A stretch of DNA of 64,000 nt, from positions 186,001-250,000 of the forward strand of contig NZ_JAUSVX010000003.1 in NCBI RefSeq assembly GCF_030814995.1, given 5' to 3'. Shown here one piece after another: positions 1-64,000 of this stretch; the stretch's first letter is position 1, and the number at the start of each line of letters is the position of its first letter. This DNA is from Labrys wisconsinensis (GTDB lineage: Bacteria > Pseudomonadota > Alphaproteobacteria > Rhizobiales > Labraceae). The notes beneath the pieces are model-generated. The model was given only the letters and a program-made list of their open reading frames with translations. It searched no databases and had not been told where the DNA came from. The position numbers and the translations under genes were made by a program.

Positions 1-87
1 CGCGATCAGCATCGGAGCACCGAGCACGACCCCGAACAGGCTTCTTCGGCCGCTGGCGCGGCCTTCACGGGTCGCGTCGCTGGACAT
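1..87 (-). CDS. N-terminus of a probable ABC transporter permease (partial)
   Basis: Only the first 29 codons lie in the window; the gene runs off the left edge. The start is ATG at 87. The peptide begins with a polar, arginine-rich stretch (MSSDATREGRASGRRS) and then turns hydrophobic (LFGVVLGAPMLIA). That pattern fits the cytoplasmic lead-in and first membrane span of an inner-membrane permease. It lies 65 bp downstream of a polyamine-type binding-protein gene on the same strand, so a PotB/PotH-like permease of the same transporter is the natural reading. This rests on context and a short hydrophobic start only; no family motif is visible. Confidence 0.5.
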   Translation of the reverse strand, partial: MSSDATREGRASGRRSLFGVVLGAPMLIA

Positions 88-152
88 CCCGAATTCCCGA
101 AAGCGATGACGAGACAATCCCGGCGGCGAACCATCGCCGCCGGGATCGACGA

Positions 153-1298
153 TCAGGCATTCTTGAACCTGGTCCAGACGTCGGTCCACTCCTCGATGGA
201 CTGCTGGGTCGGCAGGCCGCGAATCTCGATCTTGCCCTCCTCGATCTCCGACATCACGTTGCGCTTGTCGAGGCGATGCTCCAGCAGATCTGCCATCTTG
301 GGGTCGGTCTTGTCGAGCAGCTCCCAGCCGGCCTTGCTCGGCATGGATGCGACATAGGACGACTTCGTCGCCGTCTGCACCTGCCCCTCGGGCGACGCAC
401 GGTACTGCAGGAACTTGACCGCCAGGTCCTTCTTCGCCGACGACGAGACGATCGAGAGCGACTCGGTCCACTGCACGCCGCCTTCCTGGGGAATGGCGGC
501 CGTGATCGGCACACCGCTCTTCTGCAGCAGAATCGCCGCCCAGGCGCCGACGCCGGGCATGACCCAGGCCTCGCCGTTGGTCAGTGACGAGAAGACCGAG
601 GACCAGGGGCCGATGCCCGACATCTGCGGCGACAGCGAGAGGAGCGCCTGGCTGAGCTGCTCGAATTTGGCCTTGTCGACGTCGTAGGGAGGACGGTTGC
701 CGTCATACATGCTCAGGCAAGACATGTTGGGCAGATACCAGTCGTACATGCCGACTTTCTTCGTGACCCTGCCGTCCCACAGCAGCTTGTACGACCTGGC
801 ATCGTCCGCCGAAAGCTTGGTGGTGTTGTAGACCAGCCCGAGATAGCCGAAGCTGTTGATCAAGGAATAGAGCTTGCCCTCCCGCCAGTGCAGCGGGAAC
901 TTCTGGAACTGCGGCCAGAAGTCGTTCAGCGGATACTGGGCAGGATCGAGCGCGTCGATCTTGCCCGCCTGCGCCAGCATGGTGACGTATTCCGCGTCGG
1001 TCAGAACGACGTCGAACGTGCCGGGCGGCGAGGATTGCAGCAGCGCCATCATCTCCTCGCCGCCGGTATACTCCTTGGCTTGCACCTTGACGTTGTACTT
1101 CTTCTCGAACTCGCCCACGACCTCGGGGCCGGCATGGCCCGGCCAGCTCAGGAGGCCCAGCACGTTGTCGTCGGCCGCCTTGGCCGGCCCGAACGAGAGG
1201 CCGACCGAAGCGCCGAGGCCGACGAGCGCCCCGGCCTTGATGACATCGCGGCGCGACACGGGGTCATGGAAGAAACCGCGTCCTTCGAACTTCTTCAT
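153..1298 (-). CDS. Tat-exported ABC solute-binding protein, spermidine/putrescine (PotD-like) type
   Basis: A 381-residue periplasmic binding protein expected to capture a polyamine or guanidino compound for an ABC importer. The N-terminus carries a twin-arginine signal (SRRDVIKAGALVGLGASVG, about residues 15-33) and an Ala-rich cleavage region ending AKA. The mature part has the type 2 periplasmic fold pattern of family 1/PotD proteins: VLGLLSWPGHAGPEVVGEF near the start, then FDVVLTDAEYVTMLAQAGKI and VYNTTKL. Length is normal for PotD-like proteins. The permease start follows 65 bp downstream and the agmatinase-type gene precedes it by 54 bp, so the three probably form one operon for uptake and hydrolysis of a guanidino compound. 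Binding-protein class is secure; the ligand is inferred from the neighbours. Confidence 0.85.
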   Translation of the reverse strand: MKKFEGRGFFHDPVSRRDVIKAGALVGLGASVGLSFGPAKAADDNVLGLLSWPGHAGPEVVGEFEKKYNVKVQAKEYTGGEEMMALLQSSPPGTFDVVLTDAEYVTMLAQAGKIDALDPAQYPLNDFWPQFQKFPLHWREGKLYSLINSFGYLGLVYNTTKLSADDARSYKLLWDGRVTKKVGMYDWYLPNMSCLSMYDGNRPPYDVDKAKFEQLSQALLSLSPQMSGIGPWSSVFSSLTNGEAWVMPGVGAWAAILLQKSGVPITAAIPQEGGVQWTESLSIVSSSAKKDLAVKFLQYRASPEGQVQTATKSSYVASMPSKAGWELLDKTDPKMADLLEHRLDKRNVMSEIEEGKIEIRGLPTQQSIEEWTDVWTRFKNA

Positions 1299-1352
1299 GT
1301 CTTTGGTTCCCTGCTGGAGGATGATGAATCGTCTGGTTGCGGCGCGTCGCCG

Positions 1353-2393
1353 TCATTTTTTCAAGGCTATCAGGCAGAGCAGTTCGAACAGCACCTGTGC
1401 GGCCACCTGGGCCGTGTTGCTGGTGGCATCGTACTGGGGCGCGACCTCGACCACGTCGGCGCCGACGATGTCGAGGCCGGCGAACCCGCGCAGAAGCTGC
1501 AGGGCCTCACGCGGCAGCAATCCACCGACTTCGGGCGTTCCCGTGCCCGGGGCGAAGGCCGGGTCGAGGCTGTCGACATCGAAGGTTACGTAGGTCGGCC
1601 CGCCACCGACCACCTCTCGAGCCTTGGCGATCACGGCGGGAATGCCCATCTCGCCAATGTCTTCGGCGTGAATGACGGTCATGCCCGAGGCGAAGGAGAA
1701 CTCCCAGAGATATTCCGCGCCGCCGCGAATGCCGATCTGCACCGTGCGGCGCGGATCGAGCACGCCGGCGAGGACGGCTTCGCGGAACGGTCCGCCATGG
1801 TGGAACTTCGATCCTTCATAGGGGCCGGCCGTATCGCAGTGCGCGTCGATCTGGATCAAGCCGACAGGCCGTTCCGCGCCGAGCGCCTTGAGGATCGAGC
1901 CGGTGATGGAATGATCCCCGCCGACGGACAGGGGAATGGCGCGCGTCCCGGAGACCATGCGATAGCAGGCCTCGATGTCGGCGTGGCACTCGCTCAGATC
2001 GAAGCGGCTGCGCATCGGCACGTCGCCGACGTCGGCGACGGCGAGCATGCCCATCGGCGCCACCCGCAGGATGTGCTCGTAGGGACCGATGCGGTCGATC
2101 GCTCTCACGGCGCGCGGCCCGAAACGCGCGCCGTTGCGGTTCGTGACGCCGAGATCCATCGGCACGCCGATCAGCGCCACATCCAGCGTCGCCAGCGTCT
2201 CCGGGTTCAGACCGTTGGCGATGAAGGGCGCGTCCAGAAGCGTCGCGGGATCGGCGAAGGGCCATTTGCGGCCGTCGGAATCGCGAAAGATCCGGCGTGC
2301 GACGTCGCGGAAATGCGGATCGAACATGTCGCCGCCGCCGGCGCCGGCGTAGCGTTCGCGCAAAGCTTCCAGATCGAGAATTTCAAGTGCCAT
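1353..2393 (-). CDS. speB: Agmatinase/guanidinobutyrase-type ureohydrolase
   Basis: A 346-residue manganese-dependent ureohydrolase that should release urea from a guanidino compound (agmatine to putrescine, or guanidinobutyrate to GABA). The metal-binding motifs are intact: GGDHS at residues 158-162, DAHCD at 183-187 and DVDSLDPAFAPGTGTPE in the C-terminal third. The DAHCD variant is common in agmatinase/guanidinobutyrase/guanidinopropionase enzymes, so family is certain but exact substrate is not. It sits directly upstream of the binding protein and permease on the same strand, so uptake and hydrolysis are probably co-expressed. The divergent LysR gene and the palindromes at 2594-2619 are the likely control. 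The symbol is given by family, not by proven activity. Confidence 0.88.
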   Translation of the reverse strand: MALEILDLEALRERYAGAGGGDMFDPHFRDVARRIFRDSDGRKWPFADPATLLDAPFIANGLNPETLATLDVALIGVPMDLGVTNRNGARFGPRAVRAIDRIGPYEHILRVAPMGMLAVADVGDVPMRSRFDLSECHADIEACYRMVSGTRAIPLSVGGDHSITGSILKALGAERPVGLIQIDAHCDTAGPYEGSKFHHGGPFREAVLAGVLDPRRTVQIGIRGGAEYLWEFSFASGMTVIHAEDIGEMGIPAVIAKAREVVGGGPTYVTFDVDSLDPAFAPGTGTPEVGGLLPREALQLLRGFAGLDIVGADVVEVAPQYDATSNTAQVAAQVLFELLCLIALKK

Positions 2394-2593
2394 CGAACGT
2401 CAACTCGCCCCCGGGATGCACGCTGCCTCCCCGGAGCGGCAAAGCCCCTTCCCCGCTGACGGCAGCACGCTCGTCGGGATCGGACGGTGCCACTCCGCTG
2501 CACTGCCGCATAGCCTCAAAAGCTTGGAGGGGCTATAAGGAAAACTGAACGCCAGGCTTCAAGCCAAAGCAGCGACCGGACATCGGCGATCGT

Positions 2594-2619
2594 GCATAAG
2601 TATATGCAACCTATAGGTT
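2594..2619. promoter_or_regulatory. Candidate LysR operator: two abutting palindromes
   Basis: Within the 269-bp divergent spacer between the ureohydrolase and LysR genes lie two touching dyads: GCATA-N4-TATGC (2594-2607) and the perfect 12-bp palindrome AACCTATAGGTT (2608-2619). The stretch is AT-rich in a GC-rich region and ends 43 bp upstream of the LysR start. Placement and form fit an autoregulatory and activator site for the adjacent LysR protein. This is inferred from position and symmetry; the rest of the spacer shows nothing further. Confidence 0.5.
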
Positions 2620-2662
2620 ATTCTCGAACGACCCTTCGCGGCGTTATAAATATACGTGAACG

Positions 2663-3511
2663 ATGAACCTCGACCCCTATCTCCTCCGCGCCTTTCTGAC
2701 CGCCGCGGAGATCGGCACTGTGAACGGTGCTGCAGCCACTCTCAACCGGACGCAGGCTGCGGTCAGCATGCAGATCCGCAAGCTGGAGGATCTGCTCGGC
2801 AAGGAGTTGTTCGAGCGATCCTCGCGGGGACTGACGCTGACGGCCGACGGCCAGTTCCTGATCACCTATGCGCGCGAGATACTGGCGCTGAACGAGGAAG
2901 TCCGCCGGCGGCTGCAGGCCACGCCGATCGAAGGACGCGTGCGGCTCGGGGTGGTCGAGGATTTCGCGGCGACACGACTCATCCATATCCTCAAGGCGTT
3001 CCGTGACCGGAACCCGAAGGTCAACATCGACATCATCGTCGAATCGAATCGGCGCCTCGCCGCCATGTTCGAAAGCGACAAGCTCGATGTGACGATCTGC
3101 GACGTCTCGCAGATCAACCGCAAGCCGATTCTGGTCTGGAACGAAGAACTGCGCTGGGTCGCCCGCTCCGACATCGCCTTCTCCAGCGACGCGCCGCTGC
3201 CGATCATCATGTTCGAAGAGTCGTGCCCCTGGCGCGCGCCGGCCATGGCTGCGCTAGCCAATCGGAACTTGCAATGGACCATCGTCTGCGAAGCCTCCAC
3301 GCTGGTGGCGATGATCACCGCCGTGCGTGTGGGCATCGGCGTCGGGCCGATGATTGCCGCCACCGTGCCCGACGACTGCCGCATGCTGGATGGTGCCGAT
3401 GCCTTTCTCCGATCGCCCCGTATCGATGTCGGGCTGTATGCCCATTCCGGGGCGTCGGGCGAATCCTACTACCTCGCCGACTTCATCGCTCGGAACAGTC
3501 GCCTCAAATGA
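2663..3511 (+). CDS. LysR family transcriptional regulator
   Basis: A 282-residue LysR-type regulator. Residues 1-60 form the winged helix-turn-helix typical of the family (NLDPYLLRAFLTAAEIGTVN, then AAATLNRTQAAVSMQIRKLE and FERSSRGLTLTADG). Residues from about 90 on are the effector-binding domain, beginning IEGRVRLGVVEDFA. It is divergently transcribed from the ureohydrolase/polyamine-uptake genes with shared palindromic DNA between them, so it probably controls that operon in response to the guanidino compound or a product. No strong ribosome-binding site precedes the chosen ATG at 2663, but the protein starts in register with its family there. Confidence 0.88.
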   Translation: MNLDPYLLRAFLTAAEIGTVNGAAATLNRTQAAVSMQIRKLEDLLGKELFERSSRGLTLTADGQFLITYAREILALNEEVRRRLQATPIEGRVRLGVVEDFAATRLIHILKAFRDRNPKVNIDIIVESNRRLAAMFESDKLDVTICDVSQINRKPILVWNEELRWVARSDIAFSSDAPLPIIMFEESCPWRAPAMAALANRNLQWTIVCEASTLVAMITAVRVGIGVGPMIAATVPDDCRMLDGADAFLRSPRIDVGLYAHSGASGESYYLADFIARNSRLK

Positions 3512-3672
3512 CTCCGAAGCTTGTGCTGCGTCATCGGCCGGTGCGAGGCTCGGGATCGATCGTGCCGACACCGAGGAAGTGCGCGGGCACAGCTTCTCGG
3601 CCAGCTCGATCCGCGAGGCGACGGCGCGGCTGGAGGCGGAGTTGAAGACCTGGGCGACAAGCCCGGCCGCGG

Positions 3673-4614
3673 TCAGGCCGTGAGCCGCTCGAGCGCCTGC
3701 CCGAAGGCCCGCAGCAGCATCGTCCGGTCCTGCGGCGTGGACATCGGCTCGTTGCCGTTGAACCGCTGGCCGTGCTCGCTCATGAGATCCACCAGGAACA
3801 GCAGCACATAGAACCGGAACAGACGGTCGTCGCGCAGGCCGGCCGCCTGCATCCAGGCCGCGACATAGGTGTCGGCCCGACCGTGCGCCATCAGCACGGC
3901 GAGGGTGAGGGCCGGGGCATAGCGGGGATCTCCGAAGCACAGATCGTCGACGTCGACGATCCCCGAGAGCGCGCCTGAAGCCACGATGACATTGCGGGTC
4001 GTGGTGTCGTGCAGGAAGGGCGTGGCCACGACGGCGTCGAGCTCGCTCCTCAGGCGCTGGAGCCATTCCGTCGCCAGCTCGAGGGGCGCAAGATCGAACA
4101 GGCCGGCGCGCAGGATTCGATCGCGGGATCGGTCGAGATTGGCTTCCGGCACGGCCGCCCACCCGGCATGGGGCGCCAGCTCGGCAGCGGCGGCGTAGCC
4201 ATGGCGTCCGGCGCCACCAAGGCTCGCGACGATCGCCTGCGCCCGCGCCACGCCGTCCGCCAAGCCGGCCAGCTGGCTGGCCGACAGCTCGTCGACGACG
4301 TCTGCGAGGTCCGTGCCCGGCAACCGCTCCTGCATGACCCAGGGCAGCGGGTGGTCCAGCCCGGTCGCCAGCAGGCGCGGCAGCGGCACGCCGAGCGGTC
4401 TCAGCCTTCCGTTGAGATCGACGCCGTCGGCCAGGCTTGAACGGTCCTCGGGCCGTCCCATGCGCACGACGACGCTGGTGCCTCCCGCCATCCAGGCTTC
4501 ATACACGTGGTGGGCGACACCTGTCGGGAATCGGCGGACCGCCCGGCAGACCTGCCCCGTGGCGGTTTCGGCCAACTCCGCGGCCAGGGCGAGAGAGGGC
4601 TCGATCGATCGCAT
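3673..4614 (-). CDS. APH-like phosphotransferase family protein
   Basis: A 313-residue protein of the aminoglycoside phosphotransferase/choline kinase (APH) fold. The N-lobe has TGVAHHVYEAW and SVVVRMGRP. The C-lobe has the catalytic HD...N pair (FLHDTTTRNVIV) followed by the metal-binding acidic motif GIVDVDDLCFGDPRYAP. The family phosphorylates small hydroxylated molecules; the substrate cannot be told here and there is no sign that it is a drug-resistance enzyme. The ATG at 4614 is preferred over an in-frame TTG at 4677 because the family alignment begins there. It converges on the LysR gene; the 161 bp between them holds nothing recognisable. Confidence 0.7.
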   Translation of the reverse strand: MRSIEPSLALAAELAETATGQVCRAVRRFPTGVAHHVYEAWMAGGTSVVVRMGRPEDRSSLADGVDLNGRLRPLGVPLPRLLATGLDHPLPWVMQERLPGTDLADVVDELSASQLAGLADGVARAQAIVASLGGAGRHGYAAAAELAPHAGWAAVPEANLDRSRDRILRAGLFDLAPLELATEWLQRLRSELDAVVATPFLHDTTTRNVIVASGALSGIVDVDDLCFGDPRYAPALTLAVLMAHGRADTYVAAWMQAAGLRDDRLFRFYVLLFLVDLMSEHGQRFNGNEPMSTPQDRTMLLRAFGQALERLTA

Positions 4615-4700
4615 GGTCCGATGGTCGCCTGTTTCGCCCGGATGCCGGCGACCTGCTTCGCTTTGGATATCGCGCAAATCTCACGAAGCGCGAAGCAGAA

Positions 4701-4791
4701 TGGCGGAGACGGAGGGATTCGAACCCTCGATACCCTTGTGGGGTATGCTCATTTAGCAAACGAGTGCCTTCAGCCTCTCGGCCACATCTCC
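4701..4791 (-). tRNA. tRNA-Ser(GCT)
   Basis: A 91-nt class II tRNA. The acceptor stem GGAGATG pairs with CGTCTCC, followed by discriminator G and an encoded CCA (4703-4701). The anticodon loop is TTGCTAA with anticodon GCT, which reads serine codons AGC and AGU. A long variable arm (ATACCCCACAAGGGTAT) and the T-loop GGTTCGAATCC are present. No integrase or duplicated tRNA end is visible beside it. Confidence 0.95.
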
Positions 4792-4862
4792 GTGGGGGCC
4801 TCGGATAGACAATACGGACGGGCTTGGCAAGGGGTTGACACGCGTTGTTCGCGCCCCGCAGC

Positions 4863-5300
4863 TCAGACCAGGACCACCAGTCCGGCGCGAGCGACCTGGG
4901 CGTCCTGGGCCGAGGCCATGCCGGAGACGCCGATGGCGCCGATGATGCGGCCGTCGTGGATCAGCGGCAGGCCGCCCTCCAGCGGCAGGGCGTTGCTCAT
5001 CGCCAGGAGGCGCAGATGCATGCCGCCGTCGGCGACCGCGTCCTGGAAGGCCTTGGTCGGCCGGCGAAAGCGCAACGCCGTCTCCGCCTTCTGCTGGGCG
5101 ACGAGGATGCTGCCGAGCTGGGCCTGGTCCATCCGGTGCACCATCACCAGGTTGCCGCCGGAATCGACGATGGCGATCACCATCGACCAGCCCTCGCGCG
5201 TCGCCTCCGCCTCGGCGGCCTCCATCACCGCCTTGGCCCTGTCCAGCGAGATGGGCGCGCCATAGGGCGGCGGGGCCGAGGTCTGAGGCGGTGCGGTCAT
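4863..5300 (-). CDS. HbpS/GlcG-like heme-binding family protein (DUF336)
   Basis: A 145-residue protein of the GlcG/HbpS family (PF03928). Family hallmarks are SLDRAKAVMEAAEAEAT near residue 20, MVIAIVDSGGNLVMVHRMD near 42-60, the KAETALRFRRPT segment, LPLEGGLPLIHDGRIIGAIG and a short C-terminal strand. Some members bind heme or degradation products; others are accessory proteins of glycolate or diol metabolism. No signal peptide is present, only a Pro-rich N-terminus, so it is likely cytoplasmic. It stands alone between tRNA-Ser and mazG and its partner is not visible. Confidence 0.8.
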   Translation of the reverse strand: MTAPPQTSAPPPYGAPISLDRAKAVMEAAEAEATREGWSMVIAIVDSGGNLVMVHRMDQAQLGSILVAQQKAETALRFRRPTKAFQDAVADGGMHLRLLAMSNALPLEGGLPLIHDGRIIGAIGVSGMASAQDAQVARAGLVVLV

Positions 5301-5429
5301 CGGCGGGCCTCCCGGTACGCAGGCGCCCGCTCATAGCACGACTGCGGGCCCTCCCGGCGGGGCGGCGGCAAATTATCGCTCGGAAGCGGTTCCCGCCCTC
5401 ACGCCCGATCGGCTAATGTTCCGACTCCA

Positions 5430-5448
5430 ACGGTTCGTTCCGAACCGT
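5430..5448. promoter_or_regulatory. Perfect inverted repeat upstream of mazG
   Basis: ACGGTTCG (5430-5437), three bases TTC, then CGAACCGT (5441-5448): 8-bp arms with a minimal loop. It lies in the 257-bp spacer between the HbpS-like gene and mazG, upstream of a second larger hairpin. It could be an operator or a small hairpin; there is no T-tract, so a classical terminator is unlikely. Confidence 0.4.
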
Positions 5449-5479
5449 CAGCCCGGAACACTCGCTGTTTCAACGCTTT

Positions 5480-5531
5480 GTGTTGTGCTTCCGACACGAT
5501 GGTCAGGAACCAGGCGTCGGATGCACAACAC
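5480..5531 (+). promoter_or_regulatory. Long hairpin in the mazG leader
   Basis: GTGTTGTGCTTCCGAC (5480-5495) is repeated inverted as GTCGGATGCACAACAC (5516-5531). The 16-nt arms have one mismatch and are separated by 20 nt. The hairpin ends 26 nt before the mazG ATG, just upstream of its ribosome-binding region (GGAAGGG). It could shape mazG translation or transcript stability, or it could be a remnant of a mobile repeat. No U-tract follows, so it is not an obvious terminator. Confidence 0.5.
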
Positions 5532-5557
5532 GAGGAAGGGACGTGCGGAAAGCCCCG

Positions 5558-6391
5558 ATGGATGATGCCAACACACCGCCGATGACGCCCGGCCGCGACA
5601 TCGCCCGCCTGATCGAGATCATGGCCGCCCTGCGCACGCCCGGCACCGGCTGCCCCTGGGACCTGGAGCAGGATTTTGCGACCATCGCCCCCTACACGAT
5701 CGAGGAGGCCTACGAGGTGGCCGACGCCATCGCCCGCGGCGACCTCGCCGACCTCCGCGACGAGCTCGGCGACCTCCTGCTGCAGGTGGTGTTCCATGCC
5801 CGGATGGCCGAGGAGGCAGGCACCTTCGCCTTCCCCGACGTGGTCGAGGCGATCACGGCCAAGCTGATCCGCCGCCATCCCCACGTGTTCGGCGATGCCC
5901 GCTCCCTGTCGCCGGAGGCGGTGAAGGCGCTCTGGGGCGCGATCAAGGCCGAGGAGAAGGCCGAGCGCGCGGCGCGGCACGGGGCGGCGCCGGAGGGCGT
6001 CCTCGCCGGCGTGCCGCTCGGCATGCCCGCCCTCACCCGCGCGGTGAAGCTGCAGGAGAAGGCGGGCAAGGTCGGCTTCGACTGGAACGACATCCGCACC
6101 GTGCTGGCCAAGGTGCGCGAGGAGGCGGACGAGATCGAGGCCGCGCTCGAGGAAGGCGCGCCGCAGGACGCGCTCGCCGGCGAGATCGGCGACCTGATGT
6201 TCGCCGTCGCCAACGTCGCCCGCCACGCCGGCGTGGACGCCGAGGCGGCGCTGCGCGGCGCCAATGCCAAGTTCGAGCGGCGATTCGCCTTCATCGAGGC
6301 GGCGCTGGCCGCCCGCGGCCGCGCGCCCGCCGGGTCCTCGCTGGAGGAGATGGACGGGCTGTGGAACGAGGCGAAGCGGCACGGGCTCTGA
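5558..6391 (+). CDS. mazG: Nucleoside triphosphate pyrophosphohydrolase MazG
   Basis: A 277-residue all-alpha NTP pyrophosphohydrolase that hydrolyses NTPs to NMP and pyrophosphate and so cleans the nucleotide pool. The first MazG domain has the family signature [10 protein letters not shown] and the metal-binding acidic helices [10 protein letters not shown] and [15 protein letters not shown] second MazG-like repeat follows ([20 protein letters not shown], then [14 protein letters not shown]). Length equals the E. coli-type two-domain enzyme. ATG 5558 is chosen because the upstream in-frame extension to 5480 is unlike the family and runs through the leader hairpin. It converges on hflX 82 bp away; the hfq-hflX-mazG neighbourhood is typical of Hyphomicrobiales. 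Confidence 0.95.
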
Positions 6392-6473
6392 GGCGCGCGC
6401 GCCACGCCGAGCCCGTTGCGCACATCGTGCAGCGCGACGAGCCGCGGATCGACCGGTGGCTCGCCGAGCCCCC

Positions 6474-7847
6474 TCAGGCGGCCAGCCCGAAGCGCCGGCG
6501 CACCTGGTCGACGCGTTCGGGCGCGACGCGCACGCGCACGTGCACGACCCCGTCCTCGCCGGCCTCGCGCGACAGCACGTCGCAGGTCTTGTGCAGCCAG
6601 GCGAGGCCCGCGCCGTCGGAGGGCGGCACGTCGACGTCGAGCGTCAGCCGCCCGGCCGAGACCAGGCCTTCGATTCGCTCCAGCAGGAGCCCCGTCCCCT
6701 CCCCGGTCAGGGCCGAGACCACGATCGGCCGGTCGGCGCCGTCGCGCTGCGAGGCGGTGATGAGGGCCTCGCGCTCGACCTCGCCGAGGAGGTCGACCTT
6801 GTTCCAGACCTCGATCAGCGTGCGGCCGTCCGAGCCGTCGATGCCGAGGCTGCCGAGGATCGCCCGCACGTCCGCCGCCTGGGCGTCGGTGTCGCCGTGG
6901 GAGATGTCGCGGACATGCAGGACGACGTCCGCCTCCATCACCTCCTCCAGCGTGGCGCGGAAGGCGGCGACCAGCATGGTCGGCAGGTCGGAGATGAAGC
7001 CGACCGTGTCGGACAGGATCGCCTTCGAGCCGTGCGGCAGCTTCAGGGCCCTGAGCGTCGGGTCGAGCGTGGCGAAGAGCATGTCCTGGGCCAGCACCTC
7101 GGCCCGGGTCAGGCGGTTGAACAGCGTCGACTTGCCGGCATTGGTGTAGCCGACCAGCGCCACGATCGGGAACGGCACCTTGCGCCGGCTGGAGCGGTGC
7201 AGGGCGCGGGTGCGCTTGACCTGCTCCAGCTCGCGCTCGAGCTTGACGATGCGGTCCTGCAGCAGCCGGCGGTCGGACTCGATCTGCGTCTCGCCCGGGC
7301 CGCCGAGGAAGCCGCCGCCGCCGCGCTGGCGCTCCAGGTGGGTCCAGGAGCGGACGAGCCGGCCCTTCTGGTAGTTGAGATGGGCGAGCTCCACCTGCAG
7401 CGCACCCTCGCGGGTGCGGGCCCGGCGGCCGAAGATCTCCAGGATCAGGCCGGTGCGGTCGATCACCTTGGCGCCCCAGGCCTTCTCCAGGTTGCGCTGC
7501 TGCACCGGGGAGAGAGCGCAATCCATCAGGACGAGCGTGATCTCCTCGGCCTTGACCAGTCCGGCGATCTCCTCGACCTTGCCCTTGCCGATATAGGTGG
7601 CGGGGCGGATCTCGGCGAGCGTCACCAGGCCGGAGCCGACCACGGCGAGGTCGATGGCGCCGGCAAGGCCGACGGCCTCCTCCAGCCGCGCGGCCGGCGA
7701 CCGCGAGGGCCCGCCCTCGCCCGGGCGTCGGGACAGGATCGGCACCACGACATAGGTGCGCGTGCCCGAGGCAACCTCGAGCTCGTGCGCATCGACGCGC
7801 TGAGCGACCTTGGCGGCCGCGTCGGACTTCGATGATTCAGGCTTCAC
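6474..7847 (-). CDS. hflX: Ribosome-associated GTPase HflX
   Basis: A 457-residue HflX GTPase, which in other bacteria binds and splits stalled 70S ribosomes under stress. The N-terminal HflX domain ends in the Gly-rich linker [17 protein letters not shown] (176-192). The G domain has G1 GYTNAGKST at 233-241, followed by FATLDPTLR (switch) and [10 protein letters not shown] (G3), and VWNKVDL as the G4 region. The C-terminal domain is present. It starts 50 bp downstream of hfq and is probably co-transcribed with it, as in many proteobacteria. Nothing unusual is seen. Confidence 0.96.
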
Positions 7848-7897
7848 AACGGAACCTTTCCGGCAGAACGCTCCACCGGCAGGCCCGGACCGCAGGC

Positions 7898-8155
7898 TCA
7901 GAGCTTGTCGGCGCCTTCGATTTCACCACCCTCGAAGAGCTGGATCGGGTGGCCGGGCATGATGGTGGAGATGGCGTGCTTGTAGACGAGCTGGGAATGC
8001 CCGTCACGACGGAGCAACACGCAAAAATTATCAAACCACGTCACGACACCCTGAAGCTTCACGCCGTTTACCAGAAAGATCGTCAACGGCACCTTGTTCT
8101 TGCGGACATTGTTGAGAAACGTGTCCTGTAGATTTTGTGCTCGTTCCGCCGCCAT
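7898..8155 (-). CDS. hfq: RNA chaperone Hfq
   Basis: An 85-residue Sm-like protein that forms a hexameric ring and pairs small RNAs with mRNAs. The Sm1 motif region reads [20 protein letters not shown] and the Sm2 motif is VYKHAIST, with the conserved KH pair. The C-terminal tail is short, as usual in alphaproteobacteria. The ATG at 8155 has a close purine-rich leader (GGGGGT) and the protein begins with the expected [11 protein letters not shown]. The reading frame stays open far upstream, but that extension is a shadow of the aminotransferase genes. The 227-bp spacer to the D-amino-acid transaminase should hold its promoter. Confidence 0.97.
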
Positions 8156-8382
8156 AAGACCCCCGACCAAATTACCGTGCCGCGGTTGGCCCGCGGACAA
8201 CGCCACAACCGCACGGCCAGGCCTCCGGCCCGCACGGCGAAGCATGACTTCATGCAATCGCCCCCATAGTCGGCGCGGACGACGACGCACGCAAGCAAAA
8301 GTTTCCCGCAGCAGGGTTGCGCGGGACGGGATTGCGTTCCCAATCTCGTGACCCCAACGCTGATTCGGCGGCCTCCGCGGCC

Positions 8383-9243
8383 TCACGACGCAGCTTCGGC
8401 GACCTCGTGGAACGCGGCGCGCAGCCTGGCGGCGAGCGGCCCCGGCCTGCCGTCGCCCACCGGCGCGCCGTCGATTCGGATCACGGGGGTGATGACGGCC
8501 GTGGCCGCGGTGATGAAGGCCTCCTGCGCCGCCCTCGCCTCCGCCACGGTGAAGGGGCGCTCGACCACGGTCAGCCCCTCCCGGCGCGCCAGGTCGAGCA
8601 GCGTGGTGCGCGTCACGCCGCGCAGGATGCCGAACTCGGCCGGGCGGGTCACCAGCGTCCGTTCCGGGGTGATGATCCAGGCATTGCTGGCCGCGCCCTC
8701 GGTGACATAGCCCTCCTCGTCGAAGAACCAGGCCTCGCGGGCACCCTGCTCCTTGGCCTTCTGGCGCGCCAGGGCGTTGGGCAGCAGCGAGACCGACTTG
8801 ACGTCGACGCGCTCCCAGCGGTTGTCCGGCGTGGTGATCACCGAAATGCCGGCGGCAGCCGCAGCATCGGCCTTCTGCCGGTCGGTCTGGCGGGCGATGA
8901 CGATCAGCGAGGGCAGCGTGCCCTCGGCCGGGAAGACGAAGTCGCGGCGGGCGGCGCCGCGCGTCACCTGCATGTAGACCAGCCCCTCGACGACGCGGTT
9001 GCGCCGGATGGTTTCTCGCAGAACGACCTTGAGCGCGCTCTCGGCCACCGGCATGGCGATGCGCAGCTCGCGCAGCGAGCGCTTCAGACGCTCCAGATGG
9101 CGCGTCTCGTCGATCATGCGGCCGCGGTGCACCTCGCACACCTCGTAGACGCCGTCGGCGAACTGGAAGCCGCGGTCCTCGACATGCACGCAGGCTTCCC
9201 GCAGCGGGACATAGAGGCCATTGACATAGGCGATGCGGCTCAT
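8383..9243 (-). CDS. dat: D-amino-acid transaminase (class IV aminotransferase)
   Basis: A 286-residue fold-type IV PLP aminotransferase. The PLP lysine is K149 in [12 protein letters not shown]. Other family marks are ADGVYE at 29-34, [11 protein letters not shown] near 95-105 and [10 protein letters not shown]. The D-AAT-like pattern distinguishes it from branched-chain aminotransferases, so it probably interconverts D-alanine and D-glutamate for the cell wall. ATG 9243 gives the standard family length; an in-frame upstream extension to 9342 is Cys/Ser/Ala-rich and unlike the family. It lies upstream of hfq on the same strand, an arrangement common in Hyphomicrobiales. Confidence 0.9.
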
Positions 9244-9369
9244 GGGCGATCCGAGACAGGATGGAACAGCGGGCGACGCGCATGAAAACCACGTCCTCGC
9301 CGCCGCGCCAAGACCGTGCACGCGGGGGTGCGAGATGTCCACCGGCCTCTCGCGCCCCCCGCCCCGGCC

Positions 9370-10746
9370 TCACGCGGCCTGACGGCCGCGCCCGGCCTCG
9401 ATCTCGTCGAGGATGGCGCCGAGCACCCCCACGAGGTCGTCGATCTGCTGCGCCGACGAGATGAACGGCGGCGCGAGCACCACCGAGGAGCCGAGCGGGC
9501 GGATGATCATGCCGCGCTCGCCGGCCATCCGCGCGATCCGCTCGCCGATGCGCCACTCCCCCGGGCACGGCGCCCTCGTCTCCTTGTCGGACACCATTTC
9601 CAGCGCGCCCATCAGTCCGATGCCGCGCGCCTCGCCGACCAGCGGATGCCGCGCCAGCGTGCGCAGCCCCTCCTGGAAGCGCGCGCCCACGCTGCGGACG
9701 TTCTCCAGGATGCCGTCCTCGGTGATGATGCGAATCGCTTCCAGGGAGATGGCGCAGCCGACGGGATGGCCGCCTGTGGTGAAGCCGTGCGGGAACTCCT
9801 CCCAGGCCTCGCAGGCGGCCGTGACGCGCCGGTCGATCTCCGGCGAGAGCATCACCGCTCCCATCGGGAAATAGCCGGCCGACATGCTCTTGGAGGCGAC
9901 GACGATGTCGGGCAGGAGCCCCACCGCCAGCGATCCCCAGAGCTCGCCCGTGCGGCCGAAGCCGCAGATCACCTCGTCGGCGACGAGCGGGATGCCGTGC
10001 CCGCGCAGGATCGGCTGGATCGCGGCGAAATAGCCGGCCGGCGGCACGATCACGCCGCCGGCGCCCATGACCGGCTCGGCGAACATGCCGGCGATGGTGT
10101 CGGGGCCCTCGGCGCGGATCGTCGCCTCCAGCTCGGCCGCGAGCCGGCGCACGAAGGCGGTCTCGTCCTCGCCCGGCGCCGCGCAGCGCCAGGCGTGCGG
10201 ACAGCCCAGCGTGACGATCTCCGGCCCCGGCAGGCCGAAGGCGCCGACATAGTCCTTGCCCGTCAGGCTGGAGGCCATCACCGTCGCCCCATGATAGGCG
10301 TTGCGGCGGGTGATGAGCTTGCGGCGCCGGGGCTGCCCCTCGCCCGCCCACATCAGCCACAGGAGCTTGACCACCGACTCGTTCGCCTCCGAGCCGGAAT
10401 TGGTGAAGAACACCCGGCTCATCGGCACCGGCGCCAGCGCCAGCATGCGCTCGGCGAGTTCCACCGTCGGCCCGGAATTGCGTCCGAAGAAGGTGTGGTA
10501 GCCCGGAAGGGCCGCATATTGCCGGCGGGCGACCTCGGCGAGGCGTGCCTCGCTGAAGCCGAGCGTCATGTTCCACAGGCCGGAATTGGCCTCGAAATAC
10601 CGACGCCCCGCCGTGTCCTGGACATAGGCCCCCTCCCCCCGGGCGAAGACGACCGGTCCGGCCTCCCGCAGGGACGGCAGGTCGGTGAAGGTATGGAAGA
10701 AGCTGCCGATCTCGCGGCGCTCCCAGGATTGGGCTGGCGCGTTCAT
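9370..10746 (-). CDS. Class III PLP aminotransferase, omega-amino acid/polyamine type
   Basis: A 458-residue class III aminotransferase that moves an amino group from an amine or omega-amino acid to an oxo-acid. PLP-binding D257 lies in [12 protein letters not shown] and the Schiff-base K286 in [15 protein letters not shown]. The NSGSEANE phosphate-binding motif is at 116-123. It is divergent from a PuuA-like glutamine synthetase homologue and an APC permease, which suggests a catabolic role on a diamine, GABA or beta-alanine-like substrate. Substrate cannot be read from sequence. The dyad at 10815-10832 lies in its upstream region. Confidence 0.87.
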
Positions 10747-11075
10747 GGGGAAACCTCCGGTCAGTCTGTTGGGATGGTGGTCGTCCGGGATCGGACTGTA
10801 ACGGGCAAAATTGCGTTTTTCAAACTAAAAACACTTTTCTGTCGAACGAACACTTGTGCTCGACATCCGATCGTGCGCAAGATGAGGCCTATCGGTTCCC
10901 AGTCGGTACTGCAGGAGAATCGAGGTGGATTGCAGGAGAATGCGACGCGGATCGCGACCATCCTGCCGAATGCCACGAATGCCTAATTCGCTTGAAAAGC
11001 ACAATGAACAAACGATCTCCTCCCCGCTGCAGGGCACCTGCCGGAAGGAAGGCATCGGACCGAAGGAGCGAGGGA
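10747..11075. other. 329-bp divergent regulatory spacer
   Basis: No gene is seen. The half near the aminotransferase is strikingly AT-rich (about 10803-10845) and contains the dyad GTTTTT-N6-AAAAAC. The half near the glutamine synthetase homologue contains a direct repeat TGCAGGAGAAT at 10910-10920 and 10931-10941, 21 bp apart (two helical turns), which may be a second protein-binding site. Both divergent promoters must lie here. Confidence 0.55.
10815..10832. promoter_or_regulatory. Candidate GntR/FCD operator (TTTTT-N6-AAAAA dyad)
   Basis: GTTTTT (10815-10820), six bases CAAACT, AAAAAC (10827-10832): a perfect inverted repeat 69 bp upstream of the aminotransferase start. A similar TTTTT-N6-AAAAA block occurs upstream of the GntR/FCD gene of the same cluster (15024-15041). 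Assignment to that regulator is inference. Confidence 0.4.
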
Positions 11076-12527
11076 ATGAAGGATGACGCGTTCTCGATGG
11101 GCGGCGGCGTTGGCGTGCTGCCCGGCCCGGCCGCGGGGCGACCGGAGGCGCGGGCGGAGGGCCTCGGCGGCCGGCTCAGCCTGGGCGAGCTGACGCGCGC
11201 CGTCGGCGAGGGCGCCATCGACACGGTGATCGTGGCGATGACGGACATGCAGGGCCGTCTCATCGGCAAGCGCCTGACCGGGCGCTTCTTCCTGGAGACA
11301 CGCTGCGGCCCGCAGCTCTTCTGCGACTATTTCCTGGCCACCGACATGGAGATGACGCAGGTGCCCGGCTACCAGGCGGCGTCCTGGCAGAAGGGCTACG
11401 GCGACTTCGCGCTCGTGCCCGACATGGCGACGCTGCGGGCGCTGCCCTGGCTGCCCGGCACCGCGATCGTGCTGGCTGATGTGACGACGCGCGAGGGCCT
11501 GCCCCTCGTCCACTCACCACGCCAGATGCTGCGCCGGCAGCTCGCCCGGCTGGACGCCCTGGGCCTGGTGGCGGACATGGCCGCCGAGCTCGAGTTCTAC
11601 CTGTTCAACGAGAGCTTCGAGGCGGCCCGCGCCAAGTCCTATCAGGGGCTGAAGGCCTCCAGCTGGTATCCCGAGGACGGCCACATCTTCCAGACCAGCA
11701 AGGACGAGCCCTATATCCGCGCCGTCCGCAACCTGATGGAGCGGGCGGACATTCCCGTCGAGGGCTCCAAGGCCGAATGGAGCGCCGGCCAGCAGGAGAT
11801 CAACCTGCAGCACGCCGAGGCGCTGGAGACCTGCGACCGGCTCGTCCTCTACAAGAACGGCTGCAAGGAGATCGCCCACGGCATGGGCCGGGCGGTCAGC
11901 TTCATGGCCAAGCTCGACGAGTCGGCTGCCGGCAATTCCTGCCACATCCACCTGTCGCTGCGGGAGCGGGCATCGGATCGGCCCGTCTTCGCCGATGCCG
12001 GGGCCCCCGCCGGCATGTCGGAGACCTTCCGGCACTTCCTCGCCGGAGCCATCGCGCATGCGCCCGCCGCGACCTTTTTCTTCGCCCCGAACGTCAATTC
12101 CTACAAGCGTTTCAGCGCCGGGACGTTCGCCCCGACCCGCCTCGCCTGGTCGATCGACAATCGGACGACATCGTTCCGGGTGCTCGGCACGGGCAAGGGC
12201 CTGCGCTTCGAATGCCGGGTGCCGGGCGCGGACGCCAACCCGTATCTCGCCTTCGCCGCGCTGATCGCCGCCGGGCTGGCCGGCCTGGAGCAGCGGCTCG
12301 CCCTGCCGCCGGCCTACGAGGGCGATGCCTATCTCGCCGACGACATGCCCCGCATTCCCGGAACGCTCCATCAGGCGCTGGGGCATCTGGAGCGGTCGGC
12401 GGTGCTGCGCCAGGCCTTCGGCGACGAGGCCTTCGAGCACTACCTCCACTGCGGCCGCTGGGAGCTCGGCGCCTTCGAGCGCGCCGTGACGGACTGGGAA
12501 AGGCTGCGCCTGTTCGAACGGTGCTGA
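11076..12527 (+). CDS. Glutamine synthetase family protein (gamma-glutamylpolyamine synthetase, PuuA-like)
   Basis: A 483-residue member of the glutamine synthetase superfamily. The N-terminal beta-grasp region contains IVAMTDMQGRLIGKRLTG. The catalytic barrel has the metal and ATP ligands in AELEFYLFNESFE, GQQEINLQHAEAL and AGNSCHIHLSL, followed by NSYKR, SIDNRTTSFRV and ECRVPGADANPY. The adenylylation tyrosine motif of GlnA is not seen. In a cluster with a class III aminotransferase and an APC permease, gamma-glutamylation of putrescine or a related amine is likely. ATG 11076 follows a purine-rich leader (GGAGCGAGGG); an open extension upstream to 10854 is unlike the family. Confidence 0.85.
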   Translation: MKDDAFSMGGGVGVLPGPAAGRPEARAEGLGGRLSLGELTRAVGEGAIDTVIVAMTDMQGRLIGKRLTGRFFLETRCGPQLFCDYFLATDMEMTQVPGYQAASWQKGYGDFALVPDMATLRALPWLPGTAIVLADVTTREGLPLVHSPRQMLRRQLARLDALGLVADMAAELEFYLFNESFEAARAKSYQGLKASSWYPEDGHIFQTSKDEPYIRAVRNLMERADIPVEGSKAEWSAGQQEINLQHAEALETCDRLVLYKNGCKEIAHGMGRAVSFMAKLDESAAGNSCHIHLSLRERASDRPVFADAGAPAGMSETFRHFLAGAIAHAPAATFFFAPNVNSYKRFSAGTFAPTRLAWSIDNRTTSFRVLGTGKGLRFECRVPGADANPYLAFAALIAAGLAGLEQRLALPPAYEGDAYLADDMPRIPGTLHQALGHLERSAVLRQAFGDEAFEHYLHCGRWELGAFERAVTDWERLRLFERC

Positions 12528-12593
12528 CGCCGCACGGCCAGACCGAAGAGGGCCGAAGCCCCGCACGACGCCCCGCAAACCAGAGGTGACACG

Positions 12594-14033
12594 ATGACGA
12601 CCCCGCATGCCGAATCCCCAGCCGCGCCGGGCCTGCAGGCCGGCGCCATCCGGGTCTGGGAAAGCGTCCTGATCTCGATTGCGGCCTCGGCGCCCGGCCA
12701 GGCCACGGCGGTATCCCTGGGCCTCCTGATCCCGGCCACCGCCTATGCCGGCGGGCTATCCATCCTCGCCACCACGGCGGCGATGCTCGCCATCGCCTGG
12801 TCCTATCACCGGCTCAACATGTGGCACCAGAACGCCGGCGGAGCCTATGCCTGGGTCGGCCGGGCGGTCAGTCCCTATCTCGGCTATCTCGTCGGCTGCA
12901 TCATGCTGGCCGGCTATGTGCTCGGCACGGTCAGCGACATCCTGCCGATCGGCCCCTCCGTCCTCACCCTGCTGGGCTTCGCCGACGTCTCCAACGCCTG
13001 GGGCGAGGCGCTGTCCGCCACCATCCTGGGCGGGATCACCATGGTCTATGCGGTGGTCGGCATCCACGTGACCGCCCGCTTCCAGACCGTGATCTCGCTG
13101 ATCGAGCACGCCATCCTGATCAGCTTCTGCGTCGTCGGCGTCACTGTCGTCTTCGTCCTGAAGCGCGAGGGCACGGTGACGCCGAGCTGGGACTGGCTGA
13201 TGCCCTCCGGGATCGCCGGCGGCGGCAGCATCGTCGCCGGCATGATCATCGCCGTCTATCTCTTCACCGGCTGGGACACCTCGATCTATCTCAACGAGGA
13301 GACCGAGCGGCCGGAGGTCAACCCGGGCAAGGCGGCGATCTGGTCGGTCGCCATCCTCGGCGTCTACTACGCCGTCCTCGTCGTCTCGCTGCAGGGCGCG
13401 GCCTCGCTGAAGGACATCGCCGCCCACCAGGACTCGGCGCTGATCTTCATCGCCCACCAGCTCGTCGGCTCGCCCTGGGACAAGGTCATGGCCTTCGCCA
13501 TCGTGCTGTCGATCCTCGGCACGACGCAGGCCTTCCTGGTCGCCGCGGCCCGGATCTCCTTCGCCATGAGCCGCGACGGCCTGCTGCCGGCCTCCCTGGG
13601 CGAGATCAGCCGGACCTACCGGACCCCGGCCAAGGCGACGATCGTCTTCGGCGTGGTGATGATCGCCGCCACCTGGGTCTACGTCTTCGTCTCCTCGGTC
13701 AGCGGGGCCTTCGACGCAGTGGTGAGCTGCGTCGGCGTGATGTTCGCGCTGTTCTACGCGGTGACCGGCCTGACCACGAGCTGGGCGTTCCGCCGCATCG
13801 TCACGGCGAGCTTCGGCAACCTGGTCAGCCTCGGCCTCGTGCCGCTGCTCGGCGCGGCGACGCTGCTCTATGTCGCCGCGTGCTCGACCGTCGAGCTGGA
13901 CCCGATGGCGCTGTGGTCGCTGATCGCCATCACGGCCGCGAGCGTCCTCGGCATGGTGGTCGCGCGGCTGAGGGCCGGGGCGGCGTTCTTCCGGCTCGGC
14001 CCGGACGCCGCGCTGGGCACCCAGGAAACCTGA
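12594..14033 (+). CDS. APC family amino acid/polyamine permease
   Basis: A 479-residue integral membrane permease of the amino acid-polyamine-organocation superfamily with about 12 predicted spans. The N-terminal unwound-helix region reads LISIAASAPGQATAVSLGL and TM3 to 4 carries QNAGGAYAWVGRAV, both typical of APC proteins. Cytoplasmic ends are short. It begins 66 bp after the glutamine synthetase homologue behind a clear ribosome-binding site (AGAGGTGACACG before ATG), so the two should be one transcript. It probably imports the amine that the synthetase and aminotransferase degrade. Confidence 0.88.
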   Translation: MTTPHAESPAAPGLQAGAIRVWESVLISIAASAPGQATAVSLGLLIPATAYAGGLSILATTAAMLAIAWSYHRLNMWHQNAGGAYAWVGRAVSPYLGYLVGCIMLAGYVLGTVSDILPIGPSVLTLLGFADVSNAWGEALSATILGGITMVYAVVGIHVTARFQTVISLIEHAILISFCVVGVTVVFVLKREGTVTPSWDWLMPSGIAGGGSIVAGMIIAVYLFTGWDTSIYLNEETERPEVNPGKAAIWSVAILGVYYAVLVVSLQGAASLKDIAAHQDSALIFIAHQLVGSPWDKVMAFAIVLSILGTTQAFLVAAARISFAMSRDGLLPASLGEISRTYRTPAKATIVFGVVMIAATWVYVFVSSVSGAFDAVVSCVGVMFALFYAVTGLTTSWAFRRIVTASFGNLVSLGLVPLLGAATLLYVAACSTVELDPMALWSLIAITAASVLGMVVARLRAGAAFFRLGPDAALGTQET

Positions 14034-14053
14034 CGGGTCGGCGGACCGGCCGA

Positions 14054-14962
14054 TCAATCCTCGTGCAGGCGCACCCGGCCGGTCCGGACCAGTTCCAGGT
14101 CGTCGCTCAGATGCAGGAAGGTTTCGCGTTCCGAGACCTGCAGATGGACGCGCATCAGGGCCGAGGCGAGCTGTCGGTCGCCCGTCAGCACCGCGGCGAT
14201 GATGCCGCGATGCTCGACCATCGAGTGCCGGATCCGCTCGAGCCGGATGAAGCCGATATATTCGTTGACGCGGCGGATGTTGTTCTGCCGCTCGATCGCG
14301 TGGGTCAGGTACTGGCTGTTCGCTCCGCGCGCGACCAGGGCGTGAAACCGGGCGTCGAGGTCGAACAGCCGCCGCCGCGCCATCCCGTCGATCGCCTCGA
14401 TGGCTTCGGCGTGCTCCCGGTCCAGCGCCTGCAACGCCCCGGCGTCGGGGGCATAGGCGTCGGACAGGATCGCCGCCGGCTCGACGATCTGGCGGAAGCG
14501 GTAGCTGTCGGCCAGCGCCGCCGGGCCGACATCCGCAAAGATCCAGCCGCGGCCGAAGGAGGGCTCGACGAGCTGGTCACGCATCAGCCGCCGCAGCGTC
14601 GAGACCAGCGTCCCGTGCGGCACGCCGTAACGCTGCATCAGCGCCCGCTCGCTGATCACGGCGTCGAGCGCGCCCAGCGCCATGTCGCGCATCACCCGGT
14701 CGTCGAGCGACCCGCCGTCCGCGGCTTCGAAGGCTTTCTTCTCCTGCGAAAAACGCAGCAGACGGAAGCCGCGGCGCGGCTGGTACTCGACCACGCCCTC
14801 GGCCGCGAGCTGCAGCAGCACCTCGCGCACCGGCGTCCGCGATACGCCCAGCTGGTCGGCGATCTCGGCCTCGTTGACCCGGTCGCCGGGCGTGAGCGCG
14901 CGGGAAAACTGGACGTCGAGGTGGTCCCGGATCCGGGCCTGGAGAGGGGTCAGCGCAATCAC
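14054..14962 (-). CDS. GntR family regulator with FCD domain
   Basis: A 302-residue FadR-type regulator. The winged helix-turn-helix (about residues 5-72) contains GDRVNEAEIADQLGVSRTPV and ends QPRRGFRLL. The all-alpha FCD effector domain follows, with ARFHALVARGANSQYL and the late HRGIIAAVLTGD helix carrying the usual Asp and His metal ligands. Start GTG 14962 is chosen because AAGGA lies ten bases upstream and the protein then begins in family register. A longer frame to 15199 would read through the candidate operator. It converges on the APC permease and probably represses the amine cluster and itself. Confidence 0.85.
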   Translation of the reverse strand: MIALTPLQARIRDHLDVQFSRALTPGDRVNEAEIADQLGVSRTPVREVLLQLAAEGVVEYQPRRGFRLLRFSQEKKAFEAADGGSLDDRVMRDMALGALDAVISERALMQRYGVPHGTLVSTLRRLMRDQLVEPSFGRGWIFADVGPAALADSYRFRQIVEPAAILSDAYAPDAGALQALDREHAEAIEAIDGMARRRLFDLDARFHALVARGANSQYLTHAIERQNNIRRVNEYIGFIRLERIRHSMVEHRGIIAAVLTGDRQLASALMRVHLQVSERETFLHLSDDLELVRTGRVRLHED

Positions 14963-15023
14963 GAGGCCGGCATCCTTGCTTCGCCACAACGCCCGGACGC
15001 GGGTGCTGCATCCGGGCGCGATG

Positions 15024-15041
15024 CTTTTTACCACAAAAAAA
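15024..15041. promoter_or_regulatory. Candidate autoregulatory operator of the GntR/FCD gene
   Basis: CTTTTT (15024-15029), ACCACA, then AAAAAA (15036-15041), inside a wider imperfect dyad of about 15018-15049 (GCGATGC... / ...ACGCTTCGC). It is 61 bp upstream of the chosen GTG start and resembles the dyad in the aminotransferase/synthetase spacer. A short A/T block of this sort can match by chance, so confidence is modest. Confidence 0.35.
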
Positions 15042-15204
15042 CGCTTCGCCTGAGGGCGTCTTGCATTGAGGCTGCCCGGGGGGTGCCCGAGCCTTGGGCC
15101 GTGCATGTCTGCGCGAGGCTCGAAAGATCGAACGCGGTCACCACCCCATGCTATGGTCAGGCGACGAGCGCCTGAGGAAACCGAACCGACAAGGAGCACA
15201 GCCG

Positions 15205-15726
15205 ATGGCGATGACCCGGAAGGAGGAAGCGCGGGCCCTGAATGCGGACGAGCGTGAGCTGGTGGAAAAGTCCCATCATCCGGCGCTGCAGAGCCTGCCC
15301 GACGCGGAGTTGTCCCACCTGGTGAAGCTGGTGCGCGAGCGGCGCGAGAAGGCGAAGACGCAGGCCGACCGCCGCCGCCGGGAGATGCGTGGCAAGGCGG
15401 CGCCGAAGGGCGCCGCGCCGTCGAAGGAGGACGGAGGCTCCAAGCTGAAGCTGGCCGTCCTGGCGATGGCGGTGCGGCGGCTGAACGGCGAAGTCGAGCG
15501 CCGCAACCGGATGGCCGCCAGCGTTGCGCTGGTCGCCAGCGCGCAAAAGGCCCTGGCGATGAAGCAGGCTGCGGAGAAGACCAGCCCGGCCCTCAACAGC
15601 CGGCACGCCCATGAGGGTATGCGCGCGGTCGCGAGCCAACGCCGGCAGGACCTGATCCGCCCGATGGAGCTCGGCCGCCTGCGCAAGGCTGCGAGCGTCG
15701 CCCAGGCGAAGCGGGACGGACGTTAG
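15205..15726 (+). CDS. Hypothetical basic, helix-rich protein
   Basis: A 173-residue protein I do not recognise. It is rich in Lys, Arg, Glu and Ala with no signal peptide or membrane span. The N-terminal third is a charged helical segment (ADERELVEKSHHPALQSLPD, then KLVRERREKAKTQADRRRRE), the middle is a Lys/Pro/Ala linker, and the C-terminal half is again helical (AMAVRRLNGEVERRNRM). The high positive charge and probable coiled coil would fit a nucleic-acid-binding or nucleoid-associated protein, but that is only an impression. The start is well supported: AAGGAG sits eight bases before ATG 15205. It stands alone, divergent from the GntR gene. Confidence 0.75.
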   Translation: MAMTRKEEARALNADERELVEKSHHPALQSLPDAELSHLVKLVRERREKAKTQADRRRREMRGKAAPKGAAPSKEDGGSKLKLAVLAMAVRRLNGEVERRNRMAASVALVASAQKALAMKQAAEKTSPALNSRHAHEGMRAVASQRRQDLIRPMELGRLRKAASVAQAKRDGR

Positions 15727-15768
15727 GCGTTGTCCACAAATAAGTGCTTCAGATGATAAGGGCACGAT

Positions 15769-15804
15769 CCCCTCTCCCGGCTGGGAGAGGGGCAGGGGTG
15801 AGGG
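15769..15804 (+). repeat. CCTCTCCC/GGGAGAGG dyad repeat, copy 1
   Basis: The unit contains the near-perfect hairpin CCCCTCTCCCGG-CT-GGGAGAGGGG followed by a tail GCAGGGGTGAGGG. It lies in the 266-bp spacer after the 173-residue basic protein. Elements of this sequence are scattered in many Hyphomicrobiales genomes. The second copy, inverted, is 77 bp away, so the two units face each other. Confidence 0.8.
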
Positions 15805-15881
15805 TCTAAACGCGTCACCAGCAAAATGCAGGCTCAAGCAACGGCAGGTAAAACGCTCCTCTCTTTCCGGTAATGCTCAGT

Positions 15882-15917
15882 CCCTCACCCCTGCCCCTCT
15901 CCCGGCCGGGAGAGGGG
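15882..15917 (-). repeat. CCTCTCCC/GGGAGAGG dyad repeat, copy 2 (inverted)
   Basis: The same 36-bp unit in opposite orientation: tail CCCTCACCCCTGC followed by the hairpin CCCTCTCCCGGCCGGGAGAGGG. With copy 1 it can form either two small hairpins or one long stem enclosing 77 bp. The position between converging genes (15205-15726 and 15993-16448) fits a bidirectional transcript-end role. Confidence 0.8.
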
Positions 15918-15992
15918 TTCCCCGCGCTACTTCGATTCATTTATTCGCCAACGTTTCCTTAGGGCGAGGAGCCATCATCGGCGAGGCATCCG

Positions 15993-16448
15993 TCACTCCC
16001 AGGTCCTGAGATAGGCCATGGCTTCGCTCAGCACCTCGTGGGCAAGGCGCGCGAGGCCGCCGGGCGCAACGATCATCACGCGCTGCACCGTGTTGGCGTT
16101 GTAGAGGCTGACCATGAAGTCCTCGATCGAGAGGCGGCCATACGCCTCGATCGGGACCGCGACGGCACGCGTCTCGAGGCGGGGGCCATCGGGCGCCGCG
16201 GCGCAGAGATCGAAGATCAGGCCGAGCGCCGGCTCCTCGCTCCTCAGCCGCGCGCGGAAGGCGAGGACGTCTTCCGCATGGAACACCCGGGCCGGCGCCG
16301 CCCACCGCAGGGCTTCGAACGCGTGATCGCAGACATTGTCGACGAGCACCGCGACCAGCAGCGTCTTGCGCGAGGACAGCGGGTGCGCGCGGGCAGCGGC
16401 AAAGGCTTCCTCGATCTGCGCGAACGCACCGGCGAGCGCCTGCGACAT
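15993..16448 (-). CDS. Hypothetical protein downstream of a dienelactone hydrolase
   Basis: A 151-residue protein I do not recognise (161 if it starts at TTG 16478, which overlaps the stop of the upstream hydrolase and would allow translational coupling). No signal peptide or membrane span. The sequence looks like a compact alpha/beta protein: KTLLVAVLVDNVCDHAFEAL, then GLIFDLCAAAPDG and VQRVMIVAPGGLARL resemble alternating strands and helices. The close same-strand position after the hydrolase suggests a joint transcript. No function is proposed. Confidence 0.6.
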   Translation of the reverse strand: MSQALAGAFAQIEEAFAAARAHPLSSRKTLLVAVLVDNVCDHAFEALRWAAPARVFHAEDVLAFRARLRSEEPALGLIFDLCAAAPDGPRLETRAVAVPIEAYGRLSIEDFMVSLYNANTVQRVMIVAPGGLARLAHEVLSEAMAYLRTWE

Positions 16449-16474
16449 CGGTGCCGCCCGGGCGAGGCCGCCGT

Positions 16475-17146
16475 TCAAGCCAGGTGCTGCGCGAAGAAGG
16501 CGAGCGTCCGGGCGTTGGCCTTCACGGCGCTGGCCTCGTCATAGACCTGCCGGTCGCTGTTGCAGAAGCCATGGCCGGCTGGATAGAGATAGATCGGCAC
16601 GCCGGGGTAGCGCTTGCGCAGCGCCTCCACCTGGTCGAGCGGGATGCCGGTGTCGTTCTCGCCGAAATGGGCCTCCAGCGGAATCTTCGGCGCGAGCTCA
16701 ATATAGTTCGGCACACCGCCGCCATAATAGGCCGACGCCGCGGAGAGGCCGAGACCGGCATGGGCCGCGCGCCAGGTCAGGGCGCCGCCGAAGCAATAGC
16801 CGGTGACGCCGACCTTGCCGGCGCTCGCGGCCTCGTGCACCGCGGCTTCGACGTCGATGAGGGCCTTGGTCGGGTCGAACGCCTTCATGAGCTGCCCGAC
16901 CGTCGCGAAATGATCCGGGCCGTAGTTCTCGCTCTCGAAGCCGTAGTCCAGGCGGTCCATCGTCGCCGGCGCGACACAGAGATAACCCTCGCGCGCATAG
17001 CGCTCGACCTCGCTGCGGATCCAGCTGTTGAGGCCCCACACCTCCTGCAGCAGCACCACGCCGCCCTTTGGCTTGCCGCTCGGCGCCGCCCTGTAGGCGT
17101 TGAGCGAAAAGCCATCCACCGTCGTCAGTTTGATCCGTTCGCCCAT
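16475..17146 (-). CDS. Dienelactone hydrolase family protein
   Basis: A 223-residue alpha/beta hydrolase of the dienelactone hydrolase (carboxymethylenebutenolidase) family. The catalytic triad is visible: C118 in the nucleophile elbow GYCFGG, D165 in FGENDTGIP and H192 in PAGHGFCN; E35 in LLQEVWGLN corresponds to the active-site glutamate of the family. Length is standard. No chlorocatechol or other aromatic-ring genes are near, so the substrate is open; many such homologues act on other lactones or esters. It is followed at once by the hypothetical gene at 15993. Confidence 0.88.
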   Translation of the reverse strand: MGERIKLTTVDGFSLNAYRAAPSGKPKGGVVLLQEVWGLNSWIRSEVERYAREGYLCVAPATMDRLDYGFESENYGPDHFATVGQLMKAFDPTKALIDVEAAVHEAASAGKVGVTGYCFGGALTWRAAHAGLGLSAASAYYGGGVPNYIELAPKIPLEAHFGENDTGIPLDQVEALRKRYPGVPIYLYPAGHGFCNSDRQVYDEASAVKANARTLAFFAQHLA

Positions 17147-17282
17147 GTCGCCTGCTCCGATCCAGATGGAACCGGCGATACCAGACGCAATGCGTTCGTC
17201 CTCTGCAAGCGCAGACGCTTCACAGTGGAGTGATCGCGCAAGGCGACCCCTGTGGGATCGTCAGAACATGACGCCGGGCAGG

Positions 17283-18422
17283 TCAGACGACCAGCTCGCG
17301 CGCCATGACCACCAGCGGCTCGAAGGCGGACGGCCGCGGGCTGATGCCGAGCCCGGGCTGGTCCGGGACGGTGACCGTGCCGTCCGGGTTGATCGGTGGG
17401 CGTCCGAGGGCATCGAAGAGCGGGTGCGGTCCCATGTCATATTCGAGGTAGGGCATCGGCGGCGACGCGCCGATGCGCATCTCGGGTTGCGCCGCCACGA
17501 AATGCAGCGCCGCGTAGAGATTGACCGAGCTGCCCCACACATGCGGCACCACCGGTCGATCATGGATCTCGGCCAATGCAGCGACCTGGGCGACGCCCGA
17601 CAGGCCGCCGCAGAGCGCGATGTCCGGCTGCAGCACATCCATGCCGCCCGAGGCCAGAAAGGGCAGGAAGGTCCTCGCCTCGGTATAGGTCTCACCGCCC
17701 GCCAGCGCCGGCTGCAGCAGACCCGCCAGCATGCGATAGCCCTCGAGGTCCTGCGGCGTCGTCGGCTCCTCGACCCAGAGGAGGCGCGCCTCCGTCATGC
17801 GCGTGGCGGCATCGAGCGCCGCGCGCGGGCGGTAGGCCTGGTTGAAGTCGACCATCAGCGTCGCCTCCTCGCCGATCAGCCGGCGGATTCCGGCCACCAC
17901 CGCCGCATCCTGCCGGGGATCGAAGCCGCTGCGCAGCTTGACCGCCTTGAAGCCCGCCTGGAGATAGAGGGCCACCTCGCGCTCGAAGTCGCGATAGGGG
18001 TTGCCGCCCGGCTTGAAGAAGGGGCCGCTGGCATAGGCGGGCACGCGATCGCGCATCGCGCCGCCGAGCATGGTCGACAGCGGAACGCCGCTCAGGCGCG
18101 CCGCGAGGTCGTGCAGCGCCATGTCCAGCGCGGCGACGGCCATGCGCGACACGCCTTCGGCGCCGGCGCGCGCGCCCATCCGGCGCCAGAGGCGGCCGAC
18201 CTGCAGCGGATCCTCGCCGAGCACGGCCGCCGCGAGCCGCGTCTCGATGACGGCAGCCGCCGCTCGCGGCAGCGCCCAGGTCTCCCCCCATCCGGAGACG
18301 CCGGAGCGGTCGACGACCTCGACGAGCAGCGTCTCCCGCGACTGGAAGAAGACGAGCGCATTGCCGATCGCCTCCGGCAGCGGCGCGACGAGATGGTAGA
18401 GCCTGACGGTCTCGATGGTCAT
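17283..18422 (-). CDS. Mandelate racemase/muconate lactonizing enzyme family protein
   Basis: A 379-residue enolase-superfamily enzyme that should abstract an alpha-proton from a carboxylate, giving dehydration, racemisation or cycloisomerisation. Barrel residues are in place: K162 and R164 in AVKLRSG, D192 and N194 in VDFNQAY, E218 in WVEEPT, E244 in GGETYTE, and D267 with H294 (VVPHVWGSS), a pairing like the mandelate racemase Asp-His dyad. Sugar-acid dehydratases are the most frequent members with this context. It shares a 4-bp ATGA overlap with the MFS gene upstream, so the two are translationally coupled and the transporter probably imports the substrate. Confidence 0.88.
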   Translation of the reverse strand: MTIETVRLYHLVAPLPEAIGNALVFFQSRETLLVEVVDRSGVSGWGETWALPRAAAAVIETRLAAAVLGEDPLQVGRLWRRMGARAGAEGVSRMAVAALDMALHDLAARLSGVPLSTMLGGAMRDRVPAYASGPFFKPGGNPYRDFEREVALYLQAGFKAVKLRSGFDPRQDAAVVAGIRRLIGEEATLMVDFNQAYRPRAALDAATRMTEARLLWVEEPTTPQDLEGYRMLAGLLQPALAGGETYTEARTFLPFLASGGMDVLQPDIALCGGLSGVAQVAALAEIHDRPVVPHVWGSSVNLYAALHFVAAQPEMRIGASPPMPYLEYDMGPHPLFDALGRPPINPDGTVTVPDQPGLGISPRPSAFEPLVVMARELVV

Positions 18423-19726
18423 GGCGCCGCCTTGGCCGGGCGCGAGGCGGGGCCGATGAGATCGCGCATGCTGTGGCCGAGCACCAGGATCGCTCCGGCC
18501 GTCACGGCCATCGCGACCGCCAGGAAGACCAGGGCGCCGCCGAATCCGCCGGTGGCATCGCGCACCCAGCCGATGATCGAGGGTCCGAAGAAGCCGCCGA
18601 TGCTGCCGATCGAGTTGATCATGGCGATGCCGGCGGCCGCGGCGGCCCCGGTAAGAAGCGTGGTCGGGAAGATCCAGATGTTCGGCGAGGCTCCGCCGAT
18701 GCCGGCGGCGCCGATGGTCAGGCCGATGAGCCCGAGCACGGGCGAGGCGGTCAGCGCCGCCATGAGGAAGCCCGCCGCGCTCACCAGGAACGGCCCGGCG
18801 GCGTGCCAGACGCGCTCGCCCGTCCGGTCGGCATGACGCCCGACCACGACCATGGCGATGGCCATGAAGGCGGCCGGGATGGCCGTGACGAAGCCGGTCT
18901 GCAGGTTGCTCAGGCCGAAGGCCTTGACGAATTGCGGCATCCAGATCGCGATCCCCGTGGTTCCCATCACCAGGCCCACGGCGATGAAGCACATCAGCAG
19001 GACGCGCGGATCGGCGAGCGCCTTGCCGATGGAGAACCGGCCACGCGATTCCTGCGCGGCCCGCTCGGCCTCCAGCCGGCGCGACAGCCATTCGCGCTCG
19101 TCCGGCGTGAGGAAGGTCGCCGTGCGCGGCGTCTCGGGCAGGGCGAGGAGAACGACGAAGCCCATGACGACCGCGGGCGCGGCCTCGATGATGAACATCC
19201 ATTGCCATCCGGCGAGGCCCCAGACGCCGGCCATGGTCTCGACGATCAGGCCGGAGACGGGCGCGCCGATGACGGACGACATCGGAACCGCGATGTTGAA
19301 GATCGCGAACATCCGCGCCCGATATTGGCGCGGAAACCACAGCGTCATGAAGAAGATGATGCCGGGGAAGAAGCCTGCCTCCGCCGCGCCCAGCAGCAGC
19401 CGCACGATGACGAAGCTCGGCAGGTTCCAGACCAGGGCCGTCAGGCCGGAGAGGATGCCCCAGGTGATCAGGATCCGGCCGATCCAGAGGCGGGCCCCGA
19501 AGCGGACGAGAGCGAGGTTGCTGGGCAATTCGCAGGCGATGTAGCCGAGGAAGAAGATGCCGGCGCCGACCCCGAACTCGGATGCGGACAACCCCAGGTC
19601 CTTGTTCATCGTCAGGGCGGCGAAGCCGATGTTCACGCGGTCCAGGAACGCCGCGAAATAGGCCACGATGATGATCGGCAGGATGCGCCATGCCGCCTTG
19701 GCGATGATGTCCGGTCGTTCTTCCAT
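18419..19726 (-). CDS. MFS transporter, anion:cation symporter (sugar acid/tartrate) type
   Basis: A 435-residue, 12-span major facilitator. TM1 to 2 contain AFLDRVNIGFAALTMNKDLGL, the pattern of the ACS family that moves hexonates, tartrate and phthalate; ELPSNLALVRFGARLWIGR matches the family loop 2-3. ATG 19726 is preferred because GGGAGGGGG sits five bases upstream and the family normally starts there; the frame extends to 19810 through the operator. It overlaps the enolase-superfamily gene by 4 bp and is divergent from a LysR gene. Import of an aldonate or related hydroxy-acid for that enzyme is the likely role. Confidence 0.9.
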   Translation of the reverse strand: MEERPDIIAKAAWRILPIIIVAYFAAFLDRVNIGFAALTMNKDLGLSASEFGVGAGIFFLGYIACELPSNLALVRFGARLWIGRILITWGILSGLTALVWNLPSFVIVRLLLGAAEAGFFPGIIFFMTLWFPRQYRARMFAIFNIAVPMSSVIGAPVSGLIVETMAGVWGLAGWQWMFIIEAAPAVVMGFVVLLALPETPRTATFLTPDEREWLSRRLEAERAAQESRGRFSIGKALADPRVLLMCFIAVGLVMGTTGIAIWMPQFVKAFGLSNLQTGFVTAIPAAFMAIAMVVVGRHADRTGERVWHAAGPFLVSAAGFLMAALTASPVLGLIGLTIGAAGIGGASPNIWIFPTTLLTGAAAAAGIAMINSIGSIGGFFGPSIIGWVRDATGGFGGALVFLAVAMAVTAGAILVLGHSMRDLIGPASRPAKAAP

Positions 19727-19780
19727 CGTCCCCCTCCCGTTCGCGGTCTCGGCCGCTCGAGCGGGAGGGTTATTGTTTGT

Positions 19781-19834
19781 TTGACTTTTCCAATCAAATG
19801 GGATGTTCAAAACTCAATACATTGGAAAAATCAA
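19781..19834. promoter_or_regulatory. Bipartite inverted-repeat operator of the LysR/MFS divergent spacer
   Basis: TTGACTTTTCCAAT (19781-19794) and ATTGGAAAAATCAA (19821-19834) are inverted copies with one mismatch in 14. Their centres are 40 bp apart, about four helical turns. They occupy the 109-bp spacer, with the right arm ending just before the LysR ATG and the left arm 55 bp upstream of the MFS start. This is the form expected for a LysR dimer-of-dimers site controlling both directions. Confidence 0.65.
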
Positions 19835-19835
19835 T

Positions 19836-20735
19836 ATGCGGCCGTCGCTCGCACAGCTCGAGGCGTTTTTCTGGACGGTCGAGCTCGGCTCGGCCCAGCG
19901 CGCGGCCCGCCATCTCAACATCGCGCAACCGACGATCTCGCTGCGGCTGAAGGAGCTCAGCGACTTCCTCGGCATCGCGCTGCTCGAACGGGCCGGCCGG
20001 GGGGTACGCGCCACGCCCGAGGGACGCGCCCTCCTGCCACGGATCGCGACCGTCATGGCGGAGCTGCGCGGCATCGTCGGCCATGATCCCATGAAGCAGA
20101 TCGTCGGCCCGATCCGCGTCGGCCTGGCGGAGGGGTTTGCCGTCACCTGCCTGCCGCCGCTGCTGGCGGCCCTGCTGAACGACCATCCCGGCCTGCAGCC
20201 GGAATGGGCCGTATCGACGAGCACGACCCTCGAGGCGCAGCTGCTGCGCGACGCGCTCGACGTCGCGGTGCTGCTCAATCCCATCGGCGACGAGCGCCTG
20301 ACCCTGGCGGCGCTCGGCGCCCAGCCCACGGCCTGGGCCGCTCCGAGCGCCTGGGGCCTCCGGGGGCCGCTCGCCCCTCAGGATCTCTGGTCGCTGCCGA
20401 TCATCTCCAACCCGCCGCCCTCGGCCATGCACCGCCAGATCACCGGCTGGTTCGCCGCCGCCGGCCTCACCCCGTCACGGCTGAGCGTGTGCTCGAGCGT
20501 CGCCGTCATCGCCGAGCTGGTGGCCGAGGGCATCGGCATGAGCCTCCTGCCCGAGCGCATGGTGGCGCGGCAGATCGCCGACGGCTCGATCCAACTCGTC
20601 CCGACTGTCCCGCCGGTCGATGACGGCCGCCTGTTCGTCGCAGTGCGCAGCGGCAACGAGGACGTCAAGATTCAGGCGGTCACGGCCATCATCAGGAAGA
20701 TCGTGCTGCAGATCGGATATCTCCGGGGCCGGTAG
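19836..20735 (+). CDS. LysR family transcriptional regulator
   Basis: A 299-residue LysR-type regulator. The helix-turn-helix (residues 1-60) reads RPSLAQLEAFFWTVELGSAQ, then RHLNIAQPTISLRLKELSDF and LERAGRGVRATPEG. The effector domain starts near residue 88 with GPIRVGLAEGFAVTC. ATG 19836 is chosen over 19803 because the family starts there and TGGAAAAA lies eight bases upstream, although that segment is also the operator arm, so the regulator could repress its own translation start region. It should control the adjacent MFS and enolase-superfamily genes in response to their substrate. Confidence 0.9.
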   Translation: MRPSLAQLEAFFWTVELGSAQRAARHLNIAQPTISLRLKELSDFLGIALLERAGRGVRATPEGRALLPRIATVMAELRGIVGHDPMKQIVGPIRVGLAEGFAVTCLPPLLAALLNDHPGLQPEWAVSTSTTLEAQLLRDALDVAVLLNPIGDERLTLAALGAQPTAWAAPSAWGLRGPLAPQDLWSLPIISNPPPSAMHRQITGWFAAAGLTPSRLSVCSSVAVIAELVAEGIGMSLLPERMVARQIADGSIQLVPTVPPVDDGRLFVAVRSGNEDVKIQAVTAIIRKIVLQIGYLRGR

Positions 20736-20838
20736 GCGGCGTCCGGCCGGCAGCAAGGAACATTTCTCCCCATCAGCCGTTGGACAGGCACTGCGGAGCA
20801 TGCGCCCGCCGGCCCGTCGAAGGTCCGTGCGCATGGGA

Positions 20839-20858
20839 CCTGCCAGGCGCCTGGCAGG
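20839..20858. repeat. Perfect 20-bp palindrome
   Basis: CCTGCCAGGCGCCTGGCAGG is identical to its reverse complement. GGA before it and GGTCC after it extend the pairing imperfectly. It is in the 197-bp spacer between the converging LysR and cation efflux genes, ten bases before a second hairpin. A transcript-end structure or protein site are both possible. Confidence 0.5.
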
Positions 20859-20868
20859 GGTCCGCGCG

Positions 20869-20900
20869 AAGCCGCCCCGGTCGTCCACTGGGGCGGCTTT
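20869..20900 (+). terminator. Probable terminator between convergent genes
   Basis: AAGCCGCCCC (20869-20878) and GGGGCGGCTT (20890-20899) form a 10-bp GC-rich stem with an 11-base loop, ending in TTT on the plus strand. It would end the LysR transcript (stop 20735). The T-tract is short. Confidence 0.55.
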
Positions 20901-20932
20901 CGCATGGACGGCGAAGCCATGCCGCCGTCCCG

Positions 20933-21832
20933 TCACGACACGGCGGAAGCGACGGATGCCCCGGCGTGCTTGGCCTTGTATTCCGGCTCGACATGGATGT
21001 TGACGACCGCGCCTGCAACGGCCTTCTTCAGCGCCGCTTCCAAGCGGTCGCAAATGTCGTGCGCGGCCTCCACGGTCATCGAGCTCGGCACCACGAGATG
21101 GAACTCGATGAAGGTGACCTTGCCGGCGTGCCGAGTGCGCACATCATGCGCTTCGAGCGCCGCGCCGGTATTCTGCGCGATGACCGCCCGGATGGTCGCA
21201 AATTCATCAGCCGGGACCGCCTCGTCCATCAGGCTGCTGGCGCTGTCCCGGATCACCTCCCAGCCGCTCCACAGCACGTGCAGGGCAACGAGGGCGGCGA
21301 TGGCGGCATCGAGGACATGGATCCCGGTCAGCACGACCAGCACGACGCCGACCACGACGCCGAGGGAGGTGACGACGTCGGCGAGGAGGTGCTTGCCGTC
21401 GGCGACCAGGGCAGCCGAGCGATGCTTGCGCCCCTGCCGGACGAGGACGGCGCTCCACGCGGCATTGAAGGCCGTCGCGATGCTGCTGACGGCGAGCCCG
21501 AGGAGCGGCGCGTCGAGCGCCTTCGGCGCGAGATAGGCGAGATAGGCTTCGTGCATGATCGCCAGCGCGGCAGCGACGATCATCGCGCCCACCACCACCG
21601 CGGAGAGGTATTCGGCCTTGTGATGGCCGTAGGGGTGCTCTTTATCGGGAGGGAGCGCGGCGATGCGGATCGCCACGATCGCAACGGCCGCAGTCACGAC
21701 GTTGATGACGCTCTCCAGAGCATCCGAATAGAGCGCGACGCTGCCAGTCAACAGATAAGCAGCGTACTTTATCAAGAGTACGACGATGCTGACCGCAAAG
21801 CTGGCCGAGGCGATTTTCAGGGACAGGCTCAT
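20933..21832 (-). CDS. Cation diffusion facilitator family transporter
   Basis: A 299-residue CDF metal/proton antiporter with six predicted spans and a cytoplasmic C-terminal domain. TM2 has the family pattern SVALYSDALESVIN, the loop HPYGHHKAEYLSAV follows, and TM5 has ADGKHLLADVVTSLG with H148 and D152 as metal-site residues. The C-terminal part (about 210-290) reads HDVRTRHAGKVTFIEFHLVV, the ferredoxin-like dimer domain that senses metal. Zn, Fe or Mn export cannot be distinguished. ATG 21832 has a strong ribosome-binding site (GGGAGG, three bases upstream). It is divergent from the 2OG oxygenase gene. Confidence 0.92.
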   Translation of the reverse strand: MSLSLKIASASFAVSIVVLLIKYAAYLLTGSVALYSDALESVINVVTAAVAIVAIRIAALPPDKEHPYGHHKAEYLSAVVVGAMIVAAALAIMHEAYLAYLAPKALDAPLLGLAVSSIATAFNAAWSAVLVRQGRKHRSAALVADGKHLLADVVTSLGVVVGVVLVVLTGIHVLDAAIAALVALHVLWSGWEVIRDSASSLMDEAVPADEFATIRAVIAQNTGAALEAHDVRTRHAGKVTFIEFHLVVPSSMTVEAAHDICDRLEAALKKAVAGAVVNIHVEPEYKAKHAGASVASAVS

Positions 21833-22097
21833 GCACCTCCCATAATCGCCGCGGCGGACCTCGTAAAGTCTCATTTTATACAGCAATTTGTTTGATTTAT
21901 ACCTCAGACTATACAATGTGGCCGGGGATAAGCGGCGACGCGAGCGAGGCCTGTGCGGGGGCGCAGGGGTCCGGGAGAGCCGATGGTGCCGAACACGGCG
22001 TCCCCGACCCACGGCACCCTGCAGGTCTGTGCGAAAACGCACTTTCCCGATACCGTTGCGCCGGCTGAGATGGAGCTCCGCATCGGGGGGTGCCGCC
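21833..22097. other. Divergent spacer between CDF transporter and 2OG oxygenase
   Basis: 265 bp with no gene seen. It contains an AT-rich block (21866-21917) with TTTATAC repeated at 21875-21881 and 21896-21902, 21 bp apart, and a further CTATAC at 21909-21914. These look like promoter -10 regions or a repressor site, for example for a metal-responsive regulator, but no known box is matched. Confidence 0.4.
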
Positions 22098-23243
22098 ATG
22101 ACCGAACCGCCTGCCTCCGCCTATGTCCATCTCCCCCGCGGCGACCCGGCTCCATGGTTCCATCAGCGGGCGACCGGCAATCCGAACTATGCCTTCGACA
22201 CGACGGCCGGCCGGTACATCGTGCTCTGCTTCTTCGCCTCCTCCGGCGACGCCCGAGGCCGTGCCGCCCTGCAGGCGATGCAGGCCCATCGCAACCTGTT
22301 CGACGACGTCTTCGCATGCTTCTTCGGCGTGACGATCGATCCGCGTGACGAAAGCGAAGAGCGGGTGCGGCAGAGCCTGCCCGGCATCCGCCACCTCCAC
22401 GACTTCGACATGAAGGTGAGCCGCCTCTACGGCTGCGTGCCGAAGGACGCAGAGCCCGGCACGGCCATTCGCGCCCGCCAGTTCTGGATCGTCCTCGACC
22501 CCACCTTGCGGGTGCTGGCGACGTTCGGACTGGATGAGGCCGGCAACCGTGACGTCTTCGCGTTCCTGAAGGGCCTGCCGCCGCCGGCACGATATGCCGG
22601 CTTCGAGGTCTTCGCGCCCGTGCTCGTTCTTCCGGATGTCTTCGAGCCTGAGTTCTGCGCCAGGCTGATCCGCCTCCACGAGAGCGAAGGCGGCCGCGAA
22701 ACCGGGTTCATGCGCGAGGTCGACGGCAAGACCGTCCATATCCTGGATCCCGGACACAAGCGCCGCCGGGACTACACGATCGAGGACGCTGCGCTGATCA
22801 GGCAGACGCAGGAGCGGATCATCCGACGGGTGACCCCGGAGATCCTGAAGGTCCATTGCTTCAAGGTCACGCGCATGGAGCGCTATATCGTGTCCTGCTA
22901 TGCGGCGGAGGACGGCGGCCATTTCCGCGCGCATCGCGACAACACGACCAAGGGCACCGCCCACCGGCGCTATGCCGTCTCGATCAATCTCAATGGCGAC
23001 TTCGACGGCGGCGAGCTCGGCTTCCCGGAATACGGGCCCCGCGGCTACAAGGCCCCGCCGGGCGGCGCCATCGTCTTCTCCGGCGCCTTGCTGCACGCGG
23101 TGTCGCCGGTGACGCGCGGGCGGCGCTATGCCTTCCTGCCGTTCCTCTACGACGAGGAGGCCGCGCGCATCCGCGAGGACAATGCGAAGTTCATCGAGGG
23201 CGAGGCGTCGCGGTACAAGGCCGGCCTCGTCGCGGAGCGGTGA
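22098..23243 (+). CDS. 2OG-Fe(II) oxygenase with N-terminal redoxin-like domain
   Basis: A 381-residue two-domain protein. Residues about 8-160 look like a peroxiredoxin/AhpC-TSA fold (YIVLCFFASSGDARG, then FFGVTIDPRDESEE and FWIVLDPTLRVLATFG), but no cysteine stands at the usual peroxidatic position. Residues about 170-365 are a prolyl 4-hydroxylase-type double-stranded beta-helix with Fe ligands H279 and D281 (FRAHRDN) and H333, and the 2-oxoglutarate arginine near 342-343 (SPVTRGRRYAFLPFLY). The second domain should hydroxylate a protein or small molecule; the first may be a binding module. No signal peptide. It is divergent from the metal efflux gene. ATG 22098 starts the redoxin domain cleanly. 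Confidence 0.82.
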   Translation: MTEPPASAYVHLPRGDPAPWFHQRATGNPNYAFDTTAGRYIVLCFFASSGDARGRAALQAMQAHRNLFDDVFACFFGVTIDPRDESEERVRQSLPGIRHLHDFDMKVSRLYGCVPKDAEPGTAIRARQFWIVLDPTLRVLATFGLDEAGNRDVFAFLKGLPPPARYAGFEVFAPVLVLPDVFEPEFCARLIRLHESEGGRETGFMREVDGKTVHILDPGHKRRRDYTIEDAALIRQTQERIIRRVTPEILKVHCFKVTRMERYIVSCYAAEDGGHFRAHRDNTTKGTAHRRYAVSINLNGDFDGGELGFPEYGPRGYKAPPGGAIVFSGALLHAVSPVTRGRRYAFLPFLYDEEAARIREDNAKFIEGEASRYKAGLVAER

Positions 23244-23265
23244 AGGTTCGGATTTCAGATCCTGC

Positions 23266-23340
23266 TGGTGAGCCGGGAGGGAATCGAACCCTCGACCACA
23301 TGATTAAAAGTCACGTGCTCTACCGCTGAGCTACCGGCCC
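23266..23340 (-). tRNA. tRNA-Lys(TTT)
   Basis: A 75-nt tRNA. Acceptor GGGCCGG pairs with CCGGCTC, followed by discriminator A and an encoded CCA. The anticodon loop is CTTTTAA, anticodon TTT, reading AAA and AAG lysine codons. D-arm (GCTCAGCGGTAGAGC) and T-arm (GAGGGTTCGATTCCCTC) are complete. Confidence 0.95.
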
Positions 23341-23639
23341 GCACCAGGCTGAGGTCGGATCGTCGCCGCGAAGGCGCATCCCGACGTCGGCGGGCACTGC
23401 GCCCGCATGGCGCGTGTCTCTAAGCGCGGGAACGGGGCGGGTCAAGCCGCATCGGGGGCGCGAGCCCTCGGAGAGGGTCTCGGCCGTCCCGGTCACCGGT
23501 TCGTGACCCAGTCATGCCATGCTGCGCCCCCTGCCCCGCGCGCTTATCGGGGCAGCCGCATTGACGGCGCTGCCGGACGCGCTACACCTCCGGCGGTCGC
23601 CGCGCGAGGGGCTCGCGTCATCCAGAGCAGGAGATGAAC
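23341..23639. other. Spacer between tRNA-Lys and gnd
   Basis: 299 bp. No open frame with coding character and no clear repeat. It should contain the tRNA-Lys promoter (minus strand, near 23345-23390) and the promoter of the gnd-zwf-pgl operon; neither stands out by sequence. Confidence 0.5.
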
Positions 23640-24626
23640 ATGCAACTGGGAATGATCGGACTCGGGCGGATGGGTGGCAACATCGTCCGCCGCCTGATGC
23701 AGCACGGCCATACCGGCGTGGTCTATGATCGCAACCCGCAGGCCGTGCAGGCGCTCGCCGCCGACGGCGCGGCGGGTGTCGACGGCCTCGCCGCCATGGT
23801 CGCCAAGCTCGACAAGCCGCGCGCCATCTGGGTGATGCTGCCGGCCGGCGCCATCACCGAAGGCACGATCCGCGCGCTCGCCGACCTCATGGACAAGGGC
23901 GACGTGATCATCGACGGCGGCAACACCTTCTGGAAGGACGACGTCCGCCGCTCCCGCGAGCTCGCCGCCAAGGGCATCGACTATGTCGATGTCGGCACCT
24001 CGGGCGGCGTCTGGGGCCTGGAACGCGGCTATTGCATGATGATCGGCGGCAAGAAGGAGACGGTCGACCGGCTCGACCCGATCTTCAAGGCGCTGGCGCC
24101 GGGCCTCGGCGACGTGCCGCGCACGCCCGGCCGCGAGGGCCGCGACCCGCGCGCCGAGGAGGGCTACATCCATGCCGGCCCGGTGGGCGCCGGGCACTTC
24201 GTCAAGATGGTCCACAACGGCATCGAATACGGCCTGATGCAGGCCTATGCCGAGGGCTTCGACATCCTCAAATCGGCCAATCTGGAGGAGCGCCCCGAGG
24301 ACGAGCGCTTCACCTTCGACATGGCCGACATCTCCGAGGTCTGGCGGCGCGGCAGCGTCATCACCTCCTGGCTGCTCGACCTCACGGCCTCGGCCCTGGC
24401 CGAGGACGCGGGCCTCGAGGACTATTCCGGCTATGTGGAGGATTCCGGCGAGGGCCGCTGGACCATTCAGGCGGCGATCGAGCAGGCGGTGCCGGCCGAA
24501 GTGCTGTCGGCAGCGCTCTACACGCGCTTCCGCTCGCGCCACGAGCACACCTATGCCGAGAAGATCCTCTCAGCGATGCGCAAGGGCTTCGGCGGCCATG
24601 TCGAGCCCAAGAAGGCGGAGCAGTGA
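23640..24626 (+). CDS. gnd: 6-phosphogluconate dehydrogenase, short NAD-type
   Basis: A 328-residue 6-phosphogluconate dehydrogenase that decarboxylates 6-phosphogluconate to ribulose 5-phosphate. The N-terminal Rossmann motif is [16 protein letters not shown]. Substrate-site motifs follow: [31 protein letters not shown] (split here as [10 protein letters not shown] and [10 protein letters not shown]) and [16 protein letters not shown] with the catalytic Lys and Asn. The length, about 330 rather than 470 residues, marks the short form found in many alphaproteobacteria and often NAD-dependent. ATG 23640 is chosen over ATG 23634 because GCAGGAG then has a six-base spacing. Its stop overlaps the zwf ATG by one base. 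Confidence 0.93.
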
Positions 24627-26158
24627 TGGCTGGCCTGAAGAACGGCAGGGCTCGCCGGCCCGATCCCTGCAGTTTCGTGATCTTCGGCGCCAACGGCGAT
24701 CTCACCAAGCGCCTGTTGGTGCCGGCGCTCTACAATCTGGCGGAGTCCAACCTGCTGCCGGAGCCTTTCGCGATCGTCGGCGTGATGCGCTCGGCCATCT
24801 CGGACGAGGCCTTCCGGCAGGCGCTGTGGGACGGGCTCAAGCAATTCGCCACCCGGCCGGTCGACCCGGCGATCGCCGAAAAGCTGTTCGCGAGCGTGAG
24901 CTGCGTCGAAGGCCAGACCGACGATCCCGACAGCTACCGGCGCCTCGGCAGCCATCTCAAGCAGGTCGAGGTGGCCCACCGCATCCCCGGCAACCGGCTG
25001 TTCTATCTCGCCACGCCGCCCACGGCCTTCGCCCCGATCACCCGCCAGCTGGCCCAGGCCGGCCTGACGCAGGAGGGCGAGGGCTCGGGCTGGCGCCGCG
25101 TCATCGTCGAGAAGCCGTTCGGCAGCGATCTCGACTCCGCCAAGGCGCTGAACCGCGAGCTGCTCAGCGTCCTCTCCGAGGATCAGATCTTCCGCATGGA
25201 TCATTATCTGGGCAAGGAGACCGTCCAGAACATCATGATCATGCGGTTCGCCAACGGCCTGTTCGAGCCGATCTGGAACCGCAACTTCATCGACCACGTG
25301 CAGATCACCGTGGCCGAGACGGTCAATGTCGAGCGGCGCGGCAAGTTCTACGACACGACCGGCGCGATGCGCGACATGGTGCCGAACCATCTCAGCCAGC
25401 TCCTGTCGCTGATCGCCATGGAGCCGCCGGCCCATTACGACGCCCACGCCGTGCGCTCTGAGAAAGCCGAAGCGCTGGCGGCCATCGACGTCTATGACGA
25501 GCAGGCGGCGATCGCCAATTCGGTGCGGGCGCAATATGGCGCCGGCCGGGTCAGGGATGCCGAGGTCATCGCCTATCGCCAGGCCCAGGACGTCAATCCG
25601 GAGAGCACCACCGAGACCTACGCCGCGATCAAGCTCGCGATCGACAACTGGCGCTGGGCCGGCGTGCCGTTCTACCTGCGCACCGGCAAGGCCCTGGCCC
25701 GGCGCAAGACCGAGGTGGCGATCAAGTTCAAGGAGGCGCCGATCTCGATGTTCCGGGACACGCGCCTCGGCGACGCGCCGCTGGGGCTGAGCCAGAACTA
25801 TCTCGTGCTCAACATCCAGCCGGAAGAGGGCATCACCCTGCACTTCAACGCCAAGGTGCCGGGCCCAACCGTCGCGCTGGCGCCAGTCGGCATGACCTTC
25901 AACTACAAGGACTATTTCGAGAGCGCGCCGAGCACCGGCTACGAGACGCTGATCTATGACTGCATGATCGGCGACGCCATGCTGTTCCAGCGCGCCGACG
26001 GCGTCGAAGCCGGCTGGCGGGCCGTGCAGCCCTTCCTCGACGCCTGGCGGGCCGCCGGGCATGCGGGCGTGGCGACCTATGCGGCGGGCTCCGAAGGCCC
26101 GGAGGAAGCAGACGCCCTGCTGGCCCGCGACGGGCGTGGCTGGCGCAAGCTGGGGTAA
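24626..26158 (+). CDS. zwf: Glucose-6-phosphate 1-dehydrogenase
   Basis: A 510-residue enzyme that oxidises glucose 6-phosphate to 6-phosphogluconolactone with NAD(P). The nucleotide motif is [12 protein letters not shown] near residue 20; the substrate signature [13 protein letters not shown] lies near 190-200, and [19 protein letters not shown] follows. Length is normal. The ATG overlaps the gnd stop (TGATG), and pgl starts 5 bp after its stop, so gnd-zwf-pgl is one translationally coupled operon holding the whole oxidative pentose phosphate branch. Confidence 0.96.
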
Positions 26159-26163
26159 GGACC

Positions 26164-26883
26164 ATGGCCGACATCACCACCTGCACCGACGCCGACGACC
26201 TCGCCGACCGCGCGGCCGACTGGCTGGTCGATGCGATCGCCGCGACGCCGGGCCGGGCGGCGATCTGCCTTTCCGGCGGCTCGACGCCGAAGCGGCTCTA
26301 CCAGCGCCTCGCCCGCGATCCCTGGCGTGCCAGGCTGCCCTGGCCGCGCCTGCACTGGTTCTTCGGCGACGAGCGCGTGGTGCCGGCGGACGATCCGCGC
26401 AGCAACCAGCACATGGCGCGCGAGGCGCTGCTCGACCAGGCCCCGGTGCCGCCCGACCAGGTGCACGCCGTGCCGGTGGCCGGCCTCGATCCCGAGGCCG
26501 CCGCTGCCGCCTACCAGGCGGCGCTGGAGCACTATTACGGCGGCCCCGCGCTCGATCCGCAGCGGCCGCTGTTCGACGTCATGCTGCTCGGCATCGGTCC
26601 GGACGGCCATACCGCCTCCCTGTTCCCCGGCTCGCCGGCGCTGCGGGAGACGCGGCGCTGGGCCGTGGCCGGACCGCCCGGGCTCGAGCCCTTCGTGCCG
26701 CGCGTCACCCTCACCTTCCCCGCCCTCGCCGCCAGCCGGGCCACCGCCTTCCTGGTCAGCGGCGCCGACAAGCGGGCCATCCTGCCGCGCGTTCTCGCCG
26801 GCGAGGACCTGCCGGCGGCCCGCGCCGCCACGGTGCCCGGCGTGCGCTGGTTCGCGGACAAGGCGGCGCTCGGCGAGGCCTGA
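26164..26883 (+). CDS. pgl: 6-phosphogluconolactonase
   Basis: A 239-residue DevB-type lactonase that hydrolyses 6-phosphogluconolactone. Family motifs are ICLSGGSTPKRLYQRL, FFGDERVVPADDPRSNQHM and LLGIGPDGHTASLFPGS with the conserved acidic and His residues. It is the last gene of the gnd-zwf-pgl operon, in the order of substrate flow reversed. Nothing unusual. Confidence 0.95.
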   Translation: MADITTCTDADDLADRAADWLVDAIAATPGRAAICLSGGSTPKRLYQRLARDPWRARLPWPRLHWFFGDERVVPADDPRSNQHMAREALLDQAPVPPDQVHAVPVAGLDPEAAAAAYQAALEHYYGGPALDPQRPLFDVMLLGIGPDGHTASLFPGSPALRETRRWAVAGPPGLEPFVPRVTLTFPALAASRATAFLVSGADKRAILPRVLAGEDLPAARAATVPGVRWFADKAALGEA

Positions 26884-26966
26884 GCGCCGCGGCGCGGCTT
26901 GTGCAATGCGTCTGCAACCGGCGAGGCCCCTCGCGCGTAACAGCGATGGCCGTGGAGGGCCTCGCC

Positions 26967-27389
26967 ATGCGCATCGTCGCCGCCGTGCTGATCGCCACCC
27001 TCGCCTGGGCCCTGCCCCTGCCCGGCCGGGCGCAGACCGAGGCGGACACCGCCGCGGTCCAGGGCGTCATCCGCAACCAGCTCGAAGCCTTCAAGCGGGA
27101 CGACGGCGCGGCCGCCTATGCCTATGCCGCCCCGAACATCCAGCGGATCTTTCCCACCGCCGAGGCTTTCATGGCCATGGTTCGCGGCGTCTATCAGCCG
27201 GTCTACCGGCCGCGGCAATACAGCTTCGGCGCCCTGGAGTCGCGGGATGGGGTCCTCGTCCAGGCCGTCGAGATCGTCGACGCGGACGGACAGATCTGGA
27301 CGGCGGTCTACACCCTGGAGCACGAGCCGGACGGCAGCTGGAAGATCACCGCGTGCCATCTCGTCCGCAGCGAGGGCACGACGGCCTGA
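26967..27389 (+). CDS. Secreted DUF4864 domain protein
   Basis: A 140-residue protein with a Sec signal peptide (MRIVAAVLIATLAWALPLPG, then RAQT) and an NTF2/SnoaL-like DUF4864 domain: VQGVIRNQLEAFKRDDGAAA, PNIQRIFPTAEAFMAMV, YQPVYRPRQYSFG and WTAVYTLEHEPDGSWKI are the conserved blocks. The function of the family is unknown; a periplasmic role is expected. ATG 26967 is chosen because GGAGGG lies eight bases upstream and the signal peptide begins there. It follows pgl by 83 bp on the same strand. Confidence 0.8.
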   Translation: MRIVAAVLIATLAWALPLPGRAQTEADTAAVQGVIRNQLEAFKRDDGAAAYAYAAPNIQRIFPTAEAFMAMVRGVYQPVYRPRQYSFGALESRDGVLVQAVEIVDADGQIWTAVYTLEHEPDGSWKITACHLVRSEGTTA

Positions 27390-27568
27390 ACGGGGGATTG
27401 TCGCAGGCCGCCGCTGGGTTCCCGCGCGAAATTCGCCGACAGCGTTTTTGCGATTTGGCGGCAACGCCAAGCATCGCAAAGACGCGTCGAAACAAGGAGC
27501 CGGAGCAAAGCGGCGTTTCCGTCCAAACGCGCTTTGTTCTAGACAGGGGACGCACAGGATCCCTGCCC

Positions 27569-28411
27569 ATGCCCTCCCATCTCGTCTCCACCGACTGGCT
27601 CGCCGCGCGGCTCGGCGATCCCGGCCTCGCCGTCGTCGACGCCTCCTGGTACCTGCCGGCCCAGAACCGCAGCGGCGCCGAAGAATTCCTCGCAGCGCAT
27701 ATCCCGGGCGCCGCGTTCTTCGATATCGACGCGATCGCCGACCATGCCTCGGGCCTGCCGCACATGCTGCCCTCCGAGGCGGCCTTCGCCGCGGCTGCCG
27801 GGGCGCTCGGCATCGCCGAGACCATGGACATCGTCGTCTATGACGGCGCCGGCCTGTTCTCGGCGCCGCGGGTGTGGTGGACGTTCCGCGTCTTCGGCGC
27901 CCCGCGGGTCTTCGTGCTCGACGGCGGCTTTCCCGCCTGGACCGCCGAGGGACGGCCGGTCGAGTCGGGACCGGCGCGCCGGAGCCCAGCCCCCTTCACC
28001 GCCCGGCTCGACCGCGACGCCGTGGCCGGCGCCGAGGCGGTGGCGGCGGCCTTGCGGACGGGCGGCGCCACGGTGGTCGACGCCCGGCCGGCGGACCGCT
28101 TCGCCGGCGAAGCCCCGGAGCCCCGCCCCGGCGTGCGCGGCGGCCACATGCCGGGCGCGCGCAACCTGCCCGCCTCGGCGGTGATCGACCGGGGCCGCCT
28201 CGCCGCGCCGGACGCGGTGGCGAGCGCTTTCGCTGCGGCGGGCGTCGACGTCGATCAGCCGGTCATCACCAGCTGCGGCTCGGGCGTCACGGCCGCCATC
28301 CTGACCCTGGCGCTCGCCTCGATCGGCAAGCCGGCGGCAGCGCTCTACGACGGGTCCTGGACCGAATGGGGCTCGCGGGCCGACCTGCCCGTCGCCACAG
28401 GCAAGGACTGA
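27569..28411 (+). CDS. sseA: 3-mercaptopyruvate/thiosulfate sulfurtransferase
   Basis: A 280-residue tandem-rhodanese enzyme. The N-terminal inactive rhodanese domain contains VVDASWYLP and IVVYDGAGLFSAPRVWW. The C-terminal domain has the catalytic loop CGSGVTA with C236; CGSG[VI]TA is the loop of mercaptopyruvate sulfurtransferases rather than the CRxGxx of thiosulfate enzymes. It transfers sulfur from 3-mercaptopyruvate to thiols or cyanide in the cytoplasm. The symbol reflects this family assignment. The 179-bp upstream spacer from the DUF4864 gene should carry its promoter. Confidence 0.9.
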   Translation: MPSHLVSTDWLAARLGDPGLAVVDASWYLPAQNRSGAEEFLAAHIPGAAFFDIDAIADHASGLPHMLPSEAAFAAAAGALGIAETMDIVVYDGAGLFSAPRVWWTFRVFGAPRVFVLDGGFPAWTAEGRPVESGPARRSPAPFTARLDRDAVAGAEAVAAALRTGGATVVDARPADRFAGEAPEPRPGVRGGHMPGARNLPASAVIDRGRLAAPDAVASAFAAAGVDVDQPVITSCGSGVTAAILTLALASIGKPAAALYDGSWTEWGSRADLPVATGKD

Positions 28412-28420
28412 GGTCGCCCT

Positions 28421-28440
28421 CCCGGCGGCGGGCCGCCGGG
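28421..28440. terminator. GC-rich hairpin between convergent sseA and rlpA
   Basis: CCCGGCGGC (28421-28429), GG, GCCGCCGGG (28432-28440): a perfect 9-bp stem with a two-base loop in the 51-bp gap between two converging genes. No T-tract on either side, so it may act by slowing polymerase or with Rho. Confidence 0.45.
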
Positions 28441-28462
28441 ATCGGCAACGAGGCGTCCCGGC

Positions 28463-29980
28463 TCACTCCGCCAGGGCGGCGCCGTCCGCGCCGGCGCTGC
28501 GCGCCATGCCGACCACCGCGGCTGCCTCGGTGCGGTCGGCGAAGGGGCCGGCCTGCACCTGCCAGACCGTGTGGCCGCCGCGCTCATAGGAGAGCACCTG
28601 GACCTCGCCGGCCTGTGACAGCACCCAGCGCATGCGCTCGGCCCCGGCCTGGTCGGCATAGAGGCCGGCATTGACATAGATGTCCGGGCTCGGCTGGGGC
28701 GCAGCGGCGGCATAGGCCAGAACCGGCAGCACCATCGGCGTGTCGCCGAGGGTGGCGGCGGTGCCGACGATGTCGGCGACGCGCAGCTTCATCGGCACCG
28801 TCCTGATCAGGCGGGCACCGGCATCGGCGGTGTGCTGCGGCAGCTTGTGCAGGATCTGGGTCGGCTTGGCCTTGGCGGGGATCGGCGTCGCCGCGCCCGG
28901 AATGGTCAGGAGGTCGATCGAGCCGGCATCGGCGTTGACGGGCGCACCGATGGTGACGGCCGCCGGCGCGGCAACGCCAGGGGTCGCCGGTGCGGCGGCG
29001 GCGTTCTCCGGGGTCACGGTCGCGTTCGCCGGCACGACGACCGAAGCGACGCTGATCTCCGCCGGGCGCTCGGGCGGCAGCGGCAGCACGCCGGACTGAT
29101 AGGCCATGGTCTCCGCAGCCAGCCGCTCGGGCTCGGCGATCGCCGGCGGCAACGCCTCGGCCGAGGCGACGGCCGGCTGCGCCGCGGGCTGCGCCGGCGC
29201 CTGGTAGGCGGCGAGCAGCACGGGGGCCGGCGCCGGAGCCGGCGCCGCCGGGACGGGCGCGACGGCAGGTGCCTGCGCCACCATGGTGTCGGGCACGCCG
29301 CCCAGGTTCAGCTGCGCCGGCGAGCCGTCGGTGCGCAGCGAGGCCACCAGCATCGCCGTGTCCGACCCCGTCGGCTTGGCACGCCCGACATATTCGACCT
29401 TCACCCGGCCGGTGCCCTGCTGCTTGAACTCCAGGAGCTCGGCGGCGCGCCGCGACACGTCGATCACCCGCCCGCCGTGATAGGGGCCGCGATCGTTGAC
29501 GCGCACGATGATGGAATCGCCGTTCTCGAGATTGGTGACGCGGGCATAGCTCGGCAGCGGCATGGTCTTGTGAGCCGCCGTGACGTCATGCATGTCGAAG
29601 ACTTCGCCATTGGCCGTCAGGCGGCCATGGAAGTCGTTGCCGTACCAGGACGCGGTGCCGACGGCGCTGTAATTGGTGTCCTCGTGCGGGACGTAGCGCT
29701 TGCCCGCCACCACATAGGGCCTGCCCACGAGATAGACGCCGCGACGGGAGACGCCGGGGTCGATGGGATCGGCGCCCGCGACCAGCCGCGGGCTGGCGTA
29801 GACGCCGTATTTCGGATCCTTGGTGCGCTCGCCTGCGGTAAACGAGCTCGACGAGCAGTTGGCGAGCGCCAGGCACCCGACGGCCGTCATCGTCACTTTC
29901 AACAGCGGCACCGGAAAGCCCGGCACCGGTGACGCAAACGCCCCCCCCTTGGCCCATCGGGCCCGGACGCTATTTGTCAT
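28463..29980 (-). CDS. rlpA: RlpA family septal ring lytic transglycosylase with SPOR domain
   Basis: A 505-residue lipoprotein that cleaves peptidoglycan lacking stem peptides at the division site. A signal segment (LLKVTMTAVGCLALANCSSSS) holds the lipobox with Cys near residue 43. The double-psi beta-barrel spans about 108-200: GTASWYGNDFHGRLTANGEV, then NDRGPYHGGRVIDVS with the catalytic Asp. A long Ala/Pro-rich linker follows, and the C-terminal 75 residues (YVNAGLYADQAGAERMRWVL to WQVQAGPFADRTEA) are a SPOR domain that binds septal glycan. ATG 29980 is preferred to GTG 29983 because AAGGGA is seven bases upstream. The long linker makes it larger than the E. coli protein. Confidence 0.9.
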   Translation of the reverse strand: MTNSVRARWAKGGAFASPVPGFPVPLLKVTMTAVGCLALANCSSSSFTAGERTKDPKYGVYASPRLVAGADPIDPGVSRRGVYLVGRPYVVAGKRYVPHEDTNYSAVGTASWYGNDFHGRLTANGEVFDMHDVTAAHKTMPLPSYARVTNLENGDSIIVRVNDRGPYHGGRVIDVSRRAAELLEFKQQGTGRVKVEYVGRAKPTGSDTAMLVASLRTDGSPAQLNLGGVPDTMVAQAPAVAPVPAAPAPAPAPVLLAAYQAPAQPAAQPAVASAEALPPAIAEPERLAAETMAYQSGVLPLPPERPAEISVASVVVPANATVTPENAAAAPATPGVAAPAAVTIGAPVNADAGSIDLLTIPGAATPIPAKAKPTQILHKLPQHTADAGARLIRTVPMKLRVADIVGTAATLGDTPMVLPVLAYAAAAPQPSPDIYVNAGLYADQAGAERMRWVLSQAGEVQVLSYERGGHTVWQVQAGPFADRTEAAAVVGMARSAGADGAALAE

Positions 29981-30471
29981 CACTCAATCCCTTCCCCACG
30001 TTCGAAAGGTTGGCATGGGCGGCCCGGAAGCGCGCATGCCCCTTGCCTTTCGACGCGACCCGTTTCAATTGCCGCCGCGGGTTGACCCCGCGTGCGCAAC
30101 GCACTGTCTAACGCCACTCGTTGGACAAAGTCGCTCAAATGCGACGAAATTGCGGCACCGAGTCAAGATCGGTAAAGAGATTGTAGTCGAAACCGAGCAG
30201 ACGGGAAGCGAAAATTTGGCCGGCAACGGGATCGGCGACACTTGGCAAGGCTTGCTCGCATGCCCTTGATATCGGGAAATATTCCGAAATCTTCTCCCGG
30301 CCTGCACCGCTTCACCGCCACAATCCGCACGCCGATCACGCCTCATGCCGTGGCGGATCGGCGGCGAATCCGCGGCCGGCCGCGAGGGCGGAGAACCCGC
30401 GAGCGGCCCGCGGCCGCAGCCGCGCAGGCCGCTCTTGCAAAGCGCCACCGCTTCCCGCAAATGACGGGCAC
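29981..30471. other. Spacer between rlpA and tRNA-Ser(TGA)
   Basis: 491 bp without a supported gene. The part nearest rlpA should carry its promoter. AT content rises between about 30110 and 30300, with no convincing terminator or repeat. Open frames crossing it lack family signals and coding bias. Confidence 0.45.
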
Positions 30472-30558
30472 GGAGAGGTGGCCGAGTGGTTTAAGGCAGC
30501 GGTCTTGAAAACCGCCGTGGGGGCAACTCCACCGTGAGTTCGAATCTCACCCTCTCCG
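30472..30558 (+). tRNA. tRNA-Ser(TGA)
   Basis: An 87-nt class II tRNA. Acceptor GGAGAGG pairs with CCTCTCC, then discriminator G. The anticodon stem-loop GCGGT-CTTGAAA-ACCGC gives anticodon TGA, reading UCA and UCG. The variable arm and T-arm (GTGAG-TTCGAAT-CTCAC) are present. Unlike the other two tRNAs in the window, CCA is not encoded (CGG follows), so the tail must be added enzymatically. Confidence 0.94.
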
Positions 30559-30600
30559 CGGCCATCCCATGGGCGAGACCACAGCTGGCGCCCCTTTGCT

Positions 30601-31332
30601 CTAGAGGTCCACGACCAGCTCGACCCGGCTGCTTGCATAGGCCGTGTTGGCGTAGTTGAGCGGCGTGTCGGAGGAGTCGACGAGCGTCACGTCGGTTTCC
30701 AGGACGTGATCGACCGGCGCGATCTCCAGCTGGCGGGCCTCCTCGGGCCGCGGCGGGCGCGAACGGATGCGCAGGGCCTTGCGCCGGAAGTCCGCCACGC
30801 CATAGTCCCTGAATATCTTGCCGAAGGACAGCTGGCTCGTCGGCTCGGGACCGAAAGCCCTGAACACGTCGTCGATGTTCGGAAATCGCTCGAGCGGAAA
30901 ATAATTGCTGACGATGTTGATGGGCACGCCATCCGCCTCGCCGCGGAGGACCACGAAGGCCGTTTCGGAGCCGGGCGCGATGTCGAGGGCCTCGGCCGCG
31001 GCCTCCGGTGCCGGCAGGCGCGCGACCGACAGGACCTTTCGTGTCGGCACGCGGTTCGAATGGATCAGGTTCTGCTCGAACCAGCGCCGCGGCCCGAGCC
31101 GCATCTGCAGCGGATTGACCACGGCGTAGGTGCCGCGGCCCCGCTCCATCCGGACGATGCCTTCCGTCTGCAGCTGCGCCAGCGCGCGAAGCACGGTGTG
31201 GCGGTTGACGCCGAAGCGCGCCGCGAGGTCGTTGCTGTTCGGCAGGCGCCGATCCGCTTCGAACACGCCGCGCTCGATCTCCTTGATGAGAGTCTCGGAA
31301 ATCTGACGCCACCGGCTGACCCCGCTTTCCAT
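30601..31332 (-). CDS. GntR/UTRA (HutC/PhnF-like) transcriptional regulator
   Basis: A 243-residue regulator. The winged helix-turn-helix is at residues 1-75 (RWRQISETLIKEIERGVF, LPNSNDLAARFGVNRHTVLR, VRMERGRGTYAV). The UTRA effector domain follows, with APGSETAFVVLRGEADGVPI and NYFPLERFP. The LIKEIERG...VNRHTVLRAL...VERGRGT pattern resembles PhnF, the regulator of phosphonate/phosphate-ester uptake genes. It is divergent from a binding-protein/amidohydrolase operon. ATG 31332 is chosen with GGAGA about nine bases upstream; GTG 31338 is the alternative. I infer that it binds the 21-bp sites at 31381 and 38487, whose core AGTCTAGA resembles the GTCTAGAC half-sites of HutC-subfamily operators. 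Confidence 0.86.
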   Translation of the reverse strand: MESGVSRWRQISETLIKEIERGVFEADRRLPNSNDLAARFGVNRHTVLRALAQLQTEGIVRMERGRGTYAVVNPLQMRLGPRRWFEQNLIHSNRVPTRKVLSVARLPAPEAAAEALDIAPGSETAFVVLRGEADGVPINIVSNYFPLERFPNIDDVFRAFGPEPTSQLSFGKIFRDYGVADFRRKALRIRSRPPRPEEARQLEIAPVDHVLETDVTLVDSSDTPLNYANTAYASSRVELVVDL

Positions 31333-31356
31333 CCGCACCGTCTCCGTCGGCCATGG

Positions 31357-31381
31357 TCGTCACAAAAGTTTTGCGTGACGA
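31357..31381. promoter_or_regulatory. Inverted repeat in the GntR/binding-protein spacer
   Basis: TCGTCAC (31357-31363), 11 bases including the self-complementary AAAAGTTTT, GTGACGA (31375-31381): perfect 7-bp arms. It abuts the 21-bp shared motif on its downstream side and lies 25 bp upstream of the regulator start, so it could be an autoregulatory or second-protein site. A single TGACGA also occurs near the second copy of the 21-bp motif (38477-38482, minus strand). Confidence 0.5.
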
Positions 31382-31401
31382 TTCATACTATAAGTCTAGA
31401 A
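31381..31401 (+). promoter_or_regulatory. Shared 21-bp operator, copy 1 (upstream of binding protein 1)
   Basis: The site consists of ATTCAT, one variable base (A), CTAT, one variable base (A), AGTCTAGAA. The same site with T at both variable positions lies upstream of the second operon (38507-38487, minus strand): 19 of 21 bases match, in the same orientation relative to transcription. It is 178 bp upstream of the binding-protein start and 48 bp from the regulator start. The CTAGA core and the adjoining GntR/UTRA gene make that protein the likely ligand. Confidence 0.72.
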
Positions 31402-31579
31402 TGAAAAAGCGAGTCCGGCAATGGGAAGCGGTGTCGCGCAATCGGGTGAGCCCTCCTGGCGAAAGCGCCGGCGGCGACACCGTCCTCGACGCAGCCACGG
31501 ATCGACCGACCGCATCGATCCCGTGGCGCCGGCTTGTTCATCGCCAACCTCACATCGAGACAGCCTCGAGGAGTCGACC

Positions 31580-32911
31580 GTGAAACGATCCGCCTCCCGG
31601 AGCCGCGCCCTGCTCGGCCGCAGATGGCGCAGCGCCATCATCGCCACCGCCACGCTCTGCTTCTCCTGGCTCAGCGTCCCACCGGCCAATGCCGAGACAA
31701 TCTTGTCGGTTCTCTATGCGGTTCCAAGCAATTTCTCGAAACTGCATGATGAGCTGTCGCAGAAATTCACGCAGAAAAACCCGGACATCAAGATCGTCTT
31801 TCGCAGTCCGGCCAAGGACTACGAGGACGGCATTCAGCAGATCCTGCGCTCGGCCGTGGTCGGCGACACGCCGGATGTCGCGTTCATCGGCCTCAACCAG
31901 CTCCGGGTCCTGGTCGACCGGGGGCTCGCTGCGCCGCTCGACGAGCGCGCCGCGTCGGAGGGAGGCTTCGAGACGCTGGGCTCGATGAGATCCATCGTTT
32001 CGCTCGGCCGGGTGCAGGGCAGGACCTATGCGATGCCATTCGCGGTCTCGACGCCGATCCTTTACGTCAACGAGGACCTGGTCCGGGCGGCCGGCGGTGC
32101 CATGGACGCGTTCCCGACGACCTGGGACGGGGTCCTGGCGCTTTCCAGGAAGATCCACGCGCTGCCCAAGGCGCCTGTGGGCTTCTCGTTCCAGTGGGAT
32201 ACTTCCGGCAACTGGCTCGTTCAAGCCCTGGTCAACAGCCATGGCGGCAACCTGGCGAAGGACGGCGGATGCCGGGTCGGGTTCGACGGTGCCGCCGGAG
32301 CGTGGACGTTCGACACTCTCCAGAAATTCCACGACCAGGGCATGCCGGACCTCACCTGGAGCCAGGGCCGGCAGGCCTTCGACGCAGGCACCGTCGGGAT
32401 CCTCGCCGGCTCCACATCCTATGTCGCCCAGGCGACCCGGGTCGCTGCCGGCAAGTTCGCCTTCCGAACGATGCCCTTCCCCGACATGGTGCCGGGCGGC
32501 ACGCTGCCGGCGGGTGGTACCAGCGCCGTCATCCTCACCAAGGACCCGGAGAAGCAACACGCTGCCTGGGCCTATCTGAAGTTCGCGACCGGACCCGTCG
32601 GCCAGACGCTCATGGCAACCGACACCGGATACATGCCGGTGAACCGGATTGCCGTCGATGATCCGGCCCTTCTCGGCAACTATCTGAAGCAGAACCCCAA
32701 CCAGCTGACGGCGATCGCGCAGATGCCGCTGATGGCGCCGTGGGAGTCCTGGGCCGGACCGAACGGCATCAAGATCATCGACATGATCTCCAGCAAGGCA
32801 GAGGCGATCATTGCCGGCAAACTGCTTGCGCAGGACGGCCTGCGGCAACTGGTCGAGGAGGTGCCGCCGCTCCTGCCGGCGGACTGTGCCGTTCCGACGC
32901 CGCTCCAATGA
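31580..32911 (+). CDS. ABC solute-binding protein, UgpB-like (copy 1)
   Basis: A 443-residue family 1 extracellular binding protein, the group that includes UgpB (glycerol 3-phosphate and glycerophosphodiesters). The signal peptide is IIATATLCFSWLSVPPANAE near residues 20-40. Type-typical segments are TPDVAFIGLNQLRVLVDRGL, YAMPFAVSTPILYVNEDLV, FPTTWDGVLALSRKI and WAYLKFATGPVGQTLMATDT. GTG 31580 is chosen because CGAGGAG lies upstream and the lead peptide fits a signal. It is clearly paralogous to the protein at 37160. Its stop overlaps the amidohydrolase ATG (ATGA). No permease or ATPase is nearby, so it must work with transporter parts encoded elsewhere, or act as a sensor. Confidence 0.88.
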   Translation: MKRSASRSRALLGRRWRSAIIATATLCFSWLSVPPANAETILSVLYAVPSNFSKLHDELSQKFTQKNPDIKIVFRSPAKDYEDGIQQILRSAVVGDTPDVAFIGLNQLRVLVDRGLAAPLDERAASEGGFETLGSMRSIVSLGRVQGRTYAMPFAVSTPILYVNEDLVRAAGGAMDAFPTTWDGVLALSRKIHALPKAPVGFSFQWDTSGNWLVQALVNSHGGNLAKDGGCRVGFDGAAGAWTFDTLQKFHDQGMPDLTWSQGRQAFDAGTVGILAGSTSYVAQATRVAAGKFAFRTMPFPDMVPGGTLPAGGTSAVILTKDPEKQHAAWAYLKFATGPVGQTLMATDTGYMPVNRIAVDDPALLGNYLKQNPNQLTAIAQMPLMAPWESWAGPNGIKIIDMISSKAEAIIAGKLLAQDGLRQLVEEVPPLLPADCAVPTPLQ

Positions 32912-33837
32912 CGGAGGATCCGGCACCACCCGGCCGCTCCCCCTGCCCGGACGACCTGGCCGGGCTGAGCGGCCGGGTCGAAGGCTTCGAGATCTTCGAC
33001 ACCCACGTTCATTTCTGCGCGCCGGAGCGCTTCGACTATGCCTGGGGCGCGCGCGAGCCCGAGAGCCTGCGGCTCGCGGATGCGACCGACTATCGCCGAG
33101 CCACGTTCGGCCTCCCCGTCGGGACGATCGTGGCGATGGAGGCCGTGGTCCGGGCCGATCAGATCGAAGCAGAAGCAGCCTTCTTCGAGGAACAGAGCCG
33201 CATTGACGATAGGGTCCGGTGCATGATCCTGGGAACGGCGTTCGAGACCCGGGCGGACATGCGCGAACTGGTCGAGCGGGTGTCACGCTCTGCCCGTGTC
33301 CGTGGGCTGCGCCTCCTCAGCCGCTATGCGCGCAACCCGCGATTCTTCCTCGAGACGGGCGTCGCCGGGCTCATCGGCCGCTTCGCCGATCTCGGCCTCA
33401 TCTGCGAAATCGGCGTCTGGCCCGATGAACTGCCCAACGTCGCTGATTTGGCCAGGCGATGCCCGGCGACGACGTTCGTGCTCAACCATGCGGGCAAGCC
33501 GGATATTGCCGGCGGACGCTACGCGCCCTGGGCGGCCGATCTCGCCGAGTTCGCCGACCTGGACAACGTGGTTTGCAAGATGTCGGGCCTGGTCACATTG
33601 GCCGGAGCACATGCAGGCGCATGCGGCACGTTCGATCCCTACATCCGGCACGTGGTGCGGGTGTTCGGCGCAGACAGGGTCGTCTTCGGCAGCGACTGGC
33701 CCATGGTCGAGGCGAAGACCAGCTGCGCCGGCTGGGCAGCCATCGTTCTCTCGGCGCTCGCAGACCGCCCTCCCTCCGAGATCCGATCGATCATGCATGA
33801 CAACGCGGCACGGATCTACGCCGGCGCACCGCGATGA
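32908..33837 (+). CDS. Amidohydrolase family 2 (TIM-barrel metal-dependent hydrolase)
   Basis: A 309-residue PF04909-type hydrolase. The metal HxH is H33/H35 (FDTHVHF), the mid-barrel His lies in LNHAGKPD near residue 197 and the late Asp in FGSDWPMVEA near 275-280. Related enzymes hydrolyse lactones or amides or decarboxylate ring acids (for example fuconolactonase-type and 2-pyrone-4,6-dicarboxylate hydrolases). The GSDWP and NHxGKP signatures are close to the lactonase side. It overlaps the binding-protein stop by 4 bp, so the two are translationally coupled. Its substrate is presumably derived from the imported compound. Confidence 0.85.
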   Translation: MTEDPAPPGRSPCPDDLAGLSGRVEGFEIFDTHVHFCAPERFDYAWGAREPESLRLADATDYRRATFGLPVGTIVAMEAVVRADQIEAEAAFFEEQSRIDDRVRCMILGTAFETRADMRELVERVSRSARVRGLRLLSRYARNPRFFLETGVAGLIGRFADLGLICEIGVWPDELPNVADLARRCPATTFVLNHAGKPDIAGGRYAPWAADLAEFADLDNVVCKMSGLVTLAGAHAGACGTFDPYIRHVVRVFGADRVVFGSDWPMVEAKTSCAGWAAIVLSALADRPPSEIRSIMHDNAARIYAGAPR

Positions 33838-33896
33838 CCGCCCTGCCGGGCCTGCCGTGCGAGGCGGCGATGCCGGGCGTCGCCCTCCGTTCCCGC

Positions 33897-35036
33897 TCAG
33901 GCAGGCGATGCGAGCAGGGCGGCGACCCGCTCCAGGCCGAGCTCGACGGCCTGCCGATCCGGCGGCGCGCTCAGCGACAGCCGGACGGCCTGGGGCGCCT
34001 GCCCCTCGCCGACGGCGAACAGCCCGGCCGGACGCACCAGGACGCCGCGCTCGGCAAGGCGCGCGGCAAAGGCGTCGGCCCGGATGTCCTCGGGCAGGCG
34101 CAGCCAACCATGCATGCCGCTCGGTCCGCAGCGCAGATCGGCCTTCTCCAGGATCCCGAGCGCGATCCGGCGGCGCGCTCCGGTTTCCTCGCGGATCGCG
34201 GCGCAGATCGCCTCGGCCGCGCCGGACATGATCCAATCGGCGACGAGCGCGGTCATGAGCGGCGCGGCAAACCAATGAGAGAGCCGGCGCGCCGGGCCGA
34301 CGACGCGGTCGAGATCCGCGGCCGAGGGCGCCACGAGATAGGCGACGCGCAGGCCATGGGCGAGGCATTTGGTCAGCCCGCCGACATGCCAGGCGATATC
34401 GGGCGCCAGCGCGGCAATCGCCGGCGGCGCATCGCGGTCGAGCCGGCCGAGCGGGTCGTCTTCGATGATCGGCACGCCATGGCGACGGGCGATGGCGGCA
34501 AGCGCCAGGCGCCGGCCTTCCGAGGCGACGGACGTGGTCGGATTGTGGTCTGTCGGATTGCAGTAGAGCGCCTTCGGCCCGTCCCGCCGGCACGCGTCCT
34601 CGAAGGCTTCGGGCACGATGCCTTCGTCGTCGATGGCAAGGCCGGCAATCCGGACATGAGCCCGGCGCGCGAGATCGGCGATGACGCCGTAGGAGAGGCG
34701 CTCGGCCAGAAGCAGGCCGTTCTGGCCCACGAGCCCTTCCAGAAGGAGGAGAATGGCGCTCTGAGTGCCGTTGGTCACGATGATCCGCTCGGGCGGGATG
34801 TCGCTCCTGAAGCGCGGGCGCAGCCAGAGCGCCCCAACCCGGCGGTCCTCGGCCGATCCGCCAGGCACGGCATCGCGCAGAAGCAGGCCGGACTGCGGCT
34901 TCCCACCGACCCGTGGGAGCGCTTCGGCGAGATGATGGGAGAGGATCGGCGGCACCGGCGGGATCGAGCGCATGAAATCGATGATGTCGGCGGGCTCTTG
35001 CCGACCGGCCGGCGAGGCGATGGTGCTCTGCGTCAT
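33897..35036 (-). CDS. MocR-like aminotransferase lacking a DNA-binding domain
   Basis: A 379-residue fold-type I PLP protein. The order of motifs is NGTQSAILLLLEGLVGQ, then YCNPTDHNPTT (the Asn and Pro of the cofactor site), IIEDDPLGRL (the Asp that pairs with the pyridine nitrogen) and HVGGLTKCLAHGLRVAYLV, where the Lys in GLTK is the probable Schiff-base residue. The sequence is closest in style to the aminotransferase half of MocR/PdxR regulators, but the GntR-type N-terminus is absent: the frame starts at ATG 35036, overlapping the upstream gene by 4 bp. It may be a true aminotransferase acting on the amino part of the substrate. Confidence 0.8.
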   Translation of the reverse strand: MTQSTIASPAGRQEPADIIDFMRSIPPVPPILSHHLAEALPRVGGKPQSGLLLRDAVPGGSAEDRRVGALWLRPRFRSDIPPERIIVTNGTQSAILLLLEGLVGQNGLLLAERLSYGVIADLARRAHVRIAGLAIDDEGIVPEAFEDACRRDGPKALYCNPTDHNPTTSVASEGRRLALAAIARRHGVPIIEDDPLGRLDRDAPPAIAALAPDIAWHVGGLTKCLAHGLRVAYLVAPSAADLDRVVGPARRLSHWFAAPLMTALVADWIMSGAAEAICAAIREETGARRRIALGILEKADLRCGPSGMHGWLRLPEDIRADAFAARLAERGVLVRPAGLFAVGEGQAPQAVRLSLSAPPDRQAVELGLERVAALLASPA

Positions 35037-36376
35037 CTGGAAGCCTGAGCGGTGTGGGAGAGCAGGTGGCGGACGGCGCGGTCGAGGCGGGTTCCCGTGT
35101 CGTGCCAGGCGAGCCTTTCCCCGGCCTGGCACTCGATGACTGCGGCTGCCGCGCCCGCGGTGGTGGCGATCGTCACCCTGCCGGACGAAGGAACCGTGCC
35201 GTCGCGACGCCAGGCGGTCGAGCGCTTTTGCGGCAGCGGCTCGCGCAGAAGCGGCATCCGGGATGCCGTCTCGGCGGCGATCTCGGCCGCGACGATGCGA
35301 TGGTCGCTGTAGGGCACGATCTCGAGGAGCTGCAAGCGCGTGACCGCGCCTTCGGGAAGCGCGGCGAAGACACCGTCGACGGGCGGCTGCGCATAGGTGA
35401 CATAGGCGATTGCGACCTCTGCCCCCGCCAAGCGGCGGATCGCCGAGGCGATGAAGCATGCGAGCGGCGCCGGCCCTCCGGACAGGGCGACCAGCGGCGC
35501 GGCAAGCCGGCCCAGGACGTCGTCGGCCGCCGCGTCGATCCGTTCGGCGCCATGGCCTGTCCAGGGGCCGGCCGGCTCGATGCCGATGCCGTGCGGCGCC
35601 CCGAACGCAGGCTGCGACCCGCCGAAGGTGAGGTCGATGCAGCCGAACTCGGCGCCGAGCGGCCAGGGCTGAAGAACCGGGGTGCCCTCGATCGCCCCGA
35701 AGAATCGGCCGAGCGTATGTCCTGCGGCGATGACATCGACGGACCGCGCCCACGCTCGGAGCTTGTCGAAAAGGCGCGCGGGCTCGGGCCGATAGCCGCG
35801 TCCAGGGGCGATCTGCCAATCGACGCCGTCGTGGAGGGCGAGAACGACCGCGCGCGCACCGTCGCGGCGCAGGTCCGCAGCGAGGGCGGCGACATCGACC
35901 GCCGGGTCCGGTCGGATCGGCATGACGCGATCGGGCGTCAGGCTCCAGGCGCTCATCGAGGCAAGAGCATCGTGCGTGAGGCCGATGACACCGATCGGGC
36001 CGATCGCGGTCGAGAGAAGCGCGGTGGCGGGAAGGTCGATGCCGGCATTGCCGCCGAGCAGCGGACATTTCAAGGCAGGCGCGTTGCGAAGCAGGAAATC
36101 GGTGCCGAAATCGAGCTCGTGATTGCCGACGACGGTGACATCCATGCCGAGCTCGGCCGCGGCGGCAAAACCGCCCTCGCCACTGGTGAGCGGCGTCAGC
36201 GGACCGCCCTGGGTCAGATCGCCGGTGTCGATCCAGAGGGTCGGACCGCCCTTGCGCAGCGCGCGGGCGCGGGAGCGCAGCCCCTCGCCGCCGGGCAGCG
36301 TCCCGAACGAGGTCGGCACCGGCGCGAAGGATCCGAAGAAGTCGTGGGTCGTCAGCAGACGAAGCCGATCAGCCAT
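35033..36376 (-). CDS. UshA/5'-nucleotidase-like metallophosphoesterase with altered metal site
   Basis: A 447-residue protein with the calcineurin-like phosphoesterase domain and a UshA-type C-terminal domain. Metal motifs are DTGDLTQGG (D53), VGNHELDFG (N85, H86) and AAGHT (near 226). Two usual ligands differ: the first motif is THDFFG, with Phe14 where the DxH histidine normally stands, and the last is GHTLG, not GHxH or GHSQ. There is no signal peptide, so unlike periplasmic UshA it should be cytoplasmic. It overlaps the genes on both sides (4 and 8 bp). Phosphomonoester or cyclic phosphodiester hydrolysis is the expected chemistry. Confidence 0.82.
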   Translation of the reverse strand: MADRLRLLTTHDFFGSFAPVPTSFGTLPGGEGLRSRARALRKGGPTLWIDTGDLTQGGPLTPLTSGEGGFAAAAELGMDVTVVGNHELDFGTDFLLRNAPALKCPLLGGNAGIDLPATALLSTAIGPIGVIGLTHDALASMSAWSLTPDRVMPIRPDPAVDVAALAADLRRDGARAVVLALHDGVDWQIAPGRGYRPEPARLFDKLRAWARSVDVIAAGHTLGRFFGAIEGTPVLQPWPLGAEFGCIDLTFGGSQPAFGAPHGIGIEPAGPWTGHGAERIDAAADDVLGRLAAPLVALSGGPAPLACFIASAIRRLAGAEVAIAYVTYAQPPVDGVFAALPEGAVTRLQLLEIVPYSDHRIVAAEIAAETASRMPLLREPLPQKRSTAWRRDGTVPSSGRVTIATTAGAAAAVIECQAGERLAWHDTGTRLDRAVRHLLSHTAQASR

Positions 36377-37163
36377 CGCCTCGTCCGCCGGCGAAGGTCG
36401 CGGCGAGCGCCGGATCGTTCAGGATCAGCGCATCGGGCGCGAGCGCGACGAGGCGGCGGAGATCGGCCGCATCGGTGTCGCCGACCGGGCCGTCCGCTCT
36501 GCCGCAGGTGATCATGACGCCCAGGCCGAGCGCCCTGAGGCGCGCGACCTGGCGCTCAGTGGCGCGGTGGGCATGAATCCGCCCCCAGAATGCAGGCGAG
36601 AGTCGCGCAAAATCGGAGAAATCGTCGATCTCCCGCATCAATCCGACCTGAGCCAGGGCGGGACAGGCCCTCTGCACGGCGCAGGCGATCTCGCATGTGC
36701 CGACGCCGACGATGAACCGATGGGGTTCGGCTGCAATCTCCGGGGCCTTCAGCACGCGGAGGAACCGGGAGAGGTCGCTCTCCTTCACGTCGAGGAGGAT
36801 CGGCAGCCCGACCGAGCCGGCCTCCACGAGATCGGGGATGTCGGGCCGGACCGCCCGCAGGGCCGCGCGAGTCAAGGCGCCGACCGCGACAGCCCGGCCG
36901 GCGGCATCGCGGATGTCCGCGTCGTGGGTGCACACGGCGCGGCCGTCGCCGGTCAGCCACAGGTCGGTCTCGATGGCGTCGGCGGCTCCCGCCTGCGCTG
37001 CCCGGAAAGCCCGCAGCGTGTTCTCGGGCGCCGAGGCGCTGGCGCCGCGATGGGCGATGATCAGCGGGCGACCGGCGGTCAGGCTTTCGCGGATCCAGAC
37101 GGGCCGGGGCAGGATGTCTGCCCGGCCGTCGCCGGCGACGACGTCTCCTGGTACTGTGGTCAT
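36369..37163 (-). CDS. Glycerophosphodiester phosphodiesterase family protein
   Basis: A 264-residue GDPD. The catalytic motif IIAHRGASASAPENTLRAF lies near residues 34-52, with the two metal acids in AIETDLWLTGDG and the second His in AVCTHDADIRD. C-terminal barrel strands LPILLDVKE and LGLGVMITCGRADG are typical. No signal peptide, so it acts in the cytoplasm, releasing an alcohol and a phosphomonoester from an imported phosphodiester. It overlaps the binding-protein stop (ATGA) and the metallophosphoesterase start (8 bp). Confidence 0.9.
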   Translation of the reverse strand: MTTVPGDVVAGDGRADILPRPVWIRESLTAGRPLIIAHRGASASAPENTLRAFRAAQAGAADAIETDLWLTGDGRAVCTHDADIRDAAGRAVAVGALTRAALRAVRPDIPDLVEAGSVGLPILLDVKESDLSRFLRVLKAPEIAAEPHRFIVGVGTCEIACAVQRACPALAQVGLMREIDDFSDFARLSPAFWGRIHAHRATERQVARLRALGLGVMITCGRADGPVGDTDAADLRRLVALAPDALILNDPALAATFAGGRGDG

Positions 37164-38422
37164 TTGGGCAACAGCGCCTCGACGTCCCGCTTCATGGCGG
37201 CGAGCGCCTCCTCGGGTGGCCGCTTCAGGGTCAGCACCTGCTGCAGATAATCCCTGATGACCTGCGTGATCCTGATCGTGTTCTCGCCGGGGAAGGCATA
37301 CCAGTCGGTCAGCCGCGAGAGCTGGTCGATCGCGGCCTTCTGGTTGGGGCGGGCCTCCAGCTGCTGGCCGAGACGGGCCGGATCGGCGAGCGCCTCGCGG
37401 TTGACCGAGACGAGGCCGGTCTTCTGGCCGATCAGGGTCTGAGCCTCGACGCCGACGACGAACTGGGCGAATTGCCAGGCGGCCGCGCGCTTGGCCGGGT
37501 CCTTGGCGAGCACCACCACCACTTCTCCGGCGGCGGGAACCTTTCCGACCGTCCCGGCCGTGGGAAGGGGGGCCGCCTTCAGCGGAAACTTGCCGGCGAC
37601 CTGTCTTTCGAGGCCGGCAAGCGCGCCGCTCGAGGTGATCAGCACACCGATCGTTCCGGCGACGAAGGCTTGGCGCGCCTGGTCGCGGGTCATGTCCGCG
37701 CGCCCCTGGCCCGCCTCGCCGAAAGCTCTGAGAACGGCGAAGGCCTCGCGGCCTTCCGGCCCGTCGAAGGCGACCGTCCTTTCGCTGGCGTCCATCATGC
37801 GGCCGCCGAGGGTGGCGACCAGCGCCTTGTAGGTCCAGTTGCTGGTGTTGTCGTATTCGAAGAATCCGCCGAGCACGCCGCGGCCGAGGGCGCCGATACG
37901 GCCGACCAGGGCCGTCGTCTCCGGCCAGGTCGCTGGGAAATGATCCGGGTCGCCGCCCGCGCGTCGCACGAGATCGGCATTGTAGACGACGACGGGCGTG
38001 GAAACGCCGAGCGGCAGCCCGTAGAGCGTGCCGCTCACTTCGCCGACCCCGGTCACGCCCTCGACGAGGCCCAGCGACGAAAGCGCTGCCGGCGTCGCCC
38101 CGAGCTCGGCGAGCGGGACAGCGAGGCGGCGATCGACCAGCGGCCGCATCAGGACGGGACTGACGAAGAGGACGTCCGGCGTCTTGCCGACGATAGCCTC
38201 GCGCAGGGTGCGCTGGACCAGCTCCTCGTCCTCGCGGACGGCCGGCGCAAGATCGATCCTGATCTGTGGATGCGTGCGTTCGAAAGCGGCCGCAACGGCC
38301 TCGTAGGCGGCCTGGTAGATGGAGGGTGCTGGCGCGACGTCGATCCTGACGGTCTCGGCAAGGGCCGGACCGGTCAGGCCTGTCAGGGTTGCCAGCACGA
38401 ATGTCAGTCCTTGCCGCTTCAT
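37160..38422 (-). CDS. ABC solute-binding protein, UgpB-like (copy 2)
   Basis: A 420-residue family 1 extracellular binding protein with a Sec signal (FVLATLTGLTGPALAE). Segments GKTPDVLFVSPVLMRPLVDR, YGLPLGVSTPVVVYNADLVR and FPATWPETTALVGRIG align in order with copy 1 at 31580, and the two are evident paralogues. It heads the minus-strand operon; the GDPD gene overlaps its stop. Like copy 1, it has no permease or ATPase partner in the window. The second copy of the 21-bp operator is 65 bp upstream of its start. Confidence 0.88.
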   Translation of the reverse strand: MKRQGLTFVLATLTGLTGPALAETVRIDVAPAPSIYQAAYEAVAAAFERTHPQIRIDLAPAVREDEELVQRTLREAIVGKTPDVLFVSPVLMRPLVDRRLAVPLAELGATPAALSSLGLVEGVTGVGEVSGTLYGLPLGVSTPVVVYNADLVRRAGGDPDHFPATWPETTALVGRIGALGRGVLGGFFEYDNTSNWTYKALVATLGGRMMDASERTVAFDGPEGREAFAVLRAFGEAGQGRADMTRDQARQAFVAGTIGVLITSSGALAGLERQVAGKFPLKAAPLPTAGTVGKVPAAGEVVVVLAKDPAKRAAAWQFAQFVVGVEAQTLIGQKTGLVSVNREALADPARLGQQLEARPNQKAAIDQLSRLTDWYAFPGENTIRITQVIRDYLQQVLTLKRPPEEALAAMKRDVEALLPK

Positions 38423-38486
38423 CGGAAGCTCCGGTGGTCGAGGGGCACGGCCGCCTTCGCGGGGCGGCGATTTCGATCGTCATTGG

Positions 38487-38507
38487 TTCTAGACTAATAG
38501 AATGAAT
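38487..38507 (-). promoter_or_regulatory. Shared 21-bp operator, copy 2 (upstream of binding protein 2)
   Basis: On the minus strand: ATTCAT, one variable base (T), CTAT, one variable base (T), AGTCTAGAA. Nineteen of 21 positions match copy 1 at 31381-31401. It ends 65 bp upstream of the binding-protein start, a position suited to overlap a promoter. The rest of the 278-bp spacer to the next plus-strand gene shows nothing further. Confidence 0.72.
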
Positions 38508-38700
38508 AATCAAGGGCACCCGCCATGACATATGCGCGACAGGGCAGGCGACGCACGGGACGGCCCCCGGAATGCGCCCCCTTGAATGCCGGTGGCCATT
38601 TCCCGATTCCCCTGTGAATCACCGCGGCCGAGCCCTAGAATCCGAGGAGCACCGTTCGCCGAACAGCGTTCGCCGGCGAGCAGTGGCAATGGAGAGGTCG

Positions 38701-39087
38701 ATGCGTGTTGTTCTGGCAGCCCTGGTCGCGGCTGCCGTGTTGTCGTCGGGCGCCTTGGCGCGCGAGAAGCAGGCCGCTCAGTCGGTGCGCAAGCAGAACG
38801 AGATCGTGGCGGATTGGAACCGCTGCGTCCTGGCTCAGACCGACCGCGGCGCCCTCGCCGGCAGCGACGCGGCCGATGCGATCGTGGCCGCGGCTCTCTC
38901 GGCCTGCGCCGACAAGGAGGCCGCCCTGCAGGCGCTCTACGAATCCCTGCCCGCCTATAGCAAGATGGCGGATCGGCTGATGAAGACCACGAAGGAACGG
39001 CTGCGCCAGGCGGCCCTGGTCCGGGTGCTGGCGCTCCAGGCCCAGAAGGGCCTCAAGCAACCACCGCAGGGCTCGACGACACCCTGA
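38701..39087 (+). CDS. Small secreted hypothetical protein
   Basis: A 128-residue protein I do not recognise. The N-terminus is a signal peptide (MRVVLAALVAAAVLSSGALA). The mature part is helical and charged with two Cys (NRCVLAQ and SACADKEAA), spaced so that a disulfide is possible, and a basic C-terminal helix (RLMKTTKERLRQAALVR). ATG 38701 is preferred over 38689 because GGAGAGG precedes it at a good distance. It stands alone in front of the DUF4337 gene and reads in the same direction. Confidence 0.7.
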   Translation: MRVVLAALVAAAVLSSGALAREKQAAQSVRKQNEIVADWNRCVLAQTDRGALAGSDAADAIVAAALSACADKEAALQALYESLPAYSKMADRLMKTTKERLRQAALVRVLALQAQKGLKQPPQGSTTP

Positions 39088-39239
39088 CGCGCCTTCCCCT
39101 GGGGACGATCGGTGCTCCGCCCCGATCCGACCATCAAACGGGCACAGAGCTGGACTAGCGCCGGTTCCGCACCGGGCCGCTGCCGCGGCCGCGGGCCGAT
39201 GGCGGCCGTGCCGCCTGTTCCATCCGACGCAGGACCGCC

Positions 39240-39806
39240 ATGGACGACGCCCCCACCGAGGCCTACGAGCATACCGAGCATGCCCAGCATGCCGCGCACA
39301 GCACCGACCGCTTCGTGCCGCGCGTGGCGATGACCATCGCCATCCTCGCCGTGCTGGCCGCCAGCGTCGGCAGCCTGGAGACGATCGAGAGCGGCGCGGC
39401 CGCCGGCGCCAAGACCGAATCCGTGCTCTTCCAGAACAAGGCCACCGACAACTGGAACTTCTTCGAGGCCAAGAGCCTGAAGAAGAACATGTACGAGATC
39501 GCCGAGGCCGGGGGCGGGCCCAAGGCCGACGCGTTCCGGGCCCAGGCAGCCAGCAACGAGGCCGACAGTGTCCAGGCCCAGAAGACGGCCAAGGATTTCG
39601 AGGCCCGCTCGGACGCCGCGCTGCGGGAGGCCGAGCGCCACGAGGCGCGCCACCATCTCCTGACCATCGCCACGACGATGCTGCACATCGCCATCGCGGT
39701 CGCGACCATCGCCATCATCACCGGCGGCCGGCGCTGGCCATGGTATGCGTCGCTGGCGCTGGGCGTCGTCGGCACCATCGTCGCCGGGGCGTCCTACGTC
39801 GCGTGA
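39240..39806 (+). CDS. DUF4337 membrane protein
   Basis: A 188-residue protein of the DUF4337 family. After a short polar, His-rich N-terminus there is one span (VAMTIAILAVLAASVGSLET), a long soluble helical region with NKATDNWNFFEAKSLKKNMY (the most conserved block), and two C-terminal spans (TIATTMLHIAIAVATIAIIT and YASLALGVVGTIVAGASYV). The function of the family is unknown. It converges on and overlaps the GNAT gene by 13 bp. Confidence 0.85.
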   Translation: MDDAPTEAYEHTEHAQHAAHSTDRFVPRVAMTIAILAVLAASVGSLETIESGAAAGAKTESVLFQNKATDNWNFFEAKSLKKNMYEIAEAGGGPKADAFRAQAASNEADSVQAQKTAKDFEARSDAALREAERHEARHHLLTIATTMLHIAIAVATIAIITGGRRWPWYASLALGVVGTIVAGASYVA

Positions 39807-40351
39807 GGCTCGGCGCGCGAGCGATCGGGCGTACCGAGGTCCCTGCGCATGGCGCAGCGCCGCTCGGCCGGCAGGCCGTGCTCGGCTTCGGCGCGCAGGA
39901 TGCCCGCGAGCCGCCCGCGGCACTCCGACGGCCGCAGCACGCGGAAACCGAGGCCGGCGTAGAAGGCTTCGTTGAAGGCGAGCGCCCGGAAGGTGGTCAG
40001 GGTGAGCGCGCTGCGGCCGGCGGCGAGCGCCGTCGCCTCGACCCGCGCGATCAGCGCCCGGCCGATGCCGGCGCGCTGCGCCTCGGCCCGCACGGCGATC
40101 TGCCAGATATGGAAGAGGTCCTCGACCTCCTGCGCGGTGACGAAGCCGAGGATGCCGCGGCCGGCCTGCTCCGCCACCCAGACATGGCCCCGGCGGATCC
40201 AGCGCCGCTGCGCCTCGACCCCGAGCACGGCGTCGTCGGCGATCCATTCCAGGCCCGGCACGCCACGGAACACGGCGTCGGCGGACCGCTCGACATCAGG
40301 CAGGACGGCGGCATCGGCCAGGACCGCCCGGCGAAGTAGAATATCCTCCAT
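39794..40351 (-). CDS. GNAT family N-acetyltransferase
   Basis: A 185-residue acetyltransferase. Motif A for acetyl-CoA is IWQIAVRAEAQRAGIGRALI (Q/RxxGxG/A present), followed by motif B ALAFNEAFYAGLGFRVL. About 40 C-terminal residues beyond the fold are polar and Arg-rich. Substrate unknown. It may be the last gene before the exopolysaccharide locus and shares its strand with the adjoining BcsL-like genes, 102 bp away. Confidence 0.82.
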   Translation of the reverse strand: MEDILLRRAVLADAAVLPDVERSADAVFRGVPGLEWIADDAVLGVEAQRRWIRRGHVWVAEQAGRGILGFVTAQEVEDLFHIWQIAVRAEAQRAGIGRALIARVEATALAAGRSALTLTTFRALAFNEAFYAGLGFRVLRPSECRGRLAGILRAEAEHGLPAERRCAMRRDLGTPDRSRAEPHAT

Positions 40352-40453
40352 GCGCCCATGAAGCAGACGGGACGCCGGGAGACAAGGGTGGCGGCCGATC
40401 GGGACGCCCCTCGCCCCGCCGCCCGCCGGCTCTCGTCGAGCCGGCGCAGGTCT

Positions 40454-41725
40454 TCAGGCCTCGCCCCGCGAGCGGACCGCGGCCATGCGGACCTGCAGGC
40501 GACGGAGCGCCTGGCGGCCGCTGCGCAGCGTATCGTAGAGATGCCGCTGGCGGCGGAGGACCGACTTGCCGGCCCAGGCGGCGGCGAGGCCTGCCAGCAC
40601 GACGGCGCCGCGGGCGCTGAGGGGCTGGCGCAGCTCGCTGAGCTGGTTCTCCCGCGCTCCGAACGCGGCCTTGTAGGGCAGGTCGCCGATGGTCAGGTCG
40701 AAATAGCTGAGACCCTTGCGGCGGGCCCAGATCATCACTTCGCCGACCACGTGCATGCCGGGCGAATATTTGCGCCATTCCTCGTCCATGGTCAGGACCA
40801 GCGCATGGAGCCTGTCCCGGTCCACGAGGGTGTACTGGCAGGCGATCCATTCGCCGTCGAGGCTGACCCCGAACAGCCGCACCGGACCGTGCCCGCCGAG
40901 GCTGCCCAGCGCCGCGTCGAGATAGAAGGCCTGGACGCGGGGATCTGCCAGCAGGTCGAAGCGCCCGACCTGCTGGAACCGGGTGCGCCGCTGCTCGATC
41001 AGAGCGGAGAACAGGCTCTCGACGTCGACACGGCTGTCCGCCTCGACGAAGCGCAGCCGACCCTGGCGCTCGAGGCGGCGGGCGTTCTTGCCGAGCTCCT
41101 TGGCCAATGACGGCCGGCAGACCCGCTTGAGCAGGCTGTCGGGCGGCCCGTCGATGGGCAGGCCGTGGGACCGGGTCGGCGCCGGCGTGACGGCGGGCAG
41201 CAGCGCGAGCGGATTGGCGACCGCTCCGAGCGTCGGGGGGATGCGCTGGATCCGCAGGAAGTCGGCGGGCTGCAGGCTGCGGCACACCACGGCCCAGAGC
41301 GCGACGATTTCCGCCAGGGTCGGGACGAAGCCGAGGGCGAGCAGCGGGGCGGCATAGTCGCAGACGTCGCAATCCAGCCATTCGACGATCCGGCAGCCAT
41401 AGGCCTTGCGGACCATGAACGGCAGCAGCATCAGGGGCAGACGCGACTGGGCATCGAACACCTCGACGACGAGCGGCACGGCCCCCGAGCCCGCGGCGAG
41501 ATGCCGGACGACCCGGTGCGCCCACTCGTAGCTCTGGTAGACCGTGCAGTTGCCGTCGCGCTCGAAGCGGCGCCAGATCGGCTCGACCGCTTCGAGGGAA
41601 GCATGGGTCCGCGCCGCGAAGGAGCGCGTCTGGCGTGGGGCGCGCAGCAGCTGCTCGCGCCCCGCGATTTGCGGCGGTCCGTCCGAGGGCACCGCGCCCG
41701 AGGACGGGATCTGTTCACTGATCAT
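40454..41725 (-). CDS. BcsL/CelD family acetyltransferase-like protein (paralogue A)
   Basis: A 423-residue cytoplasmic protein of the CelD/BcsL group with a C-terminal GNAT-like fold (PF13480). Characteristic are TVYQSYEWAHRVVRH in the N-terminal half, VCDYAAPLLALG near the middle, and the terminal block GLSYFDLTIGDLPYKAAFG. Members are common in exopolysaccharide and cellulose loci and are thought to acylate sugar precursors; activity is rarely shown. It is a tandem paralogue of the next gene and overlaps it by 4 bp (ATGA). Confidence 0.82.
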   Translation of the reverse strand: MISEQIPSSGAVPSDGPPQIAGREQLLRAPRQTRSFAARTHASLEAVEPIWRRFERDGNCTVYQSYEWAHRVVRHLAAGSGAVPLVVEVFDAQSRLPLMLLPFMVRKAYGCRIVEWLDCDVCDYAAPLLALGFVPTLAEIVALWAVVCRSLQPADFLRIQRIPPTLGAVANPLALLPAVTPAPTRSHGLPIDGPPDSLLKRVCRPSLAKELGKNARRLERQGRLRFVEADSRVDVESLFSALIEQRRTRFQQVGRFDLLADPRVQAFYLDAALGSLGGHGPVRLFGVSLDGEWIACQYTLVDRDRLHALVLTMDEEWRKYSPGMHVVGEVMIWARRKGLSYFDLTIGDLPYKAAFGARENQLSELRQPLSARGAVVLAGLAAAWAGKSVLRRQRHLYDTLRSGRQALRRLQVRMAAVRSRGEA

Positions 41726-43047
41726 GGTGTGGCATGTCCCTGCGAGCGGTTGCTGCCCCCAGCCCCGCTGCCCTCAGCCGTTTCCTTCCAGACGAACCGG
41801 GCGATCCCGGCCTCCACCCGGCGCGCCGTCTGCACGATGGCACGCAGACGGGCGAAGAGCCTGGGATGGCGGCGGATCCACGCATTGGCCTCGGCCTTCA
41901 GGCGGCCGGCGCGCATCAGCACCGCGCCGACCGGCGTCAGCGCCCGCGTCACCTCGTAGAGGTCGTGCCCGCTGGCGCTGAAGCCGCTCTTGTACTGGAG
42001 GGCGCCGATCGTCATGTCGAAATAGGGCAGGCCTTGCGCGCATGCCCATTTCATCACCTCGCCGACCATGCACAGGCCGGGCGAGCAGCGGCGCCACTCG
42101 CCGTCGGCCATGCTGAGGATGATGCCGTGGAAAGCGCCGGCCCCGACCAGACCATAGGCGCAGGCGACCCATTCGCCATCGACGGAAATGCCGAACAGCC
42201 GCACCGGCCCTCCGCCCCGCAGGCTGCCCAGGGCGGCGTCGAGATAGAATTCCGGCACGCCGGGCCGGGTGAGGAGGTCGAAGCGGCCGGCTTCGCGGAA
42301 GCGCTTCAGCCTCTGCTCCAGAAGGGCGGCGAACAGCGTTTGCACCATGTCGGGCGTCGTGGCCTGGACGAAGCGCACCGTGCCCTGCTTGTGCAGGCGG
42401 CGCATCTTGCAGGCCAGGTCCTTGGCCATGGAGGGCGCGCAGACCCGGGACAGCAGCGTCTCGGGATCGCCGTCGATCGGCAGGCCGTAGGACTGCATGT
42501 CCATCCGCCGGCACTCCGGCAGCAGGGTCATCGGGTTGCGCATGCCGCGGATGCGTTCGGGCAGGCGGCTGATGCGCAGGACGTCCGCCGGCGGCAGGAC
42601 GGACAGCACCGCCTTCCACAGCCCGTCCATGTCCTCGGGCGCCAGGTCCAGGCCCGGCGCCATCAGCGGCGCGGCATAGTCGCAGACGCCGAAATCGAGG
42701 CCTTCGACGATGCGCCAGCCGCCGCTGCGGCGGAGCACGAGCGGCAGCAGCATCAGCGGGCGCCGCGTATCCGCGTCGCGGACCTCGACGAGGAAGGGCG
42801 AGGCCCCCGCCGGAGAGGCAAGGTGCTGCGCGGCGCTTCGGGCCCAATGGGCGCTCTGATAGACGGTGCTCGCCCCTGCCGTCTCGAAATGGCGCCAGAT
42901 GCCCGCCACCCGGTCCAGGCCGGCATGCAGGCGTGCCTCGAAGCGCGGCGGCCGGGCGAGGCGGACGGCGGCAGTCCTGATGTCGGGCAGAAGGGCCGCC
43001 GGCAGCGGCTGGGCGAGATCGACGGATATCGGCGCTTCCTGGCTCAT
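41722..43047 (-). CDS. BcsL/CelD family acetyltransferase-like protein (paralogue B)
   Basis: A 441-residue protein collinear with paralogue A: TVYQSAHWARSAAQHL, VCDYAAPLMAPG, SYGLPIDGDPETLLSRVCAP and GLPYFDMTIGALQYKSGFS match in order. The two arose by duplication and have diverged substantially by eye. It lies downstream of the flippase gene by 22 bp on the same strand, so the pair is part of the exopolysaccharide operon. Different donors or acceptor sugars for A and B are possible. Confidence 0.82.
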   Translation of the reverse strand: MSQEAPISVDLAQPLPAALLPDIRTAAVRLARPPRFEARLHAGLDRVAGIWRHFETAGASTVYQSAHWARSAAQHLASPAGASPFLVEVRDADTRRPLMLLPLVLRRSGGWRIVEGLDFGVCDYAAPLMAPGLDLAPEDMDGLWKAVLSVLPPADVLRISRLPERIRGMRNPMTLLPECRRMDMQSYGLPIDGDPETLLSRVCAPSMAKDLACKMRRLHKQGTVRFVQATTPDMVQTLFAALLEQRLKRFREAGRFDLLTRPGVPEFYLDAALGSLRGGGPVRLFGISVDGEWVACAYGLVGAGAFHGIILSMADGEWRRCSPGLCMVGEVMKWACAQGLPYFDMTIGALQYKSGFSASGHDLYEVTRALTPVGAVLMRAGRLKAEANAWIRRHPRLFARLRAIVQTARRVEAGIARFVWKETAEGSGAGGSNRSQGHATP

Positions 43048-43069
43048 GGCAAGAGCACTCCTTGGTTTC

Positions 43070-44422
43070 TCAGGCCGAGCCGGCGGCGAGCGAGGCCGAA
43101 TCCTGGCGTGAGAGCGGATCGCCCATCGCGGGCGTGTCGAGCGGCGAGGATTTGACAGGCGGCGTCTCGACCGGCGGAACCTCGCCGTCCGCCCGCGCGC
43201 GCAGGGCCCGAAGGACGGCGCCCCAGGCGCAGACGAAGATGAACAGCTCGGACACGAGATTGCCGAGCAGCGACCAGGCCGGGGTGGAGACGACGAGCAG
43301 GACCACGACGGTGGTGATGCCGATCACGACGCTGGCGGCGCTGATGATCGCGCCCAGCCGGAACTGATGCAGGACCTCCATCAGCATGCGGGGCATGAGA
43401 TGGACGAGGTAGGTGATCGAGATCGCCCAGATGAAGGCGGCGATCAGATATTTCGGCTGGCCTTCGAAGATGGCCGAGCCCAGCAGCGGCAGGGCCATGA
43501 AGGCGATGAAGCCGTAGGCGAGCGACATGCCGGCGAGCAGCGCGCTCCAGATCACCATGAGATGGCGGATGCGCGTGATCTCGCCCTTGGAGAGCAGCAG
43601 GGCAAGCTCGGGCTGCATGGTGTTGGTGAAGGAGAAGGCGATGATGCGCATCGGCCCGAACAGGACCATCACGGCGGCGATCGGCGCATAGGCGGCCGGC
43701 CCGGCCATCGTCGCCACCAGCATCACGAGCCCCTGAGCCTGCAGGACGGCCGTGGTGCAGGTGGCGGCGGACCAGGCGAGCTGGCGCCAGATCCTGCGGA
43801 ACAGCCGTCGCGTGCCGGAGCCGAAGGTGATCCGGACGGGCTGGCGCTGCAGCAGGATCGCCACGGCGATGGCCAGCACGTTCGCCGCGATCAGGACGTA
43901 GAAGACCACCCGCAGCGGATCGGCGTCGAAGCGGCCGATGCACAGGAGGCTCAGGATGGTGCCGCCGACCGCGAAGGCCGCGTCGCTCGCGCCGGCGAAG
44001 ACCTGCTGGCGCTTGACCAGCAGGGCGATGCGCAGATAGCTGCGCAGCGACCACAGACCGACGAAGAGGGCGCCGGACGCGGCGTCGGTATGGAGCCAGA
44101 GCTCGAGCAGCGCCGCCACCACCAGGCCGATGAGCACCGACAGGACGAGCGCGGCGGAGCCGAAATTCGCGTCATAGGCCCGCTCGGCGCGGGTGCCGAG
44201 CCGCTGCGGGATGTAGAGGCCCGCCGGCATGCCGAGCACCGCCCGCACATAGGACAGGGCGATGCCGCCCGCCAGCATGACGATGGCGAAGATGCCGTAG
44301 TCCTGGGCCGCCAGGCTGCGGACCAGCACGATGTTCAGGCCGAAATGGAAGGCGCTCTGCAGGATCTCGCCGCCGAGCGTCAGGGCGAAGCGGCGGATCA
44401 GCCTGAGGAGATGTCCCAGCAT
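43070..44422 (-). CDS. Wzx-like polysaccharide flippase
   Basis: A 450-residue polytopic protein with about 12 to 14 spans of the polysaccharide transport (PST/MOP) family. The N-terminal helices contain LGGEILQSAFHFGLNIVLVR and QDYGIFAIVMLAGGIALSY, typical of Wzx proteins that flip lipid-linked repeat units to the periplasm. A Pro-rich, polar cytoplasmic tail of about 35 residues follows the last span. ATG 44422 is two bases from the stop of the glycosyltransferase upstream, giving tight coupling. Confidence 0.86.
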   Translation of the reverse strand: MLGHLLRLIRRFALTLGGEILQSAFHFGLNIVLVRSLAAQDYGIFAIVMLAGGIALSYVRAVLGMPAGLYIPQRLGTRAERAYDANFGSAALVLSVLIGLVVAALLELWLHTDAASGALFVGLWSLRSYLRIALLVKRQQVFAGASDAAFAVGGTILSLLCIGRFDADPLRVVFYVLIAANVLAIAVAILLQRQPVRITFGSGTRRLFRRIWRQLAWSAATCTTAVLQAQGLVMLVATMAGPAAYAPIAAVMVLFGPMRIIAFSFTNTMQPELALLLSKGEITRIRHLMVIWSALLAGMSLAYGFIAFMALPLLGSAIFEGQPKYLIAAFIWAISITYLVHLMPRMLMEVLHQFRLGAIISAASVVIGITTVVVLLVVSTPAWSLLGNLVSELFIFVCAWGAVLRALRARADGEVPPVETPPVKSSPLDTPAMGDPLSRQDSASLAAGSA

Positions 44423-44424
44423 CG

Positions 44425-45606
44425 TCAGGCCCGATCCAGCAGCATGGTGTCGGGGCCGAGCCGGCCCCCTCGGTGCCTGGAGGGCCCGATCATGGTGGCG
44501 ACCACGGAGGAGATCGCCGCTGCGGCCGCGCCCTCGCTGAACAGGGCCTCGTAGCGGCGCCGGGCCGGCTCCACCTTGTCCGCCAGGCTGGCCGGCGCCT
44601 CGATGATCGCCCGCAGGCGCGCTGCCAGGGCCTCGGGCCGCTCCGGCGGCACGAGCCACCCCGTGTGGTCGTGCTCGACGATCTCCCTGAGCCCGCCGAC
44701 GTCGGAGACGATCGGCGGGCGGCCATAGGCCATGGCCTCGATCGCCACCCGCCCGAGCGCTTCCGAGCGCCTGGACGGCACGACCACCACGTCCGCCCAG
44801 CGCAGGTGCTCGTCCGGGTCGGCCGAGAAGGGCAGCACGGCAACGATGTCGGCGAGCCCATTGTCTCGGACCAGGGTGCGCAGGGCCACTTCCTTGCTCT
44901 CGTTCTCGAAGGCGCCGCCGACCATCCGCACGGCGATGCGCTGGTGCAGGTCCGGCACCTGGCGGATCGCCTCGACCAGCACCTCCTGGCCCTTGGTGCC
45001 GTTGATGCGGCCCAGCATCAGCACCCGCAGCGGGCGCCGGCCGTCATAGCTCGGCGCGGCGGGCGCCCGCGGGCCGGCGATGCCGTTGTAGATGACCTGG
45101 CTCCGCATCGCCGGCAGCGCGAAGGCGGCACGAGTCGCGTTGGAGTTGAAGATGATCTCGGCCCGGCTCCAGCGCACCAGCAGGCGCAGCAGGCGCAGCG
45201 TCGCGCCCTCCGGCAGCTCGTGAACATGGAGGATCGTCTTGCCGCGAAACAGGCGGGCTGCGACCATGTGGTCGGCGATGACGGAAGTGTTGATGTAGAC
45301 GAGGTCGTTCCGGTACATCCGCCATGCGGCGCGCACGATGCCGGGCAGGAAGCAGGTCAGCCCGGTCGTCGCCAGCTTGGCGAGCGTGCGCCGGCGCAGC
45401 ACCCAGATCGGCGCGAACACGATGCGGCAGCCCAGGCCCTCGAACAGCTCGAGGATCGGCCCCTCGTGCGGCAGCACGACCTCGATCTCGGCATCGGGAT
45501 AGGCCCGCCGGATCGCCTTGACGCTCTCGGCGAAGCAGCGGTCCGAGCCATAGAGCTCGTAGCCCTGATGGACGCAGCTGATCCGCAAATTCCGATTCTG
45601 GCTCAT
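44425..45606 (-). CDS. GT4-type glycosyltransferase
   Basis: A 393-residue retaining glycosyltransferase of the GT-B fold. The N-terminal half starts ISCVHQGYELYGSDRCFAES. The C-terminal nucleotide-sugar half carries LRVLMLGRINGTKGQEVLVEA and the E-x7-E signature in EALGRVAIEAMAYGRPPIVS. ATG 45606 is chosen over an in-frame TTG at 45621. It heads the minus-strand wing (glycosyltransferase, flippase, two BcsL-like genes) and is divergent from the second glycosyltransferase. Donor sugar unknown. Confidence 0.88.
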   Translation of the reverse strand: MSQNRNLRISCVHQGYELYGSDRCFAESVKAIRRAYPDAEIEVVLPHEGPILELFEGLGCRIVFAPIWVLRRRTLAKLATTGLTCFLPGIVRAAWRMYRNDLVYINTSVIADHMVAARLFRGKTILHVHELPEGATLRLLRLLVRWSRAEIIFNSNATRAAFALPAMRSQVIYNGIAGPRAPAAPSYDGRRPLRVLMLGRINGTKGQEVLVEAIRQVPDLHQRIAVRMVGGAFENESKEVALRTLVRDNGLADIVAVLPFSADPDEHLRWADVVVVPSRRSEALGRVAIEAMAYGRPPIVSDVGGLREIVEHDHTGWLVPPERPEALAARLRAIIEAPASLADKVEPARRRYEALFSEGAAAAAISSVVATMIGPSRHRGGRLGPDTMLLDRA

Positions 45607-45977
45607 CGATCCGATCCGCAATCCCGATCGCCTGTCCCGAGTTGGAACGGGCTGGCCGTGTCAGGCATGGCATAGCAAGGCGTATGCCCGCCCTCCTCCG
45701 GTCCTGGGCCCGATGACGGCCCCGGACGGCGCATCTTCGGATTGCGTTAACGGATCGCCACAATCGATGCCGTGACGCCGCGTCATTCGCGCCCGAACGG
45801 CCGCCGGCCGCCTCCCGCGCGCGAATCCACCCTGCTCTCTTACGCCGGGACGCCGGTGCCGTCGATCAGGCCCGGCCGTCGGCCGCGGCTGCGGGCGATG
45901 CCTCGGCAGCCCGTGGCATGGCGGTTGCTGAGGCTCTGGCGCGGCAACCATCTGTATCGTTATGGGTCGGAGCAGAC
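45607..45977. other. Divergent promoter region between the two glycosyltransferase genes
   Basis: 371 bp without a supported gene. It should contain promoters for both wings of the exopolysaccharide locus. A few AT-rich patches occur (around 45738-45770 and 45946-45965, including TTGCGTTAAC), but no clear -35/-10 pair or repeat is convincing. Confidence 0.45.
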
Positions 45978-47177
45978 ATGACCACGAAGCCCCAAACGCT
46001 GAGTGATCGATCCTTGCTGATTCTGGGTACCAGAGGCATTCCAGCCGCACATGGCGGGTTCGAAACCTTCGCCGAGCGTCTCGCCCTCTTCCTCGTGGGG
46101 CGCGGCTGGAAGGTCACGGTCTATTGCCAGCAGGACGTCGCCAAGTTGTCGCAGCGTTTCACCAGGGATGAATGGCGCGGCGTCGACCGCGTCCACGTCC
46201 AAGTCACATCGAGCGGCCCGCGCTCCACCCTGGAGTTCGACGCCCTCTGCGTCCTCGACGCCGCGAGGCGGCCGGGCATCTGTCTCGTTCTGGGATATAA
46301 TGGAGCGGCATTCTTGCCCTATCTCCGGTTGCGGGGGCGCAAGATCATCACCAACATGGACGGGATCGAATGGCGCCGGCCCAAATGGGGGCTGGCCGCG
46401 CGGACCTGGTTCTGGGTGAACGAATGGATCGCCGCCTGGACCTCGCACCGCCTGGTGGCCGACCATCCGGCCATCGCCAATCACCTGGCGACCCGCCGGT
46501 CGCGCAAGGCCTGCGTCATGATCCCCTACGGCGCCGATCCCGTTCGGTCCGCCGACGTCGAGCCGGTGCTGGCCCTGGGGCTGGAGCCGGACCGCTATCT
46601 CCTGTCGGTGGCGCGCATCGAGCCGGACAACAACATCCTGACCATGGTCGAGGCCTTCTCGCGCAGCCGGCGGGGCGCCAAGCTGGTCGTGCTCGGCAAG
46701 TTCAGCGACGACAACCCCTATCACAAGGCGATCCGTGCCGCGGCGAGCGAGGAAGTGCTCTTCCCCGGCGCCATCTACATCCCCCAGACGGTGAAGGCGC
46801 TGCGCTTCCACGCCCGCGCCTATCTCCACGGCCACACCGTCGGCGGCACCAACCCGTCGCTGGTGGAATCGCTGTGGGCCGGCAACGTCGTCATCGCCCA
46901 CGACAACACCTTCAACCGCTGGACGGCGGGCGATGCCGGCTTCTTCTTCCGCAACGTCGCCGAGTGCGACCAGCTGATCGCCAAGGTGCTCCACGACGAC
47001 GCCGCGGTCGAACGGGCGCGCCGGGCGACCCGGGCCAGGGGCTTTGCCCGCTTCGCCTGGGCCGACATCCTGGAGGCCTACGAGACCGAGTTTCTCATGC
47101 TGAACGGCGAGACGGTCACCGTGGTGCAGGCCCGCCCTAGCCAGCACGAGGTCCATGCCGTGCGGCAGCGGCCATGA
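45978..47177 (+). CDS. Glycosyltransferase with DUF1972 N-terminal domain
   Basis: A 399-residue GT4-like enzyme. The N-terminal DUF1972 domain starts LLILGTRGIPAAHGGFETFA, the hallmark of rhamnosyltransferase-like proteins in exopolysaccharide loci. The C-terminal GT1 domain has RYLLSVARIEPDNNILTMVE and HTVGGTNPSLVESLWAG with the donor-site Glu. ATG 45978 is preceded by GGAG at good spacing; the upstream frame to 45918 is not conserved in type. It overlaps the GH5 gene by 4 bp. Confidence 0.9.
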   Translation: MTTKPQTLSDRSLLILGTRGIPAAHGGFETFAERLALFLVGRGWKVTVYCQQDVAKLSQRFTRDEWRGVDRVHVQVTSSGPRSTLEFDALCVLDAARRPGICLVLGYNGAAFLPYLRLRGRKIITNMDGIEWRRPKWGLAARTWFWVNEWIAAWTSHRLVADHPAIANHLATRRSRKACVMIPYGADPVRSADVEPVLALGLEPDRYLLSVARIEPDNNILTMVEAFSRSRRGAKLVVLGKFSDDNPYHKAIRAAASEEVLFPGAIYIPQTVKALRFHARAYLHGHTVGGTNPSLVESLWAGNVVIAHDNTFNRWTAGDAGFFFRNVAECDQLIAKVLHDDAAVERARRATRARGFARFAWADILEAYETEFLMLNGETVTVVQARPSQHEVHAVRQRP

Positions 47178-48439
47178 ATCTCGTGCCTCGTCCCGCGCCT
47201 CGCCTTCCGACCCGTCGGACCGTGCTCGCCGGCGCGGCCGCGCTGGCCGGCCTGGCCTTGGGCGTTCCGGCCTCCGCGGCCCCCGCGCCGGTCACGCTGC
47301 GGCGCGGGGTCAACACCTGGCCCTGGTTCTCGCTGACGCGGGAATATCCGGCGCCGCGCACGGACTATGCCTGGCCGCCCTACCAGGAGGGACGGCCGGT
47401 GCCGCGGCCGGAGGACCTTGCACGCCTGCGCCGGTCGGGCCTCGACTTCGTCCGCATCCCGGTCGACCCGGGCCCGTTCCTCTCCTTCACCGGCGCGCAG
47501 CGCCGGGACCTGCTGGACGGGCTCGACGCGGCCGTGGCGCAGGCGCTCGGCGCCGACCTCGGCGTCGTCGTCAACATCCAGGCGAGCGGCACCCATTACT
47601 GGACGCCGGAGCGCATGACCGGCAGCACCCGGGCGCCGGCCTTCGATGCCTATCTCGCCCTCGTCGGCGACGTCGCCGGACGCCTGGCGCGGACCGATCC
47701 GGATCGGGTGGCGCTGGAGCCGATCAACGAGCCGCAGCAGGCCTGCACGGCGGCGGAGTGGCCGCCGGTACAGACGGCGCTGCTCGGCGCCGCCCGGGCC
47801 GCGGCGCCGGCGCTGACGCTGGTCGCCACCGGCGCCTGCGGCAGCATGATCCCCGGCCTGCAGGCGCTCGACCCGGCACCGGTGCTGGCCTTCGGGCGCG
47901 TGCTCTTCACCTTCCATTTCTACGAGCCCTATCTCTTCACGCATCAGGGCGCGCCGTGGATGCGCGAGCCGGTCTATCGCTCGCTCAACGCCGTGCCCTG
48001 GCCGGCCTCGGCCGGATCGCTGGAGGAAACGCTCGCCGCGGTGCGCCGGCGCATGGCCGCGGACAGCGAAACGCCCGAGGCGGCCAAGCGCAGCGCCTAT
48101 GAAGAGACCGAACGGGTGCTCAAGGTCTATTTCGACGCGCAGCCGGACGTGCCCTATCTCGAGCGCTATTTCGCCATGATGCGCGACTGGGCCGCCGGTC
48201 ACGGCATCCCGACGAGCCAGATCCTGCTCGGCGAATTCGGCGCCCTGCGCAGCGATGCCCGCTACGTCGCCGCCGGTGCCGCCGATCGCGCCCGCTATGT
48301 CGGGGACGTGCGCCGCACCGCCGAGGCGTTCGGCTTTCCCTGGGCTTTCTGGAACATGTTCGACGGCATGGGCCTGATGGAAGACGACACCCGGGCCTTC
48401 GACCCCGCGATCATGGACGCGCTCGGTCTGCAGGCCTGA
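47174..48439 (+). CDS. Tat-exported glycoside hydrolase family 5 protein
   Basis: A 421-residue periplasmic or secreted glycanase. The N-terminus has a twin-arginine-like signal (PTRRTVLAGAAALAGLALG, cut after ASAA). The (beta/alpha)8 barrel contains the acid/base Glu in ALEPINEPQQ and the nucleophile Glu in ILLGEFGALRS, both at the expected strand ends 4 and 7. Such enzymes in exopolysaccharide loci trim or release the polymer. The ATG overlaps the glycosyltransferase stop (ATGA). Its 3' end overlaps the convergent polymerase gene by 29 bp. Confidence 0.86.
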   Translation: MNLVPRPAPRLPTRRTVLAGAAALAGLALGVPASAAPAPVTLRRGVNTWPWFSLTREYPAPRTDYAWPPYQEGRPVPRPEDLARLRRSGLDFVRIPVDPGPFLSFTGAQRRDLLDGLDAAVAQALGADLGVVVNIQASGTHYWTPERMTGSTRAPAFDAYLALVGDVAGRLARTDPDRVALEPINEPQQACTAAEWPPVQTALLGAARAAAPALTLVATGACGSMIPGLQALDPAPVLAFGRVLFTFHFYEPYLFTHQGAPWMREPVYRSLNAVPWPASAGSLEETLAAVRRRMAADSETPEAAKRSAYEETERVLKVYFDAQPDVPYLERYFAMMRDWAAGHGIPTSQILLGEFGALRSDARYVAAGAADRARYVGDVRRTAEAFGFPWAFWNMFDGMGLMEDDTRAFDPAIMDALGLQA

Positions 48440-49748
48440 GGTCGCGGGTGCCGTCGTTCCCCGGCGCCCGGACCTCGGCGGTCCTGCGCAGCGCCAGCGG
48501 GAACAGGCACAGCATCATCACAGCGAACTTGGTGAGCATGGTGGTCTTGCCGCCGATGCTCTCCGAGGTGTTGAGCAGGATGGAGAAGCCGATGACCGGC
48601 AGCATCACCCCGGGCCGGGAGAAGCGGACCAGCTCCACGATGAACAGCACGATCGCCACCGCCCACAGGCCCGTCATGATGATGCCGTTGTAGAGCGCGC
48701 TGCGCATGATCGGGTTCTCGATGCCCCATTCCAGGCCGATGACCCGCCGCAGGCTGTCGACCAGGGACGCGTCCGGCCCGATCATCAGGTCGCGCAGGGG
48801 CAGCTGGGCGAAGAGGTCGAACATCTGGACTCGGGCATTGGCGCTGCCGCCGTCGGACTGGAAGCGCAGCAGCAGCGCGTCGAAGAAGCCGCTGGCGGCC
48901 ATCCCGCCGATGGCGAGCGGCAGGAAGGTCAGGAGGAAGATGCCCGCGGCCGCGCCGAGCAGCGGCACGCGCCCCCGGCGGAGCATCCGGTGCAGGCGCG
49001 TCAGGGCGTAGATCGAGCCCAGCGTCAGGGACACGACGATGGCGGTGCGGCCGCCGAAGGTCACCAGGCTCGCGAACTGCAGCGCCATCATCGGCAGGCG
49101 CATCAGCTTCGGCAGGGACGGCCCGCCGCCGGCCAGCAGCGACAAGAGATAGGCGCAGCCCACCGCCGCATTGACCAGCGGATGGCCCTGGAGGGCGGTG
49201 GAGCGGGTGTCGGTCGGGAAGACCGCGCCGTCGAAGCGGTAGGGAAACACGAGATAGCCGGAGAAGAACTCGCCAAGGCCCATCAGGGCGTTGGCCGTCA
49301 TCAGCACGTGGATGGTGATCTCGATGCGCTGCTTGCTGCGCTCGTCGAAATCGGCCAGCAGCAGCACCATCAGCGGCGGGCCGAGATTGGTGTCGATCGT
49401 GCCCGCAAGGCCCGGGGCGGCGCGCGCGGCGATATGCGCGAACATCAGCGCCGCGGCCGCCAGCAGGAAGACGCTGGCCGGCCGGCGCCGGCCGACATGC
49501 ACGAGGTAGCCGATGATGTCGCCCGAAGCGAAGGCGGCCCAGGCGAAGAGCAGCACCAGCATGTAGGTCGAGGGATGGATCTTGGAGGCCGCGCCGCCGC
49601 TCAGGCCTTCATAGTTGAGCCCGACGTCCCAGAGCAGCCCGCCCGACACGCCGAACAGCACCGCCACCACCAGCGCCATCGGCAGCCAGAGCTGCCCGAT
49701 CCGCAGCAGGCGCGCTGCGCGGCCCGGCGAGGCGAGGATCTCAGCCAC
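48411..49748 (-). CDS. Wzy/VpsF-like polysaccharide polymerase or ligase
   Basis: A 445-residue polytopic protein with about 11 spans. A large periplasmic loop lies in the middle-to-late part (FFDALLLRFQSDGGSANARV, then MIGPDASLVDSLRRVIGLE), and the PFYRFDGAVFPTDTRS region resembles O-antigen ligase/polymerase proteins; NTSESIGGKTTMLTKFAVM near the end is in the style of VpsF-family proteins. It probably joins repeat units in the periplasm. It overlaps the Wzc-like gene by 8 bp, so length control and polymerisation are coupled. Confidence 0.72.
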   Translation of the reverse strand: MAEILASPGRAARLLRIGQLWLPMALVVAVLFGVSGGLLWDVGLNYEGLSGGAASKIHPSTYMLVLLFAWAAFASGDIIGYLVHVGRRRPASVFLLAAAALMFAHIAARAAPGLAGTIDTNLGPPLMVLLLADFDERSKQRIEITIHVLMTANALMGLGEFFSGYLVFPYRFDGAVFPTDTRSTALQGHPLVNAAVGCAYLLSLLAGGGPSLPKLMRLPMMALQFASLVTFGGRTAIVVSLTLGSIYALTRLHRMLRRGRVPLLGAAAGIFLLTFLPLAIGGMAASGFFDALLLRFQSDGGSANARVQMFDLFAQLPLRDLMIGPDASLVDSLRRVIGLEWGIENPIMRSALYNGIIMTGLWAVAIVLFIVELVRFSRPGVMLPVIGFSILLNTSESIGGKTTMLTKFAVMMLCLFPLALRRTAEVRAPGNDGTRDLRPADRARP

Positions 49749-51918
49749 GGCCCGGCGCCTCGACCAGGACGGCGGCCGAAAGCGGACGTCCGATCATCTC
49801 CAGCGCCTCGCCGGCCAGGGTGACGTCGCTCTGCAGCGTCTCGCCGACCCGGGCGACGAAGATGACCGCATCGGCCTCGGCGACGAGGGCGGCGGCGCGC
49901 AGATTGTCGGAGACGACCCCGCCATCCACCAGGACGAGGTGGAAGCGTCGCCGCGCCTCGATCAGGAAGCGCCGGACGGCGGAGCGCTGCGCGTCATCGC
50001 CCTGTCCCGGCCGGTACTGGCCCGAGCCGATGATGGCGATGCCGCTCTCCTGCTCGATCACGCAGACCGAATCGAGGTTGCGCTCGCCGCGCAGCACCTC
50101 GTAGAGGCCGGGCGCGGGCTGGCGCCGATCCGGTGGCTCGGTGGCATCGATATAGAGCACGCGGTCGCCCCGCATCGCCGCGGCATGGACCAGCCGGCGG
50201 GTGACGCGGGCGCGCTCTGCCGCCTCGACGGCGCCCGACGTGACCACGACGGCGCGAAAGCCGGTCCCGGCGGGTGCCAGCACCTCGGCCTCGGCCAGGC
50301 GGCGCATCGTCATGCCCACGGCGATGTCGAGCTTGGCCGTCGCCATGCCCGCGCCGCCCCGCCCGAGGCCGGCAGGCCGCCCGAGCAGCCGGCGCCCCAG
50401 GGATAGTAGCGCCACGGCCCGGCGAGCCCCCGGCCAGCGCCGTCGCGGCCGGTCGGACACGGCGGCCTCCGTGTTGCGCATCGGCCAGACGCCGACCACC
50501 GGCACCCCTGCGGCGCGCTGCATCTGCGCCTTGGACAGGATGCTCGGCGCCACATATTCGCGCACGAGCGCCGCGCCGGCCCCGAGGCCGAGGCCGCCGC
50601 CGAGAGCGCCGAGCAGCAGGAAGCCGACCGGCGGCCAGCTCTTCTCCTGGGGCGCGATGGCGCGGGTGATGATGCGGGCATTGGTGGTGTCGATGCTTGC
50701 CTGCTCGCGGGTTTCCTGGGACCGTACCAGGAAGGAGTTGTACACCGTCCGGTTGGCGTCGGCCTCGCGCTCCAGCTCGCGCAGGCGGACGGAGGCCTTG
50801 TTGCCGGCCTCCGCCTTCGCCTTGAGCCCATCGAGGCTGGTGGAGAGGGACTTCTCGTAGGCTGCGGCGCGGTCGTAGTCGGCGCGGGCGGAGCGGGCCA
50901 GCCGGTCGAGCTCCTTGGCGACCAGCTTGCGCACGTCGGCGAGCTGGGAGGCGACGGCCAGCAGAGCGGGGTGGCGGCCGCCGAGCTGGGTGCGCAGGTC
51001 CGCATCGCGCTCCACCAGCGCGGCTTCACGCGCCCTGAGGGCCGAGATGACGGAGGAGTTGAGCGCTTCGGCGGTCGCATCCGAGTTGACGCCGCCGCGC
51101 CGCGCGTCCTCGATCTGGTTGACGCGAGTCAGGAGCTCGGCCGAGCGCGAGCGCGCGCCGGTCAACTGGTTGCTGACGTCGGTGAGCTGCTGCTCGGTGA
51201 CGAGCATGCCGTTGGCGGCAGTGATGTTGTTCTCGGCGCGGTAGCGTTCGACCGCGCTCTCGGCCTCGTTGACCTTCTTGCGCTGCTCGTCGAGGCGCGC
51301 CGCCAGGGAATCGGAGGCTTCCGTCGCCGAGGCGGCGCGCGACCCCGACTGGTCGGCGAGATAGGCATCGGCGATGGCATTGGCGACGCGTGCTGCCCTC
51401 TCGGCCGTCTTGGCGGAGAAGATGACGTCGATGACGAAGACCTTGTCGGCCCGCTTGATCGCCAGCCGGCGCTTGAGCGCCCTGAGCGTCCGGTCCTGCT
51501 GTTCCGCCGCGTCGTCGACGGGCTGGTCCAGGCCGAAGAAGCGCTCGACGGCGTCGATGGTGCGGGTGAAGAAGCCGGGCGGCCCACCGAACTCCGGATC
51601 CTCGGTCAGGTTCGTATCGGCGATGGCGCGCAGCAGCACGCTGGACGAGCCAATCACGCTGGACTGGCTCTCGACCTGGGTGACGCCGCCGTCCGGCGGC
51701 AGCGCCACCGGATTGATGTTGTTGGTCAGGACCTGCTTGTCGCGCGGGTCGATCAGGATCTCGGCCGTCGCGGTGTAGAGCGGCGGCGCGAACACGCAGT
51801 AGATCAGGGTGGAAGCCAGGATGACGAGCGCGGTGACCGCGATGATCCACCGCCGATGCCAGAGGATCCGCCAGATATCGCCGATCTCGACGCTGTCGTC
51901 GACTTGAGCATCGGACAT
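49741..51918 (-). CDS. Wzc/GumC-like exopolysaccharide transport protein with degenerate ATPase half
   Basis: A 725-residue inner-membrane co-polymerase. Residues 1-90 hold a Wzz domain with TM1 (WIIAVTALVILASTLIYCVF); a long periplasmic coiled coil spans about 190-430; TM2 is near 470 (GFLLLGALGGGLGLGAGAAL). The C-terminal 170 residues follow the BY-kinase layout, but Walker A is degenerate (TSGAVEAAERARVTRRL at about 560, with no Gly-Lys-Ser/Thr), Walker A' reads VLYIDAT (587-593) and Walker B LVLVDGG (661-667). No Tyr cluster ends the protein. ATP hydrolysis and tyrosine kinase activity are therefore doubtful. ATG 51918 has a strong ribosome-binding site (GGAGGGG). Confidence 0.86.
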   Translation of the reverse strand: MSDAQVDDSVEIGDIWRILWHRRWIIAVTALVILASTLIYCVFAPPLYTATAEILIDPRDKQVLTNNINPVALPPDGGVTQVESQSSVIGSSSVLLRAIADTNLTEDPEFGGPPGFFTRTIDAVERFFGLDQPVDDAAEQQDRTLRALKRRLAIKRADKVFVIDVIFSAKTAERAARVANAIADAYLADQSGSRAASATEASDSLAARLDEQRKKVNEAESAVERYRAENNITAANGMLVTEQQLTDVSNQLTGARSRSAELLTRVNQIEDARRGGVNSDATAEALNSSVISALRAREAALVERDADLRTQLGGRHPALLAVASQLADVRKLVAKELDRLARSARADYDRAAAYEKSLSTSLDGLKAKAEAGNKASVRLRELEREADANRTVYNSFLVRSQETREQASIDTTNARIITRAIAPQEKSWPPVGFLLLGALGGGLGLGAGAALVREYVAPSILSKAQMQRAAGVPVVGVWPMRNTEAAVSDRPRRRWPGARRAVALLSLGRRLLGRPAGLGRGGAGMATAKLDIAVGMTMRRLAEAEVLAPAGTGFRAVVVTSGAVEAAERARVTRRLVHAAAMRGDRVLYIDATEPPDRRQPAPGLYEVLRGERNLDSVCVIEQESGIAIIGSGQYRPGQGDDAQRSAVRRFLIEARRRFHLVLVDGGVVSDNLRAAALVAEADAVIFVARVGETLQSDVTLAGEALEMIGRPLSAAVLVEAPGRG

Positions 51919-52198
51919 GCGCACCCCTCCGGGAGAAGGCTGGATGCTGGAGATGACAGAAGGGGTCGTCGAGCTCATCATTTGCAGCCGTCGGACGTCT
52001 TCCCATGGGTCAAGGCCGGGTCGCCGGACACCCCTTCGATGCGGGCGGAGGGACAACCATGCCGGGTGAAACGTGGTAAAAATATCCTGAACTTGCTTAA
52101 TATTTCATGGACGTGCCCTCCGGCATAAACGGAAGCGCAACCCGGATCGGCGAAGGTTGCGCGATGCGCCCGAGGGGCGAGCGCGCCTGGAACCGCCG
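51919..52198. other. Divergent spacer upstream of the Wzc-like and GINT1-like genes
   Basis: 280 bp without a supported gene. Around 52068-52115 the DNA is AT-rich (TGGTAAAAATATCCTGAAC and CTTAATATTTCATGG) and likely holds the promoters of both directions. No inverted repeat longer than a few bases is seen. Confidence 0.4.
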
Positions 52199-53671
52199 AT
52201 GAAACTCAGAGTGAGGCTCGATGCCGGAGCGCCGCGGCGCTGGCACAGGGCGCTGCTGGACCGCCTCGCCGCGCGTCCGGGAGTGACGGTGGAGGTCGAG
52301 GCGGCCTCGGGCCCGCCGCTGCCCGCCGGCGCGAGCCTGCTCTTCTCCCTGGAACGGCTGCTGCATGGGCTGCCTCCCGGAGGGCCGGCCGCGGCTGCCG
52401 CGCCCGCCGACTTCGCGGCCTTCCCGCGCGCCGACGGTCCGGCCGACCTGGTGCTCGACCTCTGCGGCGGCGCTCCCGCCGGCGCGACGCCGACCTGGAC
52501 CGTGGCCTATGACGGCATGGCCGGCGAGCTCGGCCTGCTGGCCGCCCTCGCCGCCGGCCGCGCGCCAGTCGTGACGGTCCACGATGGCACCCGCCTGGTC
52601 GCGCAGGGCCGGCCGGGCACCGAGCACGGCGGCATCCTGCTTCCGGCCTTCGAGGACACGCTCACTCGGACGACCAGCCTGATCCTGGCGGCCTTCGCCG
52701 GCGGCGCGTTCCATGCGCCGGCCGACCTGCCCTCGCCGCTCCATCCGGCCCCGACGCCTTCGCCCACGGTCCTGGGGAAGCGCGCGGCCCGGGAGGTCGC
52801 GGCCACGCTGGTCCGCCGCCTCTATCGCCTGTGCTACCACTCGCCCCATTGGCGGGTCGGCTGGCGCCGGGTCGACGGCCCCGACGTCATCGACCTCGAG
52901 GCGCACCCCGCCGGCGGCTGGCGCAACCTCGGCGATGACGGCCGGCGCTTCTACGCCGACCCCTTCCCGATCGAGCGCAACGGCGTGGTGACGCTGTTCG
53001 TCGAGGATTTCGCGCATCGGCTCGGCAAGGGCATCATCTCGGCGGTGGCGTTCGGGCCGGACGGCCCGCTGGGCGTGCCCGAGCCGGTGCTCGAGCTCGA
53101 TTGCCACCTGTCCTATCCCTTCGTGTTCGAGCGGGACGGCGAGACCTGGATGATCCCGGAAACCTCCGGCGCCGGCACTGTGGAGCTCTATCGCGCCACG
53201 CGCTTCCCCGGCGGCTGGGTCAAGGAGGCGACGCTGCTCTCCGGCCTCGTCGCCGGCGACGCGACGCTGGTCGAGCATGGCGGGCGCTGGTGGATGTTCG
53301 CCACGGTGCAGGACGGCGGCGGTGCCTTCTCCGACGCGCTCCACCTCTGGTCGGCGCCGGATTTCCGCGGGCCGTGGACGCCCCATGCCCACAATCCCGT
53401 GCTGATCGACATCGCCTCGGCACGGCCCGCCGGTCGCATGGTGCGGCGGAACGGCATGCTCTGGCGGCCGGTGCAGGACTGCCGCGCCGGCTATGGCGCG
53501 GCGCTCGGCCTGGCACGGGTGCTGCGCCTCGACGACGACGGGTTCGAGCAGGAGGTGGCGGCGACCCTGCGCGCCGGGCCGCTCTGGCCCGGGCGGCGCC
53601 TGCACACGCTCAACCGTGCCGGCCCGATCGAGGTGATCGACGGCTCGGCGCGAGCCCGCTTCGGCCGCTGA
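52199..53671 (+). CDS. GINT1-like beta-propeller protein of the exopolysaccharide locus
   Basis: A 490-residue protein. The N-terminal 200 residues are variable and Ala/Pro-rich. From about residue 230 the sequence repeats blades of the five-bladed propeller seen in glucosamine inositolphosphorylceramide transferase N-terminal domains and related GH43/GH130-like folds: FYADPFPIERNGVVTLFVED, then YPFVFERDGETWMIPETSG, GDATLVEHGGRWWMFATVQD and LHLWSAPDFRGPWTPHAHN. Aspartates at the blade starts could be catalytic. Glycan transfer or trimming is inferred. No signal peptide. ATG 52199 has only a weak ribosome-binding site. Confidence 0.72.
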   Translation: MKLRVRLDAGAPRRWHRALLDRLAARPGVTVEVEAASGPPLPAGASLLFSLERLLHGLPPGGPAAAAAPADFAAFPRADGPADLVLDLCGGAPAGATPTWTVAYDGMAGELGLLAALAAGRAPVVTVHDGTRLVAQGRPGTEHGGILLPAFEDTLTRTTSLILAAFAGGAFHAPADLPSPLHPAPTPSPTVLGKRAAREVAATLVRRLYRLCYHSPHWRVGWRRVDGPDVIDLEAHPAGGWRNLGDDGRRFYADPFPIERNGVVTLFVEDFAHRLGKGIISAVAFGPDGPLGVPEPVLELDCHLSYPFVFERDGETWMIPETSGAGTVELYRATRFPGGWVKEATLLSGLVAGDATLVEHGGRWWMFATVQDGGGAFSDALHLWSAPDFRGPWTPHAHNPVLIDIASARPAGRMVRRNGMLWRPVQDCRAGYGAALGLARVLRLDDDGFEQEVAATLRAGPLWPGRRLHTLNRAGPIEVIDGSARARFGR

Positions 53672-53691
53672 TCGCCGGGCGCTTGCCGCGC

Positions 53692-54900
53692 TCATGGTGC
53701 CGCCCTCGCATCGGCGGTCTCGCCGCCGAGCGCCCCGGCGAGGCCCGAGGCGGCGCGGCGCCCGATCTGCAGGCTGCGCCGGACGACCGCGTTGCGCAGG
53801 CGCCGCGCCGCCCAGACCGGCCCGGGATCGACCGCGACCGAGCGCGCATAGAGGCTGACCCGCAGGCTCCTGGCATCGCAGGCGCGCTTGACCGGATCGT
53901 CGTAGAACTGGCCGATCTTGGCCGCGTCCATGCCCGGCGTCGCCAGCCAGCGCGGTACGTGCTCGACGCACAGGCGCTCCACATCGGTCAGGACCCGCCG
54001 CACGCCGACGCCGGGAGCCGGACAGCCCGTGGCGAAGGCGTCGCCGATCACCACGACGCCGTCGCGCCGATGGTTCTCGGCCTGGATCAGGTCGATCGGC
54101 CGCACCTGCACCGGGCCGGCGACGTCGAGGCCGCGGCAGGCTTCTTCCAGGCCCGGCAGCATGGCGCGCAGCATCGCGGCCGGCTCCTGCCGGAACGCCT
54201 TGGTCCAGGGCTCGGCGACGTCGCGATACACGAAGAAATTGGCCCGCATCGTCTCACCGATCGGGAACAGGGTGAGATAGGCGACGCGGTCCTCGGGCCG
54301 GTGACCGAAATAGTTCAGGGTGTCGAAGGGATAGGATGCGGCGGGACGCGTGAGGTCGAAGGCCAGCGACAGGGAATGGCCGCGCCGGATCTCCCTGCGG
54401 CCGATGCCGGCGGTGCGGCGCACGGCGTCGCCGAGACCGGTGGCGATCACCAGGAGGCGCGCCTCGATGCGCCGGCCGTCGGCCAGTGCCACGGTCTGCA
54501 GGCTCGGGCCGGTCTCGACGTCGGTCACCCGGGCGACCAGGAAGCGGACCGTGTCCGGCAGAGCTCCGCGCAGGGCGTTGACGAGCCCCTCATAGGCGAA
54601 GCCATATTCGCGCTCGGCATGGCGCGACATCAGCCGGCCGAAGCGGAACACCCAGTTCTCGTCGATCGGCGTCGTGGCGGCGCGGATGGTGTCGCCGAAG
54701 CCGAGGCGGTCGAACAGCTCGACATGCGGGCGGCCGATCTTCTCGGCCCGGAAGTCGGGAGGATAGACCGCATGGATGTCGACCAGGGTGACGCTGCGCC
54801 CCGCCCGCGCCAGCACGGCGGCGGCCGAGGTGCCGGCCAGTCCCGCGCCGATGATCAGCACATCGGACCGTATCACTTCGGGATTGTCGTCTGACGGCAT
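53692..54900 (-). CDS. FAD-dependent oxidoreductase (paralogue A)
   Basis: A 402-residue flavoprotein of the p-hydroxybenzoate hydroxylase/geranylgeranyl reductase type. The FAD dinucleotide motif is IIGAGLAGTSAAAVLARAG (GAGLAG 18-23), followed by VYPPDFRAEKIG, LLVIATGLGDAVRR and the second FAD motif GDAFATGCPAPGVGV. No membrane span. It is clearly paralogous to the divergent gene at 55255. It could hydroxylate, halogenate or saturate a glycan lipid or other acceptor; no co-substrate is evident. ATG 54900 begins in family register. Confidence 0.84.
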   Translation of the reverse strand: MPSDDNPEVIRSDVLIIGAGLAGTSAAAVLARAGRSVTLVDIHAVYPPDFRAEKIGRPHVELFDRLGFGDTIRAATTPIDENWVFRFGRLMSRHAEREYGFAYEGLVNALRGALPDTVRFLVARVTDVETGPSLQTVALADGRRIEARLLVIATGLGDAVRRTAGIGRREIRRGHSLSLAFDLTRPAASYPFDTLNYFGHRPEDRVAYLTLFPIGETMRANFFVYRDVAEPWTKAFRQEPAAMLRAMLPGLEEACRGLDVAGPVQVRPIDLIQAENHRRDGVVVIGDAFATGCPAPGVGVRRVLTDVERLCVEHVPRWLATPGMDAAKIGQFYDDPVKRACDARSLRVSLYARSVAVDPGPVWAARRLRNAVVRRSLQIGRRAASGLAGALGGETADARAAP

Positions 54901-55254
54901 CGCAGAGGGCCTCGCTCGAACTGTTTCATCCCAGGACGAAGACGGCATCCCGGCCGTCACCCGCGCCATCACCGAGCAAGATCGAAGCCAGGCGACGGCT
55001 GAGCGCGAAGGGCCGCGATCGCACCGCGGCGGCGTGTCAGCCGGCGCCGAAGAGGCGGAGCGCCCACGCCGCCATGCCCGGCCGGCGTGCGCACGCTTCT
55101 TGCAGGACCCCGGGCACGGCGTCCGGCTGCGGAACGACGTCCCGTGCCGGGACGAGGCTGCAGCCACCGACGCCGGGCCGGGGGGCGGCTATCACGACCT
55201 CGCCAGCGAGGCTACGGTCTCGCCAGCGAGGCATCGACTTCAAGGGAGGCCCGC
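54901..55254. other. Divergent spacer between the paralogous FAD oxidoreductases
   Basis: 354 bp with no supported gene. It ends with the two 20-bp tandem units described at 55199-55238 next to the right-hand gene. Otherwise GC-rich and featureless. Confidence 0.45.
55199..55238. repeat. Tandem 20-bp repeat, each unit with an internal dyad
   Basis: CTCGCCAGCGAGGC occurs at 55199-55212 and again at 55219-55232, exactly 20 bp apart; each contains CTCGC-CA-GCGAG. The second copy ends 22 bp upstream of the GTG start of the right-hand oxidoreductase, just before its ribosome-binding site (GGGAGG). Two helical turns of spacing suit cooperative protein binding. Confidence 0.55.
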
Positions 55255-56475
55255 GTGCGGCCGGACATCACCCATTCCTCCGGACAGAACAGAACGGACG
55301 TCGCCGTGATCGGCGCCGGCCTCGCCGGCTGCTGCACCGCGGCAGCTCTGGCGCGGGCCGGCCTCGGCGTGACGTTGATCGACGCCATGGCGATCTATCC
55401 GCCGGCCTTCCGGGCCGAGGAGATCGACGACAGCCATCTGGCGGTGCTGGAGCGGTTCGGCTTGCGCCAGGCGGTGCTGCCGGTGCTCACGCCGATGGAC
55501 GACAATGTCTCCTTCCGCTTCGGCCGGCTGTTCTCGCGCCGGCTGTTCCGCGAATACGGCTTTGCCTATGGCGACCTCATCAACGCGCTGCGGCCGGCCC
55601 TGCCGGCGCAGGTCAGGCAGGTCATCGGCCGGGTGGAGCGGGTCGAGACCGGCCCCGAGCGGCAAATCATCGGCCTCGCCGACGGCACGGTCGTCGAAGC
55701 GCGCCTTCTGGTGATCGCCACCGGCCTCGGCGATGCCGTGCGCCGTGCCGTCGGCGTCGAGCGCATCGTCACCAGCAAGGCGCATTCGCTGTCGCTGGGC
55801 TTCACCATGGCGAGGCCCCGGTCGGACTATGCCTTCGAGAAGCTGACCTGCTTCAGCCACAGGCCCGAGGACCGCATCGCCTATCTCACCCTGTTCCCGC
55901 TCGGCGAGGCGCTGCGGGCCAATTTCTTCATCTACCGGACCATGGACGATCCCTGGGTGACCGCCTTCCGCCAGGATCCGCAGCCGCTGCTGCGAGCCGC
56001 CATGCCGGAGCTGGCGGAGCTCTGCCACGGCTTCGAGGTCACCGGCACGGTCGCGGCCCGGCCGATGGATCTGACGGTGTCGGAGGGCTACCGGCGCGAC
56101 GGCCTGGTGCTGGTGGGCGATGCCTTCTCGACCGTCTGCCCCGTGCCCGGCATCGGCGTGCGCAAGGCGCTCAGCGACGTCGAGCGGCTCTGCGTCCACG
56201 CGCCGCGCTGGCTGGAAACGCCGGGCATGGACGCGGGCAAGGTCGCGGCCTTCTACGACGACCCGGCCAAGCGGGCGACGGACGACGAGTGCATGCACAC
56301 CAGCCTGGTTGCCCGGTCGACCGCAGTGGACACGAGCCTGCGCTGGCGGGCGCGCCGGCAGCGCAACGCCCTGGCCCGCCGCGGCATCTATGCCGCCAAC
56401 AAGCTGCTGCGGCGCATCGACGGCTGGGAAAGGGACCTGCAAAGGCGGCCGGCGCCGTCCTGCGCACCCGCCTGA
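55255..56475 (+). CDS. FAD-dependent oxidoreductase (paralogue B)
   Basis: A 406-residue flavoprotein collinear with paralogue A: VIGAGLAGCCTAAALARAG (GAGLAG 20-25), IYPPAFRAEEID, LLVIATGLGDAVRRAVGV, ANFFIYRTMDDPWVTAFRQ and GDAFSTVCPVPGIGVRKAL match in order. Start GTG 55255 follows GGGAGG at six bases, while the open extension upstream reads through the tandem repeat. The head-to-head layout of two paralogues looks like an inverted duplication. Substrates of A and B may differ, or they may form a heterodimer. Confidence 0.84.
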   Translation: MRPDITHSSGQNRTDVAVIGAGLAGCCTAAALARAGLGVTLIDAMAIYPPAFRAEEIDDSHLAVLERFGLRQAVLPVLTPMDDNVSFRFGRLFSRRLFREYGFAYGDLINALRPALPAQVRQVIGRVERVETGPERQIIGLADGTVVEARLLVIATGLGDAVRRAVGVERIVTSKAHSLSLGFTMARPRSDYAFEKLTCFSHRPEDRIAYLTLFPLGEALRANFFIYRTMDDPWVTAFRQDPQPLLRAAMPELAELCHGFEVTGTVAARPMDLTVSEGYRRDGLVLVGDAFSTVCPVPGIGVRKALSDVERLCVHAPRWLETPGMDAGKVAAFYDDPAKRATDDECMHTSLVARSTAVDTSLRWRARRQRNALARRGIYAANKLLRRIDGWERDLQRRPAPSCAPA

Positions 56476-56573
56476 TCGCCGGAAGCGCGGGCGAGGCGTG
56501 CCAAACAGCCGCACCGCCTCGCGCGCGCCACAATCCTCGTTACAATCGTTCACAATTCGTTAACGTGACCGAC

Positions 56574-56783
56574 ATGCAGCGTTCGTCGAGCCTCACCGAC
56601 CCCGCCCAGCGCCGTCCCGCCCCTCCTGCGGGGATCGGCGCCGGCGCCTGCACGTCCGCCCTGCCGCTTCGCCGCTGGACGCGTCCGCGGAGCAAAGCCG
56701 AGGACACGCTCGTGGCGCGGATCGACGCGGCCGAGGCTCTCCTGCGGGCCGAGACCTGGGCCCGGATCCTGGAGATGGCGTAG
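56574..56783 (+). CDS. Possible small hypothetical protein
   Basis: A 69-residue frame with no recognised domain: a Ser/Pro/Ala-rich start (MQRSSSLTDPAQRRPAPPAG) and a C-terminal helix (DTLVARIDAAEALLRAETWA). Upstream DNA is AT-rich (56530-56565, with CACAATTCGTTAACG) like a promoter, but the ribosome-binding site is weak. It is kept as a doubtful gene. Confidence 0.35.
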   Translation: MQRSSSLTDPAQRRPAPPAGIGAGACTSALPLRRWTRPRSKAEDTLVARIDAAEALLRAETWARILEMA

Positions 56784-56892
56784 AGCCGACATCCCCGCCG
56801 CGACATCGGCCGTCGCCCTGCCCGGCGGCGGGCCGTGTTGGTTCGCAGCCCATGCCCTGCTATGCCTTTCGCCGTCTGGGAAGGACGAAGGC

Positions 56893-57918
56893 ATGCCGAG
56901 CATCGATGTTGCGCCTCTGGATCTCGAATCCGTCATCATGCGGGCGCTCGTCGCCAGCGGCGCGTCGCGGGCCAATGCCCGGCCCGTGGCCGAGTCGGCC
57001 GTAGCGGCGGAGGCGGCGGGCGCGGCTTCGCACGGCCTCGCCTATGTCCCGACCTATTGCGAGCACGTGCGCATCGGCAAGGTCGACGGCGCCGCCGTCC
57101 CGACCCTCGAGAGGGTCAAGTCCTCCCTGCTGGTGGCGGACGCCCGGTCCGGCTTCGCCCATCCCGCCATCGCGATCGGTTTCGACGCGCTGGTGCCGCT
57201 CGCCCGTGAGACCGGCGTGGCGGCCCTCGCCATCCGCAACTCCTACAATTGCGGCATGCTGAGCTTCCACACCGACCGGCTGGCGGCGGCGGGACTGATC
57301 GGCATCGGCTTCACCAACGCCCCGGCCTCGATCGCGCCGCCCGGCGGCATGCGCCCGGTGATCGGCACCAATCCCTTCGCGATCGCGATTCCGGACGGGC
57401 GCGGCGGCCTCGCCCTCTCCATCGACCAGAGCGCCAGCGTGGTGGCCAGGAGCGAGGTGATGAAGCACGCCCGCGAGGGCAAGCCGATCCCGGCCGGCTG
57501 GGCGCTGGACCCGGAGGGCCGGCCGACCACCGACGCGGCACTGGCCCTGAAGGGCACCATGGTGCCGACGGGCGGCTACAAGGGCGTCGGCATCGGCCTC
57601 ATGGTCGAGCTTTTGGCCGCCGCCGCGACCGGCGCGACGCTCGGCATCGACGCGAGCCCGTTCATGGCTCCGACGGGCGGACCGCCGCGCACCGGGCAGT
57701 TCTTCCTGGCGATCGACGCGGGCGCGAGCTCGGCCGGCCTGTTCCCGGAGCGAATAGCTCGACTGAGCGAAGCGTTCCTCGCCCAGCCCGGCGTGCGCCT
57801 GCCGGGCGCCCGGCGCGCTGCCGCCCGGGCACGCGCCGCGGCGACGGGAAGGCTCGCGGTGGATGCGGAGCTGCTCGCCCGCATCGCCGGCCTGGCGGAG
57901 ACGGCTGAGCCGGCCTGA
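56893..57918 (+). CDS. Ldh family oxidoreductase (malate/lactate dehydrogenase type 2)
   Basis: A 341-residue NAD(P)-dependent oxidoreductase of the Ldh/YlbC family, which includes malate, sulfolactate, ureidoglycolate and piperideine-2-carboxylate enzymes. Marks are AGAASHGLAYVPTYCEHVR (SHG 46-48), FTNAPASIAPPGGMRPVIGT, NPFAIAIPDG and GYKGVGIGLMVELLAAA. The catalytic-site stretch reads RNSYNCGMLSFHTDRL where many members have NSHHFG or NSNHFG, so the usual His is Asn here; this marks a distinct subgroup. ATG 56893 follows GGACGAAGG. It converges on the DUF3726 gene (29 bp gap) and probably shares a pathway with the transporter there. Confidence 0.86.
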   Translation: MPSIDVAPLDLESVIMRALVASGASRANARPVAESAVAAEAAGAASHGLAYVPTYCEHVRIGKVDGAAVPTLERVKSSLLVADARSGFAHPAIAIGFDALVPLARETGVAALAIRNSYNCGMLSFHTDRLAAAGLIGIGFTNAPASIAPPGGMRPVIGTNPFAIAIPDGRGGLALSIDQSASVVARSEVMKHAREGKPIPAGWALDPEGRPTTDAALALKGTMVPTGGYKGVGIGLMVELLAAAATGATLGIDASPFMAPTGGPPRTGQFFLAIDAGASSAGLFPERIARLSEAFLAQPGVRLPGARRAAARARAAATGRLAVDAELLARIAGLAETAEPA

Positions 57919-57947
57919 GCCGCAGCGCCGGCGAACCCTCGCCGGAC

Positions 57948-58556
57948 TCAATCATTGTCGGTGAGACCGGCGCCGGCCCCGGTCTCGCGCGACAGGGCGC
58001 TGGCCGGCACATAGGTCAGGGCCGCGAGGGCGCCGATCGCCCGCCAGTCCGACAGGCGCACCCGGCTCCGGACCGCCGGCAGACCGAGCGGAAACGCTTC
58101 GGGGGAGCCAGGTCCGACGGCCAGCCGTGCCGTGCCCGGCAGCGCGCCCGGCACGATCTGGGCCGGGCGGTCGAGCGACACCGCTCCATCGGCCTCGATC
58201 CGCACGACGAGACCGGGCCAGCGGACCGCCAGCGCCGTGCCGAGCGTCCTGGCACGCAGGGCGAGCACGGCCAGGCTCCAGAGCGGCACGCAGTCGCCGG
58301 CCTCACGCTCCTCATCCGCGGCCGAGCCGGCCAGGCCGTCGGCGAGGCGCAGGGCTGCGGCCAGGACCGTCGCGGCCGTGGGCGTGCCGAGCAGCCCGAG
58401 CAGGGCCGGCGCCCAGTCGAAGCCGTGGCCGGCCAGCCAGCGGGCGGCGCGGCCGGCCTCCTCGGCGGCGCCCCAGGGCAGGCCGGCGCCGCGCGCCGCC
58501 TTCATCGCCTGGGCCTCGACCTCGTTGAGGGAGAGCTCGATCGCGCCCGTATCCAT
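57948..58556 (-). CDS. DUF3726 family protein
   Basis: A 202-residue cytoplasmic protein. The N-terminal block SLNEVEAQAMKAARGAGLPW (residues 9-28) followed by GAAEEAGRAARWLAGHGFDW is the family signature. The C-terminal half is Ala/Leu/Gly-rich, with a strand-like VRWPGLVVRIEADGAVSLDR. Function unknown. The ATG overlaps the stop of the upstream 549-residue gene by one base (TGATG), so it is the last member of the ABC transporter operon. Confidence 0.72.
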   Translation of the reverse strand: MDTGAIELSLNEVEAQAMKAARGAGLPWGAAEEAGRAARWLAGHGFDWAPALLGLLGTPTAATVLAAALRLADGLAGSAADEEREAGDCVPLWSLAVLALRARTLGTALAVRWPGLVVRIEADGAVSLDRPAQIVPGALPGTARLAVGPGSPEAFPLGLPAVRSRVRLSDWRAIGALAALTYVPASALSRETGAGAGLTDND

Positions 58557-60205
58557 CACGCCTCCGCCGCCATATCGGTCGGATCGTCCGGAAACGGCGC
58601 GCCCTGGAAGAGGGTGATGCGCAGCCAACGATCGGAGCGCGGGTCGAAGCGCGTCGCCCCGAAGAAGGAGAGCTTGCAGCGCAGCAGGTCGATCGGACGC
58701 ATGCCGATATCGACGAGGTTGTCGCGGATCTCGGCATAGGGGTGATGGGCGACGAGCTGCACGCGCTGCGCCATGTGGCGCCAGGCGGGGCGCGCGGCGA
58801 CGAAATCGCCGACGGGCCGTGCGCCCGGCTCGCCGGCCAGCGCCTGGTGCAAGGCCCGTGCGTCGCGGGCGAAGGTCAGGGGCAGCTCGCGCTCGGCGCC
58901 CGGCTCGATGCCGCGTTCGCCCAGACGCGGCTCGAGCTTCTCCTCGGAGACGTACCAGAACCGCGCTTCGGCGCCCTGGCCCGGCGGGGCGAGAGCCCAG
59001 CCATAGTCGCGCTCGATCAGCGCGCCGAGGCCGGCGCAGGTCATCGTGCCGTCGAGGCCGTGTCCGCGCCATTCCTCCGCGCCCATCTCTTCCGCCAGGT
59101 CGTCGACGAGCGGACCATGCGGCTCGATCAGCAGCGCGACCAGGTATTCCTGCGCCTCCAGGTCGCAATGGGCTTCGGCGAAGCGATGGAGCGCGTCCCA
59201 GGAGCGCGCCGGCGGCGGCGTGCCGTCCGCTTCGGCGGCGAGGCCGGCGAGGTCCCGCGCCAGCGCCGCGATCCGGGCGGCCTGGATCTCGTCCTGCGTG
59301 CGCCAGGCGACGACGGCGGCGCGGGCCTGCCGCAGGAGGCCGCAGAAGGCCTGCCAGGCGGCATCGGACACCGGGGCGGCCCGCACGCGGGCGAGCGCCC
59401 GCTCGCGGGCCAGGATCCAGCGATGCAGCAGCATGGGGTGGCGCACCAGGAAGGGCGCCATGCCGAGGCCGGTGGCGTTGCCCACGCCGAGGAGGCGCCG
59501 CAGGGCCGGCGCGAGCCGGGCGGCGCCGGACGCCCGGACAGCGGCACAATGCTCGGCGAGGTCGACGGTGAAGGCGCGGATCAGCCAGACCGTCAGCATC
59601 TCGGCGCTGAACGGGCCGGAGAGATCGCGCCGATCCGCCAGCACGTCGCGGTCGGCGATGCCGAACTTGCCGTTGCCGTAGACCGCGGTGGTGCGCATGA
59701 GGTAGCCGACCTCGTCGAGCATCGCCGCCGCCGGCTGGCCGCCTGCCGCCAGCGCGGCGACCACGGCGTCGAACAGGCGCACGCTCTTGTTGGCGCGCGA
59801 GAGGATCAGGTCGCGTGCGGCGAAGCGGCCGGCCTCCTGCAAGGGCACCTCATGCGCCAGCCGGGCGATCTCGGCGGCATCCGGCACGCCGTCATAGAGG
59901 ACGTAGCTGGTATCCCAGGCCTCGGCGATCACGCGGTCGGTGCGCAGATCCGGCGCGAGATCGCGCGAGAACGCCACGAGGCTGTAGCGGTTCGCCGGCG
60001 TCTCCACGGTGTAGACGGCATGGCCGAAGCCGTCCGGCCCGATCGCCCAGACCGGACGGGCGAAGCGCCAGCCTTCGCGCCCCATCCGGCGCAGCAGCGA
60101 GAGCGAGAAGCTCAGGCGCGTGCGGTGCATGGTCCCGAGCCGATCGAGGCGCATGACGACCGAGGGTGGCCGCAGGGCCGCCTCCGGAGGGCCGGCGGCG
60201 GTCAC
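58556..60205 (-). CDS. Conserved hypothetical protein of the ABC transporter operon
   Basis: A 549-residue protein I do not recognise. No signal peptide or membrane span. Notable segments are AGPPEAALRPPSVVMRLDRL, then TRLSFSLSLLRRMGREGWRF, VWAIGPDGFGHAVYTVETPA, NRYSLVAFSRDL, MLDEVGYLMRTTAVYGNGKF and the C-terminal FVAARPAWRHMAQRVQLVAH. Several His/Asp/Glu clusters could be catalytic. It starts at GTG 60205, overlapping the LivM stop (GTGA), and ends one base into the DUF3726 ATG. The frame stays open to 61294, but that is a shadow of the transporter genes. Its position implies an enzyme for the imported compound. Confidence 0.72.
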   Translation of the reverse strand: MTAAGPPEAALRPPSVVMRLDRLGTMHRTRLSFSLSLLRRMGREGWRFARPVWAIGPDGFGHAVYTVETPANRYSLVAFSRDLAPDLRTDRVIAEAWDTSYVLYDGVPDAAEIARLAHEVPLQEAGRFAARDLILSRANKSVRLFDAVVAALAAGGQPAAAMLDEVGYLMRTTAVYGNGKFGIADRDVLADRRDLSGPFSAEMLTVWLIRAFTVDLAEHCAAVRASGAARLAPALRRLLGVGNATGLGMAPFLVRHPMLLHRWILARERALARVRAAPVSDAAWQAFCGLLRQARAAVVAWRTQDEIQAARIAALARDLAGLAAEADGTPPPARSWDALHRFAEAHCDLEAQEYLVALLIEPHGPLVDDLAEEMGAEEWRGHGLDGTMTCAGLGALIERDYGWALAPPGQGAEARFWYVSEEKLEPRLGERGIEPGAERELPLTFARDARALHQALAGEPGARPVGDFVAARPAWRHMAQRVQLVAHHPYAEIRDNLVDIGMRPIDLLRCKLSFFGATRFDPRSDRWLRITLFQGAPFPDDPTDMAAEA

Positions 60206-61182
60206 GAGCCGGCCTCCGTCCGGCGCGGCACGTCCTCGTCCCAACGCCGACGACCGGCGCGCAAGGGCGCGAGCATGCGCTCGCAGACCCGCATCAGCCC
60301 TTCGCGGAAGAACACGATCGCCAGGAGCGACAGGCCGGACGTGATCAAGAGCGTGTATTGCGCACCGAAATCGCGGACGGTGAAGACGAGCGCCTGGAGA
60401 ACGAGAGCGCCGATCAGGGCGCCGTAGCGCCGGCCGAGGCCGCCGACCACCGCCATGGCGGCGACGATGCCCATCTCGCTCACCGACACCATGCTGGGCG
60501 CCAGCACGCCGACATAGCTGGCATAGAAGGCGCCGGCGAAGCTCGCCACCGCCGCCGAGATGGCGAAGGCGACGACCTTGACGCGGTAGACGCCGATGCC
60601 GATGCCATGGGCGACGGCCTCCTCGTCGCGCACCGCCTGCATCGCCAGGCCGAAGCCGCTGTCGAGCAGGCGATCCTGGCCCAGGAGATAGAGGGTCGCC
60701 GCCACTCCCGCGACGATGAGGAAGGCGGCGCGGCCGGATCCTTCGACCAGGCGCGGCACCTCCATGCCCATCGAGCCGCCGGTGATGTCGGCGGCGGCGG
60801 TGAGGAACACGCCGAAGGCGCTGGCGATCGCGAAGGTGATGAGCGAGAGCTGCACGCCGCGCACCCGCAGCGCCACCAGCCCCAGGGCGCCGCCGACGAC
60901 GAAGCCCGCCAGCGGGGCGACGACATAGCCGGTCCAGATCGGCCAGCCGAGCCCGACGGCGAGCCCACCGGAGACATAGGCGCCGAAGGCGGCGAGGCCG
61001 GCCTGGGCGAAGGAATATTGGCCGGTGAAGCCGGTGAGCAGGTTCCACGACGCCGAGAGCAGGAAGTAATAGACGGCCAGGATCAGGAAGTCCTGCACGG
61101 ACGGCGCCAGAGGCAGGGCGGCGGCGAGGAGCCCGACGGCGAACGGGGCGGCGGCGGGCGCGCCTGCAAGGATCCGGCTCAT
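60202..61182 (-). CDS. livM: Branched-chain amino acid-type ABC permease LivM
   Basis: A 326-residue inner-membrane permease with about nine spans. The family block NLLTGFTGQYSFAQAGLAAF (about residues 47-66) and the cytoplasmic EAA-like loop AVRDEEAVAHGIGIGVYRVKV are clear, as is MGIVAAMAVVGGLGRRYGAL. It overlaps livF by 4 bp and the unknown 549-residue gene by 4 bp. Substrate may be any small carboxylate or amino acid; the symbol denotes family only. Confidence 0.9.
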   Translation of the reverse strand: MSRILAGAPAAAPFAVGLLAAALPLAPSVQDFLILAVYYFLLSASWNLLTGFTGQYSFAQAGLAAFGAYVSGGLAVGLGWPIWTGYVVAPLAGFVVGGALGLVALRVRGVQLSLITFAIASAFGVFLTAAADITGGSMGMEVPRLVEGSGRAAFLIVAGVAATLYLLGQDRLLDSGFGLAMQAVRDEEAVAHGIGIGVYRVKVVAFAISAAVASFAGAFYASYVGVLAPSMVSVSEMGIVAAMAVVGGLGRRYGALIGALVLQALVFTVRDFGAQYTLLITSGLSLLAIVFFREGLMRVCERMLAPLRAGRRRWDEDVPRRTEAGS

Positions 61183-61918
61183 GCCACCAGCCCCGACATC
61201 TTGCGGCCGAGCCAGCCCTGGACGATCTCGGGCAGCCGCCTGGAAATCTCGCGCGCCGGGCCGTCGACATCGTTGAGGCCCATGGCGAGGACATAGACGT
61301 GGTCGGCCACCTCGAGGGCTTCGCGGACGTTCTGCTCGACCAGGAGGATGGAGATGCCGGCCTGCTTCAGCCGAGCGAGCTGACGATAGAGCTCGCGCAC
61401 CATGGCGGGGCTGAGCCCCGCCGTCGGCTCGTCCAGCAGCAGGAGCTTGGGCTCCGCGACGAGGCCGCGCGCCACCTCGACCAGCTTGCGCTGGCCGCCG
61501 GAAAGAAGGCCCGCCCGCCGATCGAGATGCGGGACGATGGCCGGGAACAGGGCCGCGCACTCCTCGATGCGCCGGTCCAGCCAGGCGCGCTCCTTGCGCC
61601 GGACCCAGCCACCGAGCCTGAGGTTCTCGCGGACGCTCATCTCGGGAAACACCGAATCCTCCTGGGCGACGAAGGCGATGCCGAGGCGGCGCAGGGCGGG
61701 TGGCGACAGGCCGTCGATGCGGGCGCCGAGGAACGTCGTGGTGCCCCCGACGACCGGCGCCAGCCCGGCGACGGCCTTGAGCAGCGTCGACTTGCCCGCC
61801 CCGTTGGGGCCGATGATCGCGGCCAGGCCGCCGGCCTCGATGCCGAGGTCGACGCCGCGCAGGATCTCGATGTCGCGCTCATAGGCGACGCGCAGGCCGT
61901 CGACGGCGAGAAAACCGC

Positions 61919-61922
<4 letters not shown>
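61179..61922 (-). CDS. livF: Branched-chain amino acid-type ABC ATPase LivF
   Basis: A 247-residue ATP-binding subunit. Walker A is IGPNGAGKST, the Q-loop VAQEDSVFPEMSVRENL, signature LLSGGQRKLVEVARGL, Walker B KLLLLDEPTAGLSP and the switch His is replaced by Gln in LLVEQNV, which is usual for LivF. It overlaps livG by 4 bp and livM by 4 bp. Confidence 0.92.
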
Positions 61923-62626
<704 letters not shown>

Positions 62627-62627
62627 G

Positions 62628-63515
62628 TCACAGGCTCCGCCGCACGGTGCCGAACAGCCCGGACGGCCGCACCAGCAGCACCACGATCATCAGGAGGCAG
62701 CCATAGGCCTCGGTATAGCCGCTGGAGACGTAGACGCTGCCCAGGCTCTCGACCACGCCGAGCAGCAGCCCGGCGACGAGCGAGCCGGGGATGGAGCCGA
62801 GCCCGCCGACGATCACCACCACGAAGGCCTTGACCACGGCGTCGGTGCCGATGGCGGGATGGAGCACGACGAGCGGGGCCATGAGCGTCGCGGCGATGCC
62901 GGCCAGGGCGCCGGCGGTCGCAAAGGCGAGGTCGGCGTAGCGGCGCACGCCGATGCCGACCGAAGCGGCGCCGAGAGGGCTCTGCGTCAGGGCCCGCCAG
63001 GCGCGGCCGACATCGGTGCGATGGACGACGACGAACAGAACCGCGACCGCGACCATGGCCGCGGCGAAGGCGGCGATACGGTTGCCGGACAGGAAGATGG
63101 TGCCGAACAGCCGCAGGTTCTGGTTCCAGAAGCCGGGCACGTGCCGGTAGCGCGTGCCGAAGCCGATGGTGGCGGCGGCGATGAGGAACTGGCTGAGCAT
63201 GAAGGTGGCGATGACGACGAACTCGTCGCGATTGTCCATGCGCAGCTGGTAGATCGGCGCCAGCACCAGCCGGTTGGTGAGGTACCCCGCCAGGCCGCCG
63301 GCCAGCCCGGCCGCCAGCACGGCGAGCGGCAGCGGCATCCCGAAGGTCGCGACGGCGAAGAAGGCGCCGTAGGCGCCGAGCATCGCCATCTCGCCATGCG
63401 CGAAGTTGACGGCACGCAGGACGCCGAAGACGAGCGTCAGCCCCGTTGCCATCAGGGCATAGAGGCCGCCCTGCAGCACCCCGAGCGCCAGCGCCTGGAG
63501 GAGAAGCGAGCTCAC
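62628..63515 (-). CDS. livH: Branched-chain amino acid-type ABC permease LivH
   Basis: A 295-residue permease with about eight spans. Family segments are GGLYALMATGLTLVFGVLRA, VNFAHGEMAMLGAYGAFFAV and AFVVVIVGGLGSIPGSLVAG. The GTG start at 63515 overlaps the binding-protein stop (GTGA). It completes the permease pair with LivM. Confidence 0.92.
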   Translation of the reverse strand: MSSLLLQALALGVLQGGLYALMATGLTLVFGVLRAVNFAHGEMAMLGAYGAFFAVATFGMPLPLAVLAAGLAGGLAGYLTNRLVLAPIYQLRMDNRDEFVVIATFMLSQFLIAAATIGFGTRYRHVPGFWNQNLRLFGTIFLSGNRIAAFAAAMVAVAVLFVVVHRTDVGRAWRALTQSPLGAASVGIGVRRYADLAFATAGALAGIAATLMAPLVVLHPAIGTDAVVKAFVVVIVGGLGSIPGSLVAGLLLGVVESLGSVYVSSGYTEAYGCLLMIVVLLVRPSGLFGTVRRSL

Positions 63516-64000
63516 AGGCCGGACGCGAACAGGAGCTTGGCCTGGGCGTCGCCGTCGCCGGACTTCGGCAGCTGCTTGAAGAACATGGCGAACCGGTCCC
63601 ACTGGTTGAAGCTCACCGTGCCCTTCTCCTCCTTGAAGGCGATCGGCCCGATCGTGCCTTCGAAGGTGACGGACGGCAGGGTCGCCACGAGCACGGCCGG
63701 GTCGGCGGTGCCGGCCTTCTCGATCGCGGCCCGCACCGCGTTGAAATTGTCCCACAGATAGGACTGGAAGATCGCCGGCGCGGCGCCGTAGGCGGCGGTA
63801 TAGGCGGCGACGAAGGCCTTGCCGGTCTCGGTCATCTTCAGCGAGGGATCGTTGAAGGTGGGATAGATCACGCCCTCGCCCGCCTCGCCCACCGTGGGCC
63901 AGAAGTCGGGCAGGAGCGGCCAGTCCCAGCCGGCGACGATGTCGGCGGTGAGCCCGACCTCGCGGCCCTGCTTGATCGAGAGGTTGGTGGCGGCGAACAC
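63512..64000 (-). CDS. Branched-chain amino acid-type ABC solute-binding protein (C-terminal part)
   Basis: The last 162 residues of a type 1 periplasmic binding protein; the N-terminus lies beyond 64000. The visible part reads GVIYPTFNDPSLKMTETGKA, FVAAYTAAYGAAPAIFQSYL and WDNFNAVRAAIEKAGTADPA, followed by the terminal strand region VTFEGTIGPIAFKEEKGTVS. This is the layout of LivJ-like proteins. It heads the overlapping operon SBP-livH-livG-livF-livM-unknown-DUF3726. Ligand unknown. Confidence 0.85.
   Translation of the reverse strand: MFAATNLSIKQGREVGLTADIVAGWDWPLLPDFWPTVGEAGEGVIYPTFNDPSLKMTETGKAFVAAYTAAYGAAPAIFQSYLWDNFNAVRAAIEKAGTADPAVLVATLPSVTFEGTIGPIAFKEEKGTVSFNQWDRFAMFFKQLPKSGDGDAQAKLLFASGL

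Follow-up and report, generated by a model that had tools for sequence, protein, structure and literature searches.

Bacteria of poor soils and waters live off organic phosphorus. In Labrys wisconsinensis, two gene clusters that face each other carry nearly the same 21-bp sequence upstream of their first genes, and the locus raises the question of whether this sequence is an operator and, if so, which regulator reads it. The window analysed here is a stretch of 64,000 nucleotides (positions 186,001 to 250,000 of contig NZ_JAUSVX010000003.1). The original prediction held that a GntR/UTRA protein encoded next to one of the two copies controls both clusters as an organophosphate regulon. Here, we describe a computational analysis that dissects the site, its relatives and the genes behind it. 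We consider it probable that the two sites serve as operators for the adjacent repressor, a PhnF-type member of the GntR/HutC subfamily, which would control both clusters and its own gene.

The regulator, a protein of 243 residues, is encoded on the minus strand at 30601-31332. Operon 1, on the plus strand, consists of genes for solute-binding protein 1 (31580-32911, 443 residues, GTG start; SBP_bac_8, 1.2e-35) and an amidohydrolase-2 family hydrolase (32908-33837, 309 residues; PF04909, 6.2e-36). Operon 2, on the minus strand, begins with the gene for solute-binding protein 2 (37160-38422, 420 residues; SBP_bac_8, 1.1e-28), followed by those for a glycerophosphodiester phosphodiesterase family protein (36369-37163, 264 residues; PF03009, 9.7e-19; best solved match 1v8e), a 5'-nucleotidase-like metallophosphatase (35033-36376, 447 residues; PF00149, 0.00021, 22.2 bits with a cut-off of 21.5), which UshA-type structures match weakly, and a class I/II aminotransferase (33897-35036, 379 residues; PF00155, 4.9e-14). 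Gene starts are those of the frame caller used in this analysis. The operons converge, as predicted, with stop codons at 33837 and 33897. Both solute-binding proteins are UgpB-like, with UgpB (6r1b) as the nearest solved chain, and they are paralogues with 38% identity. The aminotransferase resembles the catalytic domain of the MocR-type EhuR without its DNA-binding domain (it covers only positions 90-451 of profile NF052286). The 178-base leader of solute-binding protein 1 has a folding z-score of -1.87; the idea that it contains a known RNA element was rejected, with no Rfam match there at E up to 0.5.

Operator 1 lies at 31381-31401 on the plus strand, between the regulator gene and the gene for solute-binding protein 1, and is also 48 bp from the start codon of the regulator's own gene. 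Operator 2 lies at 38507-38487 on the minus strand, 64 bp upstream of the gene for solute-binding protein 2. Both match ATTCATNCTATNAGTCTAGAA with 0 mismatches, both were recovered by de novo motif search, and they share 19 of 21 bases, which confirms the pair as originally described. Their flanks are unrelated (14 of 40 bases shared on the left and 12 of 40 on the right, outside the 21 bp) and do not align, so the pair is not a recent copy of an entire promoter. The window shuffled 100 times with dinucleotide content preserved gave 0 matches to ATTCATNCTATNAGTCTAGAA at up to 3 mismatches. Across the whole genome (8,926,997 bases, or 8.93 Mb, in 55 contigs), the 20-mer TTCATNCTATNAGTCTAGAA matches at up to 3 mismatches twice, at operators 1 and 2, and the reversed-pattern control gave 0 matches; many unrelated copies elsewhere, named in the original prediction as grounds for refuting it, did not appear at this threshold. 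The 16-bp core has 2 extra matches in the genome, both at 3 mismatches, compared with 21 for the backward control. Among sampled pairs of 250-bp upstream regions of this genome, 18 of 5747 share at least 19 of 21 bases, the window pair (19) included, and repeated sequence is common to some at least of the others. The identity of 19 of 21 bases is by itself modest evidence for a shared operator; given this background, the weight rests on the uniqueness of the pair in the genome and on its link to relatives.

The site had been described as three blocks separated by single variable bases. The 21-bp pair stands but this internal structure does not: the operator is a quasi-palindrome, an inverted repeat CTA-N6-TAG plus outer arms. 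At operator 1 the palindrome extends over 31382-31405 (TTCATACTATAAGTCTAGAATGAA), with 9 of 12 pairs matched over 24 bp, a value equalled by 0.2% of window 24-mers; operator 2 has 7 of 12 pairs over 24 bp, equalled by 4%. The two sites are indeed placed in the same orientation to each operon, but the quasi-palindrome makes that orientation say little. The left half of the window sites reads CTAT and the right half GTCTAGAA, with AC absent. Half-sites of the HutC/PhnF type had also been invoked, of which GTCTAGAA survives as the right half of the frame, but not the GTCTAGAC boxes. GT and AC are four bases apart in most GntR/HutC operators, with exceptions listed (PMC4494728, in the portion of that paper available to us), and the GT-N4-AC spacing is not found in the window sites. 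Their right half AGTCTAGAA resembles one box of the HutC/NagR/DasR operators (for example GTGGTCTAGACCAC), but the AC side is AA; unlike NagR sites, they have two CTA/TAG triplets six bases apart, and the outer G and C of PhnF-family sites are 8 bp further apart.

The regulator has the domain build of the GntR/HutC subfamily, with an N-terminal winged helix (PF00392, 2e-15) and a C-terminal UTRA domain (PF07702, 1.5e-20), and scores 164.4 bits against the PhnF equivalog TIGR02325 (cut-off 156.8), in agreement with the HutC/PhnF type originally assigned to it. A tree of 109 regulators, compiled after matches covering under about 180 residues had been dropped and with one of the relative searches kept to the best 80 of 538 relatives, defined a clade of ten that includes the window regulator; the tree carries SH-like support only, and within the clade two long branches (rows L062_3088 and L154) join. 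Upstream regions were used for 108 of the 109, one being too short. A matrix built from the two window sites alone scored at least 9 in the upstream regions of 62 of the 98 non-clade PhnF-like regulators, compared with 3 of 100 control upstream regions from three genomes and 7 of 412 stretches, mostly coding, 3-5 kb away in the same loci. The link between the GntR/UTRA protein and the pair, an inference in the original prediction, gains independent support from this result. Ranking clade against non-clade regulators by this matrix was not significant (p=0.18), because non-clade regulators also bear the motif, and this led to the added control regions.

De novo searches recovered the same frame. 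From 14 clade promoters (two from the window and five from a Bradyrhizobium genome, the latter cut as pieces of about 200 bp after sites there were seen), the 16-bp frame of the window pair emerged with a log-likelihood of 77.2, compared with 20.1-25.1 in 12 shuffles run with 60 starts rather than 150. The 98 non-clade upstream regions, dereplicated to 76, yielded tTGTCTAgacgtcTAGACAa at width 20 (score 636.4) and a score of 505.4 at width 16, the width at which four shuffles gave 19.7-33.9 (25 starts, compared with 60 for the search). This motif is TTGTCTA-N6-TAGACAA, whose frame the window sites share; a single GTCTAGAC-centred box from the first non-clade run at width 16 was superseded when width 20 gave the double frame. 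The operator rule is not described in the papers found by an open-literature search, as far as their accessible parts go, with RegPrecise and subscription papers outside its scope. Set against this rule, the window sites have the CTA-N6-TAG frame but not the TTGT/ACAA arms. The canonical non-clade matrix of width 20 places operator 2 only fourth in the window, at 7.1 bits (non-clade median 23.4), and operator 1 outside the best 12 places; at width 16 both operators fall outside the best 12. Another genome from the same order (G045, locus L013) matches all 20 bp, which suggested a distant copy, but the matching bases fall within an open frame of 601 codons (476-2281 of L013), on a stretch without a homologue of the window's seven genes, and the match was dismissed as chance. 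Across 59 relatives the pattern matched 28 times at up to 3 mismatches, fewer than its backward control (50), and homologues of the seven genes were absent from all 28 stretches.

The recognition helix of the regulator, FGVNRHTVLRAL, contains Leu48 and is preceded by Ser33. Leu in place of Arg, together with Ser or Ala in place of Glu, occurs in the DNA-reading part of 6 of the 10 clade members, the window's included. With the window left out, the window-pair matrix matches upstream of 5 of 9 clade members; these 5 coincide with the remaining Leu-type regulators, and the 4 without a good match are non-Leu. The operators of Leu-type members keep the frame and have lost the TTGT/ACAA arms. In 88 Glu/Arg-type regulators, the fifth half-site base is C in 142 of 176 half-sites and 60 read TAGACAA. 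The 6 regulators of Leu type, all of them clade members, have C in 5 of 12 half-sites and TAGACAA in 0. This comparison lacks 12 of 108 helices, which could not be read, and its site finder favours canonical arms. Helix residues and operator arms change together, although a joint change within one clade could reflect descent rather than specificity. The base readers named in the NagR-DNA paper are Arg38 and Arg48; 'Glu37' and 'Arg52' are absent from its text. The window regulator shares with PhnF of the C-P lyase operon its domain build, equivalog score, operator frame and divergent placement; it differs in Leu for Arg, Ser for Glu, TTCAT/ATGAA-like arms, and the absence of C-P lyase from the seven genes. 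We take it to be a PhnF paralogue that has an operator of its own.

This genome encodes 11 PhnF-type regulators above the TIGR02325 cut-off (of 96 matches, and one only barely so) and five C-P lyase loci, each represented by a PhnJ gene. None of the five PhnJ genes is within the window, the nearest on the same contig lying about 159 kb from the regulator, and the C-P lyase linkage of the equivalog is thus not seen here. With so many paralogues, the sites might be read by another PhnF, either the C-P-lyase-linked one on contig C8 or one on contig C31, as part of a larger phosphonate regulon in which the adjacent gene is a bystander or second input. The C8 regulator, 2.3 kb from a PhnJ gene, has an exact canonical site, found once in the genome, with the same CTA-N6-TAG frame; its TTGT/ACAA arms, however, are intact. 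The C31 paralogue is 48% identical and its promoter is arranged otherwise (ATAGACAACTAT). Moreover, operator 1 adjoins the window regulator, and altered-arm sites adjoin its five Leu-type relatives. We therefore regard control by another paralogue as unlikely. Among the 11 other own-genome PhnF-like loci examined (L049-L059), a clear site of the frame is present at C8 only.

The shared 21 bp might instead be a promoter element, or a relic of common promoter ancestry between the paralogous solute-binding proteins, with no role as a repressor's operator. A sigma-70-like match at 31375-31402 on the plus strand places its second hexamer, TAGAAT, inside operator 1 (shuffle mean 0.1), and the operator of a TonB gene in Bradyrhizobium iriomotense contains a TATAAT. 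Overlap of operator and -10 is, however, also expected from steric repression, operator 2 has no promoter-like match, the flanks of the two sites do not align, and the same palindromic frame recurs upstream of many PhnF-like regulators. On this evidence a promoter element or relic of this kind is very improbable, and repressor operators remain our preferred reading.

A second regulatory input is likely at operon 2. Upstream of operator 2 and pointing to the operon, a direct repeat CTGTCGC-gcat-ATGTCAT (38525-38542, minus strand) matches 12 of 14 positions of the Pho box consensus, two CTGTCAT-like 7-mers 4 bases apart (as given in the accessible part of PMC3131613). A candidate at operator 1 was rejected, its 8 of 14 being no better than controls. 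Of 13 clade operators (without the second L062 promoter; L064 and L167 are near-copies, and direction relative to genes was judged by eye), 7 have a Pho box of at least 11/14 within 70 bp, compared with 14 of 175 controls that include promoters of other PhnF-like regulators (only p=0.0025). Pho boxes stand near many operators of the PhnF family, as at operator 2. PhoB is present in the genome, and the position of the box makes PhoB activation likely for operon 2 only.

The gene content suggests that the clusters probably scavenge phosphorus-containing organic compounds, for which the predicted 'organophosphate' is plausible. Operon 2, like systems of the Ugp/GDPD type for glycerophosphodiester uptake and breakdown, joins a UgpB-like protein, a GDPD-family gene and a Pho box; in contrast to them, the locus has two binding proteins, a GntR repressor, an aminotransferase, a phosphatase and an amidohydrolase, and the seven genes include no ABC permease or ATPase of a Ugp-type uptake system. 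The nearest permeases elsewhere lie where contigs C14 and C3 end and have no operator at up to 3 mismatches, and recurrence of the operator with transporter membrane genes elsewhere in this genome was rejected at that threshold. The nearest relatives' loci of the same kind also carry phosphonate genes. Regulation may be as proposed, then, while the pathway imports an amino-bearing phosphonate or phosphate compound rather than phosphodiesters generally, with the aminotransferase as its conserved core. Of 8 loci belonging to other regulators of the clade, 6 contain an aminotransferase homologue (38-54%), and clade loci also contain a PF01663 phosphodiesterase, PhyH and TauD. In the closest relative's locus, that of B. 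iriomotense, the homologue is followed on the same strand, behind a clade-type site, by a gene for phosphonopyruvate hydrolase (395.2 bits against TIGR02321, cut-off 374.4), a pair that resembles the PalB-PalA phosphonoalanine route as set out in the available part of PMC10574752. However, no phosphonopyruvate hydrolase is among the window's seven genes, which instead encode a phosphodiesterase and a protein of a phosphatase family, and UgpB is the nearest structure for both binding proteins. An amino-bearing substrate is a serious possibility, somewhat short of an even chance.

Under the repressor model, one dimer, or a pair of dimers next to each other, would bind CTA-N6-TAG and the outer arms. 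At operator 1, between divergent promoters, it would repress both its own gene and the binding protein 1-amidohydrolase operon, and at operator 2 the binding protein 2-phosphodiesterase-phosphatase-aminotransferase operon. A phosphorus-containing ligand on the UTRA domain would, in turn, release the repressor, and operon 2 would further need phosphate starvation, with PhoB acting at the Pho box upstream of the operator. Leu48 for Arg and Ser33 for Glu, together with the changed arms, would constitute the departure from TTGTCTA-N6-TAGACAA and probably serve to prevent cross-talk between this regulator and the 10 other PhnF-type members in the genome; for those others, insulation is guesswork.

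A genome that encodes 11 PhnF-type repressors and has five C-P lyase loci must keep its switches apart. We tentatively suggest that the PhnF-type regulators of a genome may form a set of insulated, PhoB-gated switches. Duplicated repressors would have kept the frame while the arms of their operators diverged in step with two positions of the DNA-reading part (Glu/Ser and Arg/Leu), and each switch would be paired with its own set of binding proteins and phosphorus-releasing enzymes. If this is true, the wide frame would imply that the DNA carries either two dimers that overlap or a single dimer of unusual width. The window pair, taken with the operator rule from 98 relatives' upstream regions, makes the separation of switches testable by changing at most two residues and a handful of bases; the rule also offers a pattern with which to search alphaproteobacteria for PhnF regulons.

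Both 21-mers of the original prediction are present exactly where they were described, at 31381-31401 on the forward strand (site 1) and 38507-38487 on the reverse strand (site 2), and they differ at two variable positions only. A scan of the 8.93-Mb genome returned these as its sole matches with up to three mismatches, and their flanks are unrelated (14/40 and 12/40 bases agree). The blocks and single variable bases of the original description are in place, but the blocks are pieces of one palindrome: both sites form an inverted repeat CTA-N6-TAG with outer arms, in which 9/12 pairs match in TTCATaCTAtaagtcTAGaATGAA and 7/12 in TTCATtCTAttagtcTAGaACCAA. Site 1 lies between binding protein 1 and the divergent regulator gene (30601..31332, reverse strand), 48 bp from the start of the latter; profile searches assign GntR and UTRA domains to the regulator and place it above the PhnF model cut-off. 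In operon 1 (31580..33837, forward), the gene for a UgpB-like binding protein is followed by one for an amidohydrolase-2 enzyme. Site 2 is 64 bp upstream of the second UgpB-like binding protein, encoded in operon 2 (33897..38422, reverse) with a glycerophosphodiester phosphodiesterase (GDPD) family protein, a 5'-nucleotidase-like phosphatase and an aminotransferase.

The locus's seven genes include no permease or ATPase. A UgpA-like permease (C14:233652-233996; 63% over 115 residues, the gene cut by the contig end) and a UgpE-like permease (C3:588976-589779; 74%) are closest to those of Bradyrhizobium iriomotense; both lie at contig ends, C3 being the window's contig, and may represent one operon that the assembly split. 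Metallophosphatases usually carry the motifs D-x-H and GHxH; the translated 5'-nucleotidase-like protein (35033-36376) has DFF and GHTL at these places, and one of its metal sites may be degenerate.

A motif search with random starts in 14 promoter regions of the regulator's clade converged on the window pair's 16-bp frame, and outside the clade, upstream regions of PhnF-like regulators (76 after dereplication) gave tTGTCTAgacgtcTAGACAa as their width-20 motif. The canonical operator, TTGTCTA-N6-TAGACAA, is perfect in 12/108 upstream regions and imperfect in most others; sites of this type usually lie 60-150 bp upstream of the regulator gene. A matrix derived from the two window sites alone scored at least 9 in 62/98 upstream regions of PhnF-like regulators, compared with 3/100 and 7/412 control regions (Mann-Whitney, 5e-22 for the 100 controls and 4e-38 for the 412). 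The motif searches and the comparison with controls therefore assign this class of site to the PhnF-like regulator family. In the converse test, the canonical width-20 matrix ranked site 2 fourth in the window (7.1 bits) and did not list site 1, a weak match that is expected if the arms have changed and that is no independent proof.

The PhnF model has 96 matches in this genome, 11 above the cut-off (one barely), and each of five PhnJ genes, on contigs C8, C3, C7, C15 and C14, is within about 8 kb of one above-cut-off PhnF-type regulator; the window regulator is therefore one paralogue among many. With five of these C-P lyase genes, the genome has a large phosphonate repertoire. On C8, the best-scoring regulator (264.5 bits) has a PhnJ gene 2.3 kb away and a canonical operator, and is likely the C-P lyase PhnF; it alone has a clear CTA-N6-TAG site among the own-genome regulators in loci L049-L059. 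As to the proposal that the GntR/UTRA protein controls both operons, the site class is indeed that of its family, and adjacency and the altered arms would favor it as the binding paralogue. On the same contig, a PhnJ-bearing locus around a PhnF-type regulator (L049, G000:C3:375000-394900) encodes two binding proteins of UgpB-like type (45% to binding protein 1 of the window, 40% to binding protein 2) as well as a PhnM-like amidohydrolase, a calcineurin-like phosphatase and an Exo_endo_phos enzyme; it has a common theme with the window locus, but the enzymes differ. A 21-base sequence at 27472-27492 is repeated in L055, and other such repeats occur among L055, L052, L051 and L049. Identical 21-base sequences, common to upstream regions in different genome parts in 8/5747 pairs, are probably dispersed intergenic repeats.

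In the 397 genomes of the order, counting this one, a search at E <=1e-50 found regulators in just one further genome, G137, which has four paralogues at 44-51% identity; contig C31 of the present genome has one at 48%. A genome-collection scan with the single regulator protein as query found no relative, while a six-row alignment found 538; among the best 80 of these 538, which were retained, a B. iriomotense regulator was top (54%), and that genome supplied a second copy (L167) to the clade. Matches at E <=1e-55 in 8/394 genomes of G137's family added one clade member, in genome G701. A tree of 109 regulators places the window regulator inside a 10-row clade with support 98. UgpB-like binding proteins are found in 7/8 other clade loci and an aminotransferase homologue in 6/8; L050 has neither, and the L154 contig is only 10 kb.

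Window residues Ser33, Arg44 and Leu48 align with NagR Glu37, Arg48 and Arg52. NagR Arg48 reads guanine (PMC4333415) and is retained here; that paper does not name positions 37 and 52. Leu occupies the last of the three places in six of the ten clade members, paired at the first with Ser in five and with Ala in one; the others have Asp and Arg (two) or Glu and Arg (one), and one is unreadable. With the window left out, the window-pair matrix scored 13.1-19.2 in five clade members, exactly the other Leu-type regulators, and 5.4-6.6 in four. The C of TAGAC occurs in 142/176 half-sites of Glu and Arg regulators (n=88) and in 5/12 of Leu regulators (n=6), with TAGACAA in 60 and 0, respectively. 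This joint change of helix residues and arms would fit a specificity switch, with descent as a confounder. Half-sites of NagR are six bases apart (PMC4333415), and the corresponding G and C of the CTA-N6-TAG frame are 8 bp further apart; gacgtc, the consensus middle of the canonical frame, might leave room for two adjacent GTCTAGAC boxes, i.e. two dimers. A different site, ATAGACAACTAT, is common to L050:10375-10394 (C31) and L062:8737-8756 (G137), whose closely paired regulators carry Asp and Arg as their two helix residues. In G137, a clade regulator is preceded by a perfect 18-bp palindrome, TAGTGTTCTAGAACACTA, at L063:10958-10975; the CTAG centre of the palindrome is off the CTA-N6-TAG axis.

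The Pho box comprises two CTGTCAT repeats separated by 4 bases (PMC3131613). Boxes of at least 11/14 lie within 70 bp of 7/13 clade operators, compared with 14/175 control upstream regions (p=0.0025); judged by eye, all seven face the structural genes from the upstream side of the operator, with the L154 box overlapping it. Canonical PhnF operators have a Pho box in 15/31 cases (p=9e-8), at the same distance in ten of the top 12 cases listed. With scores of 12/14 at operator 2 versus 8/14 at operator 1, and PhoB encoded on contig C12, the sequence makes dual control of operon 2 by the repressor and PhoB likely; that of operon 1 is unproven. Operator 1 is overlapped by a sigma-70-like match, and none was found at operator 2.

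A HutC-type repressor in divergent arrangement is of a known kind. According to PMC4494728, the usual HutC site is GT-N4-AC, with FarR, NagQ and SdhR as exceptions; PhnF is mentioned once in the main text of that paper. The literature searched, including the covered portions of PMC4494728, PMC4918961, PMC10574752 and PMC7866108, contained no description of TTGTCTA-N6-TAGACAA or of its variant here. The two-site operator is well supported as real, and this variant of a HutC-type repressor system is, as far as that literature extends, new.

The regulon, originally termed organophosphate, is better worded as organophosphorus, perhaps amino-bearing. The phosphorus enzymes of the window are GDPD and a phosphatase. 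In B. iriomotense, the clade locus has an ABC transporter and a TonB receptor, and a clade-type site precedes an aminotransferase and, next on that strand, a phosphonopyruvate hydrolase, a pair resembling the phosphonoalanine route (PMC10574752). Clade loci of G137 contain type I phosphodiesterase, PhyH, TauD, amidohydrolase and aspartoacylase-like genes. Family resemblance suggests that the clade loci serve phosphorus scavenging with varying enzymes.
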